Source: a virus
Virus record (IMG/VR): IMGVR_UViG_3300030060_007278
Span: 1 to 33,869 of that record
Reading direction: 5' to 3' (one strand)
Length of the DNA: 33,869 bases
Both the position numbers and the translations under genes were made by a program. Under the pieces are notes generated by a model, which worked only from the letters and a program-made list of their open reading frames with translations, ran no database searches and had not been told where the DNA came from. Each line of letters begins with the position of its first letter. The first letter of the stretch is position 1. Shown piece after piece: positions 1 through 33,869 of this stretch.

Positions 1-626
1 TAACCAACAACCAATGCTGCAAGAAATGTATCACCAGCACCCACCACATCAAATACATTCACCTTCTCTGCTGGATATATCTTACCTCTATACTCTGTTC
101 CAACACCACCTCTAGTTATGATCAAATTATCTGGATCATAATAAGTAAGTTTCTCAAATTCAATCTCATTAATCTTAACAAATACACCCTCTGGTATGGT
201 ATTCTTTTTAGTGTCAACAAATACTGGACCTACAAACCTCGAAGAGATTTCCATTAATTTCTCCTGTGTTATAAATCCTTTATCATAATCTGATATTACA
301 AGCGCATCATACTGTTTACTTGCAATGCACTGATCTACAAAATCACAATCCAAGTTTTCTACACCACCCTCTTCATCAACACGAAGTATCTGTTGATTTG
401 ATTTCTCATGGATATATCTAGTCTTTGTAATCGTTTCTTCATTGGTTATCATATCTACATCGACACCAAAAGAATTTAGATTATTGAAAACATTCCATGC
501 CATTCCCTCTGTACTAATAGATCTAGTATAATTCAAGACAGGAACAGGTGCTTCGGGGTTCAGTCTCTTGACCTCACCATAAACATACTTATCAATACAA
601 CTATCACCAATTAATAATACTTTCAT
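1..626 (-). CDS. hldA: ADP-heptose pathway sugar kinase (PfkB/RfaE domain I family), 3' end cut by window edge
   Basis: The frame is open from the ATG at 626 to the left edge, giving 208 visible residues; the C-terminus lies outside. It starts MKVLLIGDSCIDKY, with the NPEAPVPVL substrate-side motif, DYDKGF, FVDTKK, the KINEIEFEKL segment that resembles RfaE/HldE kinases, LIITRGG, and the PfkB signature GAGDTF (catalytic Asp about residue 199). This family phosphorylates D-glycero-D-manno-heptose 7-phosphate at C1. It is more compact than the bacterial HldE kinase domain, mainly between the NEIEFEKL and TRGG segments, and the usual GGAAN glycines read EGMAWN, so substrate specificity could differ. 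Its ATG overlaps the stop of the nucleotidyltransferase gene (ATGA), consistent with translational coupling. Another PfkB sugar kinase role is possible, but the neighbours favour heptose. Confidence 0.8.
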   Translation of the reverse strand, partial: MKVLLIGDSCIDKYVYGEVKRLNPEAPVPVLNYTRSISTEGMAWNVFNNLNSFGVDVDMITNEETITKTRYIHEKSNQQILRVDEEGGVENLDCDFVDQCIASKQYDALVISDYDKGFITQEKLMEISSRFVGPVFVDTKKNTIPEGVFVKINEIEFEKLTYYDPDNLIITRGGVGTEYRGKIYPAEKVNVFDVVGAGDTFLAALVVG

Positions 627-1021
627 AGATTATGAATCTTTTTGATTGTGTTACTACTTGCATACCCACCAACTCTCGGAAGGAATCTAACTTCTTTACC
701 AAACTTTCTACCTACCACATCACCATTCCTCCAATCATCACCCAATAATATTATATCAGGTGAATACAATTGAATCAAGCCTTCTAGTTCTTTTCTGTCA
801 CCAAATGTCAACACTACATCAATATACTTGATTGCCTCAAGCATCGCAACTCTATAACATAGATCATTAACTGGTCTATATTCTCCTTTATCTTCCTTTA
901 TCTTCTCATCGGTATCAGTCGCAACAATAACCCTATCTCCTAGTGACCTTGCAACTTTGAAGAGTTGTATGTGACCAGGATGAAGTATATCGAATGTACC
1001 ATTACACCATACAGTTTTCAT
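623..1021 (-). CDS. hldC: heptose-1-phosphate nucleotidyltransferase (RfaE domain II / HldC-like)
   Basis: A complete 132-residue cytidylyltransferase-fold enzyme. It opens with VWCNGTFDILHPGH, which contains the HxGH nucleotide-binding motif, and ends with SSNTIKKI, the counterpart of the C-terminal S/T-x-x-I motif. The central VNDLCYRVAML and DIILLGDDW segments are typical of RfaE domain II. The family transfers AMP to heptose 1-phosphate to make ADP-heptose. In many bacteria this domain is fused to the kinase as HldE; here the two are separate, overlapping genes. It overlaps the upstream phosphatase gene by 4 bases and the kinase by 4 bases. A related glycerol-3-phosphate or other nucleotidyltransferase is the alternative, but adjacency to kinase and phosphatase favours ADP-heptose. 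Confidence 0.85.
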   Translation of the reverse strand: MKTVWCNGTFDILHPGHIQLFKVARSLGDRVIVATDTDEKIKEDKGEYRPVNDLCYRVAMLEAIKYIDVVLTFGDRKELEGLIQLYSPDIILLGDDWRNGDVVGRKFGKEVRFLPRVGGYASSNTIKKIHNL

Positions 1022-1695
1022 AACGAACCAGCAAACTCCAATAGATTATCAAACACTTGAACATCATTGTACTTAGAACTAATACCTTTCAGATGTTCTT
1101 TCTCTGTCTTTTCTCCTTTACCAGTCCTTACTAGAATTGGTTTAGCACCTGCTTTCTGTGCCATCTTAATATCTTCTATGGTGTCACCAACATAATATCC
1201 TTTTTTAAAATCAACATTCATTTCCTGAGTTGCTCGATTCAACATACCTATATTTGGTTTAGCATAAGGATCTTGAATATTATCACTCTGATTATAATAG
1301 AAACCATCAATACTCATGATTCCTGCATTACCAAAGTTCTGCATATAAAAACCTTGTAGGTTATTTACATCTTGATCTGACAGCAACCCTCTAGAAATAT
1401 TAGGTTGATCTGAAAATAATACAACTCTATGACCCTTCAATCTTAATTGCTTCATTGCTTCAAGAGAACCAGCAATAAATTTTACATCCTCATATCTTTT
1501 AATGACATTCTTCCATTCATTAATAACACCATCACGATCAATACCAATTACAGGACCATTAAAGGTAGTTGGCCAATCTGCAGGTTGTTGTGGTGGCATC
1601 CCCATTTGTTGAGGGGGAGATCCACCATTATTAGGTGTTGAAGTTGGAAATTGAACAGGTTGTGTTGGTGGTTGTTTTGATTTATATCTTCCCAT
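1018..1695 (-). CDS. gmhB: HAD-family D,D-heptose 1,7-bisphosphate phosphatase
   Basis: 225 residues. HAD motifs are in order: DRDGVIN with nucleophile D53 and D55, FSDQ (S95) for motif II, KPNIG (K146) for motif III, and VGDTIEDI (D171, D175) for motif IV, followed by the LVRTGKG stretch typical of GmhB. The family removes the 7-phosphate of heptose 1,7-bisphosphate, between the kinase and nucleotidyltransferase steps. Two oddities: the first 45 or so residues are a Pro/Gln/Asn-rich low-complexity extension absent from GmhB, and the zinc-binding cysteine loop of typical GmhB is missing (no Cys near residues 130-145). The start overlaps the end of the carbamoyltransferase gene by 14 bases. 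A histidinol-phosphatase-like activity cannot be excluded from sequence alone. Confidence 0.8.
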   Translation of the reverse strand: MGRYKSKQPPTQPVQFPTSTPNNGGSPPQQMGMPPQQPADWPTTFNGPVIGIDRDGVINEWKNVIKRYEDVKFIAGSLEAMKQLRLKGHRVVLFSDQPNISRGLLSDQDVNNLQGFYMQNFGNAGIMSIDGFYYNQSDNIQDPYAKPNIGMLNRATQEMNVDFKKGYYVGDTIEDIKMAQKAGAKPILVRTGKGEKTEKEHLKGISSKYNDVQVFDNLLEFAGSL

Positions 1696-3520
1696 TGTCT
1701 TTTCCTCTTGGTCTTAAGTTAGAACGTTCGTTGGACAAGAAAACTAACTTACCTATTTCAGGTAGATATAAGTATTCTAACTGACTGTTAAATAAAGTAG
1801 TTATAGCATCATCTAAAGTATCAACCAAAGGTTGTCCACCAAGATTAAAGCTTGTATTGAAGAGAATAGGAACTCCAGAAAGCTTATAGAACTCATTAAT
1901 AAGATCATAATAGTTCTTATTCTGTTCTTGAGTCACAGTCTGTATTCTACAAGTACCATCAACATGAGTGATAGAAGGTAGATCTCCAATATGTGCATCT
2001 TGCATTTCCATAGCATACATCATATATGGAGTTTCATCAAGACCCCTCATATCAAACCATTCTGCAGCATGTTCTTGGAGAATAGAACCAGCAAACGGTC
2101 TAAACCATTCTCTGCCTTTAACATTATTGACAAAATCCTTACCATTAGGATCTGTTGGATCATAAAGAATAGAACGATTACCCAATGCTCTTGGACCTGC
2201 TTCTGCTCTTCCTTGATATATGGAAACTATCTTGCGATCCTTAATCAATTGTGCAACATCTGCTGCTGTTACATCAGTAACATTGATTAAACCCTCTCCT
2301 TCATCTTTAAGAATTCCATATTTTTTTAAATCATCTGGTGTATAATTATATTCACTTCCAAGATAAAGAGTAGTTAAAGGATCTTTTGGATGTTCCTTAA
2401 ATGGTTCATCTGTTTCATTATGTTCTTTTAATTTTTGATTATGTTGCTCAATCTGTTGGTGAGCAAATAGTTTACCTGCACCAACAACAGTGCCACCATC
2501 ATGACATATAGGATCAATGTAAATGTTTAACTCAGGGAATCTTTCTTTAAAATAATAATTTGCTATTACATTCAATCCATACCCACCAGAAATAACAATA
2601 TTATTCTCTCCAGTCATATCCACTGCCCTTTCAATTAAATCACCAACATATTGTTGAGTTTCTTCTTGAACAGCCCATGCAATATTCTTTTGTACTGATT
2701 TTACTTTATTTTTATTATAATGCCACTCTGTATTATCTTCTCCATCATAATCTAGATAACCATACCTCTTAGTATCAATCCACGCACCTGCTGGATAATT
2801 AGGAACGAATACATTTTTATCACCTCTTCCACCTTCTCTTAGTAACTGTGGAATCTTAGGATCTTTTTTACCATAAGGAGCAAGACCCATTGTTTTTCCT
2901 GCTTCAATTGGACCCCACCCCAAATATTGAGTTACTGCTTCATATGCCTTAACTGTTGTAATTGCACCATCAACATCATATTGAATTCCATCTACAGTTT
3001 GATTCATAGCATATCCAAAATTATTTGAATACCTTTTGAAAAGTGGTTGGATATCACCAGGAAAAGTACATTTATATATACTTTCCGTTTCATATGATTG
3101 AATCTTATTATTTTGTTCTTCATTATCTAGTTTTATATCCTGTAGACTTCCACATCCATCTACAACCAAAGCAACTGCTTCATCAAAACCAGATCCATAA
3201 AAGGCAGATGCAGCATGTTGTAAATGATGTTCATTACCCATCTTAACAACTTGAGATTGAGGATAGAATTTTTTAACCAGTGCAGAATAAGAATCATCAC
3301 CAGTCCAAGGAAGTCGATGTTCTTCTTGACCTGTTCCCCCAATGACAAGTAAATCAATATGGTTTTCATCCATGATTTTAAGCATCCCCCTATAGGGATT
3401 CCCATCTCTTTTAAACCTAGAAAGTCTTTCTTCCTCAATATAAACATCAAGGATTCCATCTTTAATTAATGCAGCAGATCCATTATGACCTGGATTGATT
3501 GCTAATATGTTAAATGTCAT
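1682..3520 (-). CDS. NodU/CmcH-family carbamoyltransferase
   Basis: A full-length 612-residue member of the carbamoyltransferase family (NodU, CmcH, TobZ). The N-terminal ASKHA/Kae1-like domain starts ILAINPGHNGSAAL and has the EEERLSRFK segment, the metal-binding-type HHLQHAASAF (residues 98-107), VVDGCGS, and GKTMGLAPYG. ISGGYGLN and PICHDGGTVVGAG follow at about residues 310-350. The C-terminal half has EAGPRALGNRSIL, FRPFAGSI and SGVPILFNTSFN, all family hallmarks. These enzymes move the carbamoyl group of carbamoyl phosphate, via carbamoyl-adenylate, onto a sugar hydroxyl. The start at 3520 abuts the GT9 stop. In this operon the acceptor is most simply a heptose or another surface sugar, but that is inference. 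Confidence 0.93.
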   Translation of the reverse strand: MTFNILAINPGHNGSAALIKDGILDVYIEEERLSRFKRDGNPYRGMLKIMDENHIDLLVIGGTGQEEHRLPWTGDDSYSALVKKFYPQSQVVKMGNEHHLQHAASAFYGSGFDEAVALVVDGCGSLQDIKLDNEEQNNKIQSYETESIYKCTFPGDIQPLFKRYSNNFGYAMNQTVDGIQYDVDGAITTVKAYEAVTQYLGWGPIEAGKTMGLAPYGKKDPKIPQLLREGGRGDKNVFVPNYPAGAWIDTKRYGYLDYDGEDNTEWHYNKNKVKSVQKNIAWAVQEETQQYVGDLIERAVDMTGENNIVISGGYGLNVIANYYFKERFPELNIYIDPICHDGGTVVGAGKLFAHQQIEQHNQKLKEHNETDEPFKEHPKDPLTTLYLGSEYNYTPDDLKKYGILKDEGEGLINVTDVTAADVAQLIKDRKIVSIYQGRAEAGPRALGNRSILYDPTDPNGKDFVNNVKGREWFRPFAGSILQEHAAEWFDMRGLDETPYMMYAMEMQDAHIGDLPSITHVDGTCRIQTVTQEQNKNYYDLINEFYKLSGVPILFNTSFNLGGQPLVDTLDDAITTLFNSQLEYLYLPEIGKLVFLSNERSNLRPRGKDNGKI

Positions 3521-4461
3521 TATACAGTCTCCTTAATATGTTTTGCAATGTTTGAATATATTTCATTAATTTGATCGTCATTGAAATCCATAAGACGATC
3601 ATTTAATCTATCTGCTAGATGTGAATCAAATCCACATGCACGAATAGGTGAGTATGTTTTTGGTATATCTTCATTTTCTATAATATTAAACCAATCAGAG
3701 TACGTGATATTCTCAGCATAAGTTGATCCAAGAATAACGGATCCTGGTTTATCAAATGCTCTTGCCATATGCTGACCTAAACTATCACATCCAATAAAGT
3801 AATCAGATGCTTCAATGATAGCACTCCACATACGAAGATCTCCCTGTGGTTTTTCTGATATTGTATCTTCTTGTGCTACTGCTTGGCAGAAATCAGGTTC
3901 TGCCATCAATATAATATTATATTTCTGAGATAACTTCTTAACTAACTTATAATATACATTTGGTTCAATTGATCTTGTACTATCATCTATAATATCCCCA
4001 TTATCAACTCTTGCAGACCTTCCAAATGGTTGAATTACGATTGTTTTATTCTTACTCTGTTTAGATTCTACTGCTGCTATAAGATTAGAAGCACCTTTCT
4101 CCTCTGCTTTAGCTAAGTAAAGATGAGGGGGATCTAAATCAGAATGATCATCAGTCTCATTAATAATCTTATCAAACCCTTCTACCAAAGAACACTTCTG
4201 ATTGTAGTATTCCCAGAGTAAATATGGTTCTGGATGGATTACCTGATTGTCTTTAATTAAAAGATTGAATATACCCTTTACATCCATACTGTACGTCTTC
4301 TCTTGAAGAAGACGATTACCAAACATCAAAGTGTCCCATCCACCTATGATAATACCAAAGTCTTTATCTGGATTTTTCTTTGCGTATTTCTCTAATGCTG
4401 GAATTGCACATATAACTCTACCTGCTCCACCATCAAGGTGAAAAACTTTCTTGCGTTCCAT
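3520..4461 (-). CDS. GT9-family glycosyltransferase (ADP-heptose:LPS heptosyltransferase-like)
   Basis: 313 residues, first gene of the sugar operon. The N-terminus HLDGGAGRVICAIPALEKYA is the Rossmann-like acceptor-side motif of GT9 enzymes (normally a GDxL-type loop followed by a P-A-L helix). The C-terminal nucleotide-sugar domain has TIVIQPFG, then YFIGCDSLGQHMARAFDKP and SVILGST, matching the heptosyltransferase D-(T/S)-G-x-x-H-x-A-A motif with Leu-Gly in place of Gly-Leu. GT9 enzymes transfer heptose from ADP-heptose to the LPS core; here the product of the genes downstream would be the donor. It is preceded by a sigma70-like promoter overlapped by a late promoter. The acceptor is unknown and could be host LPS, capsule or a phage component. 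Confidence 0.78.
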   Translation of the reverse strand: MERKKVFHLDGGAGRVICAIPALEKYAKKNPDKDFGIIIGGWDTLMFGNRLLQEKTYSMDVKGIFNLLIKDNQVIHPEPYLLWEYYNQKCSLVEGFDKIINETDDHSDLDPPHLYLAKAEEKGASNLIAAVESKQSKNKTIVIQPFGRSARVDNGDIIDDSTRSIEPNVYYKLVKKLSQKYNIILMAEPDFCQAVAQEDTISEKPQGDLRMWSAIIEASDYFIGCDSLGQHMARAFDKPGSVILGSTYAENITYSDWFNIIENEDIPKTYSPIRACGFDSHLADRLNDRLMDFNDDQINEIYSNIAKHIKETV

Positions 4462-4502
4462 AAGTAAAATCCAAGTACCTGTGAATGTAATTCATACACT
4501 GG

Positions 4503-4509
4503 TATTTAT
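4503..4509 (-). promoter_or_regulatory. T4-type late promoter core (ATAAATA) before the sugar operon
   Basis: The minus strand reads TAATAAATACC, one base short of the T4 late octamer TATAAATA. It lies about 41 bases upstream of the GT9 start and overlaps the -10 box of a sigma70-like promoter, so the operon might be read both early and late. Confidence 0.45.
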
Positions 4510-4536
4510 TATACTACCAAAATCTTATTTGTGCAA
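4508..4536 (-). promoter_or_regulatory. sigma70-like promoter of the heptose/carbamoyl operon
   Basis: Reading the minus strand, a weak -35 (TTGCAC) is followed by exactly 17 bases and a perfect TATAAT at 4508-4513. The expected start of transcription is near 4500, giving a leader of about 40 bases before the GT9 ATG at 4461. The -35 lies immediately beyond the stop codon of the upstream fibre gene (4537-4539). It suggests that the host polymerase can read the sugar operon before late transcription begins. Confidence 0.55.
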
Positions 4537-5496
4537 CTATACCGTAGAAACCCCAACGCTTGTAGTGACACCCGATAAACCATGACAATTAACAGTAAAT
4601 TCAAGTGTAGTATCTACCTCAACAGTAGGAACAGATATGGTTACTGTACCAACTCCACTTAGTGTTGATTTATTAGGTGATATTGTAAGTTCTCCGTCAT
4701 AGATTCCTACATTTATATTTTTTGTAATCCATGTCACATCTTGATCTTGTTCTTGGTTAGTGAATGTAATAGTAAAGTTAACATTACTTCCACCGACAAG
4801 AGTGTATGGTTGAGGGGTTACTGTCAATGATAATTCTGGTCTATCTTGCTCATAATATTGAGGTTCAACTCTTGCAAAAGCTATTTTTAACGGAACCTTA
4901 ACAGAATTTACTGCATCTAAAGTTATAGTTGTTGTTCCAATACCAGCAACGGTTCCAATATTTTCTTGAGTTTCCGTTTTAACCCAGTCACCTACTACAA
5001 TATTATCAGTAGAAGCTACTCCAATAATCTTCGACAATCCAGTTCCTGTTGATGATAAACCAACAGAATCACATTCTACCCAATTCTTAACAACAATACC
5101 TGTAGTTAAACCTACCCATGATGTTGTTCCTATACCTAGTGCATCAGTATCCGATTTAACAAACTCAATATATCCATCTTCAGGAGTTGCTGCACCAGGT
5201 CTTTTTGGTATATCAGATTCAGCAAACCAAATAGGTGCATCTGAACTACCTGGCATATTTCTAAGTGCCTGGCGATATGTTGCCCATGCAGTTTTGGTAC
5301 TACTATCCAAAGGAGAATCTTCTCCTTGTGTCCAGTCTGATGCAAGAAGTTCTTTATCCCTAAAATTTCTCAAAGTTATCATATGATCTCTTACAAAATC
5401 ATTATGATTTTCCAATCTACCTGCTAATTCATCCTGCAAGTCACGAACTTCTTCTGTTCTTGTAGTTGTTCCGTCTGAGTTAAAGATAATTCCCAT
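4537..5496 (-). CDS. tail fibre assembly/adhesin protein with tail-assembly-chaperone-like N-terminus and Ig-like C-terminus
   Basis: 319 residues. Residues about 37-85 contain LRNFRDKELLASDWTQ and AWATYRQALRNMP, the pattern of the phage tail-fibre assembly chaperone family, in which SDWT and W-x-x-YRQALR-x-x-P are hallmarks. The middle is a GIGTT/V-rich beta segment like those in neighbouring fibre proteins. The last 90 or so residues (LSLTVTPQPYTLVGGSNVNF through LEFTVN) look like an immunoglobulin-type beta-sandwich. It follows the two Cys-rich genes by 12 bases with a good ribosome-binding site (AGAGGAT). It may help fold or cap the fibres encoded upstream, or be a fibre component itself; the exact role is not resolved. 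Confidence 0.7.
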   Translation of the reverse strand: MGIIFNSDGTTTRTEEVRDLQDELAGRLENHNDFVRDHMITLRNFRDKELLASDWTQGEDSPLDSSTKTAWATYRQALRNMPGSSDAPIWFAESDIPKRPGAATPEDGYIEFVKSDTDALGIGTTSWVGLTTGIVVKNWVECDSVGLSSTGTGLSKIIGVASTDNIVVGDWVKTETQENIGTVAGIGTTTITLDAVNSVKVPLKIAFARVEPQYYEQDRPELSLTVTPQPYTLVGGSNVNFTITFTNQEQDQDVTWITKNINVGIYDGELTISPNKSTLSGVGTVTISVPTVEVDTTLEFTVNCHGLSGVTTSVGVSTV

Positions 5497-5508
5497 TTGT
5501 ATATCCTC

Positions 5509-6378
5509 TTAAGATGTAGTCATACAACAAATACCAAACTCTGGTGCATTATCACATGGTATACCATAGAATGTCCAGCACGGTCTTCCTATAGCAGTAA
5601 CACCACCTTGACCACTACCCTCTCCAGGATAGGCTCCTGCTACACAAGCAGACTGGAATGGTGCATTAGTTAATTGTATACACACAGTATCTAGATAATT
5701 GGTGGTATTCTGCTCCTTACTCCACATCAAACATTGACATATAGCAGTATGACCAACTTGCCTATCACATCCTGAACTATTCCATAATTGACAATATCCA
5801 AGAACTGGAAACTTATTATAGTTCAACCAATAATTTATAGTATGAGCTCTACACAAACAAGCTTTCCATCCTGGAGCTGCTATCCCAAATTCCATATGAG
5901 TTATACTATCATATTGAGTGTTGCAACAATAATGACAAACACCCGAAAACATCATACAACATTGTCCTTGGTTTGGAACACCACAACAAGAACTTACTGG
6001 CCAACCACACATACAACCAACACAATAAGTATTGCTACATCGACAATAACAATTTGAACCTTTGCTGCCCTTCATTCCAAAACACATGTGCTGCATACAA
6101 CATGCACACATTCTTATACCCCTATAACACCACTTAAATGCCCTATACAAGCTTGTATCAATATGCCATTCTACAGTACATCCATAACAATCATTCCAAT
6201 CGGGACAATTGCAAATAGTAACCCATTCATTAAATCCTGGCATGATACGAGTAGTACCAGCAGTCGGAGCCTGTGTGGCTAAAGTGCAAATGGTATTACA
6301 AACATCTGCTGCTGTTAATCCAGCAGAACCACCACTGGATGTACCAGTGGATGAGACTGTTTTAATATAACGTGTCAT
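5509..6378 (-). CDS. cysteine-rich putative fibre/adhesin protein (36 Cys in 289 residues)
   Basis: 289 residues with 36 cysteines (12.5%), spread from residue about 27 to the C-terminus, including five CC doublets and many CxC or CxxC pairs; Trp, Tyr, Gly and Met are also frequent. The first 25 residues (MTRYIKTVSSTGTSSGGSAG...) are a Ser/Gly/Thr-rich fibre-type leader without cysteine. There is no signal peptide or membrane segment. The start overlaps the stop of the 894-residue Cys-rich gene (TAATG), so the two are surely co-translated. The function is not recognised; position among fibre genes suggests a virion surface protein. Cysteines could form disulfides after lysis or bind metal. 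The intact frame, coupling and shared composition with its neighbour argue that it is a real gene. Confidence 0.8.
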   Translation of the reverse strand: MTRYIKTVSSTGTSSGGSAGLTAADVCNTICTLATQAPTAGTTRIMPGFNEWVTICNCPDWNDCYGCTVEWHIDTSLYRAFKWCYRGIRMCACCMQHMCFGMKGSKGSNCYCRCSNTYCVGCMCGWPVSSCCGVPNQGQCCMMFSGVCHYCCNTQYDSITHMEFGIAAPGWKACLCRAHTINYWLNYNKFPVLGYCQLWNSSGCDRQVGHTAICQCLMWSKEQNTTNYLDTVCIQLTNAPFQSACVAGAYPGEGSGQGGVTAIGRPCWTFYGIPCDNAPEFGICCMTTS

Positions 6379-9062
6379 TAACCTTCATACCCCCAAACTT
6401 GGACATTAATTGGTTGATCAGCACTATGATTTTTAATCGAAAGTCGATCACCATCAGAAAGAACTATACCAGTTCTTTCATACTGATTCATTTCTGTACA
6501 TAGATCAATAAGTCCAGAACAATCCATACACTTCATAAATGTATCTTGATTTGATATAACCTTTGCTTGAGCAAGACATAAGCAACATGTATGTAATGGA
6601 TCCTCACAAACTGTTTGGTTGAATGGTGACTTATCCCATGTAATCAAGTCTTTCGATGTCCAAGGATCCCATGCACATGTATTACAGTTGTATAGAGATA
6701 TTGTCCATTCACTGAAACTATATCTGTATAGACATGAGACACACATTCTTGGGGTTACATAATACTCACATAACCAATCAGATGGGAAGTTTGCTACCTT
6801 ACACCAGAAGGTAGTAACAATACCAGATCGACCTGCAGCACTATCATTTGCCCATACACATACTGAAGCATCATATGCCAGTCCAAGTCTTATGCATCTT
6901 TCAGAGATGCATCCACATGCAAATGTAGTAAATGTTCCAGCCTTACATACTCCTGCTGTTTTATTAATTCTCCTTGCATTGAAAGAGAAGACTCCACAAG
7001 ATGGGTTCACCCCATTCAGGGCAGCACATGAACATGCGGTTGGACAGTCTACTGCTGTAGCAATACCAGTTCGGAATAATCCATAATGGCAGCATTTTCT
7101 TGGGTTATATGCAAAGTACTTAAGTGTAAATTCTGCACCCACACAAGATTCATGCAATGCTGTATTCCAATCAGGTCTATGATACTTGGAGTTATAATTA
7201 TTACCATCAATATTCCTATTACCACTACTGTCGCAATATCCAACTCCAACCATCATTGTAATTACAGTTGGACAGTTTGATGTGCCAGCACAACAACGAA
7301 ATGCATGTACATGAGGGAATCCAATATTGTACATAGTACCACAGCATCTATTAAAGTACTGCATAACAAACAATCCACATGATACCGCACATGCAACTCC
7401 ATAAGGACTCATTGGTATGCTAGAATCATATATTTTTGGACCCCATTGATTTATACAACAATTACATCCAATTGCACAACAGCACTGTGGCCAACAGAAC
7501 CACGGATTGAAACCGTCCTGTTGGTTTGTGGTTATATATGCACTTTGGTCATAACTACATCCAAAAGCAAGAGCTCTTCCGCAGTTGGTATACTCACTAC
7601 AACAGATACAAAAGTCCATAGATCTATTATGCACGCACATCGAATTCCAGTGCATAGCAAATACACCAGCACTACCAACTACATTGGTGTGACCATCACA
7701 TTTAAGACAATATCCATTATCCCATTCTTCCTTCTGACATAAATTACCACAACATTGTTGCCAAGCGGAAGATGTAGCAGTTCCACATCTTCTCCATGTA
7801 TAGAAATTACCATCTTCATCAATACAATGATGCTCACAGAAATTAGCGTATTGACTTGGATCTAATGCCCACCAGTTAGCAAATGCCCCTACATCAAACA
7901 TACAAGTACACCACCATCTACATGAGCAGTTTTGTGATCCTCCTCTGAGGATAAACTGCTGAAGACATCTTTTTGGTCCGTAACCATTACCACCACCTGC
8001 ACCATAAGCACAACAACATACACCAGGACCATAAGGAACATATCCTACAGCAGCATCACATGCACAAAATCCTCGTGGGCAAGTTCCACCAAGATAAGTT
8101 TGATACACTTCAGTACAAGGAAGTGGGTTTACAGTGAATCTTGCACCCAGATCATAATTTGATGTATCAATATTACATGCAGTAATGACATAGAAATCTT
8201 TCATTCTACCTCTTCCGCAACAGTGACCACTCCAAGGGTTAGTGTAATTGCACCATCCAGGAATTAGACCCACTATATGAGACCAATCACTACATCCCCT
8301 ACAACAGTAGTTGCAAGTAAGACTATTATAATTGGGAACTCCATTCGTATCACAACCATCATACAAACACGTTCTACAGAATCCCAATGTTAATGAATGT
8401 TGAGTAGTACCACCATAAGGTGCTTTTACCCAACATTCACATTTACAAATATCTGCGTTACCACTATTAATGCAGGAACCAATACAAGTTCCAGTCATGG
8501 TACAGGAAGCGTATGGATAACCCTCACTATTTTCTTTCAGTGTCGTATTATCACTACACAATTTCCGACACAAGAAACTTGTCATTGACCCTGCAATGGA
8601 GACATATTCCATGTATGCCCAAGGTGTTCTTGTAGATTTTCCAAATCCAATAGGTTGGTCACAGGATCCGTTACCGTGCCCTGGATCAACATTATTATAA
8701 GTGAATCCTATTCCAGGAGCACATAATTGAGCTCTATAGAACCCAGTTGTCATACCCTGTGTTAATTGCTTAGATGCATCACATTGATAAGGATTACAAT
8801 AATTCCATCCAGCAAAACAGCATAAGTTGCATGTGATGGTAGTACCAATACCAACACCATTAGCACCTACATCAAAAACTGTACTTGATAAATTAAAAGC
8901 TGTTGCTGCTACTCCAACAACAGTTGTTATTCTTGCATTAGTATTCGTACTAATAGAATTAGAAAATAGAGTGACAGACGCAGCACTACCTGAGTCATTT
9001 ACATACAACTCACATGCACATTGACCGTTTAAAACAGCTCTTGCTAACCTTCCGTTTGGCAT
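6378..9062 (-). CDS. giant cysteine-rich fibre-tip protein: small fibre domain interrupted by a ~780-residue Cys-rich insert
   Basis: 894 residues with about 94 cysteines (10.5%), including about a dozen CC or CCC clusters. Residues 1-75 (MPNGRLARAVLNG..., ELYVND, SVTLFSNSI) have almost the normal composition of a short marine-phage fibre protein. The last 33 residues (ERTGIVLSDGDRLSIKN, INVQVWGYEG) look like the end of that same small fibre family. Everything between is Cys-, Trp-, Tyr- and Gly-rich. Segments such as SKDLITWD and DGNFYTW recall beta-propeller blades, but no repeat is clear enough to call. It is preceded by a perfect late promoter and a GGGGG ribosome-binding site. Function unknown; probably a receptor-binding or tail-tip protein held by disulfides or metal. 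Confidence 0.82.
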   Translation of the reverse strand: MPNGRLARAVLNGQCACELYVNDSGSAASVTLFSNSISTNTNARITTVVGVAATAFNLSSTVFDVGANGVGIGTTITCNLCCFAGWNYCNPYQCDASKQLTQGMTTGFYRAQLCAPGIGFTYNNVDPGHGNGSCDQPIGFGKSTRTPWAYMEYVSIAGSMTSFLCRKLCSDNTTLKENSEGYPYASCTMTGTCIGSCINSGNADICKCECWVKAPYGGTTQHSLTLGFCRTCLYDGCDTNGVPNYNSLTCNYCCRGCSDWSHIVGLIPGWCNYTNPWSGHCCGRGRMKDFYVITACNIDTSNYDLGARFTVNPLPCTEVYQTYLGGTCPRGFCACDAAVGYVPYGPGVCCCAYGAGGGNGYGPKRCLQQFILRGGSQNCSCRWWCTCMFDVGAFANWWALDPSQYANFCEHHCIDEDGNFYTWRRCGTATSSAWQQCCGNLCQKEEWDNGYCLKCDGHTNVVGSAGVFAMHWNSMCVHNRSMDFCICCSEYTNCGRALAFGCSYDQSAYITTNQQDGFNPWFCWPQCCCAIGCNCCINQWGPKIYDSSIPMSPYGVACAVSCGLFVMQYFNRCCGTMYNIGFPHVHAFRCCAGTSNCPTVITMMVGVGYCDSSGNRNIDGNNYNSKYHRPDWNTALHESCVGAEFTLKYFAYNPRKCCHYGLFRTGIATAVDCPTACSCAALNGVNPSCGVFSFNARRINKTAGVCKAGTFTTFACGCISERCIRLGLAYDASVCVWANDSAAGRSGIVTTFWCKVANFPSDWLCEYYVTPRMCVSCLYRYSFSEWTISLYNCNTCAWDPWTSKDLITWDKSPFNQTVCEDPLHTCCLCLAQAKVISNQDTFMKCMDCSGLIDLCTEMNQYERTGIVLSDGDRLSIKNHSADQPINVQVWGYEG

Positions 9063-9113
9063 TTTAAACTATTCCCCCAAGAATAAGTATTGTGACTGTC
9101 ATTTAAGTATATT

Positions 9114-9121
9114 TATTTATA
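9114..9121 (-). promoter_or_regulatory. T4-type late promoter for the Cys-rich operon
   Basis: The minus strand carries a perfect TATAAATA, 52 bases upstream of the ATG at 9062 and directly after the stop of the 584-residue fibre gene (9126). Transcription would run through the two Cys-rich genes and the assembly protein. A GGGGGAAT ribosome-binding site follows. Confidence 0.75.
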
Positions 9122-9125
9122 TTAT

Positions 9126-10880
9126 TTACGTTGTTCTTACAACAGACCCACCACCAATTAGATAGAGAGTCTTACCATTTCCACCACCACCGCCACCACC
9201 AGAAATGCTGATGTCGATGCTGTTAGTAGCTCCATTATATAAAAATGTATTTCCTGTTCCTACAAAGTTCAATTGAGTAATACCAACACCAACTCTTAGT
9301 CCTGCAGAACTGATTCCAATCGCAGATGTGAAGTTAGTACTTACACCAGTTAAATTAGATCCATCGTTGTCAAATACATCAAGAATATTAATCTTACCAC
9401 CCATGTTACCATGAGAAGTACACTGATAATAAAGAGTTGCAGGAGTATCTTGCTGAACATTCCATAAAAGATCAGTACCATTAGCAGCATCATTGTTGGT
9501 TATGCCATCATTAAATGCGGTTCCTGTTGAACCATTTACTGTGCTTTGGATTCTGAATGGATGTCCACCACTTCTATTTTTGAACTTGTACTGTTGACCT
9601 CTTACCAAATAAATAGTCGGATCATTTTCTGCTCCAGTTAAACCTGGACCTGAGAATGTATAATGACTAGTTCCATCTGCCCCTAGTGTCCACTCAGATG
9701 TATAGGTTGCAATACCAGCAACTGTTGAGACACCAGCAGTCTTTGCATAAGTGATATTACCAGTAACATCACCTGAGAATGATGCTGCAGCAAACGTGGA
9801 AAATCCTGTAACCTTAACTTGAGTCGCATCTAACTGTGTAGCAGTTGCGATTCCAGTTACATTCCAGTTGGCAGCAGTTGCCTCATCATATTTGAGATCT
9901 CCACCGACTGTCATATTACCTACGACAGTCAAACTTCTTCCAATCGATACATCTCCACTAATAGTAGATGCACCTGATACAATTATTCCACCAGAACTAA
10001 AGGTAGCAATACCTGCTCCTACTGCCCCAAGAGAAATTGCACCTGCACTTGGTGAAAATAAACCAGTACTACTAGAACCATTGATATAAAGACCTGGTGC
10101 AGCAGCATTACCAACAGTAATTCCCAATCCAGCATACATGGTAGAACCATGACGACTGACATAATCGGTATTACCTTGATTAAATGGAGCAGCATCTACC
10201 CAGAAAGCAGATGATCCAACACCCAACGCAACTTCATCATAATAAACGAAAGTTCTAGCTAAATCAGTGCTATACCATAAGTCTCCACTATTTGGTACAG
10301 GTGTAGTAGGAGCTTCTGTTCCGATACTAACGGAACCGCCTCCACCACCACCTCCTCCTCCTTGGAGATCTATAGTTGCAATTCCTACCGCACTGTTGTA
10401 GATGATGCTTGAAACACCAGCACCAACAAAGTTAAGGAAAGTTGCACCATATCCAATAACACCACCTTCGGTTCTAATTCCGATACCCGATGCTAATGCA
10501 CGAATAACGTTCGTAGTACCACCGTCAAGCGATGAAATATTCTGAAGTTGCCTTGTGGAACTTACAACTTGGTTTGCACCAACGGAGAAAGATCCAGCCG
10601 TAGCTGCCCCAGAAACGTTTATTAAAGTACCTGAAAGTGATGTAACAACACCTACAGGAGCATAGAGTTGATCAAATCTTGCAGTACCACCAACAGCAAC
10701 GTCAACGGTTCCAATACCGCTAACTTGCAATGTAGTAGCACCTATACCCCCCTGAACATGGAGCTTGTGTTCTATTACACTTGTTCCTATTCCAACTGAA
10801 TTAGTAGCAGTATCCGCAACTAGCAGATTTGACTTAACTTCTAATCCATTCTTGACAACAAAATTCTTGTTGACCGCCAT
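9126..10880 (-). CDS. tail fibre protein with embedded cupredoxin-like domain
   Basis: 584 residues. The N-terminus MAVNKNFVVKNGLEVKSNLL and repeated segments such as SVGIGT, GITVGN and LTVVGNMTVGGDL are typical of marine T4-like fibre shafts. Two glycine tracts (residues about 174-182 and 561-567) act as linkers. Residues about 396-501 are different: a beta-rich domain with SGGHPFRIQ (H440) and LYYQCTSHGNMGGKINI (C487, H490, M493), matching the order and spacing style of type-1 copper ligands in plastocyanin-like proteins. The start at 10880 has a GGAGAG ribosome-binding site and lies behind one arm of a divergent late promoter. Its role is host contact or fibre structure; whether it binds copper is untested. 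Confidence 0.85.
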   Translation of the reverse strand: MAVNKNFVVKNGLEVKSNLLVADTATNSVGIGTSVIEHKLHVQGGIGATTLQVSGIGTVDVAVGGTARFDQLYAPVGVVTSLSGTLINVSGAATAGSFSVGANQVVSSTRQLQNISSLDGGTTNVIRALASGIGIRTEGGVIGYGATFLNFVGAGVSSIIYNSAVGIATIDLQGGGGGGGGGSVSIGTEAPTTPVPNSGDLWYSTDLARTFVYYDEVALGVGSSAFWVDAAPFNQGNTDYVSRHGSTMYAGLGITVGNAAAPGLYINGSSSTGLFSPSAGAISLGAVGAGIATFSSGGIIVSGASTISGDVSIGRSLTVVGNMTVGGDLKYDEATAANWNVTGIATATQLDATQVKVTGFSTFAAASFSGDVTGNITYAKTAGVSTVAGIATYTSEWTLGADGTSHYTFSGPGLTGAENDPTIYLVRGQQYKFKNRSGGHPFRIQSTVNGSTGTAFNDGITNNDAANGTDLLWNVQQDTPATLYYQCTSHGNMGGKINILDVFDNDGSNLTGVSTNFTSAIGISSAGLRVGVGITQLNFVGTGNTFLYNGATNSIDISISGGGGGGGNGKTLYLIGGGSVVRTT

Positions 10881-10906
10881 GGGGTTTCACTCTCCACCCT
10901 TTTCTT

Positions 10907-10922
10907 TATATTTATAAATATA
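10907..10922. promoter_or_regulatory. palindromic divergent pair of T4-type late promoters
   Basis: The 16-base perfect palindrome TATATTTATAAATATA contains the late octamer TATAAATA on both strands: plus strand 10913-10920 (towards the 129-residue gene at 10945) and minus strand 10916-10909 (towards the fibre gene starting at 10880). The two octamers overlap by 4 bases, so one site faces both ways and probably cannot be bound in both orientations at once. Confidence 0.75.
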
Positions 10923-10944
10923 AAAAAGCTACTACAATAAAGAT

Positions 10945-11334
10945 ATGGCTGCGACAGTATTGAGTGGAACTGGTAACGTTTCTTATACCAATAACACTGG
11001 ACAGAACGTTAGAATCGTTACTAATTACCTAAAAGCAAATGCTAATACAACATTGTCAATCACTGTAAGTGGAAGCAATGGAACATTTTCAATAACATTG
11101 GGTGGTGGAACAGATTCCGTATCTATAGGTAGAGGATTATCCTATGCTTATAACAGTGGTCAACTAGGAAATGCAGCTGCAAGTGTTGCAGGTGCTAATC
11201 AATCAGGAAATACTTATGAACAATCTGTTCCCACTGAAATAGCGTTAGAAAATGCCCAGACCTATTCCATCACCAAAGCAGGAGGTGGAACAGATCAGGA
11301 CTATAATCTTTTAGTTATCCCTGAGTCAGGTTGA
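10945..11334 (+). CDS. small fibre-like beta protein on the opposite strand
   Basis: 129 residues (MAATVLSGTGNVSYTNNTGQ...), rich in Gly, Ser, Thr and Asn, with alternating hydrophobic beta strands (VRIVTNYL, TLSITVSG, GTFSITLGG) and no Cys. It is the only plus-strand gene in the fibre region, facing its own late promoter 25 bases upstream. Its stop codon directly abuts the stop codon of the 1983-residue fibre gene on the other strand. It resembles small virion decoration or fibre-tip proteins of marine T4-like phages, but I do not recognise a named family. The isolated strand and dedicated promoter suggest a movable cassette or separate dosage control. Confidence 0.7.
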   Translation: MAATVLSGTGNVSYTNNTGQNVRIVTNYLKANANTTLSITVSGSNGTFSITLGGGTDSVSIGRGLSYAYNSGQLGNAAASVAGANQSGNTYEQSVPTEIALENAQTYSITKAGGGTDQDYNLLVIPESG

Positions 11335-14300
11335 TCAGATAGGGATACTGAATCCCTTTGTCGTGAATGGATATGGTGATGCACTATCAACATTAAAGTT
11401 AAGAGCATTTCCACCGTCATTGTAACTTACAGTGATACCTGTTTGGATACCCGCTTCAACAGCAGCACCAACTGCATCTTGTGCTCTTTCGTTTGTGTAA
11501 TATAGATTAGTTGCACCTTCAGAAATCGAGTCAGTGTTTGTAATAACACCAGAAACTATATTCGTAGGAGATATCCAATCTAATACTCCAGATCCTGTTG
11601 TGTATAGGATACTACTTGCTGCGCCTACCTGATTAGGTAACTTGAATGCAACATCAGTTGTTAATATATCAGGTGCTTGTAAAGAAACAAGGAATGTCTT
11701 TTCTGGATTGAGGAATCTTCCTCTTCCACTGATCATTACATCTCCAACCACATGTGCTGCAGCATTAGCCTGAACTGTGTTAATACCAACATTACCATTA
11801 ACATCAATAATAACTGGTGTTGTATCTCCAGCACTATTATCGACTCTTATAATATTACCAGAACCACTTGTAGACTTAACTCTGACTGATTCACCTGAAG
11901 CATTTACAATATCAAGTTTAGCAGTTGCTACTGTTCCAATACCAATTGATCCAGTTACTTCAAGAGCATTACCACCACCAGTCTGAGATATACTTACTAA
12001 ACTATTAGCAGTATTACCACTTATAGCAACGTTTGAGTTATCGTAAGTAAATCCACTTCCACCTGCGAATGAACCAGATGCATTGTACTGAACTGCATTT
12101 ACTGGACCTTGTGGGAAGCTTGTACTTACTCCACTTAAACCAGTCAATAATATAGTACCAATACCAGTATTAGTATCAAACTCACCACCAATGGTTATAC
12201 CATAACCAACAAAGTTAATCTGAGTTCCAATACCTAGAAGATTATTCTGACCTGAAACTGATCCAGTAGAAATTCCTAGTCTTGGGTTAGCATCTAATGT
12301 AAAGGTTGCGATTCCTGCAGTTGCATCTAGTACACTAGTTACACTTACACCAGCACCTACAATGTTAATATTGGTAGCAAGACCAACATAATTACTATCA
12401 CTTGAAATACCAATTGTTTGACCTGGTTCTGCACCATCCAAACCAATTCTTCCAAATTTCTCCCATTTATTATTAGAACTATAAACCCAACCAATCAATC
12501 CACCAGCAGCTGCCTGACCATTGTAAACAATATCTCCTACGTTTCCAGCAAGGACTGGAGTAGAAATACCAACTGTAAACTTCCTTGAGACTGTTCTATC
12601 ACCTTGTAAGAATAATGAGTTTGCCTCGATACCTTTTGCAGATGTAGAAGTAATCTTATTGTTAAAGATTACAGGACCATCAAACTCAGAAGTAAAGTTT
12701 GCATCGGATCCACCTTCAACTCTAATTGCTCTGGTAACTGATATCTCTTGTGGAGTTATTAATCCAAATCCAACATTAGATCCTGATCCAAGGTCTGGAT
12801 CTTCACCTGTTACAGTAGGAATAGGAGTTCCAAATACTTCTTCTTCACCTGTGATAGAGATGCTAACCTTATTTCTTGTGAATAGATCACCTTCATCATC
12901 CATACCTGTGTAGTTAACACTACCACCATCAGTCTTAGTTGACTGGGCAAGTATTCTTTCTTTAGGTGAAATGTTCCTATTCTGTCTCTCAGGTAGAGCA
13001 GTTGAATAGTTACCTGGACCATAACCAACATATTCAAAGGTATGACCTGATGCACGAAGCAACGAAGTACGTCTGAATTCTATTGGATTTGGTTTGATTC
13101 TATTAATTACAGCACCATTAGCATGAGTCTCACTATCAGTTCCTAATAGTCCACGATAAACATTAACTGAAGTACTTGATACATTAGATCTAATTCTTAG
13201 AATCTCATTATCAATTTGAATATAATCACCAATGTTAAAGTCGAGTAATGTAGCACTCTGTATTCCAACACTGTTTGCAGTAGGTGTGATAGATGCATTA
13301 GTAACTGTACTAATACCAGCATACTGACTCATCAATCTACCAGAATCCTTCTCATCACTCTTAGTTAAGTTACCACCTCTAGAAGTATAGTATGGTGAGT
13401 AAACAAACTTAGTTCCTGCAGTAGATGGTATGTATGTGTTACTACCAACATCCGCAACAAATGATGTTAAACCAACAACTTCCTTAACGATAAATCCACC
13501 ATTGAATACATTATCATTAGCACCACCAAGATTAACCTTATCATTCACAGAGAATGAATGTGGTTGAACAGTTACAACAGTTGCTAATCCAACAGTTTTA
13601 TCATAAACAAGACTATCAACATTTAAAGTCTTACCTGTAAGAACAACATTTGCATTAGAAGAAACTGTTATACCAATACCAGATGTGTAAGCTGGTGAAA
13701 TTGTAGATGCAGAAGCTACTGATATCTCTTTATCATTACCATCAGATATTCCAGTAATTCTATAGAGACTGTTATATGCATCATAAGAATCTGGACTAAT
13801 GTTATCAACACTTAAAGTATCTCCAATATTACTATAAACGTCAGTTACCTTCAAGTATCCTGAATCATGTCCACCTACAGTTGCAATACCAATCATTGCC
13901 AAGGTATTTCCTATACCATATGCACTACCACCATCAATAATCTTAACAGCAGAAACTGAACCACCAGCAATTGTTACCCTTGCTGTCGCATGTTTACCAG
14001 TTACTGAAGAACCAAATGATACTAGAGGAACATTATAATAGTTACCATTAACATAGTTACCACCACCAGCAACAATTTGCAATCCAGTAAGTCTGTTCAA
14101 TCCATGATCAATATCACTATAAAGTGTATGAGTAGTTCCTGATGCATTGGAAGTTAATTGTGTTATTCCAAATCCAACATTAGTATCGATTGCTCTGTCT
14201 GTAGCAGCTTCCTTTGTAAGGGAGTTCTGTGGTTCGTTTATCTCAACGTGTCCAATTGTATTTGAAAGAGCAAATGATTTTGCAGCTTTTGGATCTGATA

Positions 14301-17286
14301 CTGGATTATCCCTGTTTGTTTGAGGATAAAGGTTTTGAACTGGTTGCGAGAACCTTTCAGTAGAGAATGGTGATACTGTAGGAGTATTTGAAGTATTAAC
14401 AACAGTTAGGTAATAGATACCATCCTGTTTCTGAGGAATATACTCTTGTACATCTTCACTTCTGTAGATGATATATGTGCCTGGTGTCTTCTTCTCTTTA
14501 AAGTTTGGTAAGGAAGTGGTTCTATCAGACGTATCATTAGTAAATGTACCTGGATTATCACTAATAGAAATAGTAAATTGCTTAGAACTACTAATACCAG
14601 CAACTTCAAATGTTCCATTATATGCTGAGTTGGCAACACCTGTGGTATTATTGCTACTCTTAATATTGACAATCTCAACACTTGCTCCAGCATTAAGATC
14701 ATGTGGTATTTCAGTAACTATGCTTGCAGTTCCTGTATCCCAACTCGCATCAGCAATTAATCTTGGGTTTCTTAATTGAGTAGAGTTGGTAAGAGTTACA
14801 CTACTTGGATTATAAAGGTATGCTACTTCAGTATCAGTAGAACCAATCGAAGCACTAGACTCCTCAATAACGTATCCATCTACAGGCTCACGAGCAATGG
14901 TAGAAGAATCCTTGGGTATTACATAACGATGACGATATATTGTATCGAGTAAGTTACGAGTATCTGGTTTACGATCAATGAAACTTCTAGGAGTTGCTGA
15001 TCCAAGACCAGTAGATCCTAATCCAACGATAGTATTATAGAGTGACTTCTCAGTAGCAGCAGTTGCAACATTAACATACCACTGACTATGTGCAGAATCA
15101 TACTGAACTGGATGTCCAATCTCACCAGAAACTTTATCTGATACTCTACTTTCAACTGTTAAAATTCCACCATTATTATTGATAGTAATAGGATTACCAT
15201 CTAAAGCATCGTTAAAAGTCTGTCCAAATTTTATTTTATGACTATCACTAGCATCAGGTATGGCATAGTAGACAGTATTATGTGTTAGTCCATCAGGAAG
15301 GTGTCCATTCTGACTGAGTATACGAACAGTTTCTCCTTCAAGGAAACTATGAGCAACTGTGAAGTTAACAGCATTATTAGTAACACTATTGATTCCAGAA
15401 GTAGATCTACCAATATCAAATATCTTCGCAAAAGAAGTTTCATTTGAAGTATATTGCGTATTCGGCATAATAACTCTTGCCGAGTATGTGTTAGATACTC
15501 CACTAGAGTCTGCAATTAAAACATTTAACTTCTCATCCTTCTTAGCACCAAGACGGAAACTATCAATGAGACTGTCTGGTATATTCTTTTCGTTGGTTTC
15601 ACCATACAAGAACAACTTACTTGTATCAGCAATGCCAACAATCTTATTTACATCTAATGATTTGAATTCGATACTGGTATCAGAAGTATCAATTTCTTTT
15701 GGTGGGATGATATGACTGACATATCCAATATCATCTCTAGAAAATGAGTTCTTTCTAAATCCACCAGAACGCAATGCAACTGAACCAAAGTTGGAGTTTG
15801 AGTTAGTGATAGACATATCACCACCATCATCAGCAACAAAGTGGTCTGCATAACCAATCGCAAAGATAGATGCTAACTGAAGAACAGCATCATTACTTGC
15901 TTTGATGTGATAGTTTGCATAGTCTGGTTTAAATCTAGCATCAGAATCTGAATGTAGATTTGATACTATAGTAGAATCTTCATATACACCAGAAGTCTCA
16001 TTATATTTTACAAAGGCGTTATTATCCTTCTGTAGACCAATACCAGTGTACTGTGCCATCACCATAGATTTGAATCCAGTTGCCTTTGAACCATCGGCAA
16101 ACAGACCATTCATACCATAGACAGACTTCTGACAACAGTTAAAGATATATGGTGAAGATGATGTAACACTATCAACACTTACATTTACTGTCGCATTTGT
16201 AATTGTAGGTAGTGAAACTACAGGAGCATTCTGAACTTTGTATTGAATATTATTAGCATCTACCTTATTGAAGACAACAAATTGTCCATCATAACCGTCA
16301 GATCCTACACCTTCAATCTCAATAGGAGTATCTACATCAAAATCTGTTGCAACCTCATCTACTGTAACTGTAATAGTGGTGGTAGAAGTTGTTCCATCAC
16401 CAGCTTTGATGCTAGTAATACCAACTTGCTTACCACGAGAACCGACAATACGAAACTCATCAACCTTTGGTTCAATATCTAAACCAGCAGCAGGATAATC
16501 AGGTTCAATCTGTCTACCAGAAGCAGGACCATATGCTAGTCCAACTTTCTCATAGTACATATCAAGATCAGTTCTAGCAAACTCACCATTTGCTCCACTG
16601 ATAAAGTCATCATCTATGTCTACATTATTAACACCGTCTGCATACTCAAAAGTAGTTAGTTTGTGGTGTGAAAATCTAGGAACGAATATATTTGTTGTAT
16701 AATCTTTATATGCTGTTCCATTTGGATTAGCATCTAATATAGCAAAATTTGAGAAATAGCAACCACCAGTAACCCTAAAAATAGCAGATCTTTCAATGCT
16801 AGTATTCTCTGGATTAGGAACATACTTAGGACGGAACCTTGTCTTTCTAGGATCCATACCAATGATAGAACATCCACGAGGTACAATGACACCACCGTAG
16901 ATACTATTCAACTTATACAAAGCGTTTGTAGTTGAATCTAAATCAAAGTTAGTTGTTAGATCAAATGCACTAAACTCATTAGAAGTTGATCCATCTCTTA
17001 ATCTATAATTATTTGCACCAATAGGAATCCAACCTGGCCTGTTATCAACAGGATGTTCACCAGGATAAACCATAACAGTTGTCTTGGCAAATCTATCGTT
17101 ATCTAATCCTTTCTGATATGAAAATCTAGAAACTTCAATTAAAGCCCTTTGAATCGTTTTAAAGGGTCTTGTAAGTGAGTTACCCTGATTTTCAATACTG
17201 TCCGTGGCATCAAGACTGTTAGGGTCAACGTATATTACCGTACCACGAACAGATTTGAGGAAATTATCTAATCTGGAAAGACCCAT
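11335..17286 (-). CDS. very long tail fibre/virion structural protein, 1983 residues
   Basis: The largest gene here. The N-terminus (GTVIYVDPNS, SLTRPFKTIQRALIEVS, VMVYPGEHP, then GGVIVPRGCSIIGMD) has the start pattern of a right-handed beta-helix (pectate-lyase-like) domain, and is conserved in marine T4-like phages. The middle holds several copies of a small beta domain with an NG-x-(F/Y)-x-V core near residues 300-360, 640, 850 and 1230. An ILRIRS/VYRGLLGT segment and shaft-like GIGT repeats follow towards the C-terminus, which ends in a predicted short fibre tail (TNLYYTNERAQDAVG). A CTAAATA late promoter precedes it. Its likely role is the long fibre or fibre base that places the adhesins encoded next to it. 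No enzymatic residues are claimed. Confidence 0.85.
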   Translation of the reverse strand: MGLSRLDNFLKSVRGTVIYVDPNSLDATDSIENQGNSLTRPFKTIQRALIEVSRFSYQKGLDNDRFAKTTVMVYPGEHPVDNRPGWIPIGANNYRLRDGSTSNEFSAFDLTTNFDLDSTTNALYKLNSIYGGVIVPRGCSIIGMDPRKTRFRPKYVPNPENTSIERSAIFRVTGGCYFSNFAILDANPNGTAYKDYTTNIFVPRFSHHKLTTFEYADGVNNVDIDDDFISGANGEFARTDLDMYYEKVGLAYGPASGRQIEPDYPAAGLDIEPKVDEFRIVGSRGKQVGITSIKAGDGTTSTTTITVTVDEVATDFDVDTPIEIEGVGSDGYDGQFVVFNKVDANNIQYKVQNAPVVSLPTITNATVNVSVDSVTSSSPYIFNCCQKSVYGMNGLFADGSKATGFKSMVMAQYTGIGLQKDNNAFVKYNETSGVYEDSTIVSNLHSDSDARFKPDYANYHIKASNDAVLQLASIFAIGYADHFVADDGGDMSITNSNSNFGSVALRSGGFRKNSFSRDDIGYVSHIIPPKEIDTSDTSIEFKSLDVNKIVGIADTSKLFLYGETNEKNIPDSLIDSFRLGAKKDEKLNVLIADSSGVSNTYSARVIMPNTQYTSNETSFAKIFDIGRSTSGINSVTNNAVNFTVAHSFLEGETVRILSQNGHLPDGLTHNTVYYAIPDASDSHKIKFGQTFNDALDGNPITINNNGGILTVESRVSDKVSGEIGHPVQYDSAHSQWYVNVATAATEKSLYNTIVGLGSTGLGSATPRSFIDRKPDTRNLLDTIYRHRYVIPKDSSTIAREPVDGYVIEESSASIGSTDTEVAYLYNPSSVTLTNSTQLRNPRLIADASWDTGTASIVTEIPHDLNAGASVEIVNIKSSNNTTGVANSAYNGTFEVAGISSSKQFTISISDNPGTFTNDTSDRTTSLPNFKEKKTPGTYIIYRSEDVQEYIPQKQDGIYYLTVVNTSNTPTVSPFSTERFSQPVQNLYPQTNRDNPVSDPKAAKSFALSNTIGHVEINEPQNSLTKEAATDRAIDTNVGFGITQLTSNASGTTHTLYSDIDHGLNRLTGLQIVAGGGNYVNGNYYNVPLVSFGSSVTGKHATARVTIAGGSVSAVKIIDGGSAYGIGNTLAMIGIATVGGHDSGYLKVTDVYSNIGDTLSVDNISPDSYDAYNSLYRITGISDGNDKEISVASASTISPAYTSGIGITVSSNANVVLTGKTLNVDSLVYDKTVGLATVVTVQPHSFSVNDKVNLGGANDNVFNGGFIVKEVVGLTSFVADVGSNTYIPSTAGTKFVYSPYYTSRGGNLTKSDEKDSGRLMSQYAGISTVTNASITPTANSVGIQSATLLDFNIGDYIQIDNEILRIRSNVSSTSVNVYRGLLGTDSETHANGAVINRIKPNPIEFRRTSLLRASGHTFEYVGYGPGNYSTALPERQNRNISPKERILAQSTKTDGGSVNYTGMDDEGDLFTRNKVSISITGEEEVFGTPIPTVTGEDPDLGSGSNVGFGLITPQEISVTRAIRVEGGSDANFTSEFDGPVIFNNKITSTSAKGIEANSLFLQGDRTVSRKFTVGISTPVLAGNVGDIVYNGQAAAGGLIGWVYSSNNKWEKFGRIGLDGAEPGQTIGISSDSNYVGLATNINIVGAGVSVTSVLDATAGIATFTLDANPRLGISTGSVSGQNNLLGIGTQINFVGYGITIGGEFDTNTGIGTILLTGLSGVSTSFPQGPVNAVQYNASGSFAGGSGFTYDNSNVAISGNTANSLVSISQTGGGNALEVTGSIGIGTVATAKLDIVNASGESVRVKSTSGSGNIIRVDNSAGDTTPVIIDVNGNVGINTVQANAAAHVVGDVMISGRGRFLNPEKTFLVSLQAPDILTTDVAFKLPNQVGAASSILYTTGSGVLDWISPTNIVSGVITNTDSISEGATNLYYTNERAQDAVGAAVEAGIQTGITVSYNDGGNALNFNVDSASPYPFTTKGFSIPI
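11341..11357 (+). terminator. possible terminator hairpin between convergent fibre genes
   Basis: AGGGAT, loop ACTGA, ATCCCT forms a perfect 6-base-pair stem 7 bases past the plus-strand gene's stop, followed by only a short T run (TTTG). It lies within the last codons of the long fibre gene on the other strand. Weak evidence for a terminator of the 129-residue gene. Confidence 0.3.
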
Positions 17287-17316
17287 TTTTACTAATTCTA
17301 ATAGTCCGTTATGGAT

Positions 17317-17323
17317 TATTTAG
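17317..17323 (-). promoter_or_regulatory. CTAAATA late promoter for the 1983-residue fibre gene
   Basis: The minus strand reads GCTAAATAATCC, the late core used in marine T4-like phages, 31 bases upstream of the ATG at 17286 in the short gap after the 60-residue gene. Confidence 0.6.
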
Positions 17324-17330
17324 CATTTTC

Positions 17331-17513
17331 TCAAAGGGGATTTGCGTAGGATAAAGTATCCTCATCTAAAGTCTCACGAACGAAACTCAATACATTCATA
17401 AACTCTTCTGTTGTATCACATTTTATCACTCTTTCTTCACCGTTATTGGAGTATATACACACCGTTCTCTTAGAAGGATCGACTACACACCTTGTCAAAT
17501 AGTCATCTTCCAT
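17331..17513 (-). CDS. conserved 60-residue protein of unknown function
   Basis: 60 residues (MEDDYLTRCVVDPSKRTVCI..., ending DTLSYANPL). The acidic start, two central short beta strands and an acidic C-terminal helix (EEFMNVLSFVRETLDED) suggest a compact soluble protein. I recall similar short proteins at this place in marine T4-like phages but know no function. Unlike its structural neighbours it is preceded by a near-consensus sigma70-type promoter, which suggests early or constitutive expression and possibly a non-structural job. Confidence 0.7.
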   Translation of the reverse strand: MEDDYLTRCVVDPSKRTVCIYSNNGEERVIKCDTTEEFMNVLSFVRETLDEDTLSYANPL

Positions 17514-17536
17514 AGTTATGCTTACAGATATACTGC

Positions 17537-17565
17537 ATCATAACATACCTAACCAGAATTGTCAA
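17537..17565 (-). promoter_or_regulatory. near-consensus sigma70 promoter before the 60-residue gene
   Basis: Reading the minus strand: TTGACA (17565-17560), exactly 17 bases, then TATGAT (17542-17537). The expected start is near 17530, about 17 bases before the ATG at 17513. The TGA within the -35 box is the stop codon of the upstream 263-residue gene (17562-17564). Confidence 0.7.
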
Positions 17566-18353
17566 GTATCCAATTCTTTTAATCTTTTCTCAGCTACTTC
17601 TCTAACAATCCTTTCCATGTTAGAACTCTCCCAGTTGAAAGAATATCCTTCATTACCGTTAGGATAATCTTCATGACTATTCCCTTCATATTCTACAATC
17701 AAATCATCATCTAAACGTTTGGCAATGATGTGATAAAAACAATCGATAGGCATACCACCTTGGGGTTGTAGATAAACCTTTTTATCATCCCATCTCTTTA
17801 CAATAACATCTTGATGAGCACCTATGGGAGTAAGTTGAACAGTAATACTATCAATATCAACCAAACCATCCCAATAAGATGGAAATACAATCTCCTTACT
17901 ATTTTTAATTCTTCCTCTGCAATATACTGCTATCTCTGGTCCTTCAATACATACATGCCTTAATCTCCACCCTTCTTTATTTGGGTGAGGCATGTCAAAA
18001 GGAAGATCTTTTTTATTTGAAAGAATATGAGAACCACCATTAGATTTAACTTCACCACCAGCAACTAAAGTACCAGTAAGATCATCATCTCCAGTCTGAT
18101 TTATATCTCCTTCTAACTCAAAATCCCCTTTAGCTTTAATTGCATTTTCTGGTCTTGCATCAGAATCTGTATTTACTTGAGCACCTACCATCAAGGTTGC
18201 TTCTACTCCAGAATAATCACTGTCCTTTCCAATTTGAAGTGGACCTTCAACATAGGCAGACCCACGAATAGCTTTCTCTGCTTCACCCAAAGCTTTGGTT
18301 TCTCCATCACCAACAAAAAGTTGTTTTCTTACTTCTAAATCAGGTACATCCAT
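17562..18353 (-). CDS. virion structural protein with conserved EGPE/SYW C-terminal domain
   Basis: 263 residues. The N-terminal 115 are repetitive and beta-like (QLFVGDGETKALGEAEKAIRG, LQIGKDSDYSGVEATLMVG, GDFELEGDINQTGDDDLTG). The C-terminal domain has HPNKEGWRLRHVCIEGPE, YCRGRIKN, FPSYWDGLVDIDS and VQLTPIG, a module widespread at the ends of marine T4-like structural proteins; I know no assigned activity. It overlaps the beta-helix gene by one base and follows gp5, so it is probably a tail-tip or hub-associated protein, or a folding domain for it. A sigma70-like promoter for the next gene begins in its stop codon. Confidence 0.72.
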   Translation of the reverse strand: MDVPDLEVRKQLFVGDGETKALGEAEKAIRGSAYVEGPLQIGKDSDYSGVEATLMVGAQVNTDSDARPENAIKAKGDFELEGDINQTGDDDLTGTLVAGGEVKSNGGSHILSNKKDLPFDMPHPNKEGWRLRHVCIEGPEIAVYCRGRIKNSKEIVFPSYWDGLVDIDSITVQLTPIGAHQDVIVKRWDDKKVYLQPQGGMPIDCFYHIIAKRLDDDLIVEYEGNSHEDYPNGNEGYSFNWESSNMERIVREVAEKRLKELDT

Positions 18354-18967
18354 TAGATAAATCCATCCCTTGCTCGTTGTTCTAAATCGGGATCACCTTT
18401 AGATCCCAGTACAGAAGTAGCTCCATCTGCACAATGAAGCATTCCACCGTATATATTCAAGATACTTTGACCTAGTAATTCTAAAGTACCATCAGTAAAG
18501 ATCTTAGCATAATCAGAAGCATCTACAATAATATCAGGTGCTTTAAGTTCAATTGTTTCACTCGCATCCAATGTTATCTTACCTTTCTGACCATCACCAC
18601 TCTTAGCAACTAATTCAATAGTCTCTGCTTCAAGTTTAATTGCACCATCTTTTGCTTGTATAAGAACGTCACCATTCTCGCAACGAACAGCAAAAGCTTG
18701 ATTACCTTGTTCTTCTCCTGTTGGAGTAGCAACAATATCTTTACCACAATCAACAGTAAATGATCCTGGACATACATTCTCAGTTGCACCTCTTTGACCA
18801 CTATCCTTATCACCAGTTTGATGCATGGTCATATAATGACGACCAGCATCTTTACCGTTCAATAATTGTACTGCTGCTATTTCATTATTATCCTGAACAT
18901 GTCCGAATTTTATTCGACCATGCCTATTGCCAAGATTCTTAGCATTGTATACAAGTCTTGTTGCCAT
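18353..18967 (-). CDS. beta-helix needle-like protein (resembles the C-terminal spike part of gp5)
   Basis: 204 residues. Residues about 95-185 are short repeated strands (VLIQAKDGAIKLEAETIELV, KITLDASETIELKA, TDGTLELLGQSILNIYGG) of the kind that form the triple beta-helix needle of gp5 and VgrG spikes. The N-terminal part (GRIKFGHVQDN..., LLNGKDAGRHYMTMHQTGD) may be a small mounting domain. It starts in the stop codon region of gp5 (one-base overlap). In T4 the needle is the C-terminal part of gp5 itself; here it appears to be a separate polypeptide. The assignment rests on the repeat pattern and position. Confidence 0.72.
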   Translation of the reverse strand: MATRLVYNAKNLGNRHGRIKFGHVQDNNEIAAVQLLNGKDAGRHYMTMHQTGDKDSGQRGATENVCPGSFTVDCGKDIVATPTGEEQGNQAFAVRCENGDVLIQAKDGAIKLEAETIELVAKSGDGQKGKITLDASETIELKAPDIIVDASDYAKIFTDGTLELLGQSILNIYGGMLHCADGATSVLGSKGDPDLEQRARDGFI

Positions 18968-21321
18968 TATGATCTACCTAAATGTGAAACTTTACCTACA
19001 CAATCAACAACCTGAATGACAGGTGTACCAGTTGGATCAGTGATGATTCCAGCATCAATACCTTCCTTAACTGCATTAAAGACAGGTAATAATCTAGCAT
19101 TATAACCCAAATCACTCTGAATGTAAATCTCTGGTTCTTCTAAGAATCCACTACATCCTTTGATCACATCAACTCCTGTTACAGAACCAAGTTCATCAAC
19201 TTTTAATTTAAACTCACATCCATTAGAAGGTTCTATTATAACTTTATCATCAGGACTATATCCAATACCAGGATTAGATATAGCAATCTCATCTATCTTT
19301 AGAATAACTGGATATGATCCATCATCAAGTGTAGGATCTTCACCACTAGGAACTATCTGATCACCTTGAGGTTCAGTAGTAATAGTAATACACTGAGTTC
19401 CTTTAATAATCTCCTTGATTCCACCAGGTTTTGTTACCTCATCACCAGGACAAACTTCTACAACAACTCCTGGTTTATATGGAGCATCATGATATGTACC
19501 ATCTGCATTTTTGATAATAGTCTCATCAGGATTAGCATAGGTAGCTCCATCACCACCTTGACTTCCATCAGGAACAGGTAGATATCCAGTTCCAGTCTCT
19601 TCCATGATTACTTTAACAACTTCACCTTTATCATTAATCACCGCTTTACCAGAAGCACCTTTACCTTTACCACAATTATCATTAAAAACAATTTTTGGTG
19701 GTGTTACATATCCAGTGCCAGGTAATATAACGTCTATTCCTAAAATTGCAGAACCAGCACTTATAATTGCATTACCTGCAGCACCACTTCCACCACCACC
19801 ATTGAAGGAAATTGTAGGAGGTCCACAGAATAAAGGACCAACATTACAATTACTTAATGGGTTATTAGCAATATTTTTTAGTCCATCAACTGCACCACTT
19901 ATTTGATCACCAATGCCAGCAATCCCATCAATTGCTCCTGTTAACTGACCAACAGAACTCTTTAAGAGTGAAGAAACTCCTTTTGCTTTATTAATTATAG
20001 AATTTACATCAAGAGTTGCAATCGAAACAGGACCAGCACCTGCACTCCACTCTTTAACATCTGAGCATTTAGGATCTGGTTTACAATCAAGGATGCTTAA
20101 TGCATCGGTAGCAAATCCCATCAAATCTCCACCTATATCAATTGCTCCACCAAGACCAGATATTAAACCTTTAATAGGTCCAAGAATACCATCAATACTC
20201 ATATCAAGTATTCCTGTGATATTGCCTAGTAGTCCACCCACAAAATTTTCAACAGCACAAAGAGGAGCATTGATAAACCTGTCCAAAATATCTTTCATAA
20301 ATCCACCAACCATATTAAACAAATTACCAGCAAGGTTCTTGAACAAGCAACCCATAGAACTGTTTGCCTTTGCTATCTCCTTTGCTATTTTACCTCGTAC
20401 TGAAGGAAGAGATAGATGATATGTTTGTTTCAATGCATCATTTACTTTCTTTTTAACATTCCTCTGAATGCCATCCATTATTCTTTTAACATCACCAGTA
20501 ATATCCTTAATAGCTTTATCAGTTACCTTCTTAATCTCATCTTCAACATTATCAATTTTAAGTGATACTCTTGTTTCCCAGTCTGTCAGACTTTTCTTAA
20601 GAAGCTGAGTTTCCTTCAGCATATTCTTCATCTTTGTCTGTATTGCTGACGTAGGAGCAGCATCACATCTAGATGTTGTCGGTAAAGGTTTTGGTCTAGA
20701 TCTATTTCTTTCCTGTTCTACATCTGCCCCACTTTTAATCTGCTCTGATGCAGAAGTAGAGTCTCCTATAATACCTTCCTTATTAACATCAGTTCCATCT
20801 CCACCTTTAGCAACAGTATCATCTTTAACTTCCTTTTTACCACCAACTTGATCAGTGCCAACAAATTCAGAGTTCTTATTAGAACTTGGTTCATATCCAC
20901 TAAAAGGTTGGAAAGGAGTGGGTGGGATATTCTTCAATACTTTAGTGTATTGATTATATCCAATGATACCCATAATAACAGGTACTTGTGCATCAGATCC
21001 ATCTAAGAAGAATCCATACACAAAGTTACCTTGCATGATCTGAGGAGTGTCTATTGCACCCCCAGATACTCCTGCAGTAATGGGATACATCACTCCAGCC
21101 CAAGGTAGTTGCTCATCCTTTAAATCCTCTACATTTGCGGTATGGTATCCCATAATCCGCACCTTATACCTATAATCAAAACCTTTAATATCATCATTAC
21201 TCTTCACCTTAGTTCCAGGCGTATTCATCTTCCAGACTTTACTGTCAGGAATCTGACCGACCCACCAAGTAAAACCATCTCTTCCGAATAAATTTTTCTT
21301 TACTAGATCTTGGTCAATCAT
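18967..21321 (-). CDS. 5: gp5-like baseplate hub protein with OB-fold and no lysozyme domain
   Basis: 784 residues. Residues about 12-125 (RDGFTWWVGQIP, YRYKVRIMGYH, LPWAGVMYPITAGVSGG, GNFVYGFFLDGSDAQVPVIMGIIGYNQY) form the OB-fold domain of T4 gp5 as seen in marine relatives. A polar linker follows, then a long helical region (about 215-330, coiled-coil-like), a Gly/Ile-rich hydrophobic region with many LGGAIDIGG-type turns, and a C-terminal half with repeated G-x-GY-x-x-x-P beta motifs (PGTGYVTPPKIVF, TGTGYLPVP, NPGIGYSPDD). No T4-lysozyme catalytic pattern is visible. It would form the central hub with the gp27-like protein encoded two genes upstream. Confidence 0.85.
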   Translation of the reverse strand: MIDQDLVKKNLFGRDGFTWWVGQIPDSKVWKMNTPGTKVKSNDDIKGFDYRYKVRIMGYHTANVEDLKDEQLPWAGVMYPITAGVSGGAIDTPQIMQGNFVYGFFLDGSDAQVPVIMGIIGYNQYTKVLKNIPPTPFQPFSGYEPSSNKNSEFVGTDQVGGKKEVKDDTVAKGGDGTDVNKEGIIGDSTSASEQIKSGADVEQERNRSRPKPLPTTSRCDAAPTSAIQTKMKNMLKETQLLKKSLTDWETRVSLKIDNVEDEIKKVTDKAIKDITGDVKRIMDGIQRNVKKKVNDALKQTYHLSLPSVRGKIAKEIAKANSSMGCLFKNLAGNLFNMVGGFMKDILDRFINAPLCAVENFVGGLLGNITGILDMSIDGILGPIKGLISGLGGAIDIGGDLMGFATDALSILDCKPDPKCSDVKEWSAGAGPVSIATLDVNSIINKAKGVSSLLKSSVGQLTGAIDGIAGIGDQISGAVDGLKNIANNPLSNCNVGPLFCGPPTISFNGGGGSGAAGNAIISAGSAILGIDVILPGTGYVTPPKIVFNDNCGKGKGASGKAVINDKGEVVKVIMEETGTGYLPVPDGSQGGDGATYANPDETIIKNADGTYHDAPYKPGVVVEVCPGDEVTKPGGIKEIIKGTQCITITTEPQGDQIVPSGEDPTLDDGSYPVILKIDEIAISNPGIGYSPDDKVIIEPSNGCEFKLKVDELGSVTGVDVIKGCSGFLEEPEIYIQSDLGYNARLLPVFNAVKEGIDAGIITDPTGTPVIQVVDCVGKVSHLGRS

Positions 21322-21590
21322 TAGTCGTCATAAACTTTACATTCCTCTGCATCAGGGTGATTATCACAGTAGACCTCTAAATGAGAATCCTCATGCCTTG
21401 TGTGCCAATCATTAATCTTACCATCATTCTTATTCACTTCTGATTCATCATGATCATGAAATGCATCATTGTGCATCTCTAAATCTTCTTTGCTATATTC
21501 GTGCATACCATGATTAGTATGCTCTTTACCATCTTTGGGGTCAATATAGACCTCGTGATCCAAGTCGTGATTTGGAATTTTAGTTGTCAT
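21321..21590 (-). CDS. small His/Asp/Glu-rich protein, candidate metal binder
   Basis: 89 residues with 12 His and about 26 Asp or Glu, only two Cys (in YCDNHPDAEEC near the C-terminus) and almost no hydrophobic core. Runs such as HDLDHEVYIDP, NHGMHEY, FHDHDE and WHTRHEDSH are spaced like metal-ligand clusters. A strong ribosome-binding site (AAGGAGAT) precedes the ATG, and the stop overlaps the gp5 start. It sits between the gp27-like hub and gp5, so it may be a hub or spike-tip component or assembly factor. No family is recognised; metal binding is inferred from composition. Confidence 0.72.
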   Translation of the reverse strand: MTTKIPNHDLDHEVYIDPKDGKEHTNHGMHEYSKEDLEMHNDAFHDHDESEVNKNDGKINDWHTRHEDSHLEVYCDNHPDAEECKVYDD

Positions 21591-21599
21591 AAGATCTCC

Positions 21600-22919
21600 T
21601 TAAAAAGATTTTCTACCATAACTATCCCGAACTACAGTAACATGAGTATAACAAGTTTGTGGTGTTATCTCATGCGCTAAGCTGGATATCATATATATGC
21701 CACCAGTGATCGTATTATAGCCAGAATTGTCTAATTCTGCGAAATCACAATGAATCAAATCACCTGCTTCGAGGTCAAAGCATCCACCCAGAGTAAGTTT
21801 TACTTGTATGGTGAATAGTTGATTGTACCTCATCAAGGATTGTACTAGGGTTTTAGCAGCATCAAATGTAGGTTGATCTGGATTGTTTTTCCAGTTCTCC
21901 AACTCTTTCTTACTACTCTTACCTGGTGGCAATGTTCCTATGTCTAACATTCTACTCATTAACCTCGAAACTGGCAACCTAAATTCTTTAGAAACACTAT
22001 TGATAGGGAATTTACCACCAGTCTCAATACCTTCTTGATCTTCAGGTGTGAAATTCCTAACCTCATAATTCATTCCATAGTAATCAAAGAATATTGTTCT
22101 GTTAGAATATGCACCTATTAATAGGTTGTTATGCAGATCGATGTCCCTATTAATTTTATATCTCAGAATCTTCCCAGAATAATCTTCTGGTTTTTTTGCA
22201 GTATTATTAAAAATAAAGTTCTTCTTATATTTTCCTTCTTTTGCTCTCTCAAACATTTTATCGATGGATCTAAAGTTAAATCCATCATGTGTTTCATAGA
22301 AAAGGAATCCAGCAGAATCATAACCCACTGGAACTGATTTAGATGCTAACCAAGTACATGTATATAAAGGTTTCTTCTCATTACCTATAAAATTATATTC
22401 AATTAAAGTCTCATCAAAGTTATCATCATTTATCTTAGATGCAGGAACCATAAGTCCAGTATCTCCTGATAGAGTCTCGGTAAGAATTTTCTTAACATTC
22501 TCTGATATCTTACCATCATATCTTTTAACTACCCTACATTGCTCATTAGCTAGAAATTCTCTTGAGCAGAAATCAATATTATAAGTATCAACCTGAGTTC
22601 CTTTTGTAAGATTACGAACTCTATTCACATATAGTCCACTATCACCTACAAATTTCCTTTCATTCCCATCTGCATCAACAAAAACAATATGTGCTTTCTC
22701 TCCTCCTCTTATTGGCAAATGATCAACTATTCCTCTGTTACCACCAAGTCCAGCTTCTGCAACCTGAATGGTTAATGTTACAGTATTCTTTAATATATCC
22801 TCATAATAAGACAGGTCAGTAATACCAGCACGAAGATCTATCGATTCACCTTTATTCATAGAAGAAAATATCTCGAACTGACGTATGTTTCCAGCTCTGG
22901 TGTTTTGATTATTTAACAT
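21600..22919 (-). CDS. 27: gp27-like baseplate hub protein
   Basis: 439 residues, somewhat longer than T4 gp27 (391). It has the hub-like layout of two beta-rich halves: FEIFSSMNKGESIDLRAGIT, YYEDILKNTVTLTIQV, GEKAHIVFVDADG and NLTKGTQVDTYNIDFCSREFL at the N-terminus, and LFTIQVKLTLGGCFDLEAGD with GGIYMISSLAHEI at the C-terminus, the latter resembling the tube-like hub fold. Position between the tape-measure-like genes and gp5 matches T4-like marine phages. The gp27 name comes from position and these patterns rather than high sequence similarity, so it is tentative. The ATG overlaps the previous stop. Confidence 0.68.
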   Translation of the reverse strand: MLNNQNTRAGNIRQFEIFSSMNKGESIDLRAGITDLSYYEDILKNTVTLTIQVAEAGLGGNRGIVDHLPIRGGEKAHIVFVDADGNERKFVGDSGLYVNRVRNLTKGTQVDTYNIDFCSREFLANEQCRVVKRYDGKISENVKKILTETLSGDTGLMVPASKINDDNFDETLIEYNFIGNEKKPLYTCTWLASKSVPVGYDSAGFLFYETHDGFNFRSIDKMFERAKEGKYKKNFIFNNTAKKPEDYSGKILRYKINRDIDLHNNLLIGAYSNRTIFFDYYGMNYEVRNFTPEDQEGIETGGKFPINSVSKEFRLPVSRLMSRMLDIGTLPPGKSSKKELENWKNNPDQPTFDAAKTLVQSLMRYNQLFTIQVKLTLGGCFDLEAGDLIHCDFAELDNSGYNTITGGIYMISSLAHEITPQTCYTHVTVVRDSYGRKSF

Positions 22920-24427
22920 TATTCTTGGTATAAAGCCTGTCTTAAAAGATCCGCCATACTATCTATTTGTTCAGAAACAATGATTGGTCTAGTTTTATTT
23001 TTATCAATACTAATAGAACCAGTGTCATTATTAATTTGAGGAACAGGAATTCTAATTTCTTCTATTTGTTCAGCAGATTCTGAAATCCCATCAATTATTT
23101 GCTTTATAGGAAGTTTCTTAATAAAGAAAGTAGGATCAGATAAATTCTTCATTCCTTTCTTAACACTTCCAGTAGTTTCGTCAGTCATTTTTTTGAAACT
23201 GTCGATTACACCAACAAAGCTTTCTCTAGGATCTTCTTCTGATTCTTCTCTAAAAGGACTAGTAACTGCTTTACCTACATCTTTTATTCTTTTTCCAAGA
23301 GATTTACTCTTTGACTTTGCTGTAATTGCATCAGTGCCACCACCTCCACCACCAAGACCTGGCAATTCACCACTATCAATAGCATCTCTTATCTCTGTAT
23401 TGATACCCCTCAAATTAAGTTGAAGATCCTCTTTGATTATATTGATAATTTCAAAATTATTCCTCATCATATTGTTTATAGTCTCTGCTGCTTCAATTGT
23501 CTCTCTTGTATTGAAGATGTTTACTTTACTTCCAAACTGAACCAACTCTGGACCTTCTTCACCAACAAGAACTGGTTCTCCTACTGGAGGTTCACCACCT
23601 TCTGCAAACTGTTCAACTTCAGGAATATCCTCTGGTAGACCACCCTGTCCACCTCTGTCCATAGGTGGAGTATAATCTCTCTTCTTACCAATATTCTTAA
23701 ATAAATTTGCTATAGAAGCCTTGATAGCAAAAGGGTCAGCCAAAAATTTCAAAAATGCTAAAAAAGTTTTCGCAACACCTTGAAGTGAATCGATTACTTT
23801 TTTAATCAACCCAACTGTAGCATTTAAGAATTTAACTATTAATAAAATAAACCCACCCAAGAATATATTTTTAAAGAAATTTATAACGGTATTAAGACCA
23901 GGTACATTTCCCAGAAATTTAAGTTTTTCTTTCTTCTCAGATTTTCCTACTTTAGTAGTTGGTAAAAATCTATCTGGAATTCTACCTCTTCTGTTTCTTG
24001 CTGCTTTTTTTATATTCTGGGATTGAATTGTCGATAATATTCCTACAGCAACTAAATTGATAGCATCTAAAGCTTTCTTAAAATAAGATAAACTATTTTC
24101 TTTTGATGCTGCTACTTCATCTGCCTTTGATAATGAAGATGCAGATATTAAATTGGTCTTCAAAAACATTTTTCTGCCTCCTCCTGAGACAGATTTCTTA
24201 TCTAGAAAAGATTTGTTACCTTGCTTAAATAATTTTTGAGCAAGATCTCTTCCTTTACGTCTTTTATCTTTATCTTTTTTTCTACGACCTACAACTTTTC
24301 TAGCAGTGTTTGTCACTGCTTGTCTTGTAGCTCCTTTTGCAACTTTTCTTAGAGCTTGCCGTCCAGCAGTCTTCAAACTTACTGAACTAAAAGCTTTTGC
24401 AAAACCTGCTAATAATCCCGCTGCCAT
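22919..24427 (-). CDS. tape-measure/hub-associated structural protein with VGEEGPEL motif
   Basis: 502 residues. The N-terminus is small and basic (ALRKVAKGATRQAVTN, GRRKKDKDKRRKGRD). A hydrophobic helical stretch lies at about 185-215 (FFKNIFLGGFILLIVKFLNA). A Gly-rich acidic segment then leads to EPVLVGEEGPELVQFGSKVN, the motif common near the end of tape-measure proteins. A helical region with a poly-Gly linker follows. It starts directly after the stop of the 596-residue gene. I cannot say whether this or the larger neighbour is the true length ruler; they may work together, one in the tube lumen and one at the hub. Confidence 0.65.
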   Translation of the reverse strand: MAAGLLAGFAKAFSSVSLKTAGRQALRKVAKGATRQAVTNTARKVVGRRKKDKDKRRKGRDLAQKLFKQGNKSFLDKKSVSGGGRKMFLKTNLISASSLSKADEVAASKENSLSYFKKALDAINLVAVGILSTIQSQNIKKAARNRRGRIPDRFLPTTKVGKSEKKEKLKFLGNVPGLNTVINFFKNIFLGGFILLIVKFLNATVGLIKKVIDSLQGVAKTFLAFLKFLADPFAIKASIANLFKNIGKKRDYTPPMDRGGQGGLPEDIPEVEQFAEGGEPPVGEPVLVGEEGPELVQFGSKVNIFNTRETIEAAETINNMMRNNFEIINIIKEDLQLNLRGINTEIRDAIDSGELPGLGGGGGGTDAITAKSKSKSLGKRIKDVGKAVTSPFREESEEDPRESFVGVIDSFKKMTDETTGSVKKGMKNLSDPTFFIKKLPIKQIIDGISESAEQIEEIRIPVPQINNDTGSISIDKNKTRPIIVSEQIDSMADLLRQALYQE

Positions 24428-26218
24428 TTAATTAGACCCTCCTAACAATCCATACACACTAGAAGTGTAATTTGACTCAACACCAGAGGTAGAACTAGAA
24501 CTAGGAATCTCTGTTTGTGAACCTTCCGATGAAGCTGCAGGATATGTACTACCACCTTTGCCACCAAAAGTTTCCATAGGACCAGACATTCCCATTGGGA
24601 TTGTGGTAATTTTTGTTGATGAGTATCTTTTTTTCGCAAGTTCCTCAAAATTTTTCTTTCTTGCATTTGTTGTTTTTCTTACTGTATCATCTTTTTTATC
24701 AAAAGCACCCATATCCTTGGCCATCAAGGCAGCATCTATAGACAATGATGCAGCAGTTCCAAGACCAGGTATACTACCAGCAATACCAGATAATAATTCC
24801 ATTCCTGCTCCTGTAGTATCACCCGACATCAATCTTTGTACTGCAAACATTGTACCCAAACCAAGACCAACGATAGGAATCTTTTTAAACAAAGATTTAG
24901 CTCCTCCTTTACCACCAATCTTAAATATACTTTTTGCTTTACTTGCTATTCCTTTTAAAAATCCAACTTTTTTTACAGGTGGCAATAATCCCTTTATCTT
25001 TGTTCCTGTCAACCTCCCCTGTGGTGATGAAAATTTCTTTACTATCTTTCTAGGAGAACCTAGTAGTAGTTCTAATTGACCTGATCCTGGAAGTCTAGGA
25101 GGCCCAGATGGTAACAATCCTTTTATATTTGTTCCTGGTAACAATCCTTTTATCTTTGTTCCTGGTAACAATCCTTTTATCTTTGTTTTTGCAATTTGTG
25201 GCAAGGTTTTCAGTCTTTTACCAGTACCACTTTTCTTAACTACCTTCTTATAATCATCAGGATCAAACATTCCAACATCTGCTCTTGTTATATTATCAAA
25301 ACCACTTACCTTTATTTTACTGGATTTATTTTTTCCAAGCGTCCTCATGTTGGGCTTGTCAGTATTAGCAAAGTTTTTATTAACTTTTGCTGATCTTCTT
25401 CTTTCTCTAGTAGATCCAGTTCGGAAGAGGAAGTCATCAGATAATGGATTTAATGTTTTAATTCCTCTTCTTTGAAAATTCTTTCTTGCATTGAGGAATT
25501 TATCTCTAGATCGTAAACCAATAGCCTTAAAACCTTTTACACTTGTTCTGGTTTGTCTTAGTCCCTTTCTGCCTTTTAAAACTGTAGCACCACCTTTATA
25601 TAATTTAGCTGCATTCCCTCCTAAACGACCAAGTGCTCCTAGACCCAATAATGAAGTAAGAGTAGAAACAATTATAGGTCCAAAAACAGCGGCGCCAAAA
25701 AGAGTAGCACCAGCAGCTAAGAATTTTCCTTTACCAGTTTTAAGATAATTAAGTAGTGCTAACAAAGAAGATCCCATAAGAATCTTACCAAAAAATGCAC
25801 TAAGGCTGCCAAATAAACCCTTTCCTACACCTGCTATTTTCTTACCTATTCCCGATTTTTCTTTATTCTCCTTTTTTTGCTCTAATTCTGCTTCTCTAGC
25901 TCTTTTTCTAAATTTATTATCCTTTCTTCTATCAATTTCATTTTCCTTCTTATCTAATTTAGAACTTTTATTTAAAGACTTAGCAATCCCACTTAATGTT
26001 GTAAGAATTGTAGAAAATCCATCAGCAATGAATTCAGTTGAACCACTCTCCTTTTCTGGAGTATCTGGTTTTAAAGAACTTGGTGTAGCAAAAAAAGAAT
26101 TACTCTTTATTTGAGATCCTTTTAATATAGTTGCCTTCTCTTTAGCTCCTTCATCCCTCAGATCAGATAAGATCTTCTCTGCTGCCAATCTTTTTACTTG
26201 ATTTGAGGGTTTAACCAT
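24428..26218 (-). CDS. tape-measure-like tail protein (T4 gp29 position)
   Basis: 596 residues, close to the 590 of T4 gp29. The N-terminal third is charged and helical with Lys/Glu runs (RREAELEQKKEN-type). Hydrophobic membrane-like segments follow at about 155-205 (MGSSLLALLNYL, AAVFGPIIVSTLTSLLGLGA) and 470-520 (IVGLGLGTMFAVQRL, AASLSIDAALMA). Between them lies a very basic region containing tandem KIKGLLPG repeats. It immediately follows gp26 and its -1 frame extension, the position of the tape measure after the tail chaperones in many tailed phages. Its ATG overlaps the stop of that small ORF. Tape-measure function is inferred from position, size and composition. Confidence 0.68.
   Translation of the reverse strand: MVKPSNQVKRLAAEKILSDLRDEGAKEKATILKGSQIKSNSFFATPSSLKPDTPEKESGSTEFIADGFSTILTTLSGIAKSLNKSSKLDKKENEIDRRKDNKFRKRAREAELEQKKENKEKSGIGKKIAGVGKGLFGSLSAFFGKILMGSSLLALLNYLKTGKGKFLAAGATLFGAAVFGPIIVSTLTSLLGLGALGRLGGNAAKLYKGGATVLKGRKGLRQTRTSVKGFKAIGLRSRDKFLNARKNFQRRGIKTLNPLSDDFLFRTGSTRERRRSAKVNKNFANTDKPNMRTLGKNKSSKIKVSGFDNITRADVGMFDPDDYKKVVKKSGTGKRLKTLPQIAKTKIKGLLPGTKIKGLLPGTNIKGLLPSGPPRLPGSGQLELLLGSPRKIVKKFSSPQGRLTGTKIKGLLPPVKKVGFLKGIASKAKSIFKIGGKGGAKSLFKKIPIVGLGLGTMFAVQRLMSGDTTGAGMELLSGIAGSIPGLGTAASLSIDAALMAKDMGAFDKKDDTVRKTTNARKKNFEELAKKRYSSTKITTIPMGMSGPMETFGGKGGSTYPAASSEGSQTEIPSSSSTSGVESNYTSSVYGLLGGSN
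24981..25190 (-). repeat. 27-bp coding repeats (KIKGLLPGT units) in the tape-measure gene
   Basis: Three near-identical tandem 27-base units at 25110-25136, 25137-25163 and 25164-25190 (the last diverging at its end) encode a 9-residue unit, T-(K/N)-I-K-G-L-L-P-G. A fourth, more diverged copy lies about 100 bases away at 24981-25007. The unit length is a multiple of three, so copy-number change keeps the frame and would alter the length of a presumed length-ruler protein. Confidence 0.85.
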
Positions 26219-26384
26219 TTTGTTGTTGTTTTAGCTTCTCATCCTCAAGATGTTGTTGTAACATGGAAATGTAAATATCTCTTTCCCAAGGAATAAGATT
26301 TTCAATCTCCGTTAAACTATATTTATGGTACTGTAAGAGGGCAAAGTTTATCTTATAATAATTTTCAAGATCCATATGGATCAT
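26211..26384 (-). CDS. small ORF in the -1 frame after gp26, probable C-terminal extension of a frameshifted tail chaperone
   Basis: 54 residues from the ATG at 26375 (57 from the in-frame ATG at 26384): MDLENYYKINFALLQYHKYS, then ENLIPWERDIYISMLQQHLE. The IPWERDIYI...L helix pattern is like the T-type extensions of tape-measure chaperones. Its frame is -1 relative to gp26 and stays open back past a U UUU UUC heptamer at 26393-26399. Slipping there would replace the last gp26 Asp by RLGMIHM and add about 60 residues, for a fusion of about 298. Independent initiation is also possible, since AGGA lies 9 bases before the inner ATG. The stop overlaps the tape-measure start. Confidence 0.75.
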   Translation of the reverse strand: MIHMDLENYYKINFALLQYHKYSLTEIENLIPWERDIYISMLQQHLEDEKLKQQQNG

Positions 26385-26399
26385 TCCTAATCGAAAAAA
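26369..26399 (-). promoter_or_regulatory. candidate -1 programmed ribosomal frameshift site: slippery heptamer plus hairpin
   Basis: On the minus strand the gp26 frame reads TCT TTT TTC GAT TAG, so T TTT TTC is a canonical X XXY YYZ heptamer (26399-26393) placed two codons before the stop. After 10 bases comes the perfect 14-base palindrome GATCCATATGGATC (26382-26369), able to form a 5-base-pair stem with an ATAT loop. A partial Shine-Dalgarno-like AAGGG lies about 8 bases upstream. Confidence 0.65.
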
Positions 26400-27106
26400 G
26401 ACGCTAACCCTTCTAGAACCACTGTGTTCTCTTTTTCTGTATTTGGATTGGTAAAGGTAACACTATGAGATAACTTAGGCATCGTTTCAAAGAACTTCTC
26501 AATCTTTTTAAATTGAGCACTATTCATTGATTCTAAGAAAGATATCAGTTCCTTCTTTGTCACATCAGATGAAGACCAAACTTCTTCCTCATTGTATATT
26601 TTTCCAATACAAGAACAAATCAATTCAAAGGACTTATCAATACCAACATTTTCATCAAAGTCAAAATTATTTTTAACAAATTCATCAAGAGATGGATACT
26701 TCATCTCCATAACTAATTTTTCATCAAGTTGAATCTTATTAGTATGATCTTCACTCTTTTGAACTTTAATATCCTCAACATTAATCTCAACAGGAACTGA
26801 TGTTTCTCCATCATCAGGTGCTAATAAGTTAACCTCAATAACTTCACCAACAGATTTGCCCCTGATGTTTAAGAATAGGTACTCAATGTCAAAAGTAGGA
26901 AGAGAATCTATCTTCACTCCTCTTGTTTGAACACAACTCTTCAAAACTGTTCTGATGGCATTTGTGATTTGTTTTGTATCTTCAGTCTCAAGAGATAATA
27001 CTAATAGTTTTTCTTCCTTAACTAGAAAAGGTCTATACTTTACCTTCTTTTCTGTAGATGGCAACTCAAGCTCATATGTTGGAGTTACAATGGTTGGCAA
27101 TGGCAT
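26387..27106 (-). CDS. 26: gp26-like baseplate hub / tail assembly chaperone protein
   Basis: 239 residues. The N-terminus (YELELPSTEKKVKYRPFLVKEEKLLVL, shown as a continuous helix-strand start) and the acidic C-terminal helical half (FDIEYLFLNIRGKSVGE, then KKELISFLESMNSAQFKKIE) match the T4 gp26 baseplate hub family of marine T4-like phages. T4 gp26 is needed for hub assembly. Here the gene ends in a slippery T TTT TTC, two codons before TAG, with a further ORF in the -1 frame. It may therefore make two products, as in lambda G/GT-type tail chaperones. A CTAAATA late promoter precedes it. Confidence 0.78.
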   Translation of the reverse strand: MPLPTIVTPTYELELPSTEKKVKYRPFLVKEEKLLVLSLETEDTKQITNAIRTVLKSCVQTRGVKIDSLPTFDIEYLFLNIRGKSVGEVIEVNLLAPDDGETSVPVEINVEDIKVQKSEDHTNKIQLDEKLVMEMKYPSLDEFVKNNFDFDENVGIDKSFELICSCIGKIYNEEEVWSSSDVTKKELISFLESMNSAQFKKIEKFFETMPKLSHSVTFTNPNTEKENTVVLEGLASFFD

Positions 27107-27128
27107 GATATTTTCAATTCAGTAAGTT

Positions 27129-27135
27129 TATTTAG
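27129..27135 (-). promoter_or_regulatory. CTAAATA late promoter for gp26 and the hub operon
   Basis: The minus strand reads ACTAAATAAAC, 23 bases upstream of the gp26 ATG at 27106, in the 34-base gap after gp54. It would start the long hub operon running down to the 263-residue gene. Confidence 0.6.
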
Positions 27136-27140
27136 TAGGT

Positions 27141-28001
27141 TTATTTGATATAAGGTAGGGTGTTATCTTGTAATACTTTATTGGCCTTTTTATTTTGAGT
27201 TGGACTAATACTAAAAGAACCAGCTGGGAAAGTATTTCCATATTGTGCGTTATCTGCTTCTATCAGAGGAGTCGTAGAACTATTAACTGGAATATTAGAA
27301 TTATTAATTGCACTAATATTTGGAATTGTTCTCATTGTATTACTTCTTGCTCCTCTTGCCCCTCTTAGTGATCTTTCAGCAACATAACGAATATAACTGA
27401 ACGAAACATTACATCTCAATATATCAGGTTGATTATAAGAGACTGGCATTGATGTGATTGTTTGTGGGAAAGCACCAATAAAACTATAGTTCATAACATT
27501 TTTTCTTCTATCACTCAAAGATGAATGCTGATCCTTTTCAAATTTTGTAATGTATATCTCCTGTTTATAACTATCAGGATATCTCATTCTAAAATTTCTA
27601 TGTCTACTTTTGGATAAACCCCTATCTTCACCACCAGTTATATAATCTATCCATGTTTCAAATATTTCTATTGCATGATAATCTCTATCTACATAAAATG
27701 TTAAATTTAAACCTTGATCATAAATTCTACGATATGCCATCTTCTCAGTAACACCAGCATAATCATTAGTAACATCATGAGTTGCTATTGTAGATCCTGG
27801 TAAAGAAGCTTCTGTACATAATAATTCAACCTGAGACAAATCATTAGCAGTTCCTGCTATCTTTAGACCACGAGATCTCATCAACCCTTGAATTGCCGAT
27901 GGTATGGGCAGTGTAAGAGCATAAAATGAGGTTTGGGCAACATTTAATAATCTAGATTTTACAAAATCTGTCGTTAGATTTTGGGGAGCTTGGGCTGCCA
28001 T
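27141..28001 (-). CDS. 54: T4 gp19/gp54-family tail tube protein, most likely the gp54 tube initiator
   Basis: 286 residues of the T4 tail-tube family: LCTEASLPGSTIATHDV, the tube-loop segment YRRIYDQGLNLTFYVDRDYH, IEIFETWIDYITG, FIGAFPQTITSMPVSYNQP and the final strand LRCNVSFSYIRY. It is longer than typical gp19 (about 160-210 residues) because of a C-terminal 75-residue Ser/Asn-rich extension. It is encoded with hub genes, gp48 and gp53 rather than with the sheath gene, which favours gp54 (T4: 320 residues), the protein that starts the tube on the baseplate. No clear ribosome-binding site or late promoter is visible upstream, only weak -10-like AT stretches. Confidence 0.75.
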   Translation of the reverse strand: MAAQAPQNLTTDFVKSRLLNVAQTSFYALTLPIPSAIQGLMRSRGLKIAGTANDLSQVELLCTEASLPGSTIATHDVTNDYAGVTEKMAYRRIYDQGLNLTFYVDRDYHAIEIFETWIDYITGGEDRGLSKSRHRNFRMRYPDSYKQEIYITKFEKDQHSSLSDRRKNVMNYSFIGAFPQTITSMPVSYNQPDILRCNVSFSYIRYVAERSLRGARGARSNTMRTIPNISAINNSNIPVNSSTTPLIEADNAQYGNTFPAGSFSISPTQNKKANKVLQDNTLPYIK

Positions 28002-28002
28002 C

Positions 28003-28010
28003 TATAAATA
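28003..28010 (+). promoter_or_regulatory. T4-type late promoter for gp4
   Basis: A perfect TATAAATA on the plus strand, 29 bases upstream of the gp4 ATG at 28039 and just outside the gp54 start on the other strand. It would begin the gp4-gp53 operon. Confidence 0.7.
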
Positions 28011-28038
28011 CTTTTACGTTATATATTATGTATACAAG

Positions 28039-28482
28039 ATGGCACAAAGTATCAAAAGCAGATACAGGCCAAAAAACCCCAACAAATATAAGGGTGACTA
28101 TAATAATATTATATGTCGAAGTAGTTGGGAACGCAAGTTTTGTTCTTGGTGTGATTTGAATGAGAACATTGTTGCTTGGGGAAGTGAAGAATTTTGTATC
28201 CCCTATTTTGATCCAACTGAACGTAAAATGAGAAGATATTTTCCAGACTTTATCATCAATGTGAAAGAAAATACTGGGAAAATTAAAACTTATGTGATTG
28301 AAGTAAAACCTAGAAAACAAACTCTACCTCCAAAACAGAAGAAGAGAATGACTAAATCATTTCTTTATGAGTGTAAGACATTTGAAGTAAATAGAGCAAA
28401 GTGGGAAGCTGCATCTGAATGGTGTAAAGATAGAAAAATTGAATTTAAGATTATTACTGAAAACGAACTAGGTATCAAATAA
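28039..28482 (+). CDS. 4: gp4 head completion protein
   Basis: 147 residues, against 150 for T4 gp4, and alignable along its length: KYKGDYNNIICRSSWERKF, IVAWGSEEFCIPYFDP, MRRYFPDFIINV, YVIEVKPRKQTLPP, and FEVNRAKWEAASEWCKDRKI. The family has an endonuclease-like fold (D in YFPDF and ExK in IEVKP are visible) and works with other completion proteins to finish DNA-filled heads before tails join. It is the first gene of a plus-strand operon, and its stop overlaps the next gene's ATG (TAATG). Confidence 0.9.
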   Translation: MAQSIKSRYRPKNPNKYKGDYNNIICRSSWERKFCSWCDLNENIVAWGSEEFCIPYFDPTERKMRRYFPDFIINVKENTGKIKTYVIEVKPRKQTLPPKQKKRMTKSFLYECKTFEVNRAKWEAASEWCKDRKIEFKIITENELGIK

Positions 28483-28829
28483 TGGTAGATCGTACAGAAG
28501 AACTTCAAGAAAAACTTGATGGTTCTGAAGATGCAGATAGTATTATGATGAGTATATTGGAAGTATTCACGGAAACTGAGTGGGTTCCTGAACCAGGAAA
28601 ATATTATACTTTTTTATACATAGCAAAGAGTCCTGATATTACATATGATGAACATCCATTAATTGCTTGCATGGAAGTTCTTGCATGGGGATTCAAAGGT
28701 TTAAACTTTCATTGGGGAACAATGAGAAATTACACCTGGCAAGAAGTAGTAGGAGCATTACATGTCGTCAACAATGACGAAATTGAATACTTAAGGTCAT
28801 TATCCTACGCCAAATATCGTACTAAATAA
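28482..28829 (+). CDS. conserved small protein between gp4 and gp48
   Basis: 115 residues (MVDRTEELQEKLDGSEDA..., PGKYYTFLYIAKSP, WGFKGLNFHWGTMRNYTWQE, ending LSYAKYRTK). I recall a similar protein at this place in marine T4-like phages without an assigned function. It is soluble and mixed alpha/beta with no signal or membrane segment. Translational overlap with gp4 and the following gp48 and gp53 genes suggest a virion assembly role. The next late promoter overlaps its last codons. Confidence 0.75.
   Translation: MVDRTEELQEKLDGSEDADSIMMSILEVFTETEWVPEPGKYYTFLYIAKSPDITYDEHPLIACMEVLAWGFKGLNFHWGTMRNYTWQEVVGALHVVNNDEIEYLRSLSYAKYRTK
28822..28828 (+). promoter_or_regulatory. CTAAATA late promoter for gp48
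   Basis: CTAAATA on the plus strand, 19 bases before the gp48 ATG at 28848; it overlaps the TAA stop of the preceding gene (28827-28829). The leader would be very short. Confidence 0.5.
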
Positions 28830-28847
28830 CTAAACTAGAACAGTATC

Positions 28848-30179
28848 ATGTCGTCTTTTCTTTTAGACAATAAATCATTCACAGTCGATCTTGCGGCTGA
28901 TGGAAATACTGCTGATTTGATTCAGACAAATACTGTACCTTTTACAGCAGAACAACTAGATAATGCAAAATCTAAAAATTATTACAATCAAACAGAAAAC
29001 ACAATCAGTTGGTCTCATATTAACGATGCTAATTTGAAAGGACAGGATTACATGAGTAATCTTGGTGCTATTGATGGAGACTTTTCAAAAATAATCAATG
29101 ACAGCACATCAAAATCTATACTTCATCAAGCTCTTGGAACAAAATCATCTAATGAAGGAACCAGTCAAGACAATAATTTCTTAGCAACAAGTCAGGGAGA
29201 AGAAGATGGTGTATCAAAGCCCAATAGCTCATCATCAAGAGGAAAATACTTTTTTGCATACTATCCACTAGCAGAATCAGGTCTATACGATTACTTACAA
29301 GTTGTATGTCAAGAATATAAAGCAGATTCAGATCTTACAAAGTTAGGTGAATATGATGCAAATCTTACGACAGCACTTGGTAGTAAAAAGAAAGAAAAAA
29401 TCAATAAATTTAACGTAACTCAAGTAAAAAGAGCTACATCTAGAAGTGCAGGTGCTAAAATAATGGGTATAATCCAACTTCCAATGACAGGAGGATTGAG
29501 TGAAAGTAATAGTGTAGAATGGGGTAATAGTGAATTTAATGCACTGCAAATCGCAGGAGCAAAAATTGCTGGACAAACAATAAGATCTGCTGGCAATCTT
29601 GATGTTTCAGGTCTACAAGACCTCGTAAAAGGAATAGGAGAAGGTGGTAAACAACTTATTGATGGAATAACCAATGATCAATTGGTTTCATATTTTGCAG
29701 GTCAAGCAGTGGGTGTCGGAGGAAATCTTCTTAACAGATCATCAGGAGTAGCACTTAATAATAATCTAGAACTTCTTTTCAAAGCACCACAATTAAGAAG
29801 TTTTGCCTATGCATACAATTTCACTCCAAGAAGTGCAGAAGAAGCAACTATGGTTAAAAATATAATATGGTTCTTCAAGAAACAGATGAGACCAAAATTA
29901 CAAAAACAAGGTATATTCCTGAGAACACCAAATGTATGGAAATTGAAGTATACGTTTAACGGTGGTCAGGAACATCCATTTTTAAATAAAATAAAACAAT
30001 GTGCTTTGACTGGAGTTGATGTTGATTATGGTGGTGGACAATACATGACCTATGATAACGGTTCAATGACTCAATACCAATTAAGACTTACATTTGCCGA
30101 ACTAGATCCAATATATTATGATGATTATGGAGACACTCCAGGTTCCTACAACGATGAAGCATGGGAGGTATATGAGTAA
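28848..30179 (+). CDS. 48: gp48 baseplate tail tube cap
   Basis: 443 residues. The C-terminal half is diagnostic: LLFKAPQLRSFAYAYNFTPR, NIIWFFKKQMRPKL, TPNVWKLKYTFNGG, IKQCALTGVDVDYGGGQYM and YQLRLTFAELDPIYYDDY. Marine T4-like gp48 shares this pattern; it caps the baseplate and joins gp54 to begin the tail tube. The N-terminal half is polar and Ser/Asn-rich with a Gly/Ala-rich middle, and longer than T4 gp48 (364 residues). The stop overlaps the gp53 ATG (TAATG). With gp54 read divergently nearby, the tube-initiation pair is encoded close together. Confidence 0.88.
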   Translation: MSSFLLDNKSFTVDLAADGNTADLIQTNTVPFTAEQLDNAKSKNYYNQTENTISWSHINDANLKGQDYMSNLGAIDGDFSKIINDSTSKSILHQALGTKSSNEGTSQDNNFLATSQGEEDGVSKPNSSSSRGKYFFAYYPLAESGLYDYLQVVCQEYKADSDLTKLGEYDANLTTALGSKKKEKINKFNVTQVKRATSRSAGAKIMGIIQLPMTGGLSESNSVEWGNSEFNALQIAGAKIAGQTIRSAGNLDVSGLQDLVKGIGEGGKQLIDGITNDQLVSYFAGQAVGVGGNLLNRSSGVALNNNLELLFKAPQLRSFAYAYNFTPRSAEEATMVKNIIWFFKKQMRPKLQKQGIFLRTPNVWKLKYTFNGGQEHPFLNKIKQCALTGVDVDYGGGQYMTYDNGSMTQYQLRLTFAELDPIYYDDYGDTPGSYNDEAWEVYE

Positions 30180-31189
30180 TGGCAAGACCGTATTTTAGAC
30201 AAGTTCCAGATTTTGGATATGTCAACCGCAATAAGAATGAGAAAGAAATTTCCAACTATTTGATAATAAAGAATCTATTTAAAAGAGGAAAGCTTAGAGA
30301 AGACATCTTTGGTAATTTAAACTTTTTCACAAAGTATAAAATTATTGGAGATGATAGACCAGATAATGTAGCAAATGAAATATATGAAGATCCTACTCTT
30401 GATTGGATTGTTCTACTATCCAACAATATATTAAATGTTCAAGATGAGTGGCCTCTACCACAAACTGCATTTAATAATATACTTATGGATAAGTATAAAA
30501 CAACAGAAAACTTGTTTAGTGGAATTCATCACTATGAAACAATTGAAGTAAAAAATAGCAAAGGAACCGTAGTCCTAGAAAAAGGATTACAAATATCAAG
30601 TACTTGGAGAACTAACGGAAACTTTATTCAAGTCAATAAGACTACAATCAATCAAATATTTGCTGGTGTTGTGGGTAGTCCATCATCAACTGTTACTGTT
30701 ACCATGAATAATGGTATTAAAGGACTTAAAGTTGGTGATGAAGTACAAATTGCAAATGTATCAGATAACTCTTTTAACGGTAGATATGCTATTAAAACCG
30801 TAGCTAGTAACGATGGATTTGGTGTATCATTTACATATCAACTACCATCCACTCCTTCAATAGTATCACCAACACTAAATGGAACAGAGGAAGTTTTATT
30901 TACTGTAGATGATAATATTGCAGTAGGAAATGCCTATTATTATGAATATTATGATGCAGGTCTAGGGAGTTATCAAACTATTCCATCATCTCATATCTTG
31001 AAATCAGTTACAAACTACGAATATGAATCTGACATAGAAGATGCTAAAAGAAATATATTTACACTCAAACCACAATATCTAAACGTTATATTTAATGATC
31101 TAGACAATATCATGGAATATAAAAAAGGTTCCACTCAGTATGCGAGTGAAACCTTGAAGTATGGAGAAAATATTAGACTTTACGAGTAA
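30179..31189 (+). CDS. 53: gp53 baseplate wedge protein with inserted beta domain
   Basis: 336 residues, against 196 in T4. The N-terminal 140 residues match the wedge protein: FKRGKLREDIFGNLNFFTKY, GDDRPDNVANEIYEDPTLDW, IVLLSNNILNVQDEW. The C-terminal segment (about 240-336, ILKSVTNYEYE, VIFNDLDNIMEYKKG) matches its end. Between them, about residues 145-240, is an extra beta domain (TVTVTMNNG, KVGDEVQIANV, SFNGRYAIKTV) that resembles modules in the 1983-residue fibre protein. gp53 locks wedges together around the hub. It is the last gene of the plus operon; its stop directly abuts the gp32 stop on the other strand. Confidence 0.85.
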   Translation: MARPYFRQVPDFGYVNRNKNEKEISNYLIIKNLFKRGKLREDIFGNLNFFTKYKIIGDDRPDNVANEIYEDPTLDWIVLLSNNILNVQDEWPLPQTAFNNILMDKYKTTENLFSGIHHYETIEVKNSKGTVVLEKGLQISSTWRTNGNFIQVNKTTINQIFAGVVGSPSSTVTVTMNNGIKGLKVGDEVQIANVSDNSFNGRYAIKTVASNDGFGVSFTYQLPSTPSIVSPTLNGTEEVLFTVDDNIAVGNAYYYEYYDAGLGSYQTIPSSHILKSVTNYEYESDIEDAKRNIFTLKPQYLNVIFNDLDNIMEYKKGSTQYASETLKYGENIRLYE

Positions 31190-31207
31190 TTACTCTTGAG
31201 CAAGTCT
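31175..31207. terminator. possible bidirectional termination structure between gp53 and gp32
   Basis: The two stop codons meet with no gap inside the perfect 12-base palindrome GAGTAATTACTC (31184-31195), flanked by the inverted pair AGACTT (31175-31180) and AAGTCT (31202-31207). Stems are short and AT-rich without a long U run, so this is a weak candidate. Confidence 0.3.
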
Positions 31208-32098
31208 TTGAAAGTAACTTAGTGCATCATCCTCTTCTTCATTTGAAGAAGTAGGAGCAACTGCTACTGGTTCTTTACGAGCATTAAAGTCTGGTTTAAA
31301 TGAACCTCGACTATCATCCTCATTAGAAACTTCCTCATCCACAGGTCGTGATGAGACATTAGTGTTTAACACAGCTTTAAGTCTCTTTTCAAGATCTTCA
31401 TAAGACTTGAATTGGTCAGCAGCAACTAGAGCAGCAAGAGAATGTTGCTTCTTCCAGAGTGCTTCCAATGCATCATCATCCTCTAGAAGAGGTGATGGTG
31501 AATCAAATTCAGACTTGTCATAATTCCAATAACCATCCACTTTCTTGATTTTAAGACGGAAGTTTGCTCCCTCCCAAAAATCAAATGGATTGATAGGTGT
31601 CTCATCTTCAAATTCAGGTTGCATAGCATTTAAGACCTTATCAAAGATCTTTTTACCGAATTTATATAAGAAGACTTTACCTTCATTAGCAGGATTCGCA
31701 GGATCCCGAACAACGTAGATATTACTGAAATAAGAAAGCTTACGCTTTTGCTTACGAACAGTATCCTTATCTTTTTCGTTGCCACTGTTCCACAATTCAC
31801 GATTATATTCTGAAACAGGATCTTTGCCACCATTTGTGGTCAAAGAGTTCTCAATGTACCAACCACCTAGACCTTTGAATGCATGTGAATACATTTTTAC
31901 CCACGGAAACTCCTCACTGTCAGGTGCAGGAAGAAACCTTATAACAGCAGATCCGACTCCAGTTTTATCCATTTCTGGTTTCCAGAATCGTTCATCTGCT
32001 CCCCCACCACCAGAAGTATTCATTTTTTCTACTTCTTTGATGAGTTTTTGGGTATAAGACCCTAGTTTAGATTGTTTTTTTAGAGATGCGAAAGACAT
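31190..32098 (-). CDS. 32: gp32 single-stranded DNA-binding protein lacking the zinc cysteines
   Basis: 302 residues, T4 gp32 301. The order is a basic N-terminus for cooperativity (KKQSKLGSY), the OB-fold core (GSAVIRFLPAPDSEEFPWVK, SHAFKG, GGWYIENS, RKLSYFSNIYVVRDPANPAN, EGKVFLYKFGKKIFDKV, FDFWEGANFRLKIKKV), and an acidic tail (SSNEEEDD) that recruits partners. T4 holds zinc with His64, Cys77, Cys87 and Cys90; here the His is kept (H72) but all three Cys positions read as Ser or other residues. The protein coats replicating and recombining DNA and binds gp59. A sigma70-like promoter in the end of the upstream gene would add early expression. Confidence 0.93.
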   Translation of the reverse strand: MSFASLKKQSKLGSYTQKLIKEVEKMNTSGGGGADERFWKPEMDKTGVGSAVIRFLPAPDSEEFPWVKMYSHAFKGLGGWYIENSLTTNGGKDPVSEYNRELWNSGNEKDKDTVRKQKRKLSYFSNIYVVRDPANPANEGKVFLYKFGKKIFDKVLNAMQPEFEDETPINPFDFWEGANFRLKIKKVDGYWNYDKSEFDSPSPLLEDDDALEALWKKQHSLAALVAADQFKSYEDLEKRLKAVLNTNVSSRPVDEEVSNEDDSRGSFKPDFNARKEPVAVAPTSSNEEEDDALSYFQRLAQE

Positions 32099-32145
32099 TC
32101 GTATTACCTCGGATTTGTTTAGATTTGGCTTGTTTGTACTTAATA

Positions 32146-32174
32146 ATCTTACACTGGAAATTCGTTCTTGTCAA
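32146..32174 (-). promoter_or_regulatory. sigma70-like promoter for gp32
   Basis: Minus strand: perfect TTGACA (32174-32169), exactly 17 bases, then TAAGAT (32151-32146). The TAA of the -10 box is the stop codon of the DUF1825 gene. The predicted start is near 32139, giving a leader of about 40 bases to the gp32 ATG at 32098. Confidence 0.6.
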
Positions 32175-32493
32175 TATGTTTTTTCATAATGGAAATGCTA
32201 GTTTGCATTTGATCAAAAAGAGCGTTTATACCAACAGTTTTGGGAATACCCATCAATTCAGCAGATTCCCTAATACGTTCTTGCATTTTTTTAGCATCTG
32301 GATCATCAGTCAAACTCAAACGAAAATAAAGAATTTTTTGCTTATCGATCAACTTTTCTAGCAGATCAATATGACGCAATTGTTCTTTGGGGTTCATACT
32401 AGGAAACTTGAAGACGTTAGAATAAACTTCTTCTTGAAGTTCATTAATCTCCACCATTTCAGCACGTACCATTTCTGAATCGAAGAAGCTCAT
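32149..32493 (-). CDS. DUF1825-family protein
   Basis: 114 residues beginning MSFFDSEMVRAEMVEINELQ, the start pattern of the DUF1825 family of cyanobacteria and their T4-like phages. It is nearly all alpha-helical (KEQLRHIDLLEKLIDKQKIL, DPDAKKMQERIRESAELMGI, FDQMQTSISIMKKHIDK). No enzymatic motif is visible. Its place between gp32 and gp59 is shared, as I recall, by marine T4-like phages, and suggests a replication-linked or host-takeover partner role. It overlaps gp59 by four bases (ATGA). The function is unknown. Confidence 0.75.
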   Translation of the reverse strand: MSFFDSEMVRAEMVEINELQEEVYSNVFKFPSMNPKEQLRHIDLLEKLIDKQKILYFRLSLTDDPDAKKMQERIRESAELMGIPKTVGINALFDQMQTSISIMKKHIDKNEFPV

Positions 32494-33080
32494 AACGCAA
32501 TTTGTTTTAGGATTTTTTTGTAATGGAATACATCTATATTTATGAATGGTTCATACTTCTTTATCTTCATACTGACGGTTGACCACACATATGGATCTAA
32601 CTTTTTGTCAAAGTCTTTAGCATATCTAAGTATCTTATTACATATAACTAACGTTTCTAAAGAAATATGCCCACCTAGATAATTCCTTAATATTGGTGGA
32701 TGTCCTTTAGAACAGTCAAATACGTCATTTACGTTTTTTCCATCAAATAACTTATTTACGTCTTCTTTGAAATTATAGGAAAGTGACTGATTTCTCTTTT
32801 GCCACTCAATATACGTATTTCGACCAGTTTTGACAATATCCGATATAAACACTTTTTCGGGATCTGTGCTAGAAGTGAAATTAGCAATAAAAAACTTTTC
32901 TATGTCTTTATCGGCAAACTCCCTAGACATCTTCTCAAAGAAGAATCTATCTTTTCTCTGATAGAAGGAATTTAGTGATACACGAGGAAGTCGATTACCA
33001 AAGCGCATGTAGTCATATGAGTCTTTGGTAAAGTGCTGCTTCATAGCAATATAAGTCTTATAGCAGTCAAATGGCATCAT
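32490..33080 (-). CDS. 59: gp59 loader of gp41 helicase
   Basis: 196 residues (T4 gp59: 217). The N-terminus matches the family: CYKTYIAMKQHFTKDSYDYM, then SLNSFYQRKDRFFFEKMSRE, and the helical remainder includes FIANF, YIEWQKRNQSLSYNFKED, GHPPILRNYLGGHISLETLV. gp59 recognises forked DNA and gp32 and loads the gp41 replicative helicase. Two ATG codons lie in tandem at the start, and no clear ribosome-binding site precedes them, so translation may depend on gp33 upstream (55 bases away). Confidence 0.88.
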   Translation of the reverse strand: MMPFDCYKTYIAMKQHFTKDSYDYMRFGNRLPRVSLNSFYQRKDRFFFEKMSREFADKDIEKFFIANFTSSTDPEKVFISDIVKTGRNTYIEWQKRNQSLSYNFKEDVNKLFDGKNVNDVFDCSKGHPPILRNYLGGHISLETLVICNKILRYAKDFDKKLDPYVWSTVSMKIKKYEPFINIDVFHYKKILKQIAL

Positions 33081-33134
33081 GAAAAAAGTAATAGGGCAAA
33101 AAATAGCCAGGATAATTTTTCGACTTTTTTTGAA

Positions 33135-33419
33135 TTAAAAGATCAATTTCGCACGGCTGGTGCGCTTTAAAAAGTTTAGGTCGGTTGCTTCACACTTTAT
33201 CTTCTCCTTCAACGGCTTAGGTATTAGTTTAGGTACGGACTCAAGATCTATACTGTTCTGGTCACAAAAATAAATGATAGCATCAATATAACTCATGTAT
33301 TCATTATCCCTTACGAGTTCTTCAATAGATTGAGCAAATCTAGCAGAACTATAGAACTTACTTTCTAGTACCTTTTCTAATTCATTTTCCATTGGTTCTT
33401 GTAAAGTAAGGGACAACAT
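33135..33419 (-). CDS. 33: gp33 late-transcription co-activator
   Basis: 94 residues (T4 gp33: 112). The core aligns with T4: ARFAQSIEELVRDNEYMSYI corresponds to the MVEEFGMSYLEA region, DAIIYFCDQNSIDLESVPK to the FLEENSI region, and LIPKPLKEKIKCEATDLNFL to the FIPSGIIEKIQSEAIDENLL region. gp33 binds the RNA polymerase beta flap and, with the gp55 sigma-like protein and the sliding clamp, activates late promoters. It ends LKRTSRAKLIF, similar to a clamp-binding tail. The ATG follows GAGGAAAG. A sigma70-like promoter with a palindrome in its spacer lies upstream. Confidence 0.85.
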   Translation of the reverse strand: MLSLTLQEPMENELEKVLESKFYSSARFAQSIEELVRDNEYMSYIDAIIYFCDQNSIDLESVPKLIPKPLKEKIKCEATDLNFLKRTSRAKLIF

Positions 33420-33441
33420 CTTTCCTCAAGTTCTTTATAAT

Positions 33442-33470
33442 ATTGTAACTGATAAACATCAGAAGGTCAA
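33442..33470 (-). promoter_or_regulatory. sigma70-like promoter for the gp33-gp59 operon with palindromic spacer
   Basis: Minus strand: TTGACC (33470-33465), exactly 17 bases, TACAAT (33447-33442). The spacer contains the inverted repeat CTGAT-GTTT-ATCAG (33462-33449), an operator-like position. The TGA in the -35 box is the stop codon of the exonuclease gene (33467-33469). Confidence 0.65.
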
Positions 33471-33869
33471 GCAATCTCAGATAGTTTGTCATCTACAAAC
33501 TTCTTGATGTACTTTGATAATAGTTTAATATATTTTGCCTTATCCCTTTCCTCATATACAACACAATCTCCATCTTCACATGCCATAATAAGAACTAATT
33601 TCTTAACGGATATACCTGTTAGTTCATGCAACATACATCCATATGCCATGCACTGAACGAAATAGTGATCCACCCATGCTCTTGGTTTCTCTTTCTTCGA
33701 TGTCTTAAAATCTATTATTGCAAGTTCTCCATCAAACTCTGCTATGCAATCCACTGTTCCAGCAATTCCTAAAAACAAACTGTAGAGTGGACCTTCTAGA
33801 GAGTGAATATTATTTATACGTGCCAGTGTAGGCTTAGCAATACCAAACAGATGCTCAGAAATAGGTAGT
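33467..33869 (-). CDS. PD-(D/E)XK exonuclease, 5' end cut by window edge
   Basis: The frame is open to the right edge, so the true start lies outside; 133 codons are visible. Edge residues (LPISEHLFGIAKPTLARINN) run into LFLGIAGTVDCIAEFDGELA, IIDFKTSKKEKPRAW and HYFVQCMAYGCMLHELTG. The GxxD, D-x-K and QxxxY elements in this order form the catalytic core of RecB/Cas4/MGME1-type PD-(D/E)XK nucleases, a family common in marine T4-like phages. It probably trims recombination or replication intermediates. A TTG at 33778 lies inside this core, so it is not a plausible start. Confidence 0.85.
   Translation of the reverse strand, partial: LPISEHLFGIAKPTLARINNIHSLEGPLYSLFLGIAGTVDCIAEFDGELAIIDFKTSKKEKPRAWVDHYFVQCMAYGCMLHELTGISVKKLVLIMACEDGDCVVYEERDKAKYIKLLSKYIKKFVDDKLSEIA

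Follow-up and report, generated by a model that had tools for sequence, protein, structure and literature searches.

Cysteine-rich fibre tips of marine phages are linked to a GT9-like glycosyltransferase gene and may carry a phage-made glycan

Cysteine-rich tail-fibre tip proteins from unrelated sequence families are near-exclusively linked, across phage contigs, to a gene for a GT9-like glycosyltransferase, a distribution that suggests these Cys-bearing tips are places of viral decoration by a chemistry that we infer below. The case described here comes from a 33,869-nucleotide stretch of viral DNA, the window (IMG/VR record IMGVR_UViG_3300030060_007278, positions 1 to 33,869); all features given by window coordinates lie on its minus strand.

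The gene at 6378..9062 runs from 9062 to 6378, opposite a plus strand full of stops, and encodes a protein of 894 residues with 94 cysteines (10.5%), as a first-pass annotation of this DNA had it; the other structural proteins of the window contain 0.2-1.7% Cys. Homologues occur in three other phage sequences, MH319759.1 (758 aa), IMGVR_UViG_3300020470_003365 (757 aa) and IMGVR_UViG_3300026094_000189 (680 aa). The region is protein-coding: the reading frame is kept in homologues at 35-36% identity, and differences between the two closest relatives follow a coding pattern over the three codon positions (0.18/0.16/0.24). The ribosome-binding site claimed earlier is present as a GGGGG run at 9074..9078, 11 nt ahead of the ATG. 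The claimed "perfect late promoter" stands as a T4-type match, TATAAATA, at 9114..9121 in the gap ahead of the gene; octamers of this type number five in the window against 4.1 expected by chance, so the match is consistent with a late promoter but not compelling. By inspection of the sequence, no hydrophobic N-terminal signal is visible, in line with the annotation.

The 894-residue protein has no match in Pfam, including Gly_rich_2 (PF21722), or in PHROGs. Single-protein scans of IMG/VR with either the large or the small Cys-rich protein (see below) returned nothing, a first two-sequence profile found no relatives, and the plasmid collection and GTDB genomes were without relatives of the Cys-rich proteins. 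An AlphaFold2 model of the whole large protein, built from three sequences, reached a pLDDT of 24 and was unusable. We infer that this protein serves as the receptor-binding tip of a tail fibre.

Its architecture, by sequence comparison, supports the earlier proposal of a Cys-rich core nested in a small fibre domain. The N-terminal end of that domain (residues 1-75, 8838..9062) and the C-terminal end (residues 859-894, NQYERTGIVL...VQVWGYEG, 6381..6488) flank an insert of ~780 residues (residues 76-858, 6489..8837) that holds 92 of the 94 cysteines, all between residues 78 and 855. Residues 1-62 are 50% identical and the last 48 residues 67% identical to MH319759, and in all four homologues both ends are conserved and the Cys-rich middles divergent. 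A search for a shorter homologue with both ends and no insert, which the annotation had proposed as a check, found a family of 106-113 residues (e.g. P-SSM2 gp302, S-CAM3 gp160) in which the ends are co-linear (start MASGxLG..., end LERTGIVL...VxVxGIE), its genes lying directly upstream of Cys-rich genes in cyanophages. Single-end profile scores to this family are modest (E=2e-4 for the C-end, 1.5e-3 for the N-end) and the reverse search with both ends gives E from 7e-3 to 1.5, with the register exact at both termini. The protein appears to consist of a small beta domain interrupted by a large Cys-rich insert.

A second Cys-rich gene, which the annotation had not pointed out, follows (5509..6378, read from 6378 to 5509), and its 289-residue product is richer still in cysteine (36 Cys, 12.5% versus 10.5%). 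Homologues of this small protein come directly after the large one in related loci; the two show no homology to each other, and the small one matches nothing in Pfam or PHROGs. Beyond it lie genes for a fibre/tail assembly chaperone-domain protein (4537..5496; PF16778 Phage_tail_APC, E=2.6e-14, and PHROG tail fiber / tail fiber assembly matches), a GT9/heptosyltransferase-like glycosyltransferase (3520..4461), a NodU/TobZ-type carbamoyltransferase with both Carbam_trans_N and Carbam_trans_C domains (1682..3520; PF16861 E=3.4e-59, PF02543 E=1.7e-21), a HAD-family phosphatase, GmhB-like by context (1018..1695; PF13242 E=3e-14), a nucleotidyltransferase that resembles the C-terminal portion of HldE (623..1021; PF01467 E=2e-17), and a sugar kinase of the PfkB type that resembles the N-terminal portion of HldE and is truncated by the contig end (3..626; PF00294 E=3.3e-7). 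The counterpart of the nucleotidyltransferase is annotated in P-SSM2 and S-SSM7 as heptose-1-phosphate adenylyltransferase. Upstream of the large gene is a tail-fibre connector-like protein with one Cys (9126..10880; phrog_677 baseplate wedge tail fiber protein connector, E=2.3e-31). Gene order from the large and small Cys-rich proteins through chaperone, glycosyltransferase and carbamoyltransferase to the HAD phosphatase is kept in four lineages.

The glycosyltransferase of the window has no Pfam match of its own and was assigned through its family, 15 of whose 34 members match PF01075 at E<=0.1 (best 6e-6; P-SSM2 gp307, at 0.011, is below the cut-off). The family gives a local profile match to the donor-site region of E. 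coli WaaF/WaaC/WaaU, where a D-[ST]-x-G/G-x-x-H-x-A-like motif aligns with the DTGL.H.AA region; among the 34 phage enzymes D226, S227 and H231 are invariant, G229 is kept in 33 and A233 in 31, and no Cys occurs in the invariant or near-invariant columns. The position resembling the catalytic Asp of GT9 (N-terminal G-D motif) is Arg in 34/34, by an alignment made by eye outside the profile alignment. By sequence, the GT9 assignment is weak. A PDB sequence search with the glycosyltransferase profiles gave chance matches only. No Cys-rich fibre lies close to the distant matches from Vibrio and Aeromonas phages, so the link to cysteine belongs to the window-type family.

To measure that link, IMG/VR was searched with the glycosyltransferase, counting as usable the 72 loci with >1.5 kb of upstream sequence and as Cys-rich any protein with >=6% Cys. 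A Cys-rich gene lies upstream of the GT9-like gene in 64 of the 72; two more loci have one on the far side, three more have fibres of 3.7-5% Cys, and two (L159 and L184) have no Cys-rich gene. Conversely, the GT9-like gene is present in 62/62 Cys-rich tip loci with >4.5 kb downstream. Shared descent among these loci keeps the counts from being independent trials. The upstream proteins form at least ten sequence families with no mutual BLAST match. Proteins of >=8% Cys occur in 4/4 complete genomes with GT9, each directly upstream of the GT9 gene, versus 0/7 complete cyanophage genomes without it. An ORF of Syn9 with 5.8% Cys appears to be antisense and was set aside. A cupin of the cassette annotated 'cysteine dioxygenase' has a profile resembling sugar isomerase cupins and was therefore not taken as Cys chemistry.

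We propose, with confidence evenly balanced for and against, that the protein acts as a receptor-binding tip and that its cysteines are acceptors for a glycan made by the phage, probably a carbamoylated one based on heptose. An ADP-heptose-like donor would come from the PfkB kinase, HAD phosphatase and nucleotidyltransferase, joined in relatives by an epimerase; the GT9-like enzyme would attach the sugar to thiols of Cys on freshly synthesised tips; the carbamoyltransferase would add the cap; and the phage might gain a decorated, rapidly changing adhesive surface. The identity of the sugar, its linkage through sulfur, the sequence of the steps and the advantage to the phage are all conjectural. 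Counting against glycan decoration, the cysteines share no flanking sequence motif, the GT9 loci L159 and L184 lack a Cys-rich gene, and the GT9 assignment of the enzyme is weak. A broader version, which we hold tentatively as somewhat likelier wrong than right, is that hyper-S-glycosylation of the receptor-binding tips is common to many marine and freshwater myoviruses: tips of unrelated fold would each have arrived separately at ~10% surface Cys, used as acceptors of one such phage-encoded sugar, so that the code would be residue composition rather than fold or motif.

The main rival is a tip armoured by disulfides, its cysteines pairing after lysis in oxygenated seawater and stiffening it while the cassette does something else; the first-pass annotation had likewise considered disulfides formed after lysis, or else bound metal. 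Lysis does take the tip out of the reducing cytoplasm, CC and nearby cysteines are mildly enriched, and Cys is conserved above all other residues (0.83), the small protein retaining 31/31 Cys at 78% identity, as would also be expected from a structural role. However, odd Cys counts are as frequent as even ones (54 odd among 99), and the counts of close relatives are often one or three cysteines apart. In a fibre of 17-residue repeats the cysteines are confined to variable, surface-type positions, avoiding the core, with no excess of pairs within units (31 vs 32.2) or between neighbours (68 vs 69.5). Disulfides would also leave the two-way linkage with the GT9 gene unexplained, and we consider them an unlikely answer. 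A tip that binds metal, or carries iron, and thereby takes advantage of metal uptake by the host would suit the high Cys density, but fixed C-x(n)-C spacings are not enriched in the 894-residue protein, repeat-fibre cysteines are placed independently of each other and the sugar cassette is left over; we find it barely credible. Single-Cys gains and losses, count parity, surface-type placement and near-exclusive linkage to the cassette, a link that the annotation did not draw, thus argue for a role other than disulfides or metal.

The carbamoyltransferase could instead modify cysteine directly, with no sugar; HypF carbamoylates a Cys of HypE in this way, and nearly every complete GT9 locus has a NodU/TobZ-type enzyme. 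S-CAM8 and S-SSM5, however, have related carbamoyltransferases and no Cys-rich tips, Cys-richness tracks GT9, and the ADP-heptose genes would have no part to play, which makes direct S-carbamoylation very improbable. The cassette might alternatively remodel the host or another surface, with Cys-rich tips co-inherited or recognising the product. WaaF-like enzymes do act on LPS, and earlier authors named such cassettes LPS gene clusters, giving them no known function and suggesting that they may be stuffer DNA (PMC3037559). Yet cyanobacterial LPS is reported to be without heptose (PMC4515613), a finding that for a cyanobacterial host would speak against host LPS as the target, and hitchhiking would not explain why unrelated tip families beside the glycosyltransferase are all Cys-rich. 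We regard this reading as quite unlikely.

If glycan decoration of the cysteines is correct, abundant ocean viruses possess a protein-modification system that acts on the host-choosing part of the particle and uses Cys as a mass acceptor; we found no report of Cys-rich marine fibre tips, or of such a system, in the open-access literature. The 'LPS' cassettes of P-SSM2 and other cyanophages, long without an explanation, would gain a concrete target, and an S-glycosyltransferase broad enough to act on surface thiols of many different folds would be a useful enzyme. Both halves, Cys-rich tip and cassette, are already present in cultured phages.

The proposed system resembles that of the bacterial autotransporter heptosyltransferases TibC/AAH, which act on TibA/AIDA-I, the adhesin being multiply heptosylated from ADP-heptose by a dedicated enzyme (PMC4358343). 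TibC/AAH acceptors, however, are Ser where those proposed here are Cys; the TibC/AAH enzyme has a four-Cys iron finger and the phage family no conserved Cys; its substrates are bacterial autotransporter adhesins whereas the phage gene neighbours fibre genes; and that system has no carbamoyltransferase. Glycosyltransferases do place sugar on Cys in glycocins such as pallidocin, whose glucose is S-linked (PMC6405829), but these are small secreted peptides modified at a specific Cys by other enzymes with other sugars. Genes of the same kind make up the 'LPS gene clusters' of P-SSM2 and S-SSM7 (PMC3037559), where carbamoyltransferase, heptose kinase/nucleotidyltransferase and epimerase stand beside the glycosyltransferase; the Cys-rich tips abutting them are annotated hypothetical, and the main text of that paper has no word beginning 'cystein'. 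Companion cyanophage Cys-rich tips beside the same cassette match Gly_rich_2 (PF21722), and a model of one such companion tip (pLDDT 84) matches the fibre of cyanophage Pam3 (7ypx, E=3.9e-7). Gly_rich_2 tips of GT9-free phages, by contrast, are nearly Cys-free: the domain has 1-2 Cys in S-CAM8 and S-SSM5 versus 29 in a GT9 locus.

The large Cys-rich gene proposed in the first-pass annotation exists (6378-9062, minus strand; 894 aa, 94 Cys, 10.5%), and the plus-strand frame across it is full of stops. Within its product 92 of the 94 Cys fall between residues 78 and 855, and other structural proteins of the window contain 0.2-1.7% Cys. The next gene (6378->5509, minus strand) encodes a second Cys-rich protein (289 aa, 36 Cys, 12.5%); neither protein has a Pfam or PHROGs match. 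Both genes sit in the fibre block, since a gene matching a baseplate/fibre connector family lies upstream (9126-10880) and one matching a tail/fibre assembly chaperone lies downstream (4537-5496). A late-promoter-like octamer, TATAAATA (9114-9121), and GGGGG (9074-9078) do precede the large gene as annotated, but the octamer occurs in the window only at chance level, and therefore its position, not its frequency, is the support.

By tblastn, homologues of both proteins occur in the same order in one GenBank phage record, the single-cell-derived marine virus AG-345-O18 (MH319759.1), to which IMG/VR profile searches added two lineages, one close and the other distant. Full-length identity among the large proteins is ~36%, rising to 50% over the first 62 residues and 67% over the last 48. 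The large protein had been read as a small fibre domain split by a Cys-rich insert, and a shorter homologue carrying both ends without the insert was indeed found: a 106-113 aa family (e.g., P-SSM2 gp302, S-CAM3 gp160) whose genes immediately precede Cys-rich ones. Scores are modest (C-terminal end profile 2e-4, N-terminal 1.5e-3; in the reverse direction the best homologue scores 7e-3 and the window protein 1.5), and in each of the four large proteins starts align with starts and ends with ends. A 129 aa beta-rich ORF that lies between two fibre genes, on the opposite strand (10945-11334, plus), also has ends loosely like the small fibre domain.

The Cys-rich proteins are probably fibre tips, as structural modelling indicates for the glycine-rich group (Pfam Gly_rich_2) and sequence divergence suggests for the large window protein. 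The glycine-rich model, built from 70 sequences (pLDDT 84), has as its best PDB match the cyanophage Pam3 fibre (E=3.9e-7), followed by the mycobacteriophage Bxb1 tail tip; for the large window protein AlphaFold2, given three sequences, reached pLDDT 24. When the window pair's two nearest relatives are compared with each other, the large protein differs at 26% of residues and the glycosyltransferase (GT; 3520-4461, minus strand, in the window) at 4%, which fits expectation for a receptor-binding part. The two close relatives (L002:17453-20716, L003:13166-16480) also encode long fibres with an unrelated ~250-residue Cys-rich C-terminal domain that is a third Cys-rich tip in those phages.

These tips are probably coupled in function to the GT and its accompanying sugar genes. 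All cyanophage and single-cell phage records examined with a close GT homologue encode 1-3 proteins of ~8-13% Cys directly upstream. In whole-genome scans, all four complete genomes with GT (P-SSM2, S-SSM7, S-CAM1, S-CAM3) contain ORFs of at least 8% Cys, in each case immediately before GT, and 0 of 7 GT-negative genomes (S-SSM5, Syn9, S-SM1, S-PM2, S-CAM8, P-SSM4, P-HM1) do. A few ORFs of 5-7.6% Cys lie elsewhere in both kinds of genome; the one checked, in Syn9, appears to be antisense. Searching IMG/VR with GT alone gave 80 loci, 72 with >1.5 kb upstream, and in 64 of these 72 an ORF with 6% Cys or more lies upstream; conversely, GT is present at 62/62 Cys-rich glycine-rich tip loci with >4.5 kb downstream, although such counts are not independent trials because the loci are related. 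The other eight of the 72 comprise two whose Cys-rich genes lie on the other side of GT, three with fibre genes of 3.7-5.0% Cys, one that is truncated, and two real exceptions (L159, with only 2 kb of upstream sequence, and L184) that have no visible Cys-rich gene and are useful for asking what else GT acts on. At another locus (L155:4124-7934) two Cys-rich fibre genes follow GT rather than precede it. A stronger point than the counts is that the Cys-rich proteins form many groups without mutual BLAST match; among them are the window pair, the glycine-rich tips and a number of further large fibres, in addition to a fibre of 17-residue repeats. The Gly_rich_2 domain itself comes with 1-2 Cys in S-CAM8 and S-SSM5, which lack GT, versus 29 at a GT-positive locus.

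Downstream of the window pair the gene order runs from the chaperone through a GT9-like glycosyltransferase and a carbamoyltransferase (Pfam E=3e-59) to an HAD phosphatase, a nucleotidyltransferase and a PfkB kinase, with an additional epimerase and cupin in relatives. Like genes in P-SSM2, S-SSM7, S-CAM1 and S-CAM3 carry the annotations Nol-like carbamoyltransferase and heptose kinase/adenylyltransferase; to Sullivan et al. 2010 (PMC3037559) the large LPS gene clusters of P-SSM2 and S-SSM7 had no known function or were 'stuffer DNA'. Because 15 of 34 GT family members match Pfam Glyco_transf_9 (best 6e-6) and the family has the donor motif D-S-x-G-Q-H-x-A, the sequences point, genuinely if weakly, to GT9. 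All 34 have Arg at position 15 (numbered in the window GT), where GT9 enzymes seem to have the catalytic Asp, which is perhaps relevant to a thiol acceptor. The cassettes of S-SSM7 (NC_015287.1, 105389-108997) and Sf-FS3 add 2OG-Fe(II) oxygenases and a second carbamoyltransferase, and that of S-SSM7 a tryptophan halogenase; the Cys-rich tips are also Trp- and Tyr-rich, so further tip modifications are possible.

The best single mechanism, to which we give roughly an even chance, is an S-linked glycan on tip Cys: judging from the enzyme families, phage enzymes would make a sugar donor, GT would move the sugar onto tip thiols before or during assembly, and the carbamoyltransferase would cap it. 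The placement of Cys bears on this. A 2063 aa fibre (L160:3774-9965; 101 Cys) that ends in a Peptidase_S74 chaperone domain consists of beta-roll-like 17-residue repeats (NTAIGxxALxxNTTGxN), and across 88 aligned units Cys is found at positions 5, 6, 9, 10 and 15, rarely 12 and 16, and never at the ten others. These are mostly variable positions, otherwise Tyr, Arg, Lys, Asn, Gly or Ser, which from the repeat pattern probably point outward. Cys pairs are not in excess within units (31, expected 32.2 +/- 4.5), from one unit to the next (68, 69.5 +/- 7.6) or at identical positions of adjacent units (10, 13.0 +/- 3.0). Cys counts of glycine-rich tips at 75-95% identity often differ by one or three, and among 99 non-redundant proteins 54 have odd and 45 even numbers. 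Sites that lose Cys mostly take Ser, Asn, Arg, Thr, Glu or Ala instead. These observations fit independent surface sites; the disulfides or metal binding suggested at first pass, as obligate pairs or fixed sites, would not give so unpaired and variable a pattern. On the other side, no residue is more conserved overall than Cys (0.83), and 31/31 Cys are kept in the small protein at 78% identity, as would be expected of a structural role too. Host LPS is a less likely acceptor of the cassette sugar in cyanophages, given that cyanobacterial LPS is reported to contain no heptose (PMC4515613).

We found no described counterpart of this system in the open-access literature searched. TibC/AAH enzymes heptosylate bacterial autotransporter adhesins on Ser (PMC4358343); they have a four-Cys iron finger that the phage GT lacks, so the latter is not a member of that family, and TibC/AAH, with Ser as its acceptor, is the closest working parallel to the phage GT and tip.
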